64,000 bases of DNA from an uncultured Pelagibacteraceae bacterium (GTDB taxonomy: Bacteria; Pseudomonadota; Alphaproteobacteria; Pelagibacterales; AG-422-B15), in assembly GCA_902617525.1 (NCBI GenBank), contig CACMWW010000001.1:1-64000 (forward strand), given 5' to 3'. Below the pieces are notes generated by a model. That model saw nothing but the letters and a program-made list of their open reading frames with translations, ran no database searches and was not told the origin of the DNA. Below are positions 1-64,000 of the stretch, in pieces (positions within the stretch are counted from its first letter, which is position 1; each line of letters opens with the position of its first letter). A program made the translations under genes and the position numbers.

Positions 1-37
1 TGATCCTGGCTTTTGTACGTTATTAGAAGAGGTGTAG

Positions 38-475
38 TTAAAAAATCTGCCACCATGACTTTTCTTTTTCATTTTCTGTCTCTTCTTGCAGTTCGTCTAA
101 CTCATTAACAATTCCAATTCTCATATCTTGTCCGGCAACATTGCCTTCTCTCGCTATAGTTTGAGCCTCTTTCAATTTCATTTTTGCAAGGACGTTTTGA
201 TTTTTATTACACAATTCCATTCCTTCAAGCATTAAATTATGTGCTTTCGTTGCTGAATCTGGGTCAGCTCGCTGTATATCGTTTTTAACTGATCCACGGA
301 GCGTTAATACACTTAAATCTTCACAGTTTCCTATATTGCTCTCGTATGTACTTTCAGTATTGGTAGAATAGTCATTTCCAGCTTGCCCAATTGTATTGTC
401 TTCATGACTGTCTGCAAGAGCAAGAAATGATAACATGTACGACGTTATTAAAAAGAATTGAATAAATTTGATCAT
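38..475 (-). CDS. hypothetical secreted/periplasmic protein with signal peptide
   Basis: ORF with N-terminal hydrophobic signal-like segment MIKFIQFFLITSYMLSFLALADS; no family recognised. Confidence 0.6.
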   Translation of the reverse strand: MIKFIQFFLITSYMLSFLALADSHEDNTIGQAGNDYSTNTESTYESNIGNCEDLSVLTLRGSVKNDIQRADPDSATKAHNLMLEGMELCNKNQNVLAKMKLKEAQTIAREGNVAGQDMRIGIVNELDELQEETENEKEKSWWQIF

Positions 476-528
476 AATTAATGATACAAATAGATTGTTA
501 AAAAAATATTAAGATCTCAAAAAAAAAA

Positions 529-1938
529 TTATTTTTTTGCCATTTTTGCCAATTGTAATTCTGCTCCTAGCGTTTCATCACCAATCAAAGCTCTTCTTAC
601 TTTTGCGGACATTGTATCCATGAAAATAACAACTCCTAAAATCAATAATGACATATACATAACATTTTCCCAACTGGTACCCGTATTTATTGCTCCAAGT
701 AATTGTAAACCTATGCCGCCTGCGCCCATGGCACCTATAATAACAGCTCCTCTCGTGTTTGATTCTAAGTAGTAAAGAGTTTGGGAAATAAAAATAGGAA
801 GTATTTGAGGTATAATTCCAAATCTGTGTTGAAGAGTTTTATTCGCTCCCGTAGACTCTACACCTTCTTGTTGCTTTTCTTCAGTGTTTTCTATTGCTTC
901 AGACATTAATTTTCCAAGAGTTCCTGTATCTGTAATTGCAATAGCAAATATTCCAGTAAATGGTCCTGGTCCGAAGGCTCTTAAAAAAATTAAGCTCCAA
1001 ATCAAAAAATCGATGCCTCTTAATGTATCAAATAACCGTCTTAATATCGTTCGAACAAATTTAAAAGGCGTTACATTGTAAGCTGCAAAAAATGCCAGAG
1101 GAAAACCCAGAAGAGCTGCTAGTAGGGTGCCCAATAGAGCCATAAAAATTGTCTCTAATAAAGCCCACAATATTTGTCCATGATGCCACATATCATTATT
1201 TAGAAATTCTTGAATTAGAAGCGAAAAATTTGAAATATTGGGGTCAACTCTATCGCCTGAGAATGAAAGTGAAATAGCATTCCAAATTCCATATGGTTCT
1301 AAAGGACTGTCAAAGTCAAACCAGAAATAGTTCCAACCAAGATTGTACCTATGTACTTCAACTTTTTTTGAATAAACTTGAACTCTTTCGTAAAGAGATG
1401 GTCTAACCTCTATTTTATTTTCCGTTACCCTTATCCATTTTGGGAGATTATCTACATTTTCAACGTAAGGCTTACCTTGTGCATCAAGACGAAAAACAAG
1501 TGTTTCTTTGGTGTCTGGCCAGTTTTCTATTGTAACTTTATCATCGTATAGATTTGCAAACCCTCCATTTTTAAAACTTATTTTTGTTTCACCCTCTGGA
1601 CCTATGGAAGTCCATTCAGGATACCTTTCTGGAAGACCGTCACTTTTTTGATAGGGGCCAACATACTGAGACCACCTGCTTCCTTCAAAGGATATAATTA
1701 TATCATCTGGTTCACTCCATTTCATTGTGACATGGTCTTTATGTGCATATGTGTCGAGGGCAAACAATGAAGCTCTTTCAGGACTCCATTTTTTATGAAT
1801 CTGAAATATGTCGAGGCTTAAAATTGCTATGATTAAATACACTATAATCCCGAGCACTAAAAAAGTTGACCACATTTTAGATGAAAATTTAGTAACTACT
1901 ATATCTGAATAATTTTTAATAATTTCAGACCTGTTCAT
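529..1938 (-). CDS. phnE: phosphonate/phosphate-type ABC transporter permease PhnE with long periplasmic insertion
   Basis: C-terminal binding-protein-dependent permease domain with EAIENTEEKQQEGVESTGA loop; ATGA overlap with upstream phnE stop supports start at 1938 rather than 1968. Confidence 0.85.
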   Translation of the reverse strand: MNRSEIIKNYSDIVVTKFSSKMWSTFLVLGIIVYLIIAILSLDIFQIHKKWSPERASLFALDTYAHKDHVTMKWSEPDDIIISFEGSRWSQYVGPYQKSDGLPERYPEWTSIGPEGETKISFKNGGFANLYDDKVTIENWPDTKETLVFRLDAQGKPYVENVDNLPKWIRVTENKIEVRPSLYERVQVYSKKVEVHRYNLGWNYFWFDFDSPLEPYGIWNAISLSFSGDRVDPNISNFSLLIQEFLNNDMWHHGQILWALLETIFMALLGTLLAALLGFPLAFFAAYNVTPFKFVRTILRRLFDTLRGIDFLIWSLIFLRAFGPGPFTGIFAIAITDTGTLGKLMSEAIENTEEKQQEGVESTGANKTLQHRFGIIPQILPIFISQTLYYLESNTRGAVIIGAMGAGGIGLQLLGAINTGTSWENVMYMSLLILGVVIFMDTMSAKVRRALIGDETLGAELQLAKMAKK

Positions 1939-2801
1939 GATTTCAATCCTATTAATGATTTTCGCCAATAACTTGATAAGTAATCCAATGCAATGATCGT
2001 AGACACAAGTAAAAACATTATTGCAATAGTGTCAGCTTCATATTTCCACTGTATATTAGTGTAAAGTTGCTCACCGATACCTCCAGCGCCAACAAATCCC
2101 AAAATAGTTGAAGCCCTTATATTAATCTCAAATCTTAAAATTGTGTAAGTTAGAAATAGAGGGAGTGCCTGAGTTACCACACCAAATCTTATTCTGGTAA
2201 ACCATGAAGCTCCACAGGACTCAAGACCTTCAATTGGATTTTTGTCGACATTCTCAATAGCTTCTGAAAACAATTTGCCAAGAGCTCCTGCGGTATGAAT
2301 TATGATGGCAATTACAGCAGGCAGTGCTGACTTTCCCAGTAGATACAACAAAACAAGCGCAATAACTAATTCTGGAAACGATCTGCATATATCCATGATG
2401 CGTCGAAATATTAATACAGTAGTTTTACTTTTGATTAGATTACGACTTGAAAAAATACTTAAAAAAAAGGCTAGCAACGTACCCATTGCTGTTGAAAATA
2501 GAGCCATATTAATAGTGCTTATTAAATCTGGAAGGTATTCAAGTAACAATAAATTCCATCTATAGCCGTATTCCCATGACCCAACAAATAGATCAACTGG
2601 GTAATCGAAAAATTTAGGTAATCCAACCCAGATGCTAGTCGCATTTCCTGTTTCTGCTACAATTAAACCCGAATAAATAACTGCTATCAATGCCGCAATT
2701 GAGAGAAAAGAATAAATTGATCTTGTTCTTGTAAGAGATTTTAAATTATTTTCAATTTTAATTAAATTTTCTGGCAATGATGATTGCACTGTTTCCTCCA
2801 A
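1935..2801 (-). CDS. phnE: phosphonate ABC transporter permease PhnE
   Basis: TM permease with EAIENVDKNPIEGLESCGAS loop and GAGGIGEQL; clustered with phnC/phnD. Confidence 0.9.
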   Translation of the reverse strand: MEETVQSSLPENLIKIENNLKSLTRTRSIYSFLSIAALIAVIYSGLIVAETGNATSIWVGLPKFFDYPVDLFVGSWEYGYRWNLLLLEYLPDLISTINMALFSTAMGTLLAFFLSIFSSRNLIKSKTTVLIFRRIMDICRSFPELVIALVLLYLLGKSALPAVIAIIIHTAGALGKLFSEAIENVDKNPIEGLESCGASWFTRIRFGVVTQALPLFLTYTILRFEINIRASTILGFVGAGGIGEQLYTNIQWKYEADTIAIMFLLVSTIIALDYLSSYWRKSLIGLKS

Positions 2802-2813
2802 ATAAACTGCTAA

Positions 2814-2843
2814 TTAAGAGGATGGGGCATGCCATCCTCTTAA
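2814..2843 (-). promoter_or_regulatory. intercistronic hairpin between phnD and phnE
   Basis: Perfect inverted repeat TTAAGAGGATGG-ggcatg-CCATCCTCTTAA (12-bp stem, 6-nt loop) in the phnD-phnE gap. Confidence 0.8.
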
Positions 2844-2865
2844 GTTAGCAAGCAACTACCGAAAT

Positions 2866-3825
2866 TTATTCGGCTTTTTTAGCTTCAATTTTAGCTTTAC
2901 GAGCAGCTACAATAGTTTCATAGAAACTATGGTCGACTGGCACCCAAGCTTTAACAACTCCATTTGCAACATTCTCGCTGCATTGTGGGTCATTTTCATG
3001 GATCCACTGCTTCATGCCTACCATGACCTGATGCGCTCTCACAGGCATATTAGTTGGCATTACAATCGGTCCATTTGGTATCAAAGCAGATGACCAAATC
3101 TGTTTGATGTCATCCATATTTAATAGTCCTTTATCAACCATTTTTCTCAGATTTCCAGAAGAGTAACCTTCGCTCCATTCACCAACTCCAGATACCCATG
3201 TCACACCTGCATCGATATCACCATTAAGAACTGCCAAAACGTTATTTTCATGACCACCTGAAAATTGTGTAGAGCCAAAGTATGAGTCTGGATCCATTCC
3301 TGCAGCTTTTAATTCGATTGATGGTATTAGATAACCAGATGTTGAATTAGGATCAGCCCATCCAAAAGATTTACCTTTTAAATCATCAAGTGAATTGATA
3401 CCCGAGTCTGATCTTGTAACCATGACTGAATAATAGCCCATATCTCCTGTTGGCTGCATTCTGGTTAAAATTGGTACAGTAGCGGTAGGATCTTCTAGAT
3501 ATATACCCGCATATCCTGATGAGCCAAACCAAGCATAGTCTAAGCTGCCACCAAGCATTGACTCCATTGTTCCTGCATAATCTTTAAAAGTATAAATTTT
3601 AGCTGGTACTCCATATGCAACTTCCGCATATTCCTTTAGACATGCATTATTCTTAATAATGTCTTGAGCTGATTCATCGCCTAAAAATCCAAGTCTCATT
3701 TCAGGTTGATATTTACTCAAGTCCATTGTTGGCCCTTTATAGCCAGATACATCCCATGCGTATGCATTTGCAGACACAAAAAGGAATGAACAAGCAATAA
3801 TAGACCTTACTAAATTTTTAATCAT
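2866..3825 (-). CDS. phnD: phosphonate ABC transporter substrate-binding protein PhnD
   Basis: Signal peptide, PhnD-type periplasmic binding protein sequence (LRLGFLGDESAQD..., WVSGVGEW), cluster context. Confidence 0.9.
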   Translation of the reverse strand: MIKNLVRSIIACSFLFVSANAYAWDVSGYKGPTMDLSKYQPEMRLGFLGDESAQDIIKNNACLKEYAEVAYGVPAKIYTFKDYAGTMESMLGGSLDYAWFGSSGYAGIYLEDPTATVPILTRMQPTGDMGYYSVMVTRSDSGINSLDDLKGKSFGWADPNSTSGYLIPSIELKAAGMDPDSYFGSTQFSGGHENNVLAVLNGDIDAGVTWVSGVGEWSEGYSSGNLRKMVDKGLLNMDDIKQIWSSALIPNGPIVMPTNMPVRAHQVMVGMKQWIHENDPQCSENVANGVVKAWVPVDHSFYETIVAARKAKIEAKKAE

Positions 3826-3877
3826 TTTTAGTATATCTCCTTGTTAGTTGTTAAGTTTTTTTTTGAAAAGGCTAACA

Positions 3878-4681
3878 TTATCCTGCCTCTGCAAACTGTT
3901 CGTCACCAAGTGAAGTTGAAGTAACTGTTGGTTCAAATGCTTCTTCAGCTTCAGCGCCATAAATTTCTCTAGCAACATCATCTTTTAAACTTGAAGGTAC
4001 ATCATCAAAAACAATTTCCCCAAGTCTCATGCCAATGACTCTGTCACAATAATTTTTAGCGGTATCAAGAGTATGAAGATTTGCAAGAACAGTAATCTGC
4101 TTTTCTCTATGAATATTTCTAAGTGATTCCATTACAAGTCGGGCATTAAGAGGGTCTAGCGATGCAATAGGCTCGTCGGCTAAAATCATTTTTGGTTGCT
4201 GCATCATAGCTCTACAAATTGCAACCCTTTGTTGCTGTCCACCAGATAAAGTCTCTGCTCTTTGCAGCGCGGTTTCAGCCATTCCCAATTTATCCAGAGC
4301 CATCAATGCATCAACGCGTTCATCTTTAGTGAAAAGTTTTAAGCTTGATCGTAAAGTACCTTGAATATTTGATCTTCCAAGAATTACATTTGTTAAAACA
4401 TCTAAACGGGGCACAAGATTGAATTGCTGAAATATCATGGCACAATCTTTTTGCCATGCTCGTTTGTCTTTCTTTGTTAATGAAAGTATATTTCTGCCTT
4501 CAATAAAAATAGATCCACTAGTTGCGTCGGTTAGACGATTCATTATTCTCAGTAATGTTGACTTTCCAGCACCAGATCTGCCAATGATACCAATCATTTC
4601 AGGTTTATTAATTTCAAATGTGACATCGTTTACTGCACGGTTGTCACCAAAATACTTATTTAATTTCTCTACTTTGATCAT
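3878..4681 (-). CDS. phnC: phosphonate ABC transporter ATP-binding protein PhnC
   Basis: Walker [10 protein letters not shown], signature LSGGQQQR, Walker [20 protein letters not shown] is the likely start (ORF open to 4705). Confidence 0.92.
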
Positions 4682-4720
4682 TAGTATGAATGAAAAGTAA
4701 TACAAAAAAATTAAATCAAA

Positions 4721-4775
4721 GTTGCATTTTTATGACAGATATTTTGCAATTTATTACACTAATGTTACAGCTCAA
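4721..4775 (-). promoter_or_regulatory. Pho-box-like array of phased half-sites between phnC and phnZ-like gene
   Basis: Minus strand CTGTAAC-ATTA-GTGTAAT-AAA-TTGCAAA-ATAT-CTGTCAT-AAAA-ATGCAAC: five 7-mers spaced 11,10,11,11 nt; resembles PhoB direct repeats CTGTCAT-N4-CTGTCAT. Confidence 0.45.
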
Positions 4776-4815
4776 ATTATTGACATTAAAAAAAATATAA
4801 TTAATCATTTAAATC

Positions 4816-5415
4816 ATGCAATTAGATAAAATCCAATCTCTAGAAAATAAATTAAATTCAGCTTCAATTATTGAGCGTACCAATGTTTTATGTGAAATTA
4901 TTGATCAAAGAGGTTCATGCAGTTTTTATGACGAAGAGATTACTCAATTACAACATGCTCTTCAGTGCGCAACCTTAGCTAAAGAAAATAATGAAAGTGA
5001 TAAATTTATTACTGCTTCATTATTTCACGATTTAGGGCATATGTTGACTGGCGAAGATGTAAATAGCCATGATTTTTTAAACAATGACAAGTATCATGAA
5101 AACGTTGCTGCATCTTTTTTATCCAAGTATTTCCCTGAAGAAGTTACTTACCCAATTAAAATGCACGTTATTGCAAAGAGATATCTATGTTCCGTTCAAT
5201 CAGATTATTATGACGGTCTTTCAGATGGCTCCAAAAGAAGTTTTAAACTTCAAGGCGGATATTTAAACAAAGATGCTATTCGAAAACTGGAAAGTCATAA
5301 ATATTTTGAAGATGCAGTAAGACTTCGAAAGTATGATGACAATGCAAAAATTAGGGGAAAGAAAACTGAAGCTATTTCATTCTTTCATCCTTTTATTCAA
5401 AAGTCCTATATTTGA
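4816..5415 (+). CDS. PhnZ-like HD-domain mixed-valence diiron oxygenase (phosphonate degradation-associated HDIG family)
   Basis: HD motif ASLFHDLGH, lid-like Y38-x2-E41, YHENVAASFLSKYFPEEVTYPIKMHVIAKRYLC; next to phn genes. Confidence 0.8.
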   Translation: MQLDKIQSLENKLNSASIIERTNVLCEIIDQRGSCSFYDEEITQLQHALQCATLAKENNESDKFITASLFHDLGHMLTGEDVNSHDFLNNDKYHENVAASFLSKYFPEEVTYPIKMHVIAKRYLCSVQSDYYDGLSDGSKRSFKLQGGYLNKDAIRKLESHKYFEDAVRLRKYDDNAKIRGKKTEAISFFHPFIQKSYI

Positions 5416-5927
5416 ACTTTACTAAAATAAAGCTTTCGAAAATTGTTAAAGCAAAAAAAAATCTTGGTAATTTGGTTATATCCAGTTGTCCAGGTATCAG
5501 TAATTCTAGATTTGATAAATTTACTTATAAAAAAGATTTAACCATTATCATCGACTTAAATATATCACTCGTTGTTTCATTGATAGAACTTAATGAAATT
5601 AGAAATTTTGAAATTAATCAGTTCCATAAAGATCTAGAGGAGAAGAATGTTAGGGCCTACAGCATGCCCATAAAAAACTATGGTATTCCAGCTCAGATTA
5701 AAAAAAATGAATATAGTCAAATTATCAGAGATTGTGTTACTCAGTTAGAACTCAATAAAAATGTTTACCTGCATTGTTATGCTGGATTAGGTAGATCTGG
5801 AATGTTTGCTTCACTTATTTTAAAGGCACTAGGACTAGATTCAAAGCAATGCATAAATCATGTAAGGAATTGCCGGCCAGGTACAATTGAAACAGAGGAA
5901 CAAGAAAAATTTGTAATCAACTTTTAA
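5412..5927 (+). CDS. dual-specificity/tyrosine phosphatase-like protein
   Basis: P-loop HCYAGLGRSG (CX5R); TTG start overlaps the phnZ-like TGA stop (TTGA). Confidence 0.8.
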   Translation: MNFTKIKLSKIVKAKKNLGNLVISSCPGISNSRFDKFTYKKDLTIIIDLNISLVVSLIELNEIRNFEINQFHKDLEEKNVRAYSMPIKNYGIPAQIKKNEYSQIIRDCVTQLELNKNVYLHCYAGLGRSGMFASLILKALGLDSKQCINHVRNCRPGTIETEEQEKFVINF

Positions 5928-6760
5928 GGCCCTTCACCACGTGAAAGCCTTTTGTTAATATCATCAATAACGGTCTCGATATCTGCAATAGTTTCTATTA
6001 CGTAATGCGCACCTGCTTTATAAAGCAGATCTTTTGCATATCCTTGTTTCATATCAATTTCTTCTTTACTCAGTTCATCAGCTTCTTCTAAGGAATTTAT
6101 ATTCATATAATTCGAATATCGCGTTACACCAACACCCCAACAACCAGCATTAATTGCTTCTCCAATTCCTGAAACAGTATCATCAACTTTTATAACTGAT
6201 TGAATGGATTCTATATTCATTATATCTAAATTTTTATATAACATGTGGGGAAGGGGCCGAACGCCATTTTTAACATCATCACCTGCAACTGACGCATCAG
6301 GGACATATCCCTGTTTTGCTGATTCTTCCTCTAAAATATTAACCATTGACCGCACAAAACCAGTTGTGCAACCAACTTTTATACCGCTATTTTGAACCCG
6401 TTTAATTACTTCTGCTGTTCCGGGTAATAATTTTGAGTATTGTTTTAAGCATTTAAGCTGCAGTGGAACAAAATCTGCGTACATATTTTCAACATCAGAC
6501 ATTTGTGGGTCTTTACCATGTACTATGTTCCAGCGCTTTCTTATTTCAGCGTTCTCTGTGAGTGCTTTTATATGTAAATCTTTTCGTAAACCCATGGGTT
6601 CTCTTGCCTCTTCCATGGAGATTACAACCTTTTGTTTCTTAAAAACCTCAACAAACACTATAGTTGGAGCAATCACGTATGCGTCAGCAGTAGTTCCACT
6701 CCAGTCTAATACCAAACCTTTTATCTCTCCTTTATATCTATTTTCTGACAAATATTTCAA
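5924..6760 (-). CDS. phnX: phosphonoacetaldehyde hydrolase (phosphonatase)
   Basis: HAD motif LVLDWSGTTAD, cap-domain EAREPMGLRKDLHIKAL with Schiff-base Lys context. Confidence 0.9.
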   Translation of the reverse strand: MKYLSENRYKGEIKGLVLDWSGTTADAYVIAPTIVFVEVFKKQKVVISMEEAREPMGLRKDLHIKALTENAEIRKRWNIVHGKDPQMSDVENMYADFVPLQLKCLKQYSKLLPGTAEVIKRVQNSGIKVGCTTGFVRSMVNILEEESAKQGYVPDASVAGDDVKNGVRPLPHMLYKNLDIMNIESIQSVIKVDDTVSGIGEAINAGCWGVGVTRYSNYMNINSLEEADELSKEEIDMKQGYAKDLLYKAGAHYVIETIADIETVIDDINKRLSRGEGP

Positions 6761-6796
6761 AACTATTTAACCTTTTCTTGCTTTATTTAGACACTA

Positions 6797-7423
6797 TTAT
6801 GGCGTTAGCCATTCTTTGTTTAAACTGCCATTTGTGGATGTAAACAATGCTCGGCGATGACCTTGACGATGCAAATAAAGCCACTCAATCGAGTGAATTT
6901 GAATTTCCACTAAAGTAAAGTTGTTGTAACCGTTTTGTAAAAGATCATCGTCCGGCAGTTCGTTTTCATGCTCTGGTAAGTACCCTGAAGTTGGTTCATC
7001 TGAGGGGGTTCCAGGTGCCTTTTCAACAACATAACATTTCTTGCTAAATGACCTTGAGTTATCCCAGGCTGATTTTGCTTTATTGTTTTGATGATTGATT
7101 TCAGCTTTTCCTGAAACTTTAATTTGTATCTTTTTGCCATGATCGTAAAACAGCATGGTTACTGCATTATTTTTTTTTATTTCATCAATTTTACTGGATC
7201 GGATATCCGTATGAAAACTTATGGTATTATTTTTCTTATCAACATGCCTGAGGACTACTGTTCTAACAGATGGAAATGTATCATTGAATGTTGAAATATA
7301 CCCTTGATGTAATTCAGATTTTGATTTTGATTTACCAATTATGAGTTGATCCCAAATATTTTCATAAGTCTTATCAAGATCATTATAGAAATCAGGTTTA
7401 TCGTGTGTATGATCTTTTACCAT
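6797..7423 (-). CDS. pyridoxamine 5'-phosphate oxidase-like FMN-binding protein
   Basis: FPSVRTVVLRHVD...ISFHTDIRSSKIDEI, C-terminal EWLYLHRQGHRRALF. Confidence 0.75.
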   Translation of the reverse strand: MVKDHTHDKPDFYNDLDKTYENIWDQLIIGKSKSKSELHQGYISTFNDTFPSVRTVVLRHVDKKNNTISFHTDIRSSKIDEIKKNNAVTMLFYDHGKKIQIKVSGKAEINHQNNKAKSAWDNSRSFSKKCYVVEKAPGTPSDEPTSGYLPEHENELPDDDLLQNGYNNFTLVEIQIHSIEWLYLHRQGHRRALFTSTNGSLNKEWLTP

Positions 7424-8094
7424 TCGAGTTTTTTTCCTTCATAATTTAAAAATGAGCCAGAGTTATCAAGATTTAGTTCATTTATAACATTGATCATTCG
7501 GGTAATGCTCTCAGGTATCTCTAATTTCGCACTTGTGCCACCCATATCGGTTTTTACCCATCCTGGGTGCAAAATAAGGACAGATATACCATCTTCTTTC
7601 CAATCTATTGATAAGCTTCTTGCTGCAGAATTAAGAGCTGATTTTGATGAGCGATAAAAATAAAATCTACCAGAGTAATTGTCGTCAATGCTTCCCATTT
7701 GACTGGATATAAAAACGACTTTCTTATCAGATCCCATTTTTAAGTTGTTCTTTAATTTTCGTGCGAGAATTATGGGTATCACAGCGTTAATTCTCATTTC
7801 ATTCATCCAGGCATCTATATCAAGATCTTCTTTTAATTGTTCATCACTAAAAATACCTGCGTTGTGAATGAGTATATCAATTTTTTGAGACCCTATACTT
7901 GTTACAAAATTATTGACGCTTGCATCAGAAGTTAAGTCAAGTTCAGCGATGTCGATATTGTTAATTTCATTCAACTCTTTTGAGCTATCTTTATTTCGAG
8001 TGGTTGCAATGATGTTATGGTTTGTATTGCTGTATTGCTTTACAAACTCAAGCCCAAGACCTCGATTGGCTCCTATGATTAATATATTGCTCAT
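7417..8094 (-). CDS. short-chain dehydrogenase/reductase
   Basis: GANRGLGLE, NAG motif, SSQMGS and YRSSKSA active site. Confidence 0.85.
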   Translation of the reverse strand: MSNILIIGANRGLGLEFVKQYSNTNHNIIATTRNKDSSKELNEINNIDIAELDLTSDASVNNFVTSIGSQKIDILIHNAGIFSDEQLKEDLDIDAWMNEMRINAVIPIILARKLKNNLKMGSDKKVVFISSQMGSIDDNYSGRFYFYRSSKSALNSAARSLSIDWKEDGISVLILHPGWVKTDMGGTSAKLEIPESITRMINVINELNLDNSGSFLNYEGKKLEW

Positions 8095-8120
8095 TTTATA
8101 TATAAACTTATAGTACGTTC

Positions 8121-8483
8121 ATGAGCATTTTAGCAAATCCTCTTCGACTAATCTTCTTTTTTTATTTATTTTATCTTTATTACTCATATGTGCGACCTGT
8201 GCCCGCTAACTCTACAGTAAGAGAAGTAGCAAATTTTATTACTGATTATGGAATACACTTTATTTCATTTTTCATACTTGGCGCCTTGGCACAATTGGCT
8301 AATAATAAAAATAATGATTTTGTATTTGGTATCAGCTTAGCCCTGATCACAAGTGTTTTCATTGAGTTTATACATTTTTTTATACCATTTCGTATTTTTG
8401 ATATAATAGAAGGTTTTGCAAATATAGTTGGTTGTGTATCAGCTATTTATCTAATAAGTTATTTAAGAAAGAAAAATGAGTAA
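8121..8483 (+). CDS. VanZ-like family membrane protein
   Basis: Four-TM pattern with FIEFIHFFIPFRIFDIIEGFANIVG. Confidence 0.65.
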   Translation: MSILANPLRLIFFFYLFYLYYSYVRPVPANSTVREVANFITDYGIHFISFFILGALAQLANNKNNDFVFGISLALITSVFIEFIHFFIPFRIFDIIEGFANIVGCVSAIYLISYLRKKNE

Positions 8484-8844
8484 ACTTTTAATCAGAAATA
8501 TATGTCAACCACCGGATAGCAATCCTTACGGCACCGCTCACGGAGCTTGGATTGTAAAGCAAATGGCCCATGGAGGCATTTATATGACTCAGCTTGTTTC
8601 AAAAGGAAATGCCGTATTAGTTGAGTCTAAAGTTAAATATAAAAATCCGATGCATGTTGGTAAATTCATCAATGTTTACGGATCGATTGTATCTGTAAAG
8701 CAGTCCAAAATGATATTCAAAATTACTGCGATGCGTTCTGAAATGAACCAAAAGGAAGTTGAAGTGGCGGTTGGGGAGTTTTCCTACGTTGCTATCAATG
8801 ACAAAAATAAAACAAGAAAATTTAAACCAAATTTAAAGATCTAA
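8476..8844 (+). CDS. hotdog-fold acyl-CoA thioesterase (YciA-like)
   Basis: NPYGTAHGAWIVKQMAHGG, hotdog core. Confidence 0.75.
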   Translation: MSKLLIRNICQPPDSNPYGTAHGAWIVKQMAHGGIYMTQLVSKGNAVLVESKVKYKNPMHVGKFINVYGSIVSVKQSKMIFKITAMRSEMNQKEVEVAVGEFSYVAINDKNKTRKFKPNLKI

Positions 8845-8870
8845 AAAAGCCCCCAAATTAATGGGGGCTT
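8842..8870 (-). terminator. intrinsic terminator of the small ORF at 8878-8976
   Basis: Minus strand AAGCCCCC-attaattt-GGGGGCTT followed by TTTTTT. Confidence 0.85.
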
Positions 8871-8877
8871 AATGTAG

Positions 8878-8976
8878 TTAAAACGGAGCTCCACTCAAAA
8901 AGTGGAGGTTTCCACATCTACAATCACATGGAATTTCACTACTCGAGCAAAGCTCCTCTATACTACCTATAGACAT
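8878..8976 (-). CDS. unannotated 32-aa Cys-rich peptide MSIGSIEELCSSSEIPCDCRCGNLHFLSGAPF
   Basis: ATG at 8976 preceded by AAAGGAGGTGGTCT (extended SD), stop TAA at 8878-8880, terminator 7 nt downstream, candidate promoter TTGAAA-18-TATATA at 9047-9018. Confidence 0.65.
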   Translation of the reverse strand: MSIGSIEELCSSSEIPCDCRCGNLHFLSGAPF

Positions 8977-9061
8977 AGACCACCTCCTTTCATTAAATAT
9001 GGTTAAAACTGTATTAGTATATATAATTTACTGGATTCTTATTTCAATCAAGGAGTTTATT

Positions 9062-9499
9062 ATGCAACCCGAATTAATTTTTGAGCCAGTCATCAATATG
9101 CTATGGCTTTCTTTGGCTGTTTTTGCCTTTGGGACAGTCCTCAGACTTAAGGCTATTGTCATCGATAAGAAGAATACAGAAGATGATTTTAAAATACCCA
9201 CATTTGAAAACGGCAGTGAATTAATTCAAAATAGTCAGCGAAATTTGACAAATTTATTCGAATTTCCAATCTTCTTTTACGCGGTTTGCATTATGATTTA
9301 TGTAACGGGAACAGTCGATGAGTATTTTATGTTATTGGCAACATGGTTCTTTTGGTTAAGAGTTTTACACTCAATCGTTCACATATTTTACAATAAAATC
9401 ATACCTGGTGTTGCCTTGCCAGTTAGAACGTTATTTTGGTTACCGTCTACGATTATCCTGGCGTGGATGGCTTATCGAGCCTGCTCTTTAATGATCTGA
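9062..9499 (+). CDS. MAPEG family membrane protein (copy 1)
   Basis: N-x-x-E-FP and WFFWLRVLHSIVHI; SD AAGGAG before ATG 9062; ORF open to 8999. Confidence 0.75.
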   Translation: MQPELIFEPVINMLWLSLAVFAFGTVLRLKAIVIDKKNTEDDFKIPTFENGSELIQNSQRNLTNLFEFPIFFYAVCIMIYVTGTVDEYFMLLATWFFWLRVLHSIVHIFYNKIIPGVALPVRTLFWLPSTIILAWMAYRACSLMI

Positions 9500-9921
9500 T
9501 GTTAACTAATATTTTAGTTCCAGCACTTGGGCTTATTTTATTAACTTTTGTTATTGGATTAATTCATACAATCGCATCAGTCAATTTAATGGGTAAAGGC
9601 AAGGACTGGGAGGAAAGTGGAATTCCTGTTGAGCCTTATAAAGATGCTCCTCTACATTTGAAAATTATAAAAAATAATATTTCAAATATATTTGAGTTTT
9701 CAGTTATTTTTTATTTTCTAATAGGGATCATCGTTTTTATTGAAATTGAAAGTAATTTTTTGCTAATTTGCGCATGGTTATATTTATTATTTAGAGTGAT
9801 CCATTCCATTGTACATATCTGTTTCAATAATACTTCAGCAAGAGGTGCCATCTGGATTTTTTCTCAAACTGCTTTGTTGTTATTGTTTCTTGGAACTGCG
9901 TATTATGTTTTAAGTAGCTGA
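9499..9921 (+). CDS. MAPEG family membrane protein (copy 2)
   Basis: NIFEFSVIFYFL and LFRVIHSIVHI; ATG overlaps upstream TGA by 1 nt (TGATG). Confidence 0.7.
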   Translation: MLTNILVPALGLILLTFVIGLIHTIASVNLMGKGKDWEESGIPVEPYKDAPLHLKIIKNNISNIFEFSVIFYFLIGIIVFIEIESNFLLICAWLYLLFRVIHSIVHICFNNTSARGAIWIFSQTALLLLFLGTAYYVLSS

Positions 9922-10251
9922 TACCCCGGCATCAGATAATCTTTTCTTAAGTTTGCCTGTGAGCATTAAATAAGCCATATGATGATCACCAATGAGAGAC
10001 CATAAAGGATATTTAAATGTAGCGGGTTTATTTTTTTCTATAAAGAAATGTCCAATCCATGCAGGACCATAACCTGCAAGTAAGATTAAAGGCAGGAATA
10101 AGTAATTTTGAGTTAGCAGCAGGGACCAGAATAGTACTTGGTAACCAATCGTTCCAAAATAATGCAGCATCCTTGTGCTTTTTTTGCTGTGTTCCCTTAA
10201 ATAGAAAGGAAAAAAATCTTTGTAATTTGTATATCTAGCTGGATTTTCCAT
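9910..10251 (-). CDS. DUF962/Mpo1-like membrane protein
   Basis: FFPFYLREHSKKSTRMLHYFGT...GYGPAWIGHFFIEKNKPATFKYPLWSLIGD. Confidence 0.85.
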   Translation of the reverse strand: MENPARYTNYKDFFPFYLREHSKKSTRMLHYFGTIGYQVLFWSLLLTQNYLFLPLILLAGYGPAWIGHFFIEKNKPATFKYPLWSLIGDHHMAYLMLTGKLKKRLSDAGVSAT

Positions 10252-10274
10252 ATAATAAACATTATATTTCGATC

Positions 10275-10355
10275 ATGAATCTAGACAACAAAATAATGTA
10301 CATAATGGTTGCTGCTTTTGTGGTCTTTATACTGATATCCAGCTTCAGCGCATAA
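10275..10355 (+). CDS. possible 26-aa single-TM peptide MNLDNKIMYIMVAAFVVFILISSFSA
   Basis: Short ORF ending 4 nt before the first tandem paralog; no clear SD. Confidence 0.25.
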   Translation: MNLDNKIMYIMVAAFVVFILISSFSA

Positions 10356-10359
10356 TTTC

Positions 10360-11070
10360 ATGACAAATTTTGCCTATATTCCTGTATATGCGCTTAGATT
10401 CATGATTGCATATTTTATTGTAACGAATGCCGCGGCTATGATTTTATTTCCTGGAGGAACTTTATTTAATCCAGATTTAAATTCTTACTCTTTTAGTGGA
10501 AATTTTTTTAGTGACTTGGGAATCACATTTACTCGTGATGGCACTCAGAACTTTCTCTCAAGCTTTTTATTTAACAGCTCTTTGTTGATAATGGGACTAT
10601 GCGCTGTCTCTCACGTATTTGTACCAAATTTATTTAGAGAGAATAAGAAAACTTATGTGATTTCAGTCATTGCATCAATTTTATTAGTTATTTCTGGAAT
10701 ATCTTTCATTGGCGTTGGTTTAACACCAGCTGATATTTATTTTGAAGAGCATGTTTGGTTTGTTATTTTAGCTTTTAACGCTCAAACTGTTGGTATTTTT
10801 TTTATGACAATCGCATTTTTACTGAGCAAAATAAGTAATAGATATACTATTGTTGCTTTTATCTATTTTATAAATGTCGCTCTTTATACAATCTTTGAAA
10901 CAAGTGAGCCTCCACCTGACTTCAATCCATTTGAATTGGAAAATGTTGAAGAGTTCATAGATTACAACCGATTCACGATATCAGTTGTTTGGCAAAAAAT
11001 AATTACAGTTATTTCTATGATCAGTATTCTGATCTTTACATTTGGTTACAAGAAACTTTTAAATGACTAG
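10360..11070 (+). CDS. DUF998-like multi-TM membrane protein, tandem paralog 1
   Basis: Shared motifs FPGG, YSFxxNFxS(D/E)LG, G(V)xLTPxDxYxxxH with the two following ORFs. Confidence 0.7.
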   Translation: MTNFAYIPVYALRFMIAYFIVTNAAAMILFPGGTLFNPDLNSYSFSGNFFSDLGITFTRDGTQNFLSSFLFNSSLLIMGLCAVSHVFVPNLFRENKKTYVISVIASILLVISGISFIGVGLTPADIYFEEHVWFVILAFNAQTVGIFFMTIAFLLSKISNRYTIVAFIYFINVALYTIFETSEPPPDFNPFELENVEEFIDYNRFTISVVWQKIITVISMISILIFTFGYKKLLND

Positions 11071-11779
11071 ATTCTGGTGTGTACATATCCCAAGAATTGC
11101 ATCTGCTTACTATATTTTTGCGGTAATCATTGCTATGCTTCTATACCCTGGCGGTAATCATATAGAACTAGATCAAGTAGGTTATTCATTTCATAAAAAT
11201 TTTCTTAGTGAGCTTGGTTTTCATAAAACAATGTCTGGAGATTTAAATTTTTTTTCATCTTTTTTCTGGAATACTGCAATGTACATGCTCTTATTACAAG
11301 GCATAGCTTTTTTGTTTATTCCGAGTTTATTTAGGGTAAATCGTTACTCGTTTATATTTGCTTGTTTAGGAACATTATTTATGTTTCCGGCTTGTGTTTT
11401 TTTTGTAGGAGTTGCCTTAACACCAGGTGATATTTACTTTGATGCGCATCTATTTACTACAACTATGGCATTTAATTTATACTCTGTAGCAATTCTCTTT
11501 TATGTTCTTGCTTTTTTATTTAGTCCTTTATCAAACTATTATGCGTCAGGAGGTGTGCTACTTTTTATTGCAGTAGGAGTTTATGCCTATTATCTTGGTG
11601 ACTTTCAACCGATTGATGCAATAAATGACCGTGTTCGTTTTTTAGAAACGTACACAATGGATTTCTTGATATTTAATGTAGTGTTACAGAAGGTGATGAT
11701 TATTCTAATGATTACAACAATTATCATGTTTACGTTTGGCCTCGATAAGTTAATAGGAAAAAAAAATGCAAATGACTAA
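11063..11779 (+). CDS. DUF998-like multi-TM membrane protein, tandem paralog 2
   Basis: YPGG, YSFHKNFLSELG, GVALTPGDIYFDAH; overlaps paralog 1. Confidence 0.7.
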   Translation: MTRFWCVHIPRIASAYYIFAVIIAMLLYPGGNHIELDQVGYSFHKNFLSELGFHKTMSGDLNFFSSFFWNTAMYMLLLQGIAFLFIPSLFRVNRYSFIFACLGTLFMFPACVFFVGVALTPGDIYFDAHLFTTTMAFNLYSVAILFYVLAFLFSPLSNYYASGGVLLFIAVGVYAYYLGDFQPIDAINDRVRFLETYTMDFLIFNVVLQKVMIILMITTIIMFTFGLDKLIGKKNAND

Positions 11780-12449
11780 ATTTTGGACAGTCTATATCAT
11801 TCGATTTGTATCAATTTTTTTTGTTGTCTCAGTAATTATTGCTTCATATTTTTTTCCAGGAGGAAACATACATAATCCTGATCAAATTGGTTATTCATTT
11901 AGTCATAATTTTTTAAGTGAACTGGGTGGGTATATTACATTTGCGGGAGATATTAACAGTATTTCATCATTTTTTTTTAACTCCGCACTTTTTTGTTTTT
12001 TATTGGTCGGAATATCAAGTTTTTTCATTCCATCATTATTTACAGAAAATAAAGTTTCGTATTTTTGTGCGTGCATAGCAGCAGTACTTTTTTTCATTGG
12101 AATGGTATTTTTTGCTGGAGTAGCCCTAACGCCGCACGATTTATATAGAGATGCACATGTATTTTTTGCAATAAATGCATTTCGTTGGTTAGTACCAGCA
12201 TCATTATTCTTTGTAATAGCCTTTTTTCTAAGTAATGCGGACAATAAGTATACTGTTGTGAATATTATTTTTCTTATATCAACCGTTATCTATGTAATTT
12301 ATCAAATATACTCTGGTGATCCAAGATTGAATGAAGAACTATTAGTGCAAAATGTATTAATGCAAAAATCTATAGCAATAATCCATATTATCAGTATTTT
12401 TTCTCTTACCTTCTGCTTCAACAGCCAAATAAAGAATAAAAATTTATAA
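11766..12449 (+). CDS. DUF998-like multi-TM membrane protein, tandem paralog 3
   Basis: FPGG, YSFSHNFLSELG, GVALTPHDLYRDAH; overlaps paralog 2. Confidence 0.7.
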   Translation: MQMTKFWTVYIIRFVSIFFVVSVIIASYFFPGGNIHNPDQIGYSFSHNFLSELGGYITFAGDINSISSFFFNSALFCFLLVGISSFFIPSLFTENKVSYFCACIAAVLFFIGMVFFAGVALTPHDLYRDAHVFFAINAFRWLVPASLFFVIAFFLSNADNKYTVVNIIFLISTVIYVIYQIYSGDPRLNEELLVQNVLMQKSIAIIHIISIFSLTFCFNSQIKNKNL

Positions 12450-13946
12450 ATTTGGAGTTTTGTTAATCCAAGGAGATATTTCCTCTAATTGTGCAGCCAG
12501 AGAGATTAATGTTTCTTCATCTGCATATCTTGATGCAAATTGTACGCCTAAAGGTAGACTGTCACTAGTCCAATATGTTGGTAATGAAATTGAAGGTTGC
12601 CCGGTGATGTTTTGAAGCATTGCATCAGGTGAGTACCATAAACTCTCAGGTGCTAAGTTATTGAGAATTGAGTCTCTGATTGATTGAACACGAAATACCC
12701 AACCCAATTTTAAAGTCATGATAATTTCACTTAAAATACTTGCTTGTTTGTTTGGTCTAATCTCGCCAATCAAAGGAGGTTTCTGAGATATGATAGGAGT
12801 CAAGACTACATCATACTTATCAGTTTCTTCCATTACCGATCGAGCAATCTTTTGCATAGTATATCGTGCCCAAGTGTAGTCACTCGCTCTGAAACTTTTA
12901 CCCAAATAATTAAATAGTCTAGTTGCAGTTTCAACTTCGTTTTTCTTAAATCCTCTGCCAACAACATCTTTCAATTCATTAAACATCTGGGTTACATGAG
13001 AGGATATAGTTATTGTAAATGCTCTTGCAGCAAGAAGTCCGTCATAACTGAAATTCATTTCTTCAACATCGTGACCTAAGTCTTCACATAACTTGGCGTT
13101 GAATTTAATTGCTTCAATTGCATCAGGTGAGGGTTCAATTCCAACAGGACTTTTAAGATTAAATCCAATCTTAAGTTTATTTTTTTTACTCAAGGCTTCA
13201 ACAAGAGAACCTTTTTTGTATGGAATGCCATAAGGATCACCCACAACATTTCCGAACAAACAATCATACATATAAGCTGTGTCTCTGACTGTTCGAGAAA
13301 CAATACCGGAGTGGGTAAGGCCTCCCCATTTATCACCGTGAGAAGGTGCGAATGATGTTCTTGCTCTATTAGGCTTTAATCCAACCAGACCACATGATGC
13401 TGCGGGAATTCGAATTGATCCACCACCATCACTTGCATGTGCAATAGGAACTATGCGACTTGAAACAGCTGAAGCTGCACCACCACTTGAACCACCTGTC
13501 GTTCTATTGGTATCCCAAGGATTTCTCGTTGGGCCGAATTCAGTTGGCTCAGTTGTAACCATGAGACCGTATTCAGGTGTTGCAGATTTTCCACATATAA
13601 CAGCACCAGTTTCTCTAAATTGTCTTGTGAGGTGATTGTCGTAAGGCATTTTAGTGTTTTTTAAATACTTGCTGCCTTGCATCATGTGATAGTTAGCTAA
13701 AGAACTATCCATGTCTTTCATAAGAAATGGAACTCCAATAAAAGTTCCATTTAAATCTTTGTTTCTATTTATTGACTCGAATGCATAGTGATACATTGTA
13801 CGATGCACTGCATTTAATTTAGGGTTCAGTTTTTCAATTAGATCAATGGCACTATCAAGAGGATCAATAGGGGATATTTCTTTATTTCTAATTAATTCGG
13901 CTATGCCCAAACCATCATAATTTGTATATTCTTTGAAAATAGCCAT
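12444..13946 (-). CDS. amidase (amidase signature family)
   Basis: GGSSGGAASAVSSRIVPIAHASDGGGSIRIPAASCGLVGLKP. Confidence 0.92.
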   Translation of the reverse strand: MAIFKEYTNYDGLGIAELIRNKEISPIDPLDSAIDLIEKLNPKLNAVHRTMYHYAFESINRNKDLNGTFIGVPFLMKDMDSSLANYHMMQGSKYLKNTKMPYDNHLTRQFRETGAVICGKSATPEYGLMVTTEPTEFGPTRNPWDTNRTTGGSSGGAASAVSSRIVPIAHASDGGGSIRIPAASCGLVGLKPNRARTSFAPSHGDKWGGLTHSGIVSRTVRDTAYMYDCLFGNVVGDPYGIPYKKGSLVEALSKKNKLKIGFNLKSPVGIEPSPDAIEAIKFNAKLCEDLGHDVEEMNFSYDGLLAARAFTITISSHVTQMFNELKDVVGRGFKKNEVETATRLFNYLGKSFRASDYTWARYTMQKIARSVMEETDKYDVVLTPIISQKPPLIGEIRPNKQASILSEIIMTLKLGWVFRVQSIRDSILNNLAPESLWYSPDAMLQNITGQPSISLPTYWTSDSLPLGVQFASRYADEETLISLAAQLEEISPWINKTPNL

Positions 13947-14020
13947 TATTGATTATATTAACCCCAAAAATATGATAATCTCTTTAAAATTTTTTTAATG
14001 ATTCAGTCTATTTAAAACCT

Positions 14021-14659
14021 ATGACAGATGCAAATAAGAAAAAAGGAAACCCAGTCATTAATTTTATTAAAAGGTACTTTTTTACAGGTCTTTTAATATC
14101 GGCGCCAATTGGAGCGACGATTTACATTACAATATTTATTGTCGAATTTATTGCTGGTCTGGTTCCAGACAGATTTAACCCAAATGGGCTGCTACCTGAG
14201 ATCATTGGCTATAAAATTCCTGGCCTAGAATTAATTATAGCATTTCTATCTTTTATCTTAATTGGTCTAATATTTTCAACCTTATTTGGAAAAGCCATTC
14301 TTGGTTATTTTGACAATCTTATTACACGTATTCCATTAGCTGGTAATGTCTATAAAGCTATCAAACAGATCACTGAGACATTCTCAAATACAGATTCAGC
14401 GTATCAAAAAGTTGTTCTCATCGAGTATCCAAGAAAAGATATATATGCAATTGGCTTTATGACTGGTGAGACAAAAGGTGAGATTAAGGAAAGACAAAAA
14501 ATAGAAATGGTCAATGTATTTGTTCCAACCACACCAAATCCTACCTCAGGGTTTTTACTCTTCATACCTAAAGATGATATCGTTGAACTCGATATGTCTG
14601 TTGAAGATGCGATTAAATTAGTTGTATCAGCCGGTATGGTGGTTCCACCAAGGAAGTAG
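14021..14659 (+). CDS. DUF502 family membrane protein
   Basis: FFTGLLISAPIGATIYI, IPLAGNVYKAIKQI, FVPTTPNPTSGFLLFIPKDDI. Confidence 0.9.
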   Translation: MTDANKKKGNPVINFIKRYFFTGLLISAPIGATIYITIFIVEFIAGLVPDRFNPNGLLPEIIGYKIPGLELIIAFLSFILIGLIFSTLFGKAILGYFDNLITRIPLAGNVYKAIKQITETFSNTDSAYQKVVLIEYPRKDIYAIGFMTGETKGEIKERQKIEMVNVFVPTTPNPTSGFLLFIPKDDIVELDMSVEDAIKLVVSAGMVVPPRK

Positions 14660-16717
14660 TTAGCCAGTTTTCAAATAATCGATTGCAACTTGATTTCTAA
14701 ATAGATGCAAAAGTGTCCTTTGTGCTTTGCCTGCAGATTTTTTTAAATCCGGATCTTCTTTAACGATATCCATGGCAACACCTCTCGCTTCCTCGAGTAT
14801 ATGCTTATGCTTATCTAGATTTGATAATCTAAAATTTGGAATACCACTTTGTTTTGAGCCTAATATTTCCCCAGCACCTCGAATATCAAGGTCTTCTTCG
14901 GCGATTAAGAAACCATCGTTTGTCTCCTTCATCACTTTTAATCTTCGTTTAGCATTATCGGTGAGTGGCCCTTCAAAAAGTAATATGCATGTTGACTGTG
15001 CATTTCCTCTGCCAACTCTTCCTCGAAGTTGATGAAGTTGTGATAGGCCATACCTCTCAGAATTCTCAATAATCATTACAGTTGCATCAGGGTCGTCTAT
15101 TCCTACTTCTATTACTGAAGTTGCGACTAAAATATCTATTTTATTATCTTTAAACTTTGACATGACATCATTTTTTTCATCTTGAGACATTTGACCGTGA
15201 ACTAAACCAACAATGTTTGATGAGTAATATTTTTTTAAGTCATTGACCCTTGAATTGACTGATTGCAACTGAAGCTTTTCAGACTCATCAATTAAAGGGC
15301 AGACCCAGTAAATCTTTTGTTTCTTATTTAATATTTTTGTAAGGCTTTCTTTTAGTTGGTCAATTTTATTGATATTGATTGATTTGGTAATTATTTCCTT
15401 TCTGTTTTTAGGTTTTTCAGAAATTTTGGATATATCCATATCTCCATACGCTGCCAATTCCATCGTTCGAGGTATGGGAGTAGCAGTCATCAATAAGATG
15501 TCACAACTATCTCCTGCTTTTTCATTTAATAAAATCCTTTGGTGCACTCCAAACTTATGTTGTTCATCAATGACAACCAAGCCTATATTTTCAAAGTTTA
15601 CTTTTTGCTGAAATAATGCATGCGTTCCAATAATAATGTCTGCTTCAAAATTATGATTATTTTTATTAGAGGATGTAATTAGTGAACATGTTAGGTTTAA
15701 ATCACTAATAAATTCTTTGATTGTATTAAAATGCTGCTCAGCAAGAATTTCTGTTGGTGCCATTAAAACTGATCTTTTATTATTTTCAATGCATTGCATC
15801 ATAGCAAATAATGCAACAATGGTTTTCCCGCTACCTACATCTCCTTGTAGAAGTCTTAACATTTTACTTGAACCTTCTTGATCGTTTGAAATTTCTTCAA
15901 TAGTTGTTTCTTGATCACCAGTGAGTTGAAATTTCAATTGATCTCTTAATTGTTTTGATAATTTATTTTTTCTAGGAAGTGAAATTCCATTTTTATGACT
16001 AATTTTGTTTTTAATTAATCTAATTGTTAACTGTTGAGAGAACAACTCATCAAAAACAAGCCGTTCTATATATTTATTATCATCATTTTCTTTCACATCT
16101 TTTGGGTTATGCATTTGATAAATAGAGTCTTTCCATGATGGCCATTTGTTTCTTTCTAAAACTTTCTCAGGTATCCATTCAGGCAATTCATCAACCATAC
16201 TTAGTGCAGAATTAATTGATTTTTGGATAATTTTAGATGTCATTCCTGCCGTTAATGGGTAAACACACTCAATCTTTTTAACAGAATCTAAGTTTTTAAT
16301 ATCAACTACATGATGTGGGTGTGTAATTTGATACAAATCGTTAAATTTTTCAATTTTACCACTAATAACCCTAGTGCTTCCGATCGGTAAGATTTTTTTT
16401 ATGTATGGACCTCGTAGATTAAAATAAACGACCGACATTTGTCCGCTGTCATCCGAGACATTTACTCGATATGGCATTCTTCTATTAAAAGCCGGTGCGT
16501 GACTATCAACTTTAACAACGACAGTTGCAATACTTCCTTCTTCCAAATCAACAATCTTAGGACTGTTTCTTCTGTCTATGTATGCGGCTGGTTTATGGAA
16601 TAATAAATCAACAATGTATTTACCGCATAATCTCTCAATTATTTTAGCGTTCTTTGGTCCAATCCCTTTAATCGTCATTATATTTGAAAAAAGCTTGTAT
16701 AAGATCTTTGGCCTCAT
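14660..16717 (-). CDS. recG: ATP-dependent DNA helicase RecG
   Basis: LLQGDVGSGKTIVA, VVIDEQHKFGV, MTATPIPRT, QLRGRVGRG. Confidence 0.96.
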   Translation of the reverse strand: MRPKILYKLFSNIMTIKGIGPKNAKIIERLCGKYIVDLLFHKPAAYIDRRNSPKIVDLEEGSIATVVVKVDSHAPAFNRRMPYRVNVSDDSGQMSVVYFNLRGPYIKKILPIGSTRVISGKIEKFNDLYQITHPHHVVDIKNLDSVKKIECVYPLTAGMTSKIIQKSINSALSMVDELPEWIPEKVLERNKWPSWKDSIYQMHNPKDVKENDDNKYIERLVFDELFSQQLTIRLIKNKISHKNGISLPRKNKLSKQLRDQLKFQLTGDQETTIEEISNDQEGSSKMLRLLQGDVGSGKTIVALFAMMQCIENNKRSVLMAPTEILAEQHFNTIKEFISDLNLTCSLITSSNKNNHNFEADIIIGTHALFQQKVNFENIGLVVIDEQHKFGVHQRILLNEKAGDSCDILLMTATPIPRTMELAAYGDMDISKISEKPKNRKEIITKSININKIDQLKESLTKILNKKQKIYWVCPLIDESEKLQLQSVNSRVNDLKKYYSSNIVGLVHGQMSQDEKNDVMSKFKDNKIDILVATSVIEVGIDDPDATVMIIENSERYGLSQLHQLRGRVGRGNAQSTCILLFEGPLTDNAKRRLKVMKETNDGFLIAEEDLDIRGAGEILGSKQSGIPNFRLSNLDKHKHILEEARGVAMDIVKEDPDLKKSAGKAQRTLLHLFRNQVAIDYLKTG

Positions 16718-16750
16718 ATATGTATTGTATCAAAGATCGATAAAAAAAAT

Positions 16751-17014
16751 ATGAACGATTTACATACACTTCAAAAAAAGCTTCAGTTCAAATCCTCCCA
16801 TCGGGGGTCAAAGGAAATGGATATTCTCTTGGGATCTTTTGTTGAGAAATACATCAAATTGTTTAATGAAGGTGAGCTTCAAATGTTAGAGGCTATATTA
16901 GAACTTGATGATAATGACATATATCGATATGCGCTAGATAAGGTGACAATTCCAAAAGAAATTGACAATCGCGTCATGCATTTACTCAAAGATTTTACGA
17001 TGCTTAAAAAATGA
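16751..17014 (+). CDS. sdhE: succinate dehydrogenase assembly factor SdhE
   Basis: RGSKEMDILLGSF motif, small size, position. Confidence 0.85.
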   Translation: MNDLHTLQKKLQFKSSHRGSKEMDILLGSFVEKYIKLFNEGELQMLEAILELDDNDIYRYALDKVTIPKEIDNRVMHLLKDFTMLKK

Positions 17015-19377
17015 CGAAACCACGCTTAAAGACTCAAGTTAATGAGAATTTAAATATCAACATTGATGAAAAATTTGATTATGAAAGAACAATTAACTAT
17101 TTATCTGCCAATGGTTATGCACGCGTAAGTTCAATTCGTGAAAATGGTGAATTCTCTGTAAAAGGAGATGTTATTGATATTTTTCCAACAGACTTCAAGA
17201 ATCCAGTTCGTATTAACATATTTGGTGATGAGATCGAAAAATTTGAGGAATTTAATCCTAAAAATCAAAAATCGATACAAAGTCTGTTCAGACTCATAAT
17301 CAAACCCTTTAATGAGTTCTCTTTCAATCAAAGCAAACGAACAATTAAAGCAGATACTTTTTTAACTGATCTCAGTACTTTTGAACAAGATGATCTAATT
17401 GTTCATGTTGATCATGGAATAGGAAAATTTAATGGATTAAAAAATGTTACTGTCCTAGAAAACGATCATGATTGCATTGAAATAACATATTTCAATAATG
17501 ATAAACTTTATGTACCTGTTGAGAATATTGAACTTTTGTCAAAGTACGGTGGGAATAGTGAATTCGCACAAATTGATAAACTTGGAAGTTCAAATTGGCA
17601 ATTTAGAAAAGCTAGCGCAAAAAATAAAATAAATGAAATTGCCGAAGATTTAATAAAAGTTGCGGCAGAAAGATCTCTAAAAGAAGCGACAAAATATACC
17701 GTTCAAGAACCTTATTATTCAAATTTTATAAATGAATTTGAATTTCAGGATACCGAAGATCAAGCAAATGTAACATCAGAATTACTGTTTGATCTAAATA
17801 GTGGACTTCCAATGGACCGTTTGATATGCGGTGATGTTGGCTTTGGTAAGACAGAAGTTGCATTAAGAGGAGCATTCAATGTAGCCATGAGCGGTGCTCA
17901 AGTTGCATTTATTGTTCCGACAACACTACTATGCAGTCAACACTATGAAAATTTTACAAAAAGATTCAAAAACTTTCCATTGAAAGTAGACCAAATCTCA
18001 AGATTAAACTCAACTTCTGAAAACAATAAAATTATTGAAAGAATTAATAGTGGAGAAAGTGATGTAGTTGTTGGGACACATGCACTTCTTAACAGTAAAA
18101 TTAAATTTAAAAAATTAGGTATGCTGATTATTGATGAAGAGCAGCACTTTGGAGTTTCTCAAAAAGAAAAAATTAAGTCATTGCGGTCAAATGTACATGT
18201 GCTTGCTTTAACAGCTACGCCAATACCACGCACGTTACAAATGTCACTTGTAGGTCTCAGGGATTTGTCAATTATTTCTACAGCACCATTAAATAGGCAA
18301 AATATAAATACTGAAGTTATTGATTTTAATGATGAAAAAATAATCTCTGCAATTGAATATGAATTAAGTCGTAATGGCCAGGTGTATTATGTCTGCCCAA
18401 GAATTAACGAATTAAAAGAAGTTGAGGATTTTTTAAAAAGTAAACTTCCAAATGTAAAGTATCAAATTGCCCACGGTCAAATGCCGTCCAAAAACCTTAA
18501 AAATACGATGATTGATTTTTATAATAATGAATTTCAATTATTACTGTGCACCACAATTGTCGAGTCGGGTCTGGATTTGCAGAAAACTAACACAATGATT
18601 ATTCATAATTCTGATAAATTTGGATTATCTCAACTTTATCAGTTAAGAGGACGAATTGGCAGATCTAATATTGAAGCATTTTGTTTTTATACAGTTAAAG
18701 ACATCAATGGAATAACTGAAAATGCTTACAAAAGACTTATGCTTCTTAAAAAATTTAATTCTAGAGGCTCAAGTTTTAATCTTTCGAGTCATGATTTAGA
18801 TATGAGAGGATCAGGAAACATTATAGGCGATGCTCAATCTGGGCATATTAGAGAAGTTGGTCTCGAACTTTACCATAAATTGCTAAAAGATAAGATATTG
18901 GAATTAAAATCAGATACATCGACAGTTGATAATGAGTGGTCTCCACAAATAAATCTTGGTTTAAGCGTCTTAATACCTGAAAAGTATATGCCAAATTTAA
19001 ACACTAGACTGTTTTATTACCGGCAGCTTGCCTACTTAAGTTCGAGTGAGGAATTAAGAAAAATTAAGGAAGAAATGAGTGAGCGATTTGGCGAAGCTCC
19101 AAAAGAGGTTGAACATTTGTATAACATCACTGAGCTTAGAATTATATGTAAACAGTTGAAAATAGAAAAATTTGATATTGGAAATAAAGGTTTAACTATA
19201 AAATTTAAAAATAATCATTTCGAAAAAACAGACCAACTGGTTGAATTTATGTCTCAATATAAGTATGACTTAAAGTTAAGATCAGACCAAACATTGGTGT
19301 ATAATTACCAAAAAACATCAAATAAAGATCGAATATATAAAGCTTTTTCTTTTGCAAAGGAATTGCAGGCATTATAG
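17011..19377 (+). CDS. mfd: Mfd-type transcription-repair coupling factor, N-terminally reduced (788 aa)
   Basis: RID domain DDLIVHVDHGIGKFNGL, motor ICGDVGFGKTEVALR, DEEQHFGV, TATPIPRTL, QLRGRIGRS; ATGA overlap with sdhE. Confidence 0.9.
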   Translation: MTKPRLKTQVNENLNINIDEKFDYERTINYLSANGYARVSSIRENGEFSVKGDVIDIFPTDFKNPVRINIFGDEIEKFEEFNPKNQKSIQSLFRLIIKPFNEFSFNQSKRTIKADTFLTDLSTFEQDDLIVHVDHGIGKFNGLKNVTVLENDHDCIEITYFNNDKLYVPVENIELLSKYGGNSEFAQIDKLGSSNWQFRKASAKNKINEIAEDLIKVAAERSLKEATKYTVQEPYYSNFINEFEFQDTEDQANVTSELLFDLNSGLPMDRLICGDVGFGKTEVALRGAFNVAMSGAQVAFIVPTTLLCSQHYENFTKRFKNFPLKVDQISRLNSTSENNKIIERINSGESDVVVGTHALLNSKIKFKKLGMLIIDEEQHFGVSQKEKIKSLRSNVHVLALTATPIPRTLQMSLVGLRDLSIISTAPLNRQNINTEVIDFNDEKIISAIEYELSRNGQVYYVCPRINELKEVEDFLKSKLPNVKYQIAHGQMPSKNLKNTMIDFYNNEFQLLLCTTIVESGLDLQKTNTMIIHNSDKFGLSQLYQLRGRIGRSNIEAFCFYTVKDINGITENAYKRLMLLKKFNSRGSSFNLSSHDLDMRGSGNIIGDAQSGHIREVGLELYHKLLKDKILELKSDTSTVDNEWSPQINLGLSVLIPEKYMPNLNTRLFYYRQLAYLSSSEELRKIKEEMSERFGEAPKEVEHLYNITELRIICKQLKIEKFDIGNKGLTIKFKNNHFEKTDQLVEFMSQYKYDLKLRSDQTLVYNYQKTSNKDRIYKAFSFAKELQAL

Positions 19378-19384
19378 TAGAAAC

Positions 19385-20518
19385 ATGGGTGTTTTATCTG
19401 GATATAAGATAATCGAATTATCAGGGATTGGGCCAGGGCCATTGTGTGGAATGTTGTTTGCCGATCTTGGTGCTGAGGTTATTCGTGTTGATAGAAAAAA
19501 TACCGTTATGCCTAATCAACAACCAAAATTTGATATTACAGGAAGAAGTAAGAAATCTATTTGTTTAAATTTAAAGGATCCCGAGTCTAAAGAGGTTTTA
19601 TTTAAATTAATTAAAAATGCAGACGCGCTAATAGAAGGTTATCGACCAGGGGTAACTGAAAAACTAGGGATTGGACCTGAAGAATGTTTAAAACAAAATG
19701 AAAAGTTAGTTTATGGAAGAATCACTGGTTGGGGTCAAAATGGTCCTCTTGCACAGGCAGCTGGTCACGATATTAATTATATCGCATTAGCAGGCGCTCT
19801 ATATTCAATTTGGGGTGAAAATAAACCATCAATACCACTTAATTTAATTGGTGATTATGGAGGAGGCACCATGTTTCTTGCATTCGGTGTATGCGCAGCT
19901 TTACTGTCAGCAAATAGAACGGGTAAAGGACAAGTAGTTGATGCCGCTATGATTGATGGAGTTTCGGTTCTTACATCAATATTTCATAGTTTATCTCAGT
20001 CAGGAGTATGGAATGTAAATAACAGAGGTAATAATTTATTTGATGGCGGCGCGCCCTTTTATCAAGTCTATGAGACAAAAGACAACATGCACGTCTCAAT
20101 AGGTTCTTTAGAGCCTCAATTTTATCAACTCTTAATTGATAAATTAAATCTTGGTGATGAATTTAAAAATCAAATGCAATTAGATCAGTGGGATAATATG
20201 AAAAGTAAATTAGCTGAAATATTTAAAACCAAAACAAGGGATGAATGGGATGAAATCTTTGAAGGGTCTGATGTTTGTTATTCACCAGTTCTCTCTATCG
20301 AAGAGGCAGCTAATCATAAACACATGAAGGCGCGTGATAATTTTGTAAATATTAACGAAGTACGTCAACCATCACCAGCACCACGTTTTAGTGTTACGCC
20401 ATCCGAAAAACCATCTCCTGCACCTGAAGTTGGTCAAGATAACAAAAGCATAATGCTTGATATTGGTTTTTCTGAGGAACAAATCAAAGAATTAGAAAAT
20501 AAAGGAGTTCTATTATAG
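19385..20518 (+). CDS. CaiB/BaiF family CoA transferase, alpha-methylacyl-CoA racemase-like
   Basis: GPGPLCGMLFADLGAEVIRVDR; GRSKKSICLNLKDPE. Confidence 0.9.
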   Translation: MGVLSGYKIIELSGIGPGPLCGMLFADLGAEVIRVDRKNTVMPNQQPKFDITGRSKKSICLNLKDPESKEVLFKLIKNADALIEGYRPGVTEKLGIGPEECLKQNEKLVYGRITGWGQNGPLAQAAGHDINYIALAGALYSIWGENKPSIPLNLIGDYGGGTMFLAFGVCAALLSANRTGKGQVVDAAMIDGVSVLTSIFHSLSQSGVWNVNNRGNNLFDGGAPFYQVYETKDNMHVSIGSLEPQFYQLLIDKLNLGDEFKNQMQLDQWDNMKSKLAEIFKTKTRDEWDEIFEGSDVCYSPVLSIEEAANHKHMKARDNFVNINEVRQPSPAPRFSVTPSEKPSPAPEVGQDNKSIMLDIGFSEEQIKELENKGVLL

Positions 20519-21003
20519 TGCCTAGTTTCGATGTTGTTAGTAGAGTTGAAATGCAGGAGGTTGATAATGCTATATCTAATTCAATGAAGGAAATTGGACA
20601 GAGATATGACTTTAAAGGTTCTGCTTCAAAGCTAGAGAGAACTGAGGGAGGGATTATTTTATTATCTGAAGATGAAATGAAGGCTAAACAGGTATTAGAT
20701 ATTCTAATTTCAAATTTAATAAAACGTAACGTTGACCCAAAGGTAATAAAACTAAAATCATCTGAAAGTGCATCTGGCAATACAATCAGACAAAATTACG
20801 ATTTATTAGAGGGTATTGATCAAGAGGTAGGTAAAAAAATTACAAAATTAATCAAAGAGTCAAAATTGAAAGTGCAAGCAAAAATTCAAGGAAATGAGCT
20901 GAGAATAAGTGGCGCAAAAAAAGACAATTTACAAGAAGCCATATCGAAAATTAAAGAGCTAAAATTAGAATTACCTCTTCAATATATTAATTTTAGAGAC
21001 TGA
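20518..21003 (+). CDS. YajQ family (DUF520) nucleotide-binding protein
   Basis: MPSFDVVSRVEMQEVDNAI...RYDFKGS; GTG start overlapping TAG (TAGTG). Confidence 0.92.
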   Translation: MPSFDVVSRVEMQEVDNAISNSMKEIGQRYDFKGSASKLERTEGGIILLSEDEMKAKQVLDILISNLIKRNVDPKVIKLKSSESASGNTIRQNYDLLEGIDQEVGKKITKLIKESKLKVQAKIQGNELRISGAKKDNLQEAISKIKELKLELPLQYINFRD

Positions 21004-21004
21004 G

Positions 21005-21952
21005 TTATCTTAACGGTTGGTCTGTTGTTATTTCTTGTTCTTTAATTTTCTCTCTGTACAGAATAAAAATTCCTGCTGAAACAATAATTAATATTCCTAT
21101 TATTGTTCTCAATGAAACAGTTTCACTCCAAATAAACCATCCCAATAGTACGGCCCAAATTAAAAATACATACTCAAACGGTGCAACAATATAAGGTTTA
21201 CCGTATCGATATGCGTTGAAAATAAATACAAAACCAAAAATTACACAAACACCAACTAAAAATAACATCAAGAGAGTTGTTGTGTCATTGAATGACCAGT
21301 ATCTAAATAAAAATTCTAAAATTTCATTTCCAGAATTATCCATATCTAAATAGAAACCAGAATAGGTAATTATGGGACATAAAATTATAGTAGCGATGTA
21401 AACATGAAGTGTTTGAGTGTAAACATTATCCTCATTTGAGGTATATTTTATTATAATCATACTTCCTGAATATCCTGCAGCACATAGTATTGGAAATATC
21501 ATAAATATATTAATGGTCTCGAAATCTGGTGAAACAATGAGCATTACACCTGCAAAACCATAAACAATTGTTAGCCATCTAATGATACCAACTTTTTCTT
21601 TCAGAAAAATAGATGAAAATATAGTTATAAAAAATGGTGCTGTAAAAAAAAGAGCGGTTGTAACTGCAAAAGACAAGTAAGCAAGACCAATATAATAAAA
21701 TACGAACGCAAATATAAACATTATTGTTCTAAAGATTGTTAATTTTGGATAATGAGTTGTCCAAATTAGTTTTTGGCCTGTAAAATAAAAAAATAGTACA
21801 AGAAGAACAATAGCAATTACGCTTCTTGCAAACATGACCTGAAGTATTGATATGTCAACGGCTAATAACCTTACTGCAGTATCTTGAAATGCAAAAGCAG
21901 TCATGCCCATTAAAATATATGCTATTGCTAGAAAATTGTTCTCTTTTGCCAT
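21005..21952 (-). CDS. EamA/DMT superfamily transporter
   Basis: Ten-TM EamA pattern, FARSVIAIVLLV, FEYVFLIWAVLLGWFIW. Confidence 0.85.
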   Translation of the reverse strand: MAKENNFLAIAYILMGMTAFAFQDTAVRLLAVDISILQVMFARSVIAIVLLVLFFYFTGQKLIWTTHYPKLTIFRTIMFIFAFVFYYIGLAYLSFAVTTALFFTAPFFITIFSSIFLKEKVGIIRWLTIVYGFAGVMLIVSPDFETINIFMIFPILCAAGYSGSMIIIKYTSNEDNVYTQTLHVYIATIILCPIITYSGFYLDMDNSGNEILEFLFRYWSFNDTTTLLMLFLVGVCVIFGFVFIFNAYRYGKPYIVAPFEYVFLIWAVLLGWFIWSETVSLRTIIGILIIVSAGIFILYREKIKEQEITTDQPLR

Positions 21953-21956
21953 TAAT

Positions 21957-21998
21957 AAAATATTAATACATAAGTTTTAGTAATAAAATATATTAATT
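21957..21998. repeat. 42-bp repeat, copy 1 (upstream of GMC gene, against DMT gene start)
   Basis: aaaatattaatacataagttttagtaataaaatatattaatt; 39/42 identical to 23755-23796. Confidence 0.85.
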
Positions 21999-22070
21999 GT
22001 TCTATAAGATTTGATATTAAATAATCTGCTAGTCAAAAAATATTGAGCAGTATAAAAAAAGTAATTTATT

Positions 22071-23741
22071 ATGGTAAAAATTGATACTGAATACGACTAT
22101 ATAATTGTTGGCGCTGGGTCTGCTGGATGTGTATTAGCGAATAGATTGACCTCAAATTCAAAGAATACTGTCCTTCTTCTTGAAGCGGGTGGGGAAGACA
22201 AATCCTTAACATTAAAGATGCCTGCTGCTGTTTTATCGAATCTTAAAAGTACTAAACACAATTGGGCATTTAAAGGTGAGCCAGAACCCGAACTAAATGG
22301 TCGTCAACTTCAACATGACCGCGGTAAAACCCTTGGTGGCTCATCATCAATAAATGGAATGGTCTATATAAGAGGAAACACACTTGATTATGAGGGTTGG
22401 AGACAAATGGGATGCGATGGATGGGGATACGCAGATGTCTTGCCATATTTTAAGAAAATGGAATGTTATAGTGGAGGAGGGGATGATTTTCGAGGTGAGT
22501 CAGGTCCATTAAAGGTACATAGAAGCATTCCCAAAGACCCACTTTCTCTGGCTTTTATTAATGCAGGAAAAGAAGCAGGATATAAAGAAACTGATGATAT
22601 AAGCGGATTTTGCCAAGAAGGTTTTGGTATATTTGATCGGACAGTATTCAACGGTGAACGATGGAGTGCATCAAAGGGTTACCTTGATCCGATACGTAAT
22701 AGAAAAAATTTAACAATTTTAACAAATGCGCTTGTTTGCAATTTAAATTTTGAAGATAACACAGCAGAAGGCATATGTTTTAAAAATAAAAATAATGAAA
22801 TAGTAAATGTAAAGGCTAAAAAAGAAGTAATTCTGAGTGCTGGTGCAGTTGGATCACCACACATACTTATGCTCTCAGGAATTGGGCCAAAAGAGCATTT
22901 AGACTCAATAGGAGTTAATACATTAGCTGATTTACAAGGTGTTGGACAAAATCTTCAAGATCATCCTGATTTTATTATGAAATATAAATGCTTAAAACCT
23001 GTTTCACTTTGGCCAAAAACAAAGAGATTTAGTAGTATAGGATCTGGCATCCAATGGCTATTAACTAAAGAGGGTATGTGTGCATCCAATCATTTTGATA
23101 CTGTTGCATGTGTAAGATCAGCACCTGGTGTTGAGTACCCTGACTTACAATTATGTATTTCACCAATTGCCATGAAAGACAATAGTTGGGAACTGCTTCA
23201 AGAACATGCATTTCAAGTTCACGTCGGTTTGATGCGAACTCACAGTCGTGGTAAGATCGAATTACGATCAAAAAATCCTGCTGATCCGCCTCGCATTCTT
23301 GTTAATTATCTCAAAGACAAACGTGATAGAGAATTGTTACGTAAGGGCATTCATTTGGCGCGCGAACTACTTAATCAACCTGCTTTTTCAAACATAAAGG
23401 GTGATGAAATCTTTCCTGGTGAAAACTACAAATCAGATGACGAACTTGATGCAAAATTAAATTCCAACATTACGAGTCAATGGCACTTGTGCTGTACGGC
23501 TCGCATGGGGCTAAAAACAGATAAACATGCAGTTGTTGATAATCAAGGCAGAGTTCATGGCTTCAATAATTTGCGAGTCGTTGATGCTTCGATTATGCCT
23601 TTTGCTACAAATGGAAATACAAATGCACCAACAATTATGATTGCTGAAAAAATAAGTGACAACATATTGGGTGATAACCCTCTGCCTCGAATTGAATTAA
23701 AAACCTGGCAAAGTCCTAACTATCAGATCTATCAAAGGTAA
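22071..23741 (+). CDS. GMC family oxidoreductase (choline dehydrogenase-like)
   Basis: DYIIVGAGSAGCVLANRL, GKTLGGSSSINGMVYIRG, C-terminal NGNTNAPTIMIAEK. Confidence 0.92.
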   Translation: MVKIDTEYDYIIVGAGSAGCVLANRLTSNSKNTVLLLEAGGEDKSLTLKMPAAVLSNLKSTKHNWAFKGEPEPELNGRQLQHDRGKTLGGSSSINGMVYIRGNTLDYEGWRQMGCDGWGYADVLPYFKKMECYSGGGDDFRGESGPLKVHRSIPKDPLSLAFINAGKEAGYKETDDISGFCQEGFGIFDRTVFNGERWSASKGYLDPIRNRKNLTILTNALVCNLNFEDNTAEGICFKNKNNEIVNVKAKKEVILSAGAVGSPHILMLSGIGPKEHLDSIGVNTLADLQGVGQNLQDHPDFIMKYKCLKPVSLWPKTKRFSSIGSGIQWLLTKEGMCASNHFDTVACVRSAPGVEYPDLQLCISPIAMKDNSWELLQEHAFQVHVGLMRTHSRGKIELRSKNPADPPRILVNYLKDKRDRELLRKGIHLARELLNQPAFSNIKGDEIFPGENYKSDDELDAKLNSNITSQWHLCCTARMGLKTDKHAVVDNQGRVHGFNNLRVVDASIMPFATNGNTNAPTIMIAEKISDNILGDNPLPRIELKTWQSPNYQIYQR

Positions 23742-23754
23742 GTATTTAGATCGT

Positions 23755-23796
23755 AAAATATTAATACATAAGTATTAGTATTAAAATATACTAATT
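23755..23796. repeat. 42-bp repeat, copy 2 (downstream of GMC gene, upstream of 23859)
   Basis: aaaatattaatacataagtattagtattaaaatatactaatt. Confidence 0.85.
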
Positions 23797-23858
23797 ACTA
23801 ACTCAAATTTCATACTTAACATAAATTCAATCAATAATTTTTTTACAAAGGAGACATC

Positions 23859-24167
23859 ATGTTACACATAAGCAAATGGGAAAGACAAGAAAATGCAAGC
23901 AGAGATAAACTGGGAACAGCTGCATTGAATTTGTGTAAGGTTGCAAAAAGTACTGATGGAGTTCATTCAGCAAAATTCTATTGGCCAAATCCAAATATGG
24001 TTGCATTTGTAGTAGAAGCTGAAACAGGTTCTTGGGGAATTGGAGCTGAGCCTACGGGAGAGGCAATGAAGGCATTTTTTGATTTAGGTGATGCCGCATC
24101 TTGCGTGATGGATGAAACATGGGTTGATGCTAGTCTTGGTCAAAAAAGGTCTGATAGAGCAGGTTAA
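23859..24167 (+). CDS. hypothetical small protein (possibly dimeric alpha-beta barrel-like)
   Basis: Clear SD AAAGGAG before ATG; no family recognised. Confidence 0.65.
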   Translation: MLHISKWERQENASRDKLGTAALNLCKVAKSTDGVHSAKFYWPNPNMVAFVVEAETGSWGIGAEPTGEAMKAFFDLGDAASCVMDETWVDASLGQKRSDRAG

Positions 24168-24176
24168 TAAAAATTC

Positions 24177-24269
<93 letters not shown>

Positions 24270-24312
24270 CTTGAAGAGATCAATTTATTGAATTTATTAT
24301 TTAAAACAATAA

Positions 24313-24717
24313 TTAATTTAGAAATCCAACCTTGCTGATTGTATATACAGTCAGTAGTGAAATTGCAGTGCAGAGTGCCATACCCCATGCGATATCTGAA
24401 ATAACAATAGTCCAGTTAAATACATTAAACACCGCTTTAACAGTTAGTGCGTATGTTGCATAAGTAGCAAGACCATACATAGCAGCTGGCACTATTACAC
24501 TTGTTAATGAAGCATTCTTAAATGGAGCCACTACAAAATAAACAAGTCCGAGTACAAATATTAGATAAAAAATTACAGCAGAGGTTATATCGAGATTAAT
24601 TTTTAAATTATCTGGTAGATTTTTATTATAAATACGTACAACAAATGTTTGAATACCGATTGTATCGATTATCAAAAAGTAAAATAGGGTAGTCAAATAG
24701 AGTTTTATCATAGACAA
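24313..24717 (-). CDS. DUF2177-like membrane protein
   Basis: AAMYGLATYATYALT, SDIAWGMALC. Confidence 0.75.
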   Translation of the reverse strand: MSMIKLYLTTLFYFLIIDTIGIQTFVVRIYNKNLPDNLKINLDITSAVIFYLIFVLGLVYFVVAPFKNASLTSVIVPAAMYGLATYATYALTVKAVFNVFNWTIVISDIAWGMALCTAISLLTVYTISKVGFLN

Positions 24718-24725
24718 TTAAATTA

Positions 24726-25181
24726 ATGAATAAACAAGCTTTGATCAATGCATTATTTAGTTCTTTAGGAGCTTTTGTATGCATTGGATTCCTAGCCTAT
24801 TTAAATTCTTCAATTGAAGGTGCGATATGGCTTATACCGCCCTTTGGCGCATCAATGGTTTTAGTCATGGCTGTTTATGACAGTCCTCTAGCGAAACCTA
24901 AAAATTTAATACTTGGCCATATACTATCAGCACTATCTGGGGTAATTATTTTTCATCTTCTCGGTAATACGTTTATCTCATTAGGCTTTGGAGTCGCTTT
25001 AGCTGTTTTTGTGATGATGATCACTAATACCGTGCATCCGCCTGCTGGAGCAAATCCAATAATTGTTATATTAACTGGTCAGACTTTAAGCTTTGTTTTC
25101 TTACCTGTTGCAGTTGGGGCTTTTATAATTGTGGCTTTTGCTTACTTGTATAACAAGCTTCTCAAAAGAAATTATATTTAA
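24726..25181 (+). CDS. HPP family membrane protein
   Basis: IPPFGASMVLVMAVYDSPLAKPKNLILGH, TNTVHPPAGANP. Confidence 0.9.
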   Translation: MNKQALINALFSSLGAFVCIGFLAYLNSSIEGAIWLIPPFGASMVLVMAVYDSPLAKPKNLILGHILSALSGVIIFHLLGNTFISLGFGVALAVFVMMITNTVHPPAGANPIIVILTGQTLSFVFLPVAVGAFIIVAFAYLYNKLLKRNYI

Positions 25182-25462
25182 GAAATTTTATTAAGCTTTT
25201 CTACTTCAGAGCAATACTGATCAATAAAAGCTGTTCTCATTGGGTTTGGAGGCAAGCGATCGAATCTAAAAGATTCAATGTTCTTTAGTTGATTTGTAGA
25301 GATTTTTGTTTTTGAAGCGATGGTTTTTAAATCTATTGAGATAGATTTTCGAAGTTTTGAAATTTCCTTGATTTTATTTACTAACTCTTCATCCATATCG
25401 GTTTTGCTGTTATCAAGTTTTTTATATGGCATGACAAACATTCCAGTTTCATTCTGTACCAT
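25178..25462 (-). CDS. short RodZ-type HTH domain protein without TM segment
   Basis: LRKSISIDLKTIASKTKISTNQLKNIESFRFDRLPPNPMRTAFIDQYCSEV. Confidence 0.65.
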   Translation of the reverse strand: MVQNETGMFVMPYKKLDNSKTDMDEELVNKIKEISKLRKSISIDLKTIASKTKISTNQLKNIESFRFDRLPPNPMRTAFIDQYCSEVEKLNKIS

Positions 25463-25489
25463 ATTAGTGATTTCTCCAAGTGTTTAATT

Positions 25490-25516
25490 TGTAGGTGCAG
25501 AAAAACCGCACCTACA
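25490..25516. promoter_or_regulatory. inverted repeat upstream of the HTH gene
   Basis: TGTAGGTGC-agaaaaacc-GCACCTACA, perfect 9-bp arms. Confidence 0.6.
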
Positions 25517-25595
25517 TTGGGCTTTATATTAATTATCTAATAATATGGTTTAAAATTAAAGTTTATAAATACCCATTTTGGGTTATATTAATAAT

Positions 25596-26786
25596 CTAAA
25601 TTTTACTCGGACCATCAAATAAAACGTCAGCATTTTTTAATCTATCAATTAATGTTAAACCTAGGCCAGTTGAAGTGGTTAAGACGCCTCCAGCATTGGT
25701 ATTTGGAAGATTTTCAGTATTTAATGCAAGACATAGAGCGGACTCGCATATTAATTTAGCTGTAGATTTATAACCAGGATCACCTTTGCAAAACATCCTC
25801 AATTTATATTTTTCGTTATTTTTATTTTTTCCGATAAAAATACTCTCAAACCAACCATTTTCTCTTGTTTTTTTATCAGGTCCATTACCAGCTTTAGTAA
25901 ATAATTTTCTAAAGAGGCCACTTATTGGGCTTATTAACATCAGCCCAAAAACAGCAAGTCCAGCTGTTACAAGAAATGCTGAGCTATATTTTTTTAACAT
26001 CATATATTCTTGATATTTAAATTCACTTCCATAGCTTGCCTGATTTTTGTCGTGAATTTCAGAGCTTCTTCTGACAACCCTAGTGTTTGCAATTGCCATA
26101 ACAAAGGGTGCAGACCATGATTCAATATCATCGATGTATTTTATTTTGAAATTATCCTTATTTTCAGAAATATTTTGAGTTTTTATATATTCCTTTGAAT
26201 TGAGTAAAAATGGGTGCCCCATTGAATATTTGCTTTTGTAGTTACGCATGGAAAACGCACTTTCAATTGTGCCTCCACTTACACCTCCATTACCTCGATG
26301 ATAACCATCAATTCTCTGTAGCTCTTGATTGAGACTTCTTTGCAAGTAAAAGCACCCCATATCTGATGGAATAGAATCGTAACCACATGATGGAATGATT
26401 TTTATTTGCTTTTTTTCTGCTGCTTCATGATGTTTATCAATAAGGTCACGCACCCAAATATTTTCCCCAGTAATGTCTAAATAATGAGTTCCAGCTTCAA
26501 CACATTGTGTAACTAAATTATCGCTATACCTGTTAAATGGGCCAGCTAACGATGCAATAACACGCGTTTTGGAAGCAATTTTTAGTAAATTTTCACTATC
26601 TCCACTGTCTGCAATAAAATAATCAGGTTTACATTTACTATTATTGGATATGTTGACTAATTTATCCTCATTACGTCCCGCTATAGCCCAATTTAGGTCC
26701 CTATAGTTTTCATCTAAGTACTCAACAGCTAATCTTCCGGTAAAACCAGATGCCCCATAGATTATTAAATCGTATTCTCTATTCAT
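25596..26786 (-). CDS. saccharopine dehydrogenase-like / trans-acting enoyl reductase family protein
   Basis: DLIIYGASGFTGRLAVEYL, SCGYDSIPSDMGCF, GGTIESAFSM. Confidence 0.85.
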   Translation of the reverse strand: MNREYDLIIYGASGFTGRLAVEYLDENYRDLNWAIAGRNEDKLVNISNNSKCKPDYFIADSGDSENLLKIASKTRVIASLAGPFNRYSDNLVTQCVEAGTHYLDITGENIWVRDLIDKHHEAAEKKQIKIIPSCGYDSIPSDMGCFYLQRSLNQELQRIDGYHRGNGGVSGGTIESAFSMRNYKSKYSMGHPFLLNSKEYIKTQNISENKDNFKIKYIDDIESWSAPFVMAIANTRVVRRSSEIHDKNQASYGSEFKYQEYMMLKKYSSAFLVTAGLAVFGLMLISPISGLFRKLFTKAGNGPDKKTRENGWFESIFIGKNKNNEKYKLRMFCKGDPGYKSTAKLICESALCLALNTENLPNTNAGGVLTTSTGLGLTLIDRLKNADVLFDGPSKI

Positions 26787-26825
26787 ATTTATGTAATATT
26801 TGCAAAATTATGTTAAAATTATCGT

Positions 26826-26909
26826 ATGTTAGACTGGATAATAGGTGGCCTAGTAACGATCTCATTCTTATATCTACTTTATTGGGCATTGACACTGATT
26901 TTTGCATAA
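26826..26909 (+). CDS. possible 27-aa single-TM peptide MLDWIIGGLVTISFLYLLYWALTLIFA
   Basis: ATG ORF in an intergenic gap, KdpF-like character but no kdp genes. Confidence 0.3.
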   Translation: MLDWIIGGLVTISFLYLLYWALTLIFA

Positions 26910-26910
26910 A

Positions 26911-27033
26911 GTGATTGAATTTTTAATTTCATTATTTCAAGACCTGTCACTTATATTTTATTCATTTTCATTCATTATTTTGATTTTGATAGTGGGAGCG
27001 TATTTATTTAATTTATTTAAAAATATTAAGTAA
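26911..27033 (+). CDS. possible 40-aa single-TM peptide (GTG start)
   Basis: MIEFLISLFQDLSLIFYSFSFIILILIVGAYLFNLFKNIK, starts 1 nt after the preceding small ORF. Confidence 0.25.
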   Translation: MIEFLISLFQDLSLIFYSFSFIILILIVGAYLFNLFKNIK

Positions 27034-27106
27034 AATCAGTATATTATAATACTATATTAAAAAAATACTTTAATGATTACTTTTATTAAAAATTTACATT
27101 ATTAAA

Positions 27107-28006
27107 ATGATACAAAACATTGATTATATTGACACAAACAGAATTACTTTAGGTATTGTTGCAAATGCCAATAATGATTTAATTCTGAAGACAATTATGG
27201 ATGCAGAAAGTCAAAAATTAATAAATCCAGTACTCATAGGAAATATTGATTTTATGACTACCTTTATTGATAAGCATAAATGGTCATTATCAAAAGATAA
27301 ATTAATTGAGAGTTATTCAGAAGAAGAGTCATCAAAAATTGCCTGTGAAGTAGCGAGTAGGGACACCAGTTTAGAAAACAATATAATCATAAAAGGTCAT
27401 CTTCATACAGATGTTTTGATGGGTGAGTATATAAAAAAAGAATATAATTTAAGAATAAGGGGAAAGCGCTTAAGCCACATTTGGTTTATGACTTTTCCAA
27501 ATGACACGCGTCAGCCAATTATCATTACTGATGGTGCTTTGAACATATCACCAAGCTTAGAAACTAAAAAATATATTTTATCGAATGTTCTCGAGTACAC
27601 AAAAAAAATTCCATCTTTCAATCCATATGTTGCCGTTTTATCAGCAACTGAAGAGCAACTAAAGCAAATGCCAAGCTCTATTGAAGCACATGATCTCGTT
27701 GAATGGGCAAAAATTAATTATTCAGATACTCCTGTTGAAGGACCTTTTGCTTTAGATAATGCTATTTCACAAGAGTCAGCAAAAATAAAAGGAACACTAG
27801 GGATAGTTCCAGGAAATGCCAATGTTATTATTGTTCCAAATATAGAAACAGGAAATGCACTCGTTAAATCCCTTGTACATTTTGCGAACGCTACTGCTGG
27901 AGGATTTGTAATTGGCGGTAAAAGTCCTGTTGTTATAACAAGTAGATCAGATGATGAAAAATCTAGAATGGCATCTATAATAAATGCTGTAATTTGCACC
28001 TATTAA
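27107..28006 (+). CDS. phosphate acetyl/butyryltransferase family protein
   Basis: KGHLHTDVLMGEYIKKEYNLR, RLSHIWFM, ITDGALNISP. Confidence 0.85.
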   Translation: MIQNIDYIDTNRITLGIVANANNDLILKTIMDAESQKLINPVLIGNIDFMTTFIDKHKWSLSKDKLIESYSEEESSKIACEVASRDTSLENNIIIKGHLHTDVLMGEYIKKEYNLRIRGKRLSHIWFMTFPNDTRQPIIITDGALNISPSLETKKYILSNVLEYTKKIPSFNPYVAVLSATEEQLKQMPSSIEAHDLVEWAKINYSDTPVEGPFALDNAISQESAKIKGTLGIVPGNANVIIVPNIETGNALVKSLVHFANATAGGFVIGGKSPVVITSRSDDEKSRMASIINAVICTY

Positions 28007-29173
28007 TTATTTAAAAGCTTGATTTAAGTCCTCTATAAGATCATCACTGTCTTCTATGCCGACAGATAATCTGACTAGCTTTTTGGGCACTTGATTAAAG
28101 GATTTATCGTCTAAATATGCATGTGTCATTAAAGCAGGGGACTCAATTAAAGACTCAACTCCCCCCAAACTCTCAGCTATAGTAAAAATTCTTAATTTAC
28201 GCATAAACTTGGATATTTCTGATATATTTCCATCATAGATAAAAGTGATCATTCCACCAAACCCGTTCATTTGTTTAAGCGCAATATCTTTCTGTTTATG
28301 ATTTGGTAACCCAGGATACGTTACGTTTAACGCTTTTTTATGTGATCTTAAAAAGCGAGCTACTTTAATTCCATTTTCATTATGTTTTTTCATTCTAATA
28401 GCTAGTGTTTTAATTCCTCTCAAAGTAAGAAAACAATCAAAAGGACTTGGAACGGCGCCCGTAGAATTTTGTATTAGGGCTAATTTTTTCTCAAGTTTTT
28501 TATTCTTTCCAATTACCAAGGCTCCACCAATAACATCAGAGTGGCCATTGATATATTTTGTTGTCGAGTGATTAACAATGTCAATTCCATGCTCTAGCGG
28601 TCTTTGATTGTAAGGTGTGGCAAATGTATTATCACATACAGTTATAAGCTTATTTTTTCTTGCAATACGGGATATTCTTTTTAAGTCCGTAATTTTAAGC
28701 AGTGGATTTGTTGGAGTTTCAATCCAAATCATTTTTGTATTCTTTTTAATTTCTTTTGAAAAATTTGTATTTAAATCAACGAATGTGAATTCAATATTTG
28801 ATGACTTGCTCTTAATTTCATTAAACAACCTAAAAGTACCACCATATAGGTCATCAAAAGCAATTACATGATCTCCAGGCTTTAAAAGATCTAAAACCGC
28901 TGTTTGAGCAGCAACCCCTGAAGCAAATGCAAATGCTTTATGTCCGCTTTCTAATTCAGCAATTGAATTTTCTAAAACTTCTCTTGTAGGATTTTGGCTT
29001 CTTGAATATTCATATCCTTTATGCTCTCCAGGTCTATCGTGAGCATAAGTGGATGTTGCATAAATAGGAGTCATTACGGCTCCGGTTAATGGATCTGTTT
29101 TGACCCCAGCATGCACTGATAAAGTATCAAGCTGATTTATTTTCTTTATATAAGATTTTTTTCTTTTAACCAT
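28007..29173 (-). CDS. PLP-dependent trans-sulfuration enzyme (cystathionine gamma-lyase/synthase type)
   Basis: LSVHAG, TSTYAHDRPGEHKGYEYSRSQNPTRE, HSTTKYINGHSDVIGG. Confidence 0.92.
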   Translation of the reverse strand: MVKRKKSYIKKINQLDTLSVHAGVKTDPLTGAVMTPIYATSTYAHDRPGEHKGYEYSRSQNPTREVLENSIAELESGHKAFAFASGVAAQTAVLDLLKPGDHVIAFDDLYGGTFRLFNEIKSKSSNIEFTFVDLNTNFSKEIKKNTKMIWIETPTNPLLKITDLKRISRIARKNKLITVCDNTFATPYNQRPLEHGIDIVNHSTTKYINGHSDVIGGALVIGKNKKLEKKLALIQNSTGAVPSPFDCFLTLRGIKTLAIRMKKHNENGIKVARFLRSHKKALNVTYPGLPNHKQKDIALKQMNGFGGMITFIYDGNISEISKFMRKLRIFTIAESLGGVESLIESPALMTHAYLDDKSFNQVPKKLVRLSVGIEDSDDLIEDLNQAFK

Positions 29174-30117
29174 TCTTCATTATACGCTGTATTTAAATAT
29201 TTTTCACCATTATCACAAACAAATGTAACTACATTTTTTTCTTTATCTTGGTCCTTGCAATATTTAATTGCCGCTGAAATAAGAGTTCCACTTGATGAGC
29301 CTCCCAAAATTCCCTCCTTCAAAGCCAATTCTCTAATCATGCTAAATGCTTCTTCGTTTGTAACTTCATAAGCTTTTTTTATATACTTTAATTCTAAAGT
29401 CTCAGGAATGAAATCTTCACCTATACCCTCAACAAGCCATGAATAGTCCGCTTTTTTTAATGGCTTGTTTTCGACGGCATCTTTAACTATTGAACCCTTT
29501 GGATCCGCAAGAACCATTTCTGTCTTTGGACTATGCTCTGAAAAAAATTTACCTAAGCCTGAAATTGTTCCTCCTGTACCAACGCCACAAACAACAGCAT
29601 CAACATCATTATTCATTTGATCCAGAATTTCTGGACCAGTTGAATATTCATGAGCCTGGGGATTTGACATATTTGTAAACTGGTTTGCCATAAATGAATC
29701 AGGAGTATTATTTGCAACTTCTTTAGCTACATTTACATAATGCTCAGGACTATCAGGTCCTACATCACTCCTTGCCAAAATAACTTCTGCTCCGAGAGAT
29801 TTAAGATGAAGTATTTTGTTGTGGTTCATTTTATCGAGTATCACAACTTTTGACTTATATCCCTTTAAGAGAGCTATTAAAGCTAGACCCAGTCCAGTAT
29901 TGCCAGCTGTAGCCTCAACAACCGTTGAACCCTTCTTTAACTTTCCTTGAGTTTCAGCGTCCTCAATGATTCTTAGGGCCACTCTATCTTTTATGGATGA
30001 GCCTGGATTAAGACTTTCCATTTTAAGAAAAAGGTTACATTTTCCGGTGTCTAAATTTTTAGCTTGAACAATCGGAGTATTACCAATTAAATCAACCAAT
30101 GACTTTATTTTCTTCAT
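29146..30117 (-). CDS. cysteine synthase / cystathionine beta-synthase family PLP enzyme
   Basis: LIGNTPIVQ, SSIKDRVA, EATAGNTGLGLA, GVGTGGTISG, GGSSSG. Confidence 0.92.
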   Translation of the reverse strand: MKKIKSLVDLIGNTPIVQAKNLDTGKCNLFLKMESLNPGSSIKDRVALRIIEDAETQGKLKKGSTVVEATAGNTGLGLALIALLKGYKSKVVILDKMNHNKILHLKSLGAEVILARSDVGPDSPEHYVNVAKEVANNTPDSFMANQFTNMSNPQAHEYSTGPEILDQMNNDVDAVVCGVGTGGTISGLGKFFSEHSPKTEMVLADPKGSIVKDAVENKPLKKADYSWLVEGIGEDFIPETLELKYIKKAYEVTNEEAFSMIRELALKEGILGGSSSGTLISAAIKYCKDQDKEKNVVTFVCDNGEKYLNTAYNEEWLKEKNLI

Positions 30118-31130
30118 CAAATTTAATTATTTATATTTCTAAATTAGTTAGTTTATTTACTGCAATAACAGTATTTACTATAATTAATTTATCCTCATTG
30201 CAAGCAGATGAACAAGGATCTTTTGAAGATTGGCTTATTTATATTGAAAATCTAGCACTCAAAGAGGGGATCTCGAAAGATACAATAAATAATAGCATTA
30301 AGAATATTACACAGAATGAAAGAGTATTAGAACTTGATAGATCACAACCTGAATTTACTCTTACGCTTGAGAAATATTTATCGAATACTACTCCCGCAAG
30401 TAGAGTAAAAAAGGGAAAAAAGCTCTATAAAGAAAATAAAGATATTCTAGAAAAAGTTTCAAATGAATTTGGTGTTCAACCACGCTTCCTTTTAGCTCTA
30501 TGGGGCATAGAAACAAGTTTTGGTAAATTTACAGGATCGTTTAATGTAATACGTTCACTCTCAACATTATCTCACGATCTTCGTAGAAGAGACTTTTTTA
30601 CTGAGGAGCTAATTAATGCACTTAAAATTATTAATGAAGGACACATTAATGCAGAGAATATGATGGGTTCTTGGGCAGGTGCAATGGGTCAAAACCAATT
30701 TATGCCTTCAAGTTTTTTAAGTTATGCAATTGATTACAATAAGGATGAAAGAAAAGATATATGGACCACCCTAGATGATGTATTTGCATCTTCCGCTAAT
30801 TATTTAAGCAGCTCAGGATGGGATGATAATCTTACGTGGGGCAGGGAAGTCGTTACTACTAAACCTATAAATAAGGACCTTATTACTACTTCTGCAAAAA
30901 AAATAGAAATTTCAAGAAAATTATCTGAATGGTCAGAATTAGGAGTTTTAAAAGCAAATGGAGAAAAACTTCCAAATAAAAACTTAGATGCATATTTAGT
31001 TTTTCCTGAAGGCGAAGATGGAAAAAAATTCTTAGTATACGAAAATTTCAAAGTCATCATGAAGTGGAATAGATCACTTTTTTTTGGAATATCAGTAGGT
31101 ACTCTATCTGATATGATAAAATATCATTGA
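30099..31130 (+). CDS. lytic murein transglycosylase (MltB-like)
   Basis: LLALWGIETSFGKFTGSFNVIRSLSTL, MMGSWAGAMGQNQFMPSSF. Confidence 0.9.
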   Translation: MTLFSSSNLIIYISKLVSLFTAITVFTIINLSSLQADEQGSFEDWLIYIENLALKEGISKDTINNSIKNITQNERVLELDRSQPEFTLTLEKYLSNTTPASRVKKGKKLYKENKDILEKVSNEFGVQPRFLLALWGIETSFGKFTGSFNVIRSLSTLSHDLRRRDFFTEELINALKIINEGHINAENMMGSWAGAMGQNQFMPSSFLSYAIDYNKDERKDIWTTLDDVFASSANYLSSSGWDDNLTWGREVVTTKPINKDLITTSAKKIEISRKLSEWSELGVLKANGEKLPNKNLDAYLVFPEGEDGKKFLVYENFKVIMKWNRSLFFGISVGTLSDMIKYH

Positions 31131-31981
31131 TGAAATACATTTATTTATTATTAATTCTTTTTTTGTCACAATGCGCTGCTGTTAATATTGTTCCATTAGC
31201 AATTGAAGATAGCAATAAAAACAAAAATATTTCATTAATAGAAAAATATATAGAAGAACCTTACCAAGTTGATGGTAAATGGTTTTATCCAAGAGATTAT
31301 AAATCGTATACAGAAGTAGGAATTGCTGAAATTGAGATAGAATTAAACAATGGTGACTTGACAACAAATAAGGAATTTTTTCATAATGACGCGCATTCTG
31401 GGTCTCATAGATCACTTCCATTGCCATCAATACTTGAGGTTACAAACTTAGAAAACGGCAGAACAACTAAAGTTAGAGTCAACAATAGAGGAGCATATTC
31501 ATCTACGCATATAATAAATTTATCATCAGGAGTATTTAAAGAATTAAATTTGAATAGCGGAGGTGGGTTAGTGAAGATAGAACTAATTAATACAAACGAA
31601 AGCTTCATTCTCTCTGAAACACAAACTTTTGAAGAGGAGAAGAAGGTGGTAGAAGCACCGATCTCAGATGTTGTTGTGATAGGTGCTGAAATTCCTAATA
31701 CAGAAATAGTCACTAATGTGTCTGATATTAAGACTATAGAAAAACGACAATATAATGAAATATATCTAAATATCGCAACATTTTCATTTATAGAAAACGC
31801 AAAAATTGTTTTAGATGATCTATCGAATTTCAAAGCTAAAGTCTATAACATGACAACTAATGGAGGTGCTCAAATATTTAGAGTACTTATTGGGCCATAT
31901 GAAGACGTAAATAAGTTAATCAATGATCTTAAAGATGACACATTTAAAAAATATGAAGATTTATCAATATTTTTAATATAA
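31127..31981 (+). CDS. RlpA-like double-psi beta-barrel protein with C-terminal SPOR-like region
   Basis: HRSLPLPSILEVTNLENGRTTKVRVNNRGAY; lipobox-like LSQCAA. Confidence 0.8.
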   Translation: MMKYIYLLLILFLSQCAAVNIVPLAIEDSNKNKNISLIEKYIEEPYQVDGKWFYPRDYKSYTEVGIAEIEIELNNGDLTTNKEFFHNDAHSGSHRSLPLPSILEVTNLENGRTTKVRVNNRGAYSSTHIINLSSGVFKELNLNSGGGLVKIELINTNESFILSETQTFEEEKKVVEAPISDVVVIGAEIPNTEIVTNVSDIKTIEKRQYNEIYLNIATFSFIENAKIVLDDLSNFKAKVYNMTTNGGAQIFRVLIGPYEDVNKLINDLKDDTFKKYEDLSIFLI

Positions 31982-31990
31982 AAAGATAAT

Positions 31991-33127
31991 ATGCATTTAC
32001 TTAGACTAGTAATTTTTTACCTAATATTTATTCCAATTCCATTTGTACAGGCGTCATTTATAGATACTGAAGCTGAAACAGCGGTAATTATTGATGCCAC
32101 TACAGGTAAAGTTCTTTTTGAAAAAGAAATGAATAAAAAAACATATCCAGCCTCAATGACAAAAATCATGACAACATTAATAGTATTTGAAAAATTATCT
32201 AACGGAACTCTATCTTTAGATGATAAATTTCTTGTTTCAGAAAAAGCTTGGAGAGAGCGAGAAGGCTCATCTATGTTTGTCGAAGTAGATAAAGAAATAA
32301 GAGTTGAAGACTTATTAAGAGGAATTATTGTTCAATCTGGAAATGATGCTTGCATAGTTATTGCTGAAAATATTGCAGGATCCGAGGAAGCTTTTGCTAT
32401 CATTATGACATCAAAAGCTAGAGAAATTGGTATGTTGAATACAAATTTTACTAACTCAACAGGTATGCACAGCAATGACAATTATTCGACTGCATACGAC
32501 ATAGCAATTTTATCTCAATATTTAATCAATGAGTTTCCAGAGTACTATCATTTATTTGCCGAAACAGAATTTGAATGGTCTGGAATAAAACAAAAAAATA
32601 GAAATCCATTATTATACAAAAAGATGGGTGTAGATGGCCTTAAAACAGGTCATTTATCAATTTCAGGTTATGGACTTGCAGCATCTGCCGTTGAAGGAAA
32701 TCGAAGAGTAATTTCTGTAACAAACGGCTTTAGTACGCAGCAAAAAAGGTCTCAGGGCTCATCAAGACTTATTACTTGGGCATTTAGAGAATATGAAAAT
32801 ATTGAGTTATTTAAAAAGTCTCAAGAAATTGACTTAATTAAGGTTCCTGGTTCAAATGAATCGTTGTCATCAGTTAGCGCATCGTCAGATATAATTTTAA
32901 CAGTTCCTAAAACAAAAAATAAGAGTTTAGATTTTAGTATTGAGCTGGATAGTCAAATAAGTTTCCCAGTTGCCGCTGGGACAAAAATTGGACAATTAAA
33001 AGTAAACATACCTAATGAGTCATCTGAGTATTTTGATATTTATTCCACAAATGAAATAAAAAGGACAAATATTTTTTCTAGGTTTTTTAGCTACATTTAT
33101 CAATCTATTGTTAATTTATTTGTCTGA
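31991..33127 (+). CDS. dacA: D-alanyl-D-alanine carboxypeptidase
   Basis: SMTK, SGNDA, KTGH motifs; C-terminal amphipathic anchor. Confidence 0.92.
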   Translation: MHLLRLVIFYLIFIPIPFVQASFIDTEAETAVIIDATTGKVLFEKEMNKKTYPASMTKIMTTLIVFEKLSNGTLSLDDKFLVSEKAWREREGSSMFVEVDKEIRVEDLLRGIIVQSGNDACIVIAENIAGSEEAFAIIMTSKAREIGMLNTNFTNSTGMHSNDNYSTAYDIAILSQYLINEFPEYYHLFAETEFEWSGIKQKNRNPLLYKKMGVDGLKTGHLSISGYGLAASAVEGNRRVISVTNGFSTQQKRSQGSSRLITWAFREYENIELFKKSQEIDLIKVPGSNESLSSVSASSDIILTVPKTKNKSLDFSIELDSQISFPVAAGTKIGQLKVNIPNESSEYFDIYSTNEIKRTNIFSRFFSYIYQSIVNLFV

Positions 33128-33130
33128 TAG

Positions 33131-33757
33131 GTGATTAATTCACGATTCATATCTTTTGAGGGCGGAGAAGGGTCTGGCAAATCAACTCAAATAAAACTTC
33201 TTGCTAAAAAATTATCAAAAAAAAGAAAGGTTATAATTACTAGAGAGCCAGGCGGGACTAAAGAAGCAGAAAAAATAAGAAATTTAATTGTAAAAGATAA
33301 AAATCAGAAATGGTCTGGCACAGTTGAAACAATGCTACTTTTTGCTGCGCGAAAAGACCACATAGACAAGGTCATTATGCCTAATTTAAAAAAAGGATAC
33401 TGGGTATTATGTGACAGATACATTGACTCAACCATGGCATACCAAGGATACGGTAAAAAAGTTGACCTTAAACTCATAAATTCACTAAATAAAATTTTAA
33501 TTAACAACCTAGTGCCAAGTATAACATTTCTCCTTGATATTGATCCTAAGACAGGTCTAGCAAGATCAAAAAGAAAAGGTAACAATGATTTAAGGTATGA
33601 GAATATGCATATAAGCTTTCATAGAAAAGTAAGAACTTCTTTTTTGAAAATTGCCAAAACAAACAAAAGTAGAATTAAAATTATTGATGCTGGTCAGGAT
33701 AAAAATAAAATTTCAGAAAATATATGGAAAATATTAGAGAAAAGTAAAAGAATATGA
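33131..33757 (+). CDS. tmk: thymidylate kinase
   Basis: FISFEGGEGSGKSTQ, TREPGGT, DRYIDSTMAYQG; GTG start. Confidence 0.95.
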   Translation: MINSRFISFEGGEGSGKSTQIKLLAKKLSKKRKVIITREPGGTKEAEKIRNLIVKDKNQKWSGTVETMLLFAARKDHIDKVIMPNLKKGYWVLCDRYIDSTMAYQGYGKKVDLKLINSLNKILINNLVPSITFLLDIDPKTGLARSKRKGNNDLRYENMHISFHRKVRTSFLKIAKTNKSRIKIIDAGQDKNKISENIWKILEKSKRI

Positions 33758-34683
33758 GCAGTTTAGATCAAGTTTATATTAAACAAAAGGAAAAGCTTTT
33801 CAGTCTATACAAAAATAATTTACCTCAATCTATTATTTTATCAGGTGGAGAAATCGAACTTTTATCAGATATAGCGATATCGTTTTCAGAATTAATTGTT
33901 AAAAATAATATTGATCATACATTTGAAGATTTTCTTAATATTTGCTCGAATGAAAATCCTAAAAATTCACCATTTGTTTATATGATTACGAAAATTTATT
34001 TAGAAGATAAAAAAAGATTTAAAAATCAAATCTATAGAGATGATATATCTAATGTTCATACATTTTTTCAAACAAAAGATGAAATTGATCAAAAGAGAGT
34101 ATGTATAATTAAAACAATTGACGATCTTTCGATAGAGGCCAGTAATTCACTGCTTAAATTAATAGAAGAACCAAATAAAAATTCTCATTTTATAATCATA
34201 AATCATAATAAGGCTAAAGTTTTACAAACAATTATATCAAGATCTTATTTCTTAAATTTTTCTAAATTAAACAAAGAAATGTTTTTTGAAAATTTAAATA
34301 GTGACATTTCCACTAATAGAGATCTCTTCAATCTAACAAACGGATCTTTGAATCTTTCTAGAAATTTTATAAATCATGAACTATATGAAATTCAGGATCA
34401 TTTTAGAGAATTGTTGAATGATCGTAAGTTAATAAAATCAAATACAGCATCACATTATTCTAATTTTATTTCAAAAATGTTTTCTAAAGATGAGGATATT
34501 TCTATTTTTTTTGATTATATCTACCTAATAACGTCTTGCGAAGTAAAGACCATGGCTAGACAAGGAAAAGAAAAGGAAGTTCTTAATTTGCTTAAAATCT
34601 CAGAAATTGTTAAAACTTACAGAAATTATTTTAAAAGTTTAAATCTAGATTATACCACTCTGATTGTTTCTCTTTTTTTATAA
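33754..34683 (+). CDS. holB: DNA polymerase III delta-prime subunit
   Basis: ASNSLLKLIEEPNKNSHFIII, ISRS. Confidence 0.85.
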   Translation: MSSLDQVYIKQKEKLFSLYKNNLPQSIILSGGEIELLSDIAISFSELIVKNNIDHTFEDFLNICSNENPKNSPFVYMITKIYLEDKKRFKNQIYRDDISNVHTFFQTKDEIDQKRVCIIKTIDDLSIEASNSLLKLIEEPNKNSHFIIINHNKAKVLQTIISRSYFLNFSKLNKEMFFENLNSDISTNRDLFNLTNGSLNLSRNFINHELYEIQDHFRELLNDRKLIKSNTASHYSNFISKMFSKDEDISIFFDYIYLITSCEVKTMARQGKEKEVLNLLKISEIVKTYRNYFKSLNLDYTTLIVSLFL

Positions 34684-34691
34684 AATAAAAA

Positions 34692-36221
34692 ATGTCTAAC
34701 AAATACTATATAACAACACCAATTTATTATGTAAATGACAAGCCTCATATAGGCCATGCATATACCTCTGTAGCTACAGATTTTATTGCAAGATTTATGA
34801 CTCTAAAAGGATATGATGTGAGATTCCAAACTGGAACAGATGAACATGGACTAAAAATACAAAAAGCAGCTGAAGCAAAAAAAATAGAACCTATAGAACT
34901 TTGTAATCAAAATTCACAGATTTTTAGAGATCTTACTGTCTCGTTAAATTTATCAAATAATGATTTTATAAGAACCACTGAAGAAAGACATATTGATGGA
35001 GCTTCATATTTATGGAAACGACTTTATGAAAGAAATCAAATTTATTTAGGGGAATATACTGGATGGTACTCAATTAGTGATGAAACATTTTATAATGAGA
35101 AAGATTTAGTAAAACAGAATGATGGCTCTTTTAAAACTGTCACCGGTGGTCCCGTTGAATGGATTACTGAAAAATCATATTTTTTTAAGCTTTCAGAATG
35201 GTCTAATAAATTATTAGATTTGTATAGTAGTAATCCAAATTTTATAAGTCCTGCTTCAAAAAGAAATGAAGTTATTAAATTTGTAGAGTCAGGTTTAAAT
35301 GATCTATCTGTATCAAGAACATCTTTTAAATGGGGAATAAAAACACCAACAGATGAGTCTCATATTATGTACGTATGGTTAGATGCATTAACCTGTTACA
35401 CAAATGGAATTAATTATCTAAATGAAAACGAAAATGCCATGAAGGAATACTGGAACAATGTAGTTCATATCGTTGGTAAAGATATTTTGAGACATCATGC
35501 AGTATATTGGCCGGCATTTTTATTGGCAGCAGAATTAGATCTACCAAAAAAAATATTTGCTCATGGATGGTGGACAAATGAAGGCAATAAAATATCAAAA
35601 TCTTTAGGCAATGTAATAGATCCAATCGAAATTATTAATAATTACGGCCTTGATCAGTTTAGGTATTTTTTATTAAGAGAAGTTCCATTTGGAAATGATG
35701 GAGATTTTTCAAAAAATGCTTTAATAAACAGAATTAATAGTGATTTAGTAAATGATCTTGGCAACCTATGCCAAAGATCACTCTCAATGATAGAAAAAAG
35801 ACTAGACTCAACTATTCCTCAAATAACAAATAAAGGAAATGAAGAGCTTCTTTTAGATAAATCTTGCGAAGAACTGCTGATGAAGGGCTCAAACCTTGTA
35901 AATGAATTTAAGATACATGACTATATAAGGCTAGTTTGGGAGTACATTGGCAAAGTAAATAAATATTTTAATGATAATAAACCATGGGAATTAGAAAAAA
36001 ATGACAATGACAAATTTTTAAACGTACTAGCTGTGACAGCTGACCAAATTAAAAATATAGCGATATTTATTCATCCAATCATGCCGGATGTATCCATAAA
36101 AATATTGCAAATTATGGGTATTTCTGAAACCAAATTATTATTTGAAAATATGAAAGCTATTAATTTACATGGAAATAAATTATCAAGGGTAAACCATTTA
36201 TTTAACAGGGTTCAATCATGA
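34692..36221 (+). CDS. metG: methionyl-tRNA synthetase
   Basis: TPIYYVNDKPHIGHAY, GTDEHG, KISKSLGN. Confidence 0.96.
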   Translation: MSNKYYITTPIYYVNDKPHIGHAYTSVATDFIARFMTLKGYDVRFQTGTDEHGLKIQKAAEAKKIEPIELCNQNSQIFRDLTVSLNLSNNDFIRTTEERHIDGASYLWKRLYERNQIYLGEYTGWYSISDETFYNEKDLVKQNDGSFKTVTGGPVEWITEKSYFFKLSEWSNKLLDLYSSNPNFISPASKRNEVIKFVESGLNDLSVSRTSFKWGIKTPTDESHIMYVWLDALTCYTNGINYLNENENAMKEYWNNVVHIVGKDILRHHAVYWPAFLLAAELDLPKKIFAHGWWTNEGNKISKSLGNVIDPIEIINNYGLDQFRYFLLREVPFGNDGDFSKNALINRINSDLVNDLGNLCQRSLSMIEKRLDSTIPQITNKGNEELLLDKSCEELLMKGSNLVNEFKIHDYIRLVWEYIGKVNKYFNDNKPWELEKNDNDKFLNVLAVTADQIKNIAIFIHPIMPDVSIKILQIMGISETKLLFENMKAINLHGNKLSRVNHLFNRVQS

Positions 36222-37009
36222 TTATTGATAGTCACTGTCATTTAATATCAAGTAGATATGAAAAACCAATCCATGAAATAATCGAGATATGTGAGGCAAG
36301 TAATATTAGTCTTCTATTAAATATAGCTACAAAAGAAAATGAATTTAATGAAATTTTGAGTCTCAGTAATAAATATAAACAAATTTATAATAGTGTAGGA
36401 ATTCATCCTCATGAAACGGAAAATTTAAATAAAAATATCTTCATTAAAATTAACGATATTATAAAAAATAATAAAAAAACTATAGCAGTGGGGGAGACAG
36501 GTTTAGATTTTTATTATAATCATAGCAAAAAGAAAGACCAAATTAAGTCTTTTGAAAAGCATATAGATATTGCTTTAGATCATAACCTTCCGATAGTTGT
36601 TCATAGTAGGGATGCAGAAAAAGATACGAAAGATATACTTTACTCATATAAAAAGAATACTAATCTTACTGGAGTCATACATTGTTTTACGGGGTCTGAG
36701 AAATTTGCAAGAGAGATGATGGATATTGGTTTTTATATATCATTTAGTGGAATTATTACGTTTAAGAAATCTTCATATCTAAGGGATATTGTTTCTCAAA
36801 CAGACAGAGATAAAATATTAGTAGAAACAGATTCACCATTTTTAGCTCCAATACCTAATCGTGGAAAGACTAATATTCCAGCATTCATAGTCCATACAAT
36901 TAAACAAATCAGTGATATTCTAAGTATTGATGAAGCGGAAGTTGAAAAGATTACCTCCGATAATTTTTTTAAACTATTTAAAAAGGTAGATGCTATCTCT
37001 ATAGCTTAA
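36218..37009 (+). CDS. TatD family metal-dependent hydrolase
   Basis: IDSHCHL, VGETGLDFYY, HCFTGS, VETDSPFLAP. Confidence 0.94.
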   Translation: MIIDSHCHLISSRYEKPIHEIIEICEASNISLLLNIATKENEFNEILSLSNKYKQIYNSVGIHPHETENLNKNIFIKINDIIKNNKKTIAVGETGLDFYYNHSKKKDQIKSFEKHIDIALDHNLPIVVHSRDAEKDTKDILYSYKKNTNLTGVIHCFTGSEKFAREMMDIGFYISFSGIITFKKSSYLRDIVSQTDRDKILVETDSPFLAPIPNRGKTNIPAFIVHTIKQISDILSIDEAEVEKITSDNFFKLFKKVDAISIA

Positions 37010-37014
37010 TTCAT

Positions 37015-37395
37015 ATGCTAATAAATGTTCCAGTATCGATAGGTGAACTTTTTGATAAAATATCAATCTTAGATATTAAGACAAAGAAAATTAAAAATAA
37101 GGATGATTTGAAATTAATAAAATATGAATTGTCTAAATTAAAAAAAATAGCAAAGTCAAAGGGTTTAACAAGCACTAAAATCAAAAGAAAATACCTTCTT
37201 TTAAAATCAATAAATGAGAAACTATGGAATATTGAAAATAAAAAAAGAAGATGTGAGAGACTAAAAAAATTTGATAAAAGCTTTATCGATTTGGCAAGAA
37301 AAGTCTACATCTTTAACGACAAGAGAGCACAAATAAAAAAAGATATTAATTATTTGTCAGGTTCAAGCATCGTTGAGATTAAACTACATAAGTAA
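37015..37395 (+). CDS. DUF6165-like protein
   Basis: VPVSIGELFDKISILDIKTKKI. Confidence 0.7.
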   Translation: MLINVPVSIGELFDKISILDIKTKKIKNKDDLKLIKYELSKLKKIAKSKGLTSTKIKRKYLLLKSINEKLWNIENKKRRCERLKKFDKSFIDLARKVYIFNDKRAQIKKDINYLSGSSIVEIKLHK

Positions 37396-38460
37396 TTATA
37401 AATATTTTTTTATGTATTTTTGTGGATTTTTTAAATTTTTAATTTCTATTTGTGTATATTCTTTAAAATTAGGTCTCCATTTAAAAAAATATTTAGATGA
37501 TTGATTTCTAATAACATCCACAATAGGGACCTGAAGAATACTTGAAATGTGCGTAAGTGATCCATGTATATGAAAGATAAGGCTGGTATTTGAAGCAATA
37601 CCTATTAATTCTGCAATATTGCTTTTTTTTATAAAATATATTTTTTTATTTTTTTGGCTTTTATAAATATTATTTTTATTATTAATTTTTTTTAATTTAT
37701 AAAAATTCCATATTTCATTATTTAAACCAGTGCGATATTTTCCATTAGTAACAATTAAATTTATTTTTCTATTTGCTGTTATCTCCTCAAGCAAATTTAT
37801 TATGAAATTCTTTGATACATTTATATCACTCCATTTTTCATCCATATGAAATAATACTGTACTTTGCTTTTTTATTTTTAACGGTGTTAATAACTTTTTA
37901 ATTTGGCCTTCAAATTTATTAACTGAAATGGGTTTTATATATTCTAACTTAGTTTTTTTAATATTAAGAGCTTTATTAAAAAGTTCTCTATAATGAGTAC
38001 CCATTTTAGTCTTAGTATCAACTCCCTGAATATTTATTGAATTTATTATTTCTGTAGATTTAAAAATCTTATTTGAGAGAAATAGGGGATATTTGTATAT
38101 TATTTTGTTTGACGTTTTGCTAATCTTAGTCGGATTGATTGCATGAATGTTTTTTGACTTACAAAAAAGAGAGATTGTTAAATTTTTCCAGTCAGATTTA
38201 AGTATAAAGATGTGTTCGAAGTATATTTTTTTTAAAATTGATATAAATTTCAACGTTTTGCTAAAATTCGTAATATCATCTAAATTATAGAGATCATCAA
38301 TATGACCATCTTTTTTAAGTATTTTAGCATATTCCTTATTCCTATCTGAGCAGATGAGGGTGATATGTGAATTTTTGTCTATTTGACGTAATTGATTAAT
38401 CGCGCACGTAGATACTATCAAATCACCAATACCATCGTTCCTAAATACTAAATAATTCAT
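37396..38460 (-). CDS. glycosyltransferase family 9 (heptosyltransferase-like)
   Basis: LVFRNDGIGDLIVSTCAINQLRQ, SLIFHIHGSLTHISSILQVPIV. Confidence 0.85.
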   Translation of the reverse strand: MNYLVFRNDGIGDLIVSTCAINQLRQIDKNSHITLICSDRNKEYAKILKKDGHIDDLYNLDDITNFSKTLKFISILKKIYFEHIFILKSDWKNLTISLFCKSKNIHAINPTKISKTSNKIIYKYPLFLSNKIFKSTEIINSINIQGVDTKTKMGTHYRELFNKALNIKKTKLEYIKPISVNKFEGQIKKLLTPLKIKKQSTVLFHMDEKWSDINVSKNFIINLLEEITANRKINLIVTNGKYRTGLNNEIWNFYKLKKINNKNNIYKSQKNKKIYFIKKSNIAELIGIASNTSLIFHIHGSLTHISSILQVPIVDVIRNQSSKYFFKWRPNFKEYTQIEIKNLKNPQKYIKKYL

Positions 38461-38671
38461 TATTTTCAGTTATTTATATAAGTTTATATAAGTAATACCT
38501 TAAGTTAATTTTTAATGTAAATATATTATACTTAAGTATTGAATTAATTATAGAATAATTATTTTACATAATATATATTATACGAATATTATTAATTACA
38601 AACCATAATTAAATCTTTTTATACACTGCCTCTAATGTCAATATATAAAAAATTAAGGGAGAAATTAAAAT

Positions 38672-39055
38672 ATGAGCGAATATGAAGCTTTAAATCTAAT
38701 GTATATGGGCTTTACATTTAATGCCATTTATACACTTGGATTTATTTTATTTACGTGGCTTGGCTTTAGAATGGCTAGGAATATTTATGAAGATTCAAAA
38801 GCAACTATGCTTGGCAAAGGATTCACAACTGTTTTCTGTTTATTTGTTGCATTCTTTTTTGTTCAATCAAATATGATTGGCGGAGGAATATTGCAATCCT
38901 ATACGTCAATTTTAGTTGAAATGGGTTCAGCATCTGGTGAAAGACTATCTGCTTACGCTAATTCACCAACAATTTTAGGTGGACCAGTACAAATGATATT
39001 TCAACTATTCATACTAGCTTTTCAACTTGCTATTGTTTGGACTAAAAAGAAATAA
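38672..39055 (+). CDS. hypothetical multi-TM membrane protein
   Basis: SD GGGAG, isolated by a 210-bp AT-rich 5' region and a 3' hairpin. Confidence 0.75.
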   Translation: MSEYEALNLMYMGFTFNAIYTLGFILFTWLGFRMARNIYEDSKATMLGKGFTTVFCLFVAFFFVQSNMIGGGILQSYTSILVEMGSASGERLSAYANSPTILGGPVQMIFQLFILAFQLAIVWTKKK

Positions 39056-39064
39056 ATAATAATT

Positions 39065-39086
39065 GGAGGGGCAATTTAGCTCCTCC
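39065..39086 (+). terminator. candidate terminator hairpin
   Basis: GGAGGGGC-aattta-GCTCCTCC then pyrimidine-rich tail. Confidence 0.6.
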
Positions 39087-39107
39087 TCTCCTTCTATTTC
39101 TTTAGAT

Positions 39108-40172
39108 TTAATTATAAAAATGAATTGGCCAATTATATTTACTTTCTAAAAAGTTAATATCTTTATGCTCTAGGCAATCTAGCATATAATTAGTAATTAT
39201 TTTTTCATTGAAATCACTATGTATTCTTTTGTGACCATTATGTGCTATTTCTAATGCTTTATCTTTATTGTGTTTATAAAAATTAATTTTTTCAGCTAAA
39301 TCACTAACATCATCAAAATAAACAGCCTCTTTTTCATTTTTTAAAATTTCGTGATAATGGGTTTTATTTTGTATAAAAACCATTAGCCCATTACCAAGAT
39401 ACTGGGCAATTCTATCTGATAAAGAATATTTTAAAATAGGTTCTCTTTGAAGACATATGCCCATATAGCAATCTTTTATGTTATTATTAAACTTATTTGC
39501 CCATATTGGCTGTTTTCCCCTCATTCCAAAGAAATTAAATTTAATCTTTGGAAGATTTGCTTTAAGTGTGTCCATAAATACAACCCGTGGATCATTGTCT
39601 TCATTGCCGGTATTTTTTTTTCTGAGTATTCCTGTCCCTACTCCGTGTGATAATGCAAAAAAAACATCTTTAGAATGATTTGAATTTTTATAAATTTTCA
39701 TATTTTCAACTGAAGAGTCTACAATATTTGGAAAGAATGTTATAAAATTACCAGATACGCACTTAGTTATATGCTCATCAGCTGTAGTTGAAAAAATTCC
39801 ATCTAAGCAAGGAGATCTTTTTGACAATTTGCTTAGAGTATTATCTAAATACAAATTATCGACATTCCATTCAATAATCTTAATGTCTTCTTTTTCTCTG
39901 ATTTGCCTTAATGTTTTATTAGTTATTCTATCTGCATGCCCTAAAACTAAAAGGTTTGGGCGATAATTTTCAATAGTTTGCAATAATTCTTTTTGAACAA
40001 ACTCATTATTATTAAATTTATTAAATATAGTTGATCTTGAACGATCGCGATCACTAAAATTATAAACATTGTGACCATTTCTTATGAAACCATTTGAAAT
40101 TTTAAAGCATTGATTCCAATATAATCTAGCGTTGTGTTTATCTCCAAAATTAGAAACATGCAATATTCTCAT
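39108..40172 (-). CDS. glycosyltransferase (CgeB-like)
   Basis: LSDRIAQYLGNGLMVFIQNKTHYHEIL, HNGHKRIHSDFNEKII. Confidence 0.75.
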   Translation of the reverse strand: MRILHVSNFGDKHNARLYWNQCFKISNGFIRNGHNVYNFSDRDRSRSTIFNKFNNNEFVQKELLQTIENYRPNLLVLGHADRITNKTLRQIREKEDIKIIEWNVDNLYLDNTLSKLSKRSPCLDGIFSTTADEHITKCVSGNFITFFPNIVDSSVENMKIYKNSNHSKDVFFALSHGVGTGILRKKNTGNEDNDPRVVFMDTLKANLPKIKFNFFGMRGKQPIWANKFNNNIKDCYMGICLQREPILKYSLSDRIAQYLGNGLMVFIQNKTHYHEILKNEKEAVYFDDVSDLAEKINFYKHNKDKALEIAHNGHKRIHSDFNEKIITNYMLDCLEHKDINFLESKYNWPIHFYN

Positions 40173-40173
40173 T

Positions 40174-41268
40174 TTAAAAATTATTAATTATTTTTATAAC
40201 ATAATCTATTTCGTTTTTTTTCATTTCAGGGAATATCGGTATCGATATTTGAGAATTAGCAATAGTTTCTGTTACTGGAAAATCTCCTTTTTTATATCCA
40301 AGGTTAATATAAGGTTTCTGTAAATGAGCAGGCACTGGGTAATGAAAGTTTGTACCTATATTATTTTTATTTAAATATTTTTGTAAGGACAACCTATTTT
40401 CACAAAATAAACTAAATATGTGATAAACGTGAAAATTATTTGGTTTTTCATAAGAAAAATCTAGTTTACCATTTTTTAATCTACATTGATATTCGCTAGC
40501 AATACTGCGTCTTTTTAATGTCCACTCTTTTAAATACTTTAATTTTACATTTAGGGAAGCTGCCTGAATAGTATCCATTCTATAGTTGTATGAAATGTCA
40601 TTATGAAAATATCTTTTGGGTTGAGACCAATTGCGTAGCTCTTTTACTTTTTGATCTAATTTTTTATTATTTGTTACTATGGCGCCTCCTTCACCTGTTG
40701 CCCCCAAATTTTTACCGGGATAAAAACTAAAAGTACCAATATCACTCATTGTTCCAGCATACCTATTATGATATTTAGCTCCATGAGCCTGCGAACTGTC
40801 CTCTATGACACTTAATTTATACTTCTTAGCAATTTTATTTATCTCGTTCATTTCTGCGCATTGCCCGTATAAGTGAACAACAACTATTGCCTTTGTTTTT
40901 GAGGAAATTTTATCAATAATACCTTTATAATTAATTAATTGAGTTTTGTTATCTATATCTACAAACACTGGAGTCGCGCCGGTATATGAAATTGACATTA
41001 CTGTGGCAATAAATGTCATAGATACAGTTATTACTTCGTCACCCTGTCCTATTCCAAGAGCAAGCAAAGCTAGGTGCAATGCACTAGTACCTGTATTTAC
41101 TCCAGTACAATACTTTGCATCTAAAAAGGAAGAAAAATTATTTTCAAATACTTCAACCTCTTTTCCTAAACTATATTGTGTTGATCTTAATGTTTTTATT
41201 ACCCTACTCTCAAGTTGAGGCTTAATATTCCTATATTGTCTTTTAAGATCAAAATATGGCACTTTCAT
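40174..41268 (-). CDS. DegT/DnrJ/EryC1 family sugar aminotransferase
   Basis: GTSALHLALLALGIGQGDEVI, EDSSQAHGA, FSFYPGKNLGATGEGG. Confidence 0.93.
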   Translation of the reverse strand: MKVPYFDLKRQYRNIKPQLESRVIKTLRSTQYSLGKEVEVFENNFSSFLDAKYCTGVNTGTSALHLALLALGIGQGDEVITVSMTFIATVMSISYTGATPVFVDIDNKTQLINYKGIIDKISSKTKAIVVVHLYGQCAEMNEINKIAKKYKLSVIEDSSQAHGAKYHNRYAGTMSDIGTFSFYPGKNLGATGEGGAIVTNNKKLDQKVKELRNWSQPKRYFHNDISYNYRMDTIQAASLNVKLKYLKEWTLKRRSIASEYQCRLKNGKLDFSYEKPNNFHVYHIFSLFCENRLSLQKYLNKNNIGTNFHYPVPAHLQKPYINLGYKKGDFPVTETIANSQISIPIFPEMKKNEIDYVIKIINNF

Positions 41269-41270
41269 AA

Positions 41271-42275
41271 TTATACTTTTACAGGAGTACCCCCGAGTTT
41301 CATTGATTTATTTGCGGCTTCCAAAATTTCAACAACTTCATAGCCTTTAACGCCATCAGACTTACATACAAAATTCTTATTTGTAATTGTTGCATAAAAA
41401 TCTGAAATTGCCTGGGATAATGCCTCTTTAATTTTTAGGTTTGGAATAATTGTATCTCCGACTTTATATTTTATTAAATTTATTGATCTTTTTTCTCTCT
41501 TTATTACATCTATTCCTTTGTTGTAAATTTTTAGTTTATCACTTGGCTCCAAATCATCATATACTATCATTTTATTTGATCCACCTAATATAGTTTTTCT
41601 TATTTTTACAGGAGATAACCAGTTAACATTTATGTGTGCGATAAAATTGGTTTTATATTTAAGTGTTAAAAATGCAGCGGTCTCAGGTTTTGAAGAAATA
41701 TATTTATGTCCAATACAAGACACATACGTAGGTTTTTCATTTTTTAAAAAATTAAGAATAGAAATATCATGAACAGCCAAATCCCATAAAACATTTATAT
41801 CATCTTGTATTAAACCTAAATTAATTCTTGTGGAGTCATAATATATCAAGTCACCAAAACTCTTTTGTTGACTAATTTTTTTTATTTCCATTACAGCGGG
41901 TGTGTATAAGAATGTATGATCAACAAATAGAGTAAGTGATTTTTTTTTAGCCAATTCAATTAGAATGTCACATTTTTTCTTATCATCAGAAAGTGGTTTC
42001 TCTATAAAAACATGTTTATTTGCATTTAAACAGTCTTTTGCCAATTTAAAATGTGTATTTACAGGTGTGGCTATAAAAACAGCATCTATACTTTTATCTA
42101 ATATTAAATCTTTATAATTTGTTGTTTTTATAATTTTTTTATCAATAATATTTATTCTTTTTAGATTATCCTTGCTGATATCACACAAATATTTAACTTT
42201 AAAATATTTCTGTTCAATAAGATTACGATATAAATTAGGTCCCCAATATCCTATTCCAATTAATCCTATATTCAT
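41271..42275 (-). CDS. Gfo/Idh/MocA family oxidoreductase
   Basis: GLIGIGYWGPN, ATPVNTHF, HVFIEKPLS. Confidence 0.92.
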   Translation of the reverse strand: MNIGLIGIGYWGPNLYRNLIEQKYFKVKYLCDISKDNLKRINIIDKKIIKTTNYKDLILDKSIDAVFIATPVNTHFKLAKDCLNANKHVFIEKPLSDDKKKCDILIELAKKKSLTLFVDHTFLYTPAVMEIKKISQQKSFGDLIYYDSTRINLGLIQDDINVLWDLAVHDISILNFLKNEKPTYVSCIGHKYISSKPETAAFLTLKYKTNFIAHINVNWLSPVKIRKTILGGSNKMIVYDDLEPSDKLKIYNKGIDVIKREKRSINLIKYKVGDTIIPNLKIKEALSQAISDFYATITNKNFVCKSDGVKGYEVVEILEAANKSMKLGGTPVKV

Positions 42276-42730
42276 TTTTTTTCTCTGGCTGGATTACCAT
42301 ACACGGTTGTAAAAGCCTTTATATTTTTTGTTACAACAGAACCTGCGCCAATTATTGCATTTTCACCTATTTCTATTCCACATAATATAGTTGATCCGCT
42401 TCCTATAGAAACGCCTTCTTTTATGATTGTCTTTTCAAGTTTCCAATCTTCATTGGTTTTTAGTTTGCCAGCTTTATTAACTGCAGCGGGCATTTTATCG
42501 TTAATAAAAGTAACATTATGCCCAATAAAAACATTATCTTTAATCTCAACTCCCTCACATATAAATGTATGAGATGAGATTTTACAATTTTTTCCAATAA
42601 TTACATTTTTTTGTATTTCAATAAAAGGACCAATTCTTGTATTATCCCCTATTGTGCACTCATACAAGTTAACCAAAGACTCATTTAAAATAGTGGTATT
42701 TGTACCTAATTGAACATTTTTTAATGGCAT
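42272..42730 (-). CDS. left-handed beta-helix N-acetyltransferase (WlbB/WbpD-like)
   Basis: Hexapeptide repeats, GHNVTFINDKMPAAVN, VYGNPARE. Confidence 0.9.
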   Translation of the reverse strand: MPLKNVQLGTNTTILNESLVNLYECTIGDNTRIGPFIEIQKNVIIGKNCKISSHTFICEGVEIKDNVFIGHNVTFINDKMPAAVNKAGKLKTNEDWKLEKTIIKEGVSIGSGSTILCGIEIGENAIIGAGSVVTKNIKAFTTVYGNPAREKK

Positions 42731-42759
42731 ATTTTAAAAATAGATTTATGTACAATCAT

Positions 42760-43500
42760 ATGAAGTCAATAAAGTTTTATTATATCGCGATTTTAATACT
42801 ATTTTCTATCATCAATACCACGCTAGCAAAAGAAAAAGTAGAAAACTATTCAGTTTATGCAAAGCTTCCTTTGATTGGCGAAATTGAAGTGCAAAAAATT
42901 GAGACAAAATTTTCTACAATAGACAATACTTTTGAATATTCATATTTTGTTACTCCCACTAAAGTTGTTGATTTTTTTGATAAAAAAATAACCAGTGGAC
43001 ATATCGTCGGTTCACTAAAAAATAACTCAGTGTCCACAAATCAATATTTACTTAAAACTGAAAATGATGATTTTAGTCGTATCATTGAATTCACATATAA
43101 AAATAGCGTTATAAATAATGTATCTATTAAACCATCATATGACACTTCAAAAATTACTAATGTTACTAAAAAAATGATTTATGATTCTATTGATCCAGTT
43201 ACAATGTTCTTTAAAATAACTAATTTTGAGTTTATTAACAAATGCAATAAAACTATTAAAGTATATGATGGAAAGAGAAGGTATAACTTGAAACTATCAG
43301 AACCAAAAATAACTGATGAAAGTTATATTTGTACACTCACGCATCAAAAAATAGCTGGCTATAAACCCGACAAGATTGCAGAAAATAAGATTTACGTTTC
43401 TGATTTAAAGTATTTAATTTTAGATAATCAGAATATGGAATTCAGTGAAGTATCTCTACGAAATAAGAATACAGATCTAATAATTAGAAAAACTGATTAA
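42760..43500 (+). CDS. DUF3108-like secreted protein
   Basis: Signal peptide MKSIKFYYIAILILFSIINTTLA; VYDGKRRYNL near DUF3108 pattern. Confidence 0.6.
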   Translation: MKSIKFYYIAILILFSIINTTLAKEKVENYSVYAKLPLIGEIEVQKIETKFSTIDNTFEYSYFVTPTKVVDFFDKKITSGHIVGSLKNNSVSTNQYLLKTENDDFSRIIEFTYKNSVINNVSIKPSYDTSKITNVTKKMIYDSIDPVTMFFKITNFEFINKCNKTIKVYDGKRRYNLKLSEPKITDESYICTLTHQKIAGYKPDKIAENKIYVSDLKYLILDNQNMEFSEVSLRNKNTDLIIRKTD

Positions 43501-44570
43501 TAATTCATTAACTTTATCTTAAAAGCATCTATTCCATCTCCTGTATAAGCGCTAATTAAATTATGTCTTTTAGAACATAAGGTATATGGACTAAGATCAA
43601 TTTTATTATAAACAGTAATCATTTTATTAATTTTAGCTTCACTAACATTTGCCATTCTTAGAGTTTCTATCGTAACTTTTTCTTTATTTTTATAATCAAT
43701 GTCTGAAATATCAATCACATTAATTAATACATCTGCATAAACAAGCTCCTCAAGCGTTGCCTTGAATGACTCTATTAGTTGTGTAGGTATATTATTAATA
43801 AATCCTACAGTATCAATCACCCCAATATATTTATCCCTGCCCAAGTATACTCTACCAGTTTTTGTATCTAAAGTTTCAAACATTACGTTTCTACTTGATT
43901 GCTTTTTCTTTGTGAGACAATTAAATAGCTTAGATTTTCCAGCGTTTGTGTAACCAACTAGAGCGAATGTTTTAAAATTTGATTTTTTTCTTTTCTTTCT
44001 CTGTTCGTTTCGGCGATTTTTAACTTTTTTAAGATTCGTTTTTATTCTTATAATTTTTTCCTGTATTAATCTTCTATCTAACTCAATTTGCAACTCTCCC
44101 GGTCCACCAATAAACGTTGTACCACCTCTTTGTCTTTCAAGATGCGTCCATGCTCTTACCAGTCTTGATTTTCGATATATCAAATCAGCAAGTTCAACTT
44201 GTAATCTTCCTTCTTTAGATTTTGCTCTTTTAGAGAATATTTCTAAAATGATACCCGTTCTATCTATAACCTTTATTTTTAGTTTATCCTCAAGATTTTT
44301 TTGTTGTCTTGGAGACAAAATAGAATTAACAATTAAAAGATTTATTTTTTCGAAAGCGATTATATTAATTATTTCACCTATAATTCCCTTTCCGAGCATT
44401 GTAGAGGGATCTATTTTTCTAATTTTGGTAATACGTTTAGCAGATATAACTATATCAAGGTTATTGGCTAAATTTTCAATCTCATTAATTAACTCTTTCG
44501 ATTTGTATAGCGGTTCACCACAAATTGACGGGTGTACTATAAAGCAAATATCTCTGTTTCTTACTTTAAT
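43497..44570 (-). CDS. hflX: GTPase HflX, candidate ATT start at 44570
   Basis: FALVGYTNAGKSKLFNCLT, DTVGFINNIP; in-frame 57-codon extension upstream of Met 44399 (...FIVHPS...DPSTMLGKG) without canonical start; SD GGAGG 7 nt before ATT. Confidence 0.85.
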   Translation of the reverse strand: MKVRNRDICFIVHPSICGEPLYKSKELINEIENLANNLDIVISAKRITKIRKIDPSTMLGKGIIGEIINIIAFEKINLLIVNSILSPRQQKNLEDKLKIKVIDRTGIILEIFSKRAKSKEGRLQVELADLIYRKSRLVRAWTHLERQRGGTTFIGGPGELQIELDRRLIQEKIIRIKTNLKKVKNRRNEQRKKRKKSNFKTFALVGYTNAGKSKLFNCLTKKKQSSRNVMFETLDTKTGRVYLGRDKYIGVIDTVGFINNIPTQLIESFKATLEELVYADVLINVIDISDIDYKNKEKVTIETLRMANVSEAKINKMITVYNKIDLSPYTLCSKRHNLISAYTGDGIDAFKIKLMNY

Positions 44571-45412
44571 TGTATTGCCTCCATATATGCATCTTTAAAT
44601 ATATTGGCATATTTGCCAACCTTACCATCACCTATTTTAGCATTGTCTACTTTGACTACAGGCATTACAAACTGTGTAGCACTTGTTATAAATGCCTCAT
44701 TAGCAATTTTAATGTCTTTCTTATTAAAACGCTTTTCAATAAATTTTATTTTCTTTTTTTTTAAAGCATTGATGAGAGACGTTCTTGTTATTCCTTTCAG
44801 AATTGAATTAGTGGCTGGCGTTGTTATTAATTTATCCTTAATTAATATCCAGGCATTACTTGAACTTCCCTCAGTAATATACCCTTCAGAATCAATCATC
44901 CATGCTTCATCGCAGCCGTTTTCAACAGCTTTTTGTTTAGCCAATACTGGCGGCAAAAGGTTTAGTGTTTTGATATCGACTCTTTTCCATCTTAAATCAT
45001 CAGTAATCTTAACTTTAATGCCTTTAGTAAATTTTGAATAATAGTCGTCCATAGATATACTTTTTGCAGTTATAACTATTGATGGCTTAGTATTTTTTGG
45101 AAATTTAAAATCTCTTTGAGCTACACCTCTAGAAATTTGCAAATAAATTAATCCATCTTTAATATTATTTTTACGTATTAGATTTCTAATGTGAAAAATA
45201 TATGCGTCTTTGACAATAGGTGATTTTAACGATATTTCATTTAATGATCTGTAGAGTCTATTTATATGGCCATCATAGTCGACTATTTTTTTCTTAATTA
45301 CAGCAAATACTTCGTACACGCCATCAGCAAATTGATACCCTCTATCTTCAATATTTACCATTGCATCTTGATGATCAATATAAACACCATTTACATAAGA
45401 AATAGCTGACAT
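44561..45412 (-). CDS. D-amino acid aminotransferase (class IV PLP)
   Basis: VEDRGYQFADGVYEV-type IEDRGYQFADGVYEV, EGSSSNAWI. Confidence 0.9.
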   Translation of the reverse strand: MSAISYVNGVYIDHQDAMVNIEDRGYQFADGVYEVFAVIKKKIVDYDGHINRLYRSLNEISLKSPIVKDAYIFHIRNLIRKNNIKDGLIYLQISRGVAQRDFKFPKNTKPSIVITAKSISMDDYYSKFTKGIKVKITDDLRWKRVDIKTLNLLPPVLAKQKAVENGCDEAWMIDSEGYITEGSSSNAWILIKDKLITTPATNSILKGITRTSLINALKKKKIKFIEKRFNKKDIKIANEAFITSATQFVMPVVKVDNAKIGDGKVGKYANIFKDAYMEAIQLK

Positions 45413-46803
45413 TAATAAGCTTCCCTTATTTTAAATAAGTCTTCTGCAATTTTTAAATCATTGGTCATACATAAGAATAATATCTCGTCATTTTCTTCGA
45501 TAAGTGTATTTTTATCTGGAATAATAATCTGATTTATTTTTTTTATCAAACCTATGCGCATACCATCGGGTAAATTTGAATCTTTTATTTTTTTATTCAA
45601 TAGTTTTGACGATTTTAAAACTTGGGCATGTATTAATTCGGCTTGATTATTTCCTATTGAGTAAACTGACTCAATTCTACCTTTGTGAACATGTTTTAAT
45701 ATTTTTGAAACTGTTATTTTTCTTGGGTCAACAACCTTACTTATTCCGAGTACATCTTTTAATTTATTATATTCAGAGTTATTAACAAGAATTAAAGACT
45801 CACAATTGTTTTTTCTTGCTACAGCAGAAATTATAATATTAGTTTCGTCGTCATTAGTGAGCGCTAACATCATATCAGCGTCTTTTATATTTGCTTCATC
45901 TAATATAGCCTGGTCTAATCCATCTCCATTTAATACTAATGCGCTACTTAATTGATCTGCAATAACATTTGCTCGATCATTGTTATTTTCAATAATGCAT
46001 ACAGAAATATCAGAATTAACGTTTTCTAAATCTTTTGCTAAATTAAATCCTATATTTCCACCTCCAATAATGATAATTTTCTTTATTGGTTTTTCATTAA
46101 ACCCAAAAGCGTTCATTGTTCTTTTTATATGATTTTTATCAGCTAGTATATAGATGAGATCACCAACTTTTAGTGTATCTTGTTTTTTAGGTATAAATAA
46201 ATTTTCTCCTCTATTAATGCCTAAGATTGATGCTCTTAAATCTTTTTCTTTATTAAGATTTTCTTGAAACAATTCATGTATATTTTTCAAATTAGTATCT
46301 ATTAAAGGACAGCTCTCTTTAATTGGTAAACTTAATAATTCAATTTCATCATTTAAAAAAGGAACCACATCATAAGCGCCAGGGGCTTTCAACTGTCTTT
46401 CTATTGATTTCGCTACTTCTAATTCAGGACTTATAATTAGATCTATAGGCATATTGTCGGCATTATAGAGATCTCTCCATATTGGATTTAGAAAATCTTC
46501 TGATCTTAATCGTGCTATTTTTCTTGGTATCTTAAAAAAAGTGTGGGCCATCTGGCATGCGACCATATTAATTTCGTCTTGTAAAGTTACTGCAATTATC
46601 ATATCGGTTTCATCTGCGCCTGCTTTCTTAAGAATGGAGGGGTTTGATGCTGATCCATTAATTGTTTTAAGATCAACTTTTTCTCTAATTTCATTAATAA
46701 GATCTAATGATTGGTCAATAACTGTCACGTCATTATTTTGAGAAACTAAATGTTTTGCTATACTTGTGCCGACTTTACCGGCACCACAAATAATTACTTT
46801 CAT
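45412..46803 (-). CDS. trkA: Trk potassium transport regulatory NAD-binding protein TrkA
   Basis: Two Rossmann domains KVIICGAGKVGTSIA and IIIGGGNIGFNLA; TrkA-C. Confidence 0.93.
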   Translation of the reverse strand: MKVIICGAGKVGTSIAKHLVSQNNDVTVIDQSLDLINEIREKVDLKTINGSASNPSILKKAGADETDMIIAVTLQDEINMVACQMAHTFFKIPRKIARLRSEDFLNPIWRDLYNADNMPIDLIISPELEVAKSIERQLKAPGAYDVVPFLNDEIELLSLPIKESCPLIDTNLKNIHELFQENLNKEKDLRASILGINRGENLFIPKKQDTLKVGDLIYILADKNHIKRTMNAFGFNEKPIKKIIIIGGGNIGFNLAKDLENVNSDISVCIIENNNDRANVIADQLSSALVLNGDGLDQAILDEANIKDADMMLALTNDDETNIIISAVARKNNCESLILVNNSEYNKLKDVLGISKVVDPRKITVSKILKHVHKGRIESVYSIGNNQAELIHAQVLKSSKLLNKKIKDSNLPDGMRIGLIKKINQIIIPDKNTLIEENDEILFLCMTNDLKIAEDLFKIREAY

Positions 46804-48134
46804 TTTTTTATATCTTCTGTGATTCCAAGTTGTTTTAATTTTCTATGCAAAGCTGATCTTTCCATTCCAATGAATATTGCTGTTTTTGAAATATTACCAT
46901 CGAAACGATTAATTTGAGATTGCAGATAATGTTTTTCAAAAATTTTTCTTGCATTTTTAAGTGGAAGTGAAATCACATTTTGATCAGTAAAATCAGAATT
47001 TTCATTTAAATTATTTTCCTCATCGTACTTTTCCCCTAAAATAATATGTCGTTCAATAATATTTCTTAATTCTCTTATATTTCCTGGCCAATCATAATTT
47101 ATGTACTTAGATTTAATTATTGGTATCAAATTTTCATTATTAATATTTTCACCTGTAAATGTTCGAATGAAATATCTTATAAGGTCATCAATATCCTCTA
47201 GTCTTTCAGTTAATTTTGGAAGTGTAATTGATACTACATTTAATCGATGAAATAAGTCTTTTCTAAAAGAACCTTCATCAATTAAATTTTCAAGATTCTG
47301 AATTGATGAGCAAATGATTCTACAATTTAAATCTATAGTCCTATTATCACCTAACTTAGTAAATTTTTTATCAGTTAATACTCTGAGAATTTTTGCTTGT
47401 GTTTGTAGAGGCATTTCTGCAACTTCATCAATAAAAATTGTTCCATTTGAGGCTGCTTCAAAATATCCCGTCTTAGATATATTGTTTTCTTGATAACCAA
47501 AAAATTCTTTTTCAATGTTTTCAGGCTCCATTAAAGCAGCGTTTATTGCGATAAATGGACCATTACTAAAATTAGAGTATTTATGAATTTCACGTGCGAC
47601 AATGTCTTTACCTGTACCAGAATCGCCATAAATCATCACACGGCTAGTAGTTGGAGAAATTTTCTTAATAAGATTTTTTACTTTATTTATTGCGGTTGAT
47701 TTACCTATAAATTCATAATCATAAATATCTTTTTGCTTTAAGCGATTATTCTCAGATTTGATTTCGTGAAGCTCTATTGATCTATTTACAGAAAGTAACA
47801 ATCTCTCAGTAGTAAATGGTTTTTCAATAAATTCATTTGCCCCATCTTTAATCGCTTTAACTGCCATATCAATATTCCCATGACCAGATATTACTATTAC
47901 TGGGGTACTATCTACTTCCCTTAACTTTTTAAGAATACCAATCCCATCCAATTCAGAATTGTCTAACCATACATCCAGTATTATTAGGCTAAAAACATTA
48001 TTTGATATTTGGTTAAACGCATCGCTAGAGTCATGTGAAATCGTCGCTTCATAACCTTCATCCTCTAAAATAGCCTTAATATTATCAGCAATATCGATTT
48101 CATCATCAATGATGAGTACTTTTTTTTTGTTCAT
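46800..48134 (-). CDS. ntrX: nitrogen-type response regulator NtrX
   Basis: Receiver IIDDEIDIADNI, AAA+ GDSGTGKDIVAREIH, Fis-type HTH; order ntrY-ntrX-trkA. Confidence 0.92.
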   Translation of the reverse strand: MNKKKVLIIDDEIDIADNIKAILEDEGYEATISHDSSDAFNQISNNVFSLIILDVWLDNSELDGIGILKKLREVDSTPVIVISGHGNIDMAVKAIKDGANEFIEKPFTTERLLLSVNRSIELHEIKSENNRLKQKDIYDYEFIGKSTAINKVKNLIKKISPTTSRVMIYGDSGTGKDIVAREIHKYSNFSNGPFIAINAALMEPENIEKEFFGYQENNISKTGYFEAASNGTIFIDEVAEMPLQTQAKILRVLTDKKFTKLGDNRTIDLNCRIICSSIQNLENLIDEGSFRKDLFHRLNVVSITLPKLTERLEDIDDLIRYFIRTFTGENINNENLIPIIKSKYINYDWPGNIRELRNIIERHIILGEKYDEENNLNENSDFTDQNVISLPLKNARKIFEKHYLQSQINRFDGNISKTAIFIGMERSALHRKLKQLGITEDIKK

Positions 48135-49918
48135 ATTTTTAAATCAAATTTAATTTCAACTTGAGCACCGTCAATACCATCATTTCGATTCTCAATTGAA
48201 AATTCTGCATTATGATCAAATAATATTTTTTCTACGATTGCAAGTCCTAGTCCAGAGCCACCTTTCTTTTTTTTTGTAGTAAAGTAAGGTTTAATTAATT
48301 CATCTTTTTCGTATTTTAGACCAATTCCATTATCAAAAATATTAATAACAAAATAATTATTTAATACGTAGGATTTTATTAAGATATTGCCATTTAATTC
48401 ATTCTTTTCTTCAATTGAATGTATCGAATTTATAATTAAATTTTGAAAAACTCTCGAAATTTGTGATTTATCAATTTTTAACAAAAAAAGAGTATCATTT
48501 AACTTTACATCAAAGTTTATATTTTTATGTATATTTTGGTAATCACTTATTGTGTCATTTATTATAGTTACAATGTCAGTCTTGATTAATTTTGGTTCAG
48601 GTAATCTAGCAAAACTTGAAAATTCGTCCACAAGGTAACCAATTTCATTCACTTGACGTCTAATCGTATTTAAGCACTCATTTATCTCATTATTCTTTAT
48701 GTCTTCTTTTTTTATTTTTTTCTCTAATCTATCAGACGATAGTTGAATTGGAGTTAGGGGATTTTTAATTTCATGAGCTATTCTTCTAGCTATGTCAGAC
48801 CACGTCTCATGTTTCTTTGAAATTAAAATTTGTTTTCTTTGTTTTACAATATCACTGCTCATTTTATTGAAAGAGTCTGCTAGTCTATTTAATTCAATAT
48901 AATCATTCGTTTTTTTTATTTTATCATCATAAGAGCCTTTACTAATATTGTTGGTTGCCTTAATGACCATTGACAATGGAAGCACTATTCTATCTGCAAA
49001 TTTTAAGCCAATGAAAGTAGATAAAAGTATCAGCACTAAAGATACAACAATATAAATTAAAACAAAAATTAGACTTATTTGATTTCTATTAGACTCTAAA
49101 AAAGTATATTCATTTCTTGCAGAAATTGTATCATTTAAAGCACTTATAACATTAGCATCCATAGATCGTCCTGCAAATAGATATGAGTCATCATAATTTT
49201 TTAACTTTACTAATGCGTACACTTTACTTACCTGGGTTGATGACATGATTGTCATTTCTCCTATATCTGCTCTTGCAAATGAATTTTCAGGAGGACTATA
49301 TAATAAGTTATTAGTTTCAAAAGCTTTAGATATAATCTTGCCTTCTCTGTTTATTACGTAAACTTCCGGTAACGATCTAATTAATGACTGAGTGCGTAAA
49401 GCTAATGTTAATTTACTTAAATCTTTAGAAAAAATATCACTTGAAGAATTTAGATCGTTATACATTGCATATACATCACCCTTTATTGTCTCTTTATGTT
49501 CCTCTAAATAACTCTCAGCAACAAATACAGAATTATTAATTACATTATTTATTTTGGAGTTAAACCAATCATTAATTCCAAAATTAATTAGAACTAAACC
49601 AATTATTCCAAGTAATATTGCTGGTGTTAACGCAATTAAGATAAAATAAAGTGTAAATTTACTATTTAGTGTACTTATCCTTTTCCTTCTTACTCTAAGA
49701 TATATTGGAAATAATAAATAAACTAGTGAGAAAAATAATATAATAATTAAAAATGATGCTAATATAATATAAATATATGAGTAATTAATTGTTTCTATTG
49801 AATTAGTTCTCTGGCTGAAAAGTAAAAAAAATGATATTCCAAGAAAAACTATTGAACCAATTATTAATGAAATAATTCGCAAATTTAATATTGAAACATT
49901 AATATATTTATTATTCAT
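48131..49918 (-). CDS. ntrY: sensor histidine kinase NtrY
   Basis: HAMP, DIARRIAHEIKNPLTPIQLS, NIFDNGIGL, GGSGLGLAIV. Confidence 0.92.
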   Translation of the reverse strand: MNNKYINVSILNLRIISLIIGSIVFLGISFFLLFSQRTNSIETINYSYIYIILASFLIIILFFSLVYLLFPIYLRVRRKRISTLNSKFTLYFILIALTPAILLGIIGLVLINFGINDWFNSKINNVINNSVFVAESYLEEHKETIKGDVYAMYNDLNSSSDIFSKDLSKLTLALRTQSLIRSLPEVYVINREGKIISKAFETNNLLYSPPENSFARADIGEMTIMSSTQVSKVYALVKLKNYDDSYLFAGRSMDANVISALNDTISARNEYTFLESNRNQISLIFVLIYIVVSLVLILLSTFIGLKFADRIVLPLSMVIKATNNISKGSYDDKIKKTNDYIELNRLADSFNKMSSDIVKQRKQILISKKHETWSDIARRIAHEIKNPLTPIQLSSDRLEKKIKKEDIKNNEINECLNTIRRQVNEIGYLVDEFSSFARLPEPKLIKTDIVTIINDTISDYQNIHKNINFDVKLNDTLFLLKIDKSQISRVFQNLIINSIHSIEEKNELNGNILIKSYVLNNYFVINIFDNGIGLKYEKDELIKPYFTTKKKKGGSGLGLAIVEKILFDHNAEFSIENRNDGIDGAQVEIKFDLKI

Positions 49919-49951
49919 TCTAGGTGTTTAATAAGTTATATATTATTTAAT

Positions 49952-51094
49952 ATGCCTTATAAAAATTCAAAAATTGCTTGTATAATATTAGCTTCTGGAA
50001 AAAGTAAAAGATTTGGAAGTTCAAAATCAAAATTATTTTATAAGGTGCATGGCACTCCAATTATAGAATTGACACTAAAAAATATTACAAAATATCTTAA
50101 TAAAGACTCTATATATATTACTATTCCAAAAAAAATAACTAAAAACGAAAGAAAATTATTAACTCAATACACCAACAATAATTTAATTTCTGGCGGAAAT
50201 ACTAGATTTAATAGTCTTAAAATCGCCATCCAAAATATAGACTCTAACAATTACCAGATATTAATGACACATGATGCTGCTAGACCAGTTGTGCCAAGAA
50301 ATTTGATGTTAAAACTCATGAAAAGTATGAATATTAAAAAATATCATTGTTCAGTTCCTGCTTCTATTGTTGAAGATACAATAAGGAAAAAAGGTAAAAC
50401 AATTAAACGACATAATTATAGATCCTATCAGACACCACAGTTGTTTAATTTTAATTTTTTTAAAAAAAGAATAAATAAGATTAAAACTGTACCAACTGAT
50501 GATTTGGGTGTTATTGAAAATAGTAAGAATTTGAGGATAAAATATATTGAAGCAAGTAAACAAAATATAAAGATTACAAAAAAGGATGATATTAAAGTTT
50601 TAAAAAATATCATTAATCATAATATTAAGTTTGCCAGTGGTTTTGATATCCATAAACTTTCGAAAGGTGATTATTTATCCCTTGCTGGTTTAAAAATAAA
50701 AGGTAAATATAAGGCCATTGGTCATTCAGATGGAGATGTAGTAATACATTCTATTATAGATGCATTATTAGGCGCTTATAGCAAAGGCGATATAGGCAAA
50801 TATTTTCCTGCATTAAATAAATATAAAAATATTTCCTCAGTAAAATTATTAAATGAAATAAAAAAAATAGTTAATCTAGATAATGATATTATAAGCAATA
50901 TTGACTGTACAATTATATGTCAAAAAATACGATTAGAAAAATACAAAGATATAATTTCTAGAGAAATTTCAAAATTATTGAAATGTAAAAAAGGTATTAT
51001 TAATGTCAAAGCTAAAACCGCTGATAATATTGGTATTATAGGGAAGTCAAAAGCAATTGCATGCTGGACAACTATTAAATTAGTAACTTTATGA
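49952..51094 (+). CDS. ispDF: bifunctional IspD/IspF
   Basis: IspD N-terminus ASGKSKRFGS; IspF FASGFDIHKL, GHSDGDVVIHSIIDALLGA. Confidence 0.95.
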   Translation: MPYKNSKIACIILASGKSKRFGSSKSKLFYKVHGTPIIELTLKNITKYLNKDSIYITIPKKITKNERKLLTQYTNNNLISGGNTRFNSLKIAIQNIDSNNYQILMTHDAARPVVPRNLMLKLMKSMNIKKYHCSVPASIVEDTIRKKGKTIKRHNYRSYQTPQLFNFNFFKKRINKIKTVPTDDLGVIENSKNLRIKYIEASKQNIKITKKDDIKVLKNIINHNIKFASGFDIHKLSKGDYLSLAGLKIKGKYKAIGHSDGDVVIHSIIDALLGAYSKGDIGKYFPALNKYKNISSVKLLNEIKKIVNLDNDIISNIDCTIICQKIRLEKYKDIISREISKLLKCKKGIINVKAKTADNIGIIGKSKAIACWTTIKLVTL

Positions 51095-51555
51095 GTCAAA
51101 TATCAAAATACTTTGTTACCATTTTTGGATTAGGATTTATACCAATTGCACCGGGTACATTAGGTTCAATTTTTGCTATTCTAGTGTGGTATTTTTCGAT
51201 AACAATATTAAATATCTATTTTTTTTATTTTTTATTTATTTTAGTTTTTCTTAGTTCTTTTAAATTGGTTCAAATTTACCTGGATTTTAAAAAAAAGGAT
51301 GACCCTTCTGAGGTTATTATTGATGAATTCATTGGGCAGTCATTACCTTTAATATTTTTGTTTCAGTATAATGCATACGATTTATTGATGGCTTTTTGCA
51401 TTTTTCGATTTTTTGATATTTTTAAAATATATCCCATTAATAAAGTTGAAAATATAAATGGAGCAACTGGCGTTATTATGGATGATTTTGTTGCTGGTAT
51501 CTATACTCTAATCATCGTAATGACATTCAAAATTATTTTATATATAAATGCTTAA
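51091..51555 (+). CDS. pgpA: phosphatidylglycerophosphatase A
   Basis: FIPIAPGTLGS, IIDEFIGQSLPL, MDDFVAGIY. Confidence 0.9.
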   Translation: MSQISKYFVTIFGLGFIPIAPGTLGSIFAILVWYFSITILNIYFFYFLFILVFLSSFKLVQIYLDFKKKDDPSEVIIDEFIGQSLPLIFLFQYNAYDLLMAFCIFRFFDIFKIYPINKVENINGATGVIMDDFVAGIYTLIIVMTFKIILYINA

Positions 51556-52039
51556 TTACATAAAGAGATTAAAAAAACTTAGAGAAGAAAGATGTTTTAG
51601 TATTTGCTTAGCTGAGTCATGTACAGGTGGTATGATAAGCTCTAAATTAACAAGTATTAGTGGATCCTCAGACTTTTTTGAAGGATCTGTAGTTTCATAT
51701 TCAAACTATTTCAAGTATCGTCTTTTAAATGTCCCAGAAAAAGTAATTAATAGATATGGTGCGGTAAGCCATCAAACAGCTCTAATGATGGTGAAAGGAT
51801 TAAAAAAAATTAGTAAAAGTGAAATTTTAGTTTCTGTTACAGGAGTAGCGGGCCCAAAAGGAGGTAGCATAAAAACGCCAGTTGGATGTGTTTATTTTGG
51901 CCTGGGAATAAAAATAAAAAACAAATATCATTTTACAACAATTAAAAAACATTTCATGGAAAGATCTAGACGAAAAATTCAAGAAAAGAGCACAGAATTC
52001 ATTTTAAAAGAGATTATAAAAAATATACCAAAGATTTAA
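51548..52039 (+). CDS. CinA C-terminal domain / nicotinamide-nucleotide amidase
   Basis: LAESCTGGMISSKLTSISGSSDFFEGSVVSYSN, VTGVAGPKGG. Confidence 0.9.
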   Translation: MLNYIKRLKKLREERCFSICLAESCTGGMISSKLTSISGSSDFFEGSVVSYSNYFKYRLLNVPEKVINRYGAVSHQTALMMVKGLKKISKSEILVSVTGVAGPKGGSIKTPVGCVYFGLGIKIKNKYHFTTIKKHFMERSRRKIQEKSTEFILKEIIKNIPKI

Positions 52040-52479
52040 TATATTTCGTTTGCACGACTGATAAATGCATCTACCATCTTTTGAAATGCAAGATCAAAAA
52101 ATTTTTTCATTAACATATCAAGTAGTGAAATATTCAATTCAAAATCAATATTAAATTGAATTTCACATTCATGTTCACTCAAAGTATTAAATTTCCAATT
52201 ATTTTCTAGATATTTAAATGGTCCATCTAAGTTGCGAACATTAATTTCAGTTTTATCTTTATGAAGCTTCACTTCGCTGCGATAAGTATATACAAATTGG
52301 TCATAACCAATCTCTAGATCAGCGATAATAATTTGTTTATCCCCTTCAGTACTTGAACTGATAATTTTAGAATTATTACACCAAGGAAGAAATTCATCAT
52401 AGCGATCAATATCAGCAACAAGATCAAACATTTGCTCTTTTGTATAGCTAACAGTTTTACTTTCTTCCTGTTTAGGCAT
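52036..52479 (-). CDS. SRPBCC / Coq10-RatA family protein
   Basis: YTKEQMFDLVADIDRYDEFLPWC; next to lipA. Confidence 0.9.
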   Translation of the reverse strand: MPKQEESKTVSYTKEQMFDLVADIDRYDEFLPWCNNSKIISSSTEGDKQIIIADLEIGYDQFVYTYRSEVKLHKDKTEINVRNLDGPFKYLENNWKFNTLSEHECEIQFNIDFELNISLLDMLMKKFFDLAFQKMVDAFISRANEIY

Positions 52480-53395
52480 TTAACGATAATTTTTTCAACT
52501 TCTTAAAGTCATCTTCCGCATGAAATGATGATCTTGTAAAGGGTGATGATGACGCTATTTTAAATCCCCTGCTCATTGCTTCTTCGTAGAGTTTTTGAAA
52601 GTAATCAGGACTATGATACTCAATTACTGGATGATGGTATCTTGTAGGTCTTAAATATTGACCGATGGTAATAAAATCCACATCGTTATTCCTCAGATCA
52701 TCCATTAAATTCATAATTTCTGAAAATTTTTCACCTAAACCAACCATAATCCCAGATTTAGTAAACAGTTTAGGATTTAGTTTTTTAATATTTCTAAGAA
52801 TACTCAGCGAGTGTTTATAGTCAGCTCCTGGCCTTACAATTTTATATAAAGATTTAACAGTTTCTAAGTTGTGATTAAATACATCTATTTCACATTTAGA
52901 TAGCAATTCTATAGAATTTTTTTTATTTTTAAAATCAGGAGTTAATATTTCAATAGTTGTATCAGGACATTTTAATTTTATTTCAGTAATTGTATTTGAA
53001 AAGTGCTTAGCTCCCCCATCTTTAAGATCGTCTCTATCAACAGATGTAATAACCACATGCGATAATTTTAATTTTTTAACAGAGCTTGCTACCCTGATCG
53101 GCTCATTGTCATCAACCTGATTTGGTTTACCTGTACTGATATTACAGAAACTGCAAGCCCTCGTACAAATATCTCCAAGTATCATAAAGGTAGCATGGGA
53201 TTTTGCCCAGCAATCTGACATATTTGGGCACATTGCTTCTTCACACACAGTTACCACTCTATTTGACCTTAAAGTTTTCTTTATTTTATTAATTTTATCT
53301 ATCTGGATTTTGACCTTTATCCATTCAGGCTTAGAAGGACTATCGATTTTAGTGAATTTTTTTCTTAAAAGTGCCTTAGAAATATTATTTTGCAT
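52472..53395 (-). CDS. lipA: lipoyl synthase
   Basis: CEEAMCPNMSDCW, CTRACSFCNI, SSPFTRSSFHAE. Confidence 0.96.
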   Translation of the reverse strand: MQNNISKALLRKKFTKIDSPSKPEWIKVKIQIDKINKIKKTLRSNRVVTVCEEAMCPNMSDCWAKSHATFMILGDICTRACSFCNISTGKPNQVDDNEPIRVASSVKKLKLSHVVITSVDRDDLKDGGAKHFSNTITEIKLKCPDTTIEILTPDFKNKKNSIELLSKCEIDVFNHNLETVKSLYKIVRPGADYKHSLSILRNIKKLNPKLFTKSGIMVGLGEKFSEIMNLMDDLRNNDVDFITIGQYLRPTRYHHPVIEYHSPDYFQKLYEEAMSRGFKIASSSPFTRSSFHAEDDFKKLKKLSLNA

Positions 53396-53444
53396 TGATC
53401 CTTTATCATAATTAAAGGTAAATCAGCGTAATTTCAAGTGGATA

Positions 53445-53759
53445 CTAATTATCAAAAAATATAATGAATTCGTTATTTTTTCCGTAGCCAAGAATATTTC
53501 TTATTTGCTCATCAACAAGATCTGTATTTATATCATTTTTTTGCAAAGAAGAGATTTTAACCTCGTATAAATTATTGCTACTTTTTATATTTTTTACCTT
53601 AGTCTCAAGACTCGCAATTTCTGCATTTAGTCTTGAATGGGACAATAACCCATTATTTCCGTCAAAAATATTAAATAATAAATATAATAAAATTAAAGGA
53701 AGAAAAAAATAAGAATAATAATTCTTAATGGTCATCATTAATGAAGCAATCTTACTCAT
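53445..53759 (-). CDS. septum formation initiator family (FtsB/DivIC)
   Basis: Short TM + coiled coil, FDGNNGLLSHSRLNAEIASLETKV; adjacent to eno. Confidence 0.85.
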   Translation of the reverse strand: MSKIASLMMTIKNYYSYFFLPLILLYLLFNIFDGNNGLLSHSRLNAEIASLETKVKNIKSSNNLYEVKISSLQKNDINTDLVDEQIRNILGYGKNNEFIIFFDN

Positions 53760-53813
53760 ACCGAGCTAGAGAATCATATTTGATGAATCAGTACAATTTC
53801 AATGGATAAAAAT

Positions 53814-53842
53814 TGTAAAAAAAAATAGCAAAATTGCTATTT
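53814..53842 (-). terminator. intrinsic terminator after eno
   Basis: Minus strand AAATAGCAA-tt-TTGCTATTT then T-run. Confidence 0.75.
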
Positions 53843-53875
53843 GGACTCTTTTTGTTCTTTTTATTTATTATATAA

Positions 53876-55144
53876 TCAGAAGAACTTATTGATTTTTAAT
53901 GACTTTTTCGATTCAAAAATTTCCTCTATTCTAATTAATTGGTTGAATTTAGAAACTCTATCGGACCGAGACATTGAACCTGTTTTAATTTGACCAGAAT
54001 TTGTTGCTACTGATAGATCGGCAATAAATGTGTTTTCTGTTTCCCCAGATCGGTGAGAAATAACAGTTTCTAAGCCATTCATTTGAGCAAGTTCTATTGC
54101 CATCATTGTTTCTGTCAACGTTCCAATTTGATTCACTTTTATTAAGACGGCGTTTGCAGCTTTCATTTTAATACCTTTTGAAATTAAATCGATATTTGTG
54201 GTAAATATATCATCTCCAACAATTTGTATTTCAGATCCATATTTGTTATTAAAATTTTGCCACGCTTTCCAATCATCTTCTGCAAATGGATCCTCAAGAG
54301 AAATAATAGAATATTTTTTACACAGTTTGATTAAATAATCAGAAAATTGATCACTAGAAAATGAAGTCTTCTCTGAAAATATTTTATATTTTTTATTAGT
54401 ATAAAATTCTGATGCTGCAACATCTAATGACAAAAAGAAATCCTTTCCTAATTCATATCCTGTTTTTACAATTGCTTCTTTTATAAGTGCGCAGGCCTGA
54501 TCTTCATTTTTTAAATTTGGGGCAAAGCCTCCTTCGTCACCAACTGCAGTTGATATATTTTTTTTCTCCAAAATTTGCTTCAGTGTGTGAAACACTTCGG
54601 ATGCTTTTCTAATTGATTCAGTAAATGTTTTGCATCTTACAGGTATAATCATGAATTCTTGAAATGATAAATTATTATTTGCATGAGCACCTCCATTTAT
54701 AATATTAAGCATAGGTGTTGGCATTCTAAATGCTTTGGATCCGCCTAAATATTTATAAAGAGGAATACCCAAATACTTTGAAGCCGCGTCAGCACATGCA
54801 AGTGAAACACTTAATATTGCATTAGCCCCTAACCTTTTTTTATTTGGTGTTCCATCTAATTCTATTAAAGTCTCATCAATTTCTTCCTGTTCAAGAACAT
54901 CATAACCAGAAATTGTGTCAAAAATTATCGTATTGACATTTTCCACTGCTTTTAAAACAGATTTTCCATGATACGACTTTTTGTTATCTCTTAATTCAAA
55001 GGCCTCATTTTTACCGGTTGACGCACCAGATGGAACAGCGGCTCTGCCAAAAACACCATTCGATAGATAAACGTCCGTCTCAACAGTTGGGTTACCTCTG
55101 CTGTCAAATATTTGTCGAGAGAATATATTTTTTATAAAATGCAT
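53876..55144 (-). CDS. eno: enolase
   Basis: SRQIFDSRGNPTVE, LEDPFAEDDW, VISHRSGETE. Confidence 0.98.
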   Translation of the reverse strand: MHFIKNIFSRQIFDSRGNPTVETDVYLSNGVFGRAAVPSGASTGKNEAFELRDNKKSYHGKSVLKAVENVNTIIFDTISGYDVLEQEEIDETLIELDGTPNKKRLGANAILSVSLACADAASKYLGIPLYKYLGGSKAFRMPTPMLNIINGGAHANNNLSFQEFMIIPVRCKTFTESIRKASEVFHTLKQILEKKNISTAVGDEGGFAPNLKNEDQACALIKEAIVKTGYELGKDFFLSLDVAASEFYTNKKYKIFSEKTSFSSDQFSDYLIKLCKKYSIISLEDPFAEDDWKAWQNFNNKYGSEIQIVGDDIFTTNIDLISKGIKMKAANAVLIKVNQIGTLTETMMAIELAQMNGLETVISHRSGETENTFIADLSVATNSGQIKTGSMSRSDRVSKFNQLIRIEEIFESKKSLKINKFF

Positions 55145-55169
55145 AAATATATTTATTATATTTAGTTAC

Positions 55170-55997
55170 TTATTTTTCTTTGATTAAATTGTCAATTTCA
55201 ATGAGTTTTTTTATCAAGTCATTCATATCTTCTAATTTGACCATATTTGGTCCGTCGGAAGGAGCGTTATCTGGATCATTATGGGTTTCCATAAATACTC
55301 CTGAAACGCCAACTGCCACAGCAGCTTTTGATAAAGCTGGCACATACTTTCTATCTCCACCACTTTTGTCTCCCATTCCTCCAGGAGATTGAACAGAGTG
55401 AGTTGCATCAAAAATTACAGGATAGCCTATCTCACTTTTCATAATTTCAAGTGACCTCATATCAGAAACTAAATTATTATAACCAAATGAAGCCCCTCTT
55501 TCAGTCAAAAGTATTCTCTTATTGCCACTCTCTTCAATTTTTTTAGAGACATTAATCATATCCAATGGAGCTAAAAACTGACCTTTTTTAATATTTATTA
55601 TTAAGTCAGTTTTTGCTGCTGCAATTAATAAATCTGTCTGTCTGCATAAAAAAGCTGGAATTTGAATTATATCAACATAATCTTTTACTTTCTCACAGTC
55701 AGAAACATTATGCACATCTGTTAAAATATTTAATTTATATTCGTCTTTAAGTGATTTAAATATTTCCAATGAAGCATCAATTCCCAAACCTCTCTCGGAA
55801 TATAAACTTGTGCGGTTGGCTTTATCAAAAGATGTCTTATAAACAAAATTGATTTTTAACTTTGAAGTAATTTCTAAGAGTGCTTCAACCATTTGTTTAG
55901 CATGACTATGAGACTCAAGAACACATGGTCCAGCTATTAGATTTAATTTATCATAATTAGAAAATTCGAAATTATTCAATTTTACTGATTTATTCAT
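55170..55997 (-). CDS. kdsA: 3-deoxy-8-phosphooctulonate synthase
   Basis: [32 protein letters not shown]. Confidence 0.97.
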
Positions 55998-57619
55998 CTT
56001 TGTATCTTTTTTGCTGCATTTATAAATGACTTAAACAAAGGATGAGGTTCAAATGGTTTAGATTTTAGTTCAGGATGATATTGTACTCCAATAAACCATG
56101 GATGATCATTCAATTCAACAGTTTCTGGTAATAATCCATCAGGTGAATAACCAGAGAAGATAACACCTTTACTTTCAAAATCCTGTGCAAATTGATTATT
56201 TACTTCATATCTGTGACGATGCCTTTCATTTATAATTTCTTCTTTATATATATTATATACTTTGCTGCCTTTTCTTAATACAGCTTTATATGACCCAAGT
56301 CTCATCGTACCTCCTAAGTCGTCATTTTTAGATCTCTTTTCGGTCGTATTATCTGAAGTTGTCCATTCTGTCATTAGGCCGACAATTGAATTAGTGCAGC
56401 TAGAGAATTCACTCGAATTTGCATCCTGCATGCCTAATATATTTCTTGCCATTTCTATAACTGCAAGTTGCATTCCAAAACATATTCCAAAATATGGTAT
56501 TTTGTTTTCTCTTGCATACTTGATTGCTGAAATTTTTCCTTCTGAACCTCTTTCACCAAATCCTCCTGGAACTAAAATGCCATGACAATTTGCTAATAAA
56601 ATTGACGTATTTGAGCTATTTAATTCATCAGATTCAAACCATTTTAATTCAACTTTTACATTATTAAAAATTCCACCGTGAGATAATGCTTCATTGAGTG
56701 ATTTATAAGCATCAGCAAGTCCTGTATATTTTCCTACTATTCCAATTACGACCTTTCCTTCAGGTTCAAGAACATGTTTAGAAACTTGAGACCACATTTT
56801 AAGATCTATAGTTTTATTTTCATCTAAATTGAAATATTCTAAGACTCTCTTATCTAATCCTTCATTATAAAAATTAATTGGAACTTCGTATATTGAATTT
56901 GCATTTATCGCTTGTATTACACAGTTATGTTGAACATTGCAGAACAAGCCAATTTTTTTTCTTTCTCCTTCAGGTATTACTCTGTCTGATCTACACAATA
57001 AAATATTTGGCTGTATACCCAAACTCCTCAATTCTTTTACTGAATGTTGAGTGGGTTTTGTTTTTAATTCACCTGAGCTTGCAATGTATGGTACCAAAGT
57101 AACATGAATAAATAATGAATTCTCGTGCCCATTATCATTATGAAATTGTCTTATAGCTTCTATAAAAGGCAAGCTTTCAATATCACCAATTGTTCCGCCT
57201 ATCTCACATATGACAAAATCTTCTTGCTCGAGATCGTTTGAAATAAATTCTTTAATCTCATTTGTAACATGTGGAATAACTTGCACTGTAGCGCCCAGGT
57301 ACTCCCCTTTTCTCTCTCTTGTTATAATTTTTTGATACACTCTTCCAGAGGTGATATTGTCAGATTTTTTAGAAACCACACCAGTGAATCTTTCATAATG
57401 ACCAAGGTCTAAATCCGTTTCTGCACCATCATCAGTAACATAAACTTCACCATGCTGATATGGACTCATTGTACCTGGATCAACATTGAGATATGGATCT
57501 AATTTTCTAATTCTTACTTTATAACCATGATGTTGAAGCAGTGATGCTAAAGAGGCTGAAGCTAAACCTTTACCAAGAGAAGATACCACGCCGCCTGTTA
57601 CAAATATAAATCGCGTCAT
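55994..57619 (-). CDS. pyrG: CTP synthase
   Basis: [58 protein letters not shown]. Confidence 0.98.
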
Positions 57620-57661
57620 GGAAGTATTTTATACAACAGAGTCTTGATTAAATCAAAGATA

Positions 57662-57973
57662 TTAATCTAGTTGCGGTAATTCAGGCAAATCTTCAACTAA
57701 GTCTTCTTTTGTTTGCACTGTGCCTGTGTCTTCAAAATTTAGAGTTCTATCTGATGATTTTAAACTTAAGATGGTCAGGCTTATACTTGTAATAACAAAT
57801 AATACTGCAATAATGGCGGTAGTTCTTGTTAATATATCAGCACTTCCTCTGGGAGACATTCCGTCACTGCCGCCTCCAATGCCAAGTGCACCACCCTCTG
57901 CTCTTTGAACCAATACAACGATAATTAGTACAACTGCAAGTATAGCATGAATTATTAATAAAGCTGTTTCCAT
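57662..57973 (-). CDS. secG: preprotein translocase subunit SecG
   Basis: VVLVQRAEGGALGIGGG, RTTAIIAVLFVITSISLTIL. Confidence 0.93.
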   Translation of the reverse strand: METALLIIHAILAVVLIIVVLVQRAEGGALGIGGGSDGMSPRGSADILTRTTAIIAVLFVITSISLTILSLKSSDRTLNFEDTGTVQTKEDLVEDLPELPQLD

Positions 57974-57994
57974 AGAGAAGACTTATATATCTAA

Positions 57995-58735
57995 TTATGA
58001 GTAAGAATCAATTATTTTACTAAAATCTTTTGATTTTAAAGATGCGCCACCAACTAAAGCCCCGTCTACTTGATCTAAATTTAAAATATCGCAAGCATTA
58101 GAAGGATTGACTGACCCTCCATATAATATCGATATTTTTTGACTTTTAGATTTGCCAATTTTTTTAGAGAGTAGATTTCGAATATCTAAATGAATACTAT
58201 TTATTTCAGTAATTGTAGGAGTTTTACCAGTACCAATGGCCCAGACAGGTTCGTAAGCAATAATAAGTTTTTTTATATTTATTTTTTTTGGAAGAGAGCC
58301 GAGCTGTCTGTTAAGAATTTTTTTTCTAATCTTTATTTCATTTAATTTCTCACCAATGCAATAAATAATTTTTAAATTATATTTGTTTGCAATGTCAATT
58401 TTTAAATTAAGTTCTTTTGATGTTTCTTTTTGATACTCTCTTCTTTCGGAATGACCTATTATGACATATTTGCATCCTGCAGATTTAAGCATTTGAGCAC
58501 TGATACATCCAGTAAATGCACCTTCATTTAGGTGATGACAGTCTTGGCCCCCAAAATCAATTCCAGTATTTGCGTTAATGAAATTAGTCAACAATGTAAA
58601 AGGAGGGCAAATGACAACTTTAGATTTTTTATGTCTTGTTTTTTTTATATGCCTGTCAATGGAATTAACTACCTTTACAGCACCATTTAAGCCATTCATC
58701 TTCCAATTAGCGATAGTATATTTAACCCTTTTCAT
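57995..58735 (-). CDS. tpiA: triosephosphate isomerase
   Basis: NWKMNG, IIGHSERR, AYEPVWAIGTGKTP. Confidence 0.97.
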   Translation of the reverse strand: MKRVKYTIANWKMNGLNGAVKVVNSIDRHIKKTRHKKSKVVICPPFTLLTNFINANTGIDFGGQDCHHLNEGAFTGCISAQMLKSAGCKYVIIGHSERREYQKETSKELNLKIDIANKYNLKIIYCIGEKLNEIKIRKKILNRQLGSLPKKINIKKLIIAYEPVWAIGTGKTPTITEINSIHLDIRNLLSKKIGKSKSQKISILYGGSVNPSNACDILNLDQVDGALVGGASLKSKDFSKIIDSYS

Positions 58736-58784
58736 TCGTGATTATTCCTTTTATAAACTCTAATTTATACCATCATAGTTAAAA

Positions 58785-60629
58785 ATGTTAGATATAATAA
58801 GAAATTTAGTTTCATCAATTTTTGGCAAAATACTTCTTGCTATAATGGTTTTAAGTTTTGCTTTGTGGGGCGTGGGAGATATACTCTCTTCCGGCAACAG
58901 TCAACTTGCTGCAAAAGTAGGTAATGAAAAAATATCACTTGATGAATTTTACATAGAGTTTCAACAAACTGTAAGAGATTATAATCAAAATACCAATTCA
59001 AATTTAAGCCTCAAAGAAGCTTATGATTTGAAACTTCATAATCTACTGCTACAAGATCTCATTTATACTAAAATGGTTAATGATTATGCTAAAAAAAGAG
59101 GAATATATTTAAATGAAGAGTCTTTGAAATCAGTGGTATCTAATCTAGATGAATTCAAAGACAGCAATGAAACATTTTCTAATATTAAGTACAAAAATTT
59201 TATTTTAAATAATTTTCAATCTGAAGAAGCTTTTCTGAGAGAAATAGAAAATAGTATTTTTCAAGATATTATTTTTGAAAGTTTTAATGCTGATAACTAT
59301 ATAAATGATGCAATTATTAATAAACTTTATGACTATGAAGGTGAAAAGAGAACAATTAGTTATTTTTTACTGAATGAAAATGAAGTTAAAATTGATACAA
59401 GCAATAATTTAATCAACGATTACTATTTGGATAATAAACTGAATTATCTAATTCCTGAGAAAACTATCATAGACATTATTGAAGTAAACATTAATGACTT
59501 TAAAAGAAAAGATAATATTGATACTGTTGAAGCTCAAAATTACTACAACAATAATATTGATCAATATACTGAAGAAGAAAGCAGAAATATTCAATTTATA
59601 AGATTTAGCAATGAGTCAGAAGCTTATGATTTTTACGATACATTAGCAGAAAAAAATATTAATGATTTTAATGAGTACATTAAAATAAATGATTTTAAGC
59701 TATCAAATATAGAAAACTTTACTGGCAGTACTTTCTCTAAAAATATTTCAGAGTATATTTTTAAATTAGATGTTAATACCTTGAGCGAACCCATTAGCTA
59801 CGATGATTTAGGGTTTTATTTATTTAGGGTAAGTAAAGTAAATGAAGAAAAAGTGATAGATTTTGAGTCTGTTGAAAGTGAAATTATAGAATACCTAGCT
59901 TTAGAGGCTGCATATCAAGAATTTGATGACGCTATTAATATTTTAGATGAATTGCTAATTAATGACTATACGTTTAATGAGATAGTTGAAAATCAAGTAA
60001 ACTTCAAAGTATCTGAAAATGTTGATTTTGAACAGTTTGTAGTAAATTTAGGGGAAGATAATTATTCTTTGGATGAAAATACTCCAGTAGGATTTATCTC
60101 AGAAATAATAATCAAAGAAAATATTGCCTATATTTATACAGTTAAAGAAAAACAAAAATCTTACGTTCCCGATTTAGAAAATATTAGAGAAAAGGTTATA
60201 GTCGACTATGTAGCCGAGCAAAAAAATAAAAATCTTGATAAACTATCTGATGACATTTTAGACTCAATTAAGTTACAAAATGAAGACTCTTTTTCTGAAT
60301 ATGTGCTTAAAAATGATTATAATTTGCTAAAATTTGAAAAGATTAATCGTGCAAACTCAGACTTTCAGAATGAAACAGTTTTCAATGCATTTAATAATAA
60401 GCTTAATCGACCATTTAAAATTCTAACCTCTGACGGAGAAATTGGAATTGGTGTTGTTACTGATATTTTTATGCCAAGAAATCAAATATCTGATGATTTT
60501 TATAATTCTGTTAAAATAAATATAAATAATAATTTTAATGCATCACTAGTTGAGATAATGGCATCTGAAATTATTCAAAACTCATCTTATGAAATTTATG
60601 ATCAAAATATAGATAAACTGTTCATGTAA
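58785..60629 (+). CDS. SurA N-terminal domain / PpiD-like periplasmic chaperone
   Basis: N-terminal TM FGKILLAIMVLSFALWGVGDIL, PpiC-like repeats; upstream of trpE. Confidence 0.88.
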   Translation: MLDIIRNLVSSIFGKILLAIMVLSFALWGVGDILSSGNSQLAAKVGNEKISLDEFYIEFQQTVRDYNQNTNSNLSLKEAYDLKLHNLLLQDLIYTKMVNDYAKKRGIYLNEESLKSVVSNLDEFKDSNETFSNIKYKNFILNNFQSEEAFLREIENSIFQDIIFESFNADNYINDAIINKLYDYEGEKRTISYFLLNENEVKIDTSNNLINDYYLDNKLNYLIPEKTIIDIIEVNINDFKRKDNIDTVEAQNYYNNNIDQYTEEESRNIQFIRFSNESEAYDFYDTLAEKNINDFNEYIKINDFKLSNIENFTGSTFSKNISEYIFKLDVNTLSEPISYDDLGFYLFRVSKVNEEKVIDFESVESEIIEYLALEAAYQEFDDAINILDELLINDYTFNEIVENQVNFKVSENVDFEQFVVNLGEDNYSLDENTPVGFISEIIIKENIAYIYTVKEKQKSYVPDLENIREKVIVDYVAEQKNKNLDKLSDDILDSIKLQNEDSFSEYVLKNDYNLLKFEKINRANSDFQNETVFNAFNNKLNRPFKILTSDGEIGIGVVTDIFMPRNQISDDFYNSVKININNNFNASLVEIMASEIIQNSSYEIYDQNIDKLFM

Positions 60630-62101
60630 TGAATTTTTCTCATACTAAAAATCAATATCTAACATCCTTTAAAAATAAAAATAATTTTATATTTTTCAAA
60701 AAAATAAAAAAATTTAAATCTGACCCTATTCCAGAGTTTATTAATATTGTAGAAAACAATAATTTTAGCTTTCTCTATGAGTCTGTTGAAAAAGGTAAAG
60801 AGAAAGGAAGATATTCAATATGTGGTTACAATACAATTAAAACGATACAAATAAACAATAGAAAAAAAGCTAAAGAAAAAAAACCTTCTTCAACAAATAA
60901 AAATGCATTTTTAAAAATTGATAGAACAATAAGTAAATATAAATTTTTAAAGGATAAAAAACTGCCGCCTATGGCAGGTGCTTTTTTTGGCTATATGTCA
61001 TATGAAAATATTTATAATATCGAGGAAATATCTAAGTTCAAAAAAAAGAACACTTTAATGACTCCTGAACTTATACTATTTATTCCTCAGATATTAATTG
61101 TATATGATAATGTTTCTCATTCTTTATATATATTAAAACATTTCTTATCTGGTGTAAAAAAAACTCAAGAGTATGAACAAGTTCTAAACGAATTAAATGG
61201 TATAGAAAATAGCCTTAATAAAAAAGTAAAAAATCAAGCAATTAATCTCGGTAAAAAGAAAAGGCTTAAAATTAAATCAAATATAACTAAGTCAAAATTT
61301 ATTAATAATATTAAAAAGGCAAAAAAATATATTAAAGCTGGTGACATATTTCAGGTAGTTCCAAGTCAAAGATTTGAAACTAGTTTTAAAAGTAAAGGTA
61401 GCTCGCTCTACAAAGTACTGAGATTGACTAACCCCTCACCTTTTATGTACTACTTTAATTTACCTAATTTTCAAATTGTTGGTTCAAGTCCAGAGATTCT
61501 GGTAAGGCTTAGATCTGATTTAATAACTTTACGACCTATCGCAGGTACAAGGCCGCGAGGCAAAAATATAAAACAGGACCGAAAGTACGAATTAGACCTA
61601 CTTTCAGACGAAAAAGAAACATCGGAACACTTAATGTTGTTAGATCTTGGTCGAAATGATGTCGGCAAAGTAGCAAAAAAATCAACTGTAAGCGTTACCG
61701 CCAAATTCATAATTGAAAAATATTCTCATGTAATGCATTTGGTTTCTAATGTAACAGGAAAACTTAAAAAAAATATCAGTACAATTGAGGCACTAATGGC
61801 AGGATTTCCAGCTGGTACAGTATCAGGTGCACCAAAAATAAGGGCGATGCAAATTATAGATGAATTGGAAAGTGATGTCCGAGGTATTTATGCGGGTGGA
61901 ATTGGTTACATCTCTCCTGATGGAGATATGGACACTTGCATAGTTTTAAGAACAGGGATAATTACTAAAAATAAATTATATGTTCAAGCTGGAGGTGGTG
62001 TAGTTTATGATAGTGATCCGGAACTTGAATATATGGAGACTGTAAATAAAGCTAAAGCGGTATTAAATGCTGCTGAAATCGTACTTGGAAACAACCTATG
62101 A
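60629..62101 (+). CDS. trpE: anthranilate synthase component I
   Basis: GDIFQVVPSQRF, SPEILVRL, RPIAGTRPRG, AGFPAGTVSGAPKIRAM. Confidence 0.97.
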   Translation: MNFSHTKNQYLTSFKNKNNFIFFKKIKKFKSDPIPEFINIVENNNFSFLYESVEKGKEKGRYSICGYNTIKTIQINNRKKAKEKKPSSTNKNAFLKIDRTISKYKFLKDKKLPPMAGAFFGYMSYENIYNIEEISKFKKKNTLMTPELILFIPQILIVYDNVSHSLYILKHFLSGVKKTQEYEQVLNELNGIENSLNKKVKNQAINLGKKKRLKIKSNITKSKFINNIKKAKKYIKAGDIFQVVPSQRFETSFKSKGSSLYKVLRLTNPSPFMYYFNLPNFQIVGSSPEILVRLRSDLITLRPIAGTRPRGKNIKQDRKYELDLLSDEKETSEHLMLLDLGRNDVGKVAKKSTVSVTAKFIIEKYSHVMHLVSNVTGKLKKNISTIEALMAGFPAGTVSGAPKIRAMQIIDELESDVRGIYAGGIGYISPDGDMDTCIVLRTGIITKNKLYVQAGGGVVYDSDPELEYMETVNKAKAVLNAAEIVLGNNL

Positions 62102-62673
62102 TATTGCTAATAGATAACTATGATAGCTTTACCTATAATTTAGTACACTATGTTGAAGAACTAGGACATGACGTTCAAGTTTATAGAAATGATAAAATAT
62201 CTCTAAAAAAAATAGCGAAACTTAATCCCAAAAAAATTATAATATCACCTGGCCCCTGTACTCCTAATGAAGCGGGTATTTGTTTAGACCTTGTTAAAAG
62301 ATTTTATGATAAAATACCTATACTTGGTGTATGTTTAGGACATCAGTCCATCGGACAATCATTTGGTGCAAAGATAATTAAGGCAAGTAAAATTATGCAC
62401 GGCAAAACTTCAAAAGTTTCAAACCTTGGTTCAAAAATATTTAAAGGACTGCCATCATCATTTGAAGCAACCAGGTATCACAGTTTAGTAATTAAAAATG
62501 GAACACTACCAAAAAATTTTAGAGTAATTTCTGAGACAGTTGACAATAAAAAAAACGTAATAATGGGAATTGAGCATAAAAATTACCCTTGCTATGGAGT
62601 TCAATTTCATCCAGAAAGTATAGCCTCTGTTCCATTTGGCAAAAAAATTATGAAGAATTTTTTAAATTTATGA
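62098..62673 (+). CDS. trpG: anthranilate synthase component II
   Basis: LLIDNYDSFTYNL, GVCLGHQSIGQ, QFHPESI. Confidence 0.97.
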   Translation: MILLIDNYDSFTYNLVHYVEELGHDVQVYRNDKISLKKIAKLNPKKIIISPGPCTPNEAGICLDLVKRFYDKIPILGVCLGHQSIGQSFGAKIIKASKIMHGKTSKVSNLGSKIFKGLPSSFEATRYHSLVIKNGTLPKNFRVISETVDNKKNVIMGIEHKNYPCYGVQFHPESIASVPFGKKIMKNFLNL

Positions 62674-63680
62674 CTGATTTTAAAGAATTCATTCAATTAG
62701 CTTACGAAGATAATTTAGATTTAAAATCCACTAAAAAGGCCTTTATGCAAATCATGAATGGTGAAATAAGTGAGATACAAATAAGCTCCTTTATTTCATT
62801 ACTCCAAAAGTCTGGCGTTAAATCACATCATGTAATTGCTGCTTTAGAAGTAATGAGAAAAAAAATGCTTTCGATCAATGCCCCATTAAACACAATGGAT
62901 ACATGCGGAACGGGAGGTGATGGAAAAAATAGCTTAAATATCTCAACAGCAACAGCTTTTGTTTTGGCGGCCTCTGGTATACCAATAGCTAAACATGGAA
63001 ATCGAGCACTAACATCAAAATGTGGTTCAGCTGATGTTTTAAAAGCATTGAATATAAATGTCGATATGGAAACTTCTAAATTAGAAGATTGTCTCAGAAA
63101 TACTGGAATATGCTTTATGTTTGCCCCAAATCACCATCCCGCCATGAGACACGTTGCTCATGTGAGACAATTACTTGGATTCCGCACTATATTTAATATG
63201 TTGGGTCCTTTGCTAAATCCAGCAAATGTTAGTAATCAAATAGTTGGTGTTTATTCAAAAGAAGTTTTTAATATTTATAAGGACGTTTTTGAAAAAGAAG
63301 ATAAGAATGTTTGCCTAATTGCTGGTCATGATGGGAACGATGAAATATCTCTCAGTGGTATTAATTTAATTTTCACAAATAAAAACGGCATTATGCAGTT
63401 TGATCCTAAAATGCTTGACTGCCCAACAATGATAAATGATGAAATAAAAGGAAGTGATGCAATGTTTAATGCTGATCGTATAATTGAAATTTTTAAAGGT
63501 AAAAAAGATACTTTTTATAATACTGTTTGTGCAAATGCAGCATTTGGTATTCTCATAAATCAATCTGAAGATTTCAATGAAAAAAATATTTTAAAAGCTT
63601 TTAATGAAGTTCAATTAATTATTGAAAGTGGAGAACCTTTGAGAATTATTGATCAGTTGTCTAAATTTACAAATTTATAA
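62670..63680 (+). CDS. trpD: anthranilate phosphoribosyltransferase
   Basis: DTCGTGGDGKNSLNISTATAFVLA, KHGNRALTSKCGSADVL; ATGA overlap with trpG supports start 62670. Confidence 0.97.
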   Translation: MTDFKEFIQLAYEDNLDLKSTKKAFMQIMNGEISEIQISSFISLLQKSGVKSHHVIAALEVMRKKMLSINAPLNTMDTCGTGGDGKNSLNISTATAFVLAASGIPIAKHGNRALTSKCGSADVLKALNINVDMETSKLEDCLRNTGICFMFAPNHHPAMRHVAHVRQLLGFRTIFNMLGPLLNPANVSNQIVGVYSKEVFNIYKDVFEKEDKNVCLIAGHDGNDEISLSGINLIFTNKNGIMQFDPKMLDCPTMINDEIKGSDAMFNADRIIEIFKGKKDTFYNTVCANAAFGILINQSEDFNEKNILKAFNEVQLIIESGEPLRIIDQLSKFTNL

Positions 63681-64000
63681 TGTCGATATTAAAAGAAATA
63701 TATGAGTATAAAATTGATTTTGTTTCAAATCAAAAAAAAATAATTCCTCAATCAAAAATTGAAAATAAATTGAATATAAACAATATTAACTTTCCTTTCT
63801 TTGAAAAATTAAATCATCAAAATAGTCAAATTTCTATTATTGGAGAAATAAAAAAAGCCAGTCCCTCTTTAGGTAAATTTACTAGAGAGAATATAAATTT
63901 AATCGATTTTGCAAAGGCATATGAAGATAATAATATTTCGTGCATCTCAGTTTTGACAGACGAAAAATATTTTAATGGAAAAATTGAAGACTTAATTGAA
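63680..64000 (+). CDS. trpC: indole-3-glycerol phosphate synthase, 3' end outside window
   Basis: ISIIGEIKKASPSLGKF, ISVLTDEKYFNG; runs off the window. Confidence 0.93.
   Translation, partial: MSILKEIYEYKIDFVSNQKKIIPQSKIENKLNINNINFPFFEKLNHQNSQISIIGEIKKASPSLGKFTRENINLIDFAKAYEDNNISCISVLTDEKYFNGKIEDLIE

Follow-up and report, generated by a model that had tools for sequence, protein, structure and literature searches.

A small RNA unit of a SAR11 bacterium with an extended Shine-Dalgarno sequence and a short reading frame whose peptide apparently drifts has probable relatives across the Alphaproteobacteria

A short open reading frame (ORF) lies on the minus strand of a 64,000-nucleotide stretch of DNA from an uncultured Pelagibacteraceae bacterium (the window), and the locus raises the question of whether its peptide, its RNA, or only the act of translating it has been kept by selection. 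The initial annotation had described an unannotated monocistronic unit encoding a Cys-rich peptide behind an extended Shine-Dalgarno (SD) sequence, with a promoter-like site and its own terminator. All of these elements were present, and the unit is real. The leader and start read GAAAGGAGGTGGTCT-ATG (8991–8974, with the ATG at 8976–8974), and the 32-codon ORF (8976–8878), ending with a TAA at 8880–8878, gives the product MSIGSIEELCSSSEIPCDCRCGNLHFLSGAPF. The SD, GAAAGGAGGUGGUC (8991–8978), is a block that recurs class-wide; since the 16S tail of this genome is TGGATCACCTCCTTTCT, it would form 14 contiguous pairs with that tail, one being G-U, in agreement with the complementarity first noted. 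The SD block followed by a start codon occurred once in the genome, where the 9-mer AAAGGAGGT was unremarkable (13 sites versus 25 for the reversed control). The sequence AAGCCCCCATTAATTTGGGGGCTTTTTT (8870–8843), a GC-rich hairpin with a T-run, was terminator-like on this strand and was the strongest of three such sites in 8800–9100, compared with 0.1 in shuffles. The candidate promoter, TTGAAA (9047–9042) and TATATA (9023–9018) separated by 18 nt, held up in part: four related genera carry the surrounding block, TTGATTGAAAT(T/A)AGAATC...ATTATAT, at the corresponding place 5' of the gene, whereas a strict sigma-70 consensus scan gave it no score. A MAPEG ORF listed on the plus strand from 8999 (8999–9499) would overlap this promoter; a start near 9062, with AAGGAG just upstream, is more likely for that gene. 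The coding region of the small unit folded with z-scores of −6.2 and −6.3 against shuffles, indicating strong RNA structure, which the initial annotation had missed together with the non-conservation of the cysteines and the class-wide relatives described below.

The locus was found in 28 of the 60 relatives searched, all within the window's own genus, and a covariance model raised the count to 34 genomes of that genus; the relatives lacking it were mostly incomplete assemblies. The unit was much better conserved than the flanking thioesterase gene. Within the genus, Cys21 was replaced by Tyr in about half of the members and Ser12 by Cys in two; the member that had diverged furthest (L028/L069) read MSISSIEELCSSSESYPYDRRYGNLHFLSGAPF, with an in-frame 3-nt insertion and three of the four Cys absent. 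The covariance model also located the unit in three further genera of the same family (g7, g8, and g9; E from 4e-17 to 5e-8), whose copies had the same kinds of flanking sequence and encoded peptides such as MSISSIMEPTTFAGLPNHLDIGNLHFVSGAPN. In g7 and g8 the peptides, of the form MSISSIMEP...GNLHF[MV]SGAPN, were without any Cys, and the frame, start, and stop were kept. In a Pelagibacteraceae-like family (f2), the covariance search gave only one chance-level match (G320, E 0.48). Thus the frame proposed by the initial annotation persisted in relatives, the insertion being in frame, whereas its Cys pattern was lost, an outcome that the same annotation had named as speaking against a Cys peptide.

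Near-invariant across the sister genera were the SD block, ATGTCT, GUAGU/ACUAC, and GGAGC/GCUCC. The GUAGU arm (8966–8962), just past the start codon, and the ACUAC arm (8878–8874), which takes in the final base of the stop codon and lies just 5' of the terminator, are predicted to form a helix, P1, and both have class-wide counterparts. The GGAGC.../...GCUCC core, retained in four genera, belongs to a long bulged stem-loop within the ORF (8958–8885). In GUAGU/ACUAC, four of the five pairs never varied and the fifth was broken in one sequence. In alignment A3, 84% of the cells paired, versus 37–46% with the partner slid; because the structure guided the fitting of this alignment, which also contains one antisense self-hit of L069, we take the figure as support and not as proof. 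In L026 and L027 (G023 and G035), the terminator loop CATTAACTTG was found inverted, as CAAGTTAATG, between unchanged stem arms, which appears to be a local inversion at an inverted repeat; the matches L029 and L030 fell on the reverse strand because of this inverted loop.

The window unit is very probably the SAR11 member of an Alphaproteobacteria-wide set of RNAs. Judged from their sequences, the members are standalone, usually single-copy, and roughly 150–200 nt long, and they share, in order, GAAAGGAGGUGRUCY, a start codon, UCU, a clade-variable P1 arm, a short ORF, the matching P1 arm, and a terminator; the first block complements 14–15 nt of the 16S tail. The window copy is likewise single and standalone, with the start codon, P1, and a complement to its own SD. 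The exact pattern of the 5' block matched 36 of 290 alphaproteobacterial genomes from 32 genera, once each, with no match for the reversed pattern, and the extended SD plus start gave 66 matches in 64 of the 290 (about once per genome) versus 5 for the reversed pattern; these class-wide shares are lower bounds because the search patterns were exact. In named genomes the search yielded at least 119 stretches, which came from Sphingomonadales, Rhodobacterales, Hyphomicrobiales, Rhodospirillales, Caulobacterales, and SAR11. The canonical block was essentially missing outside the class, and in other classes of the phylum a loose pattern matched a few genomes with irregular spacing. Among the matches listed, all the named ones were alphaproteobacterial except one metagenome-assembled genome labelled Woeseiaceae (L159); the contig under this gammaproteobacterial label carries a canonical unit with the P1 GUGAGAU/AUCUCAC and may have been misbinned or transferred. 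Two extended SD plus ATGTCT sites occurred in one genome (G409:C1:805113 and 2922048), possibly reflecting a second copy. A CAAC-type motif, for example TCAACAAC, was seen within about 14 nt 5' of GAAAGG in 136 of 169 distinct units, in most clades, and possibly marks the 5' end of the transcript.

One part of the set is covered by the Rfam family CC2171 (RF01867), a Caulobacter sRNA. The window copy scored 22.0 bits (E 0.005) with this model, not reaching the gathering cut-off of 75 bits, and L066 scored 33.7 bits (E 9e-4), also under threshold. Twelve of the 32 class loci tried reached the threshold, mostly those of the CAUUGUC type, and the model missed the Sphingomonadales, Rhodobacterales, Bradyrhizobium, Acetobacteraceae, and SAR11 types tried. 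CC2171 aligned with the SAR11 copies, including that of the window, at the 5' block GAAAGGAGGUGAUCC-start-UCU, and the window copy shares its P1 layout of a start-proximal arm and a pre-terminator arm (here GUAGU/ACUAC) followed by the terminator. CC2171 itself is standalone, with the 5' block GAAAGGAGGUGAUCC(A)GUGUCU, and its Rfam consensus holds a GUG-initiated ORF with this SD; it is filed as an sRNA, and no ORF is named in its search output. It has been mentioned as a family for which one base pair was improved (PMC11701678), and the sRNA candidate MH_s33 of Mesorhizobium huakuii has it as its Rfam match (PMC5596092); our literature search found no functional study of it. This places an orphan Rfam sRNA within a class-wide and usually single-copy RNA, a SAR11 lineage included. 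No known RNA family reached its threshold with the window copy; weak matches to SpF51, Phe_leader, and anti-hemB rested largely on the terminator and were rejected, as was a viral origin, the exact stem pattern being missing from viral contigs.

The P1 arms varied by clade (CAUUGUC/GACAAUG, CAUGGUU/GACCAUG, CAUUGC/GCAAUG, CAUCGU/ACGAUG, and AUGAGAUU/AAUCUCAU, besides the two pairs given above), and between clades the changes in the 5' arm were matched by changes in the pre-terminator arm, a covariation consistent with pairing. When the search was anchored at the terminator, a strong P1 helix was found in 44% of 104 representatives versus 9% in cross-locus and 5% in shuffled controls; terminator detection is imperfect, and the true share may differ from 44%. 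Anchoring was needed because a loose search over the 155-nt region discriminated poorly (median 15.5 for own arms versus 13.5 for controls). Among 118 divergent representatives, the downstream RNA also paired with the unit's own SD beyond dinucleotide shuffles (mean z −1.51, 64% below −1), and the mean z of the reversed-SD control was −0.04. The anti-SD-like segment of the window copy, UAGAUGUGGAAACCUCCA, lies within the ORF (8921–8904, limits approximate), pairs with the SD at −20.3 kcal/mol (z −2.9), and codes for ..RCGNLH; in Rhizobiales the complement is ACCUGGAUCNUNGCCUCC, read as TW(I/V)xAS, in Rhodobacterales it sits 3' of the ORF, and in the SAR11 genera g7 and g8 the signal was weak. 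Because these complements coincide with coded motifs, the apparent peptide motifs can be explained as RNA elements, a caution that may apply to peptide motifs of small ORFs in general. Along the RNA the SD is followed by one P1 arm, the anti-SD, and the other P1 arm, so that the two helices cross, which predicts either a pseudoknot or a pair of alternative folds. The nested and pseudoknotted forms had close estimated energies, the pseudoknot being lower in 56 of the 104 before any penalty and by over 7 kcal/mol in just 3, and in the nested model of the window copy the SD was rarely paired with the anti-SD (P 0.03). We give a switch of the SD between 30S binding and self-masking slightly less than even chances.

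The SD, start, and TCT are present in the retrieved units because the retrieval patterns demand them; the start test therefore used a pattern in which the five bases following the SD could be any. Each of its 37 matches carried ATG, GTG, or TTG, correctly placed, where 3/64 codons would be expected by chance and the matches, being related, are not independent. This result indicated that initiation is probably under selection. The ORF length was constant within clades, at 18 codons in Sphingomonadales and Rhodobacterales, 14 in Bradyrhizobium, and 32–33 in SAR11. By simple counts on these short, diverged, and structured sequences, pN/pS was 1.24 in Sphingomonadales, 0.88 in Rhodobacterales, 1.13 in Rhizobiales, and 2.63 in the 14-codon Bradyrhizobium type, in each case no lower than in shifted frames, and values near or above 1 suggested that the peptide is mostly unselected there. 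Only the SAR11 values, 0.65 and 0.71, fell clearly below 1, and in the 33-codon SAR11 set the shifted frames gave similar values. Of the peptide and RNA conservation that the initial annotation had set apart, the nucleotide structure was conserved, and a low pN/pS was confined to SAR11. Initiation and ORF length seem to be selected and the amino-acid sequence mostly free; on these counts the predicted peptide of the window copy is weakly constrained and those of other clades are unconstrained. We consider translation without selection on the peptide fairly probable.

A functional small peptide, with the SAR11 ends MSISSIMEP and GNLHFxSGAP as conserved product and the RNA structure secondary, would account for the selected start and the fixed lengths, and the SAR11 ratios and GNLHFxSGAP end leave room for it in that lineage. 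It is nevertheless improbable in view of the ratios in the other four clades, of the peptides of different orders, which have almost nothing in common past M/V-S, and of the overlap between the anti-SD-like RNA segment and the motifs conserved in SAR11 and in Rhizobiales. A non-coding binder of the 16S tail, acting as a 30S decoy or as a sensor of 16S 3'-end maturation with an incidental start codon and ORF, would suit an unconstrained peptide and a complement far longer than a normal SD; we regard this as improbable too, because start codons that are restricted in kind and exactly spaced, together with ORFs of constant length within clades, point to genuine initiation and termination.

We tentatively favor, at somewhat less than even chances, a ribosome-responsive small mRNA or regulatory RNA, in which the SD would alternate between 30S binding and self-masking and so hide or release the anti-SD segment. 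As the 16S tail would hardly allow a complement longer than this SD, a 30S subunit could bind it and translate the short frame, the start of which would be selected while its peptide drifts largely freely. The downstream mimic of the 16S anti-SD would pair with the same SD and, together with P1, create a pseudoknot that masks the SD. A ribosome that binds and passes through would unfold this structure and uncover the anti-SD-like segment, which would then probably act in trans on the SDs of other mRNAs; at a low supply of initiating ribosomes, the RNA would remain closed. An ancient alphaproteobacterial sensor of the supply of initiating 30S subunits, in which translation of a content-free mini-ORF would flip the pseudoknot so that a mimic of the rRNA tail becomes exposed and tunes the translation of other mRNAs, is an unlikely form of this reading, and ribosome sensing with a trans output, taken by itself, is also unlikely. 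An ordinary small mRNA, the structure of which tunes only its own translation or stability and the anti-SD-like segment of which has no trans role, fits a standalone unit and the commonness of SD masking as translational control, but a peptide that drifts class-wide leaves autoregulation nothing obvious to protect, which makes this explanation quite improbable. For the ribosome-responsive RNA, the class-wide, usually single-copy presence of a probably translated, sequence-free ORF with an rRNA-tail mimic points to a housekeeping role connected with translation initiation.

The genes adjoining the window unit are two MAPEG genes and those of a 4HBT thioesterase, a VanZ-like protein, and an SDR protein. 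A Cys-rich metal/redox peptide or RiPP precursor, as first suggested by the four Cys and one His of the window copy, is highly improbable, since the Cys are lost in sister species and genera, a Pfam and NCBIfam search found no match, and no RiPP modification enzyme was present among these neighbors. The interest of the unit lies in its selected start and free peptide, not in a Cys peptide. A cis leader or attenuator was rejected, as the initial annotation had anticipated: a convergent thioesterase gene follows, there is no conserved co-directional downstream gene, and the clades have no neighboring gene in common, which argues against such a role. A dual-function sRNA had stood among the first candidates.

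Among known systems, the alpha-r8 sRNAs (MmgR, and SisA-D of Caulobacter) are described as repressing many mRNAs through a 10-mer anti-SD motif (PMC12559287). Compared by description, the window unit resembles them in anti-SD complementarity, and the available text of that source mentions neither an ORF nor an extended SD. BbsR14 of Bartonella bacilliformis is an sRNA with anti-SD loop motifs, for which a self-paired extended SD or an ORF is not described in the available text (PMC7717549). The dual-function sRNA rnTrpL of Sinorhizobium meliloti has a translated 14-aa ORF, peTrpL (PMC10117765); it differs in sequence and context, being a leaderless trp attenuator adjoining trpE.

Elsewhere in the window, the MAPEG-family genes form a tandem pair (9062–9921, plus strand), and three successive membrane proteins of similar appearance, each about 230 aa long (10360–12449, plus strand), are apparently tandem paralogues. 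By eye, 529–6760 holds a putative phosphonate ABC transporter (two permeases, a binding protein, and an ATPase) and a putative phosphonoacetaldehyde hydrolase-like protein. A 788-aa protein at 17011–19377 (plus strand) looks like a shortened Mfd and is adjoined by a RecG-like gene.
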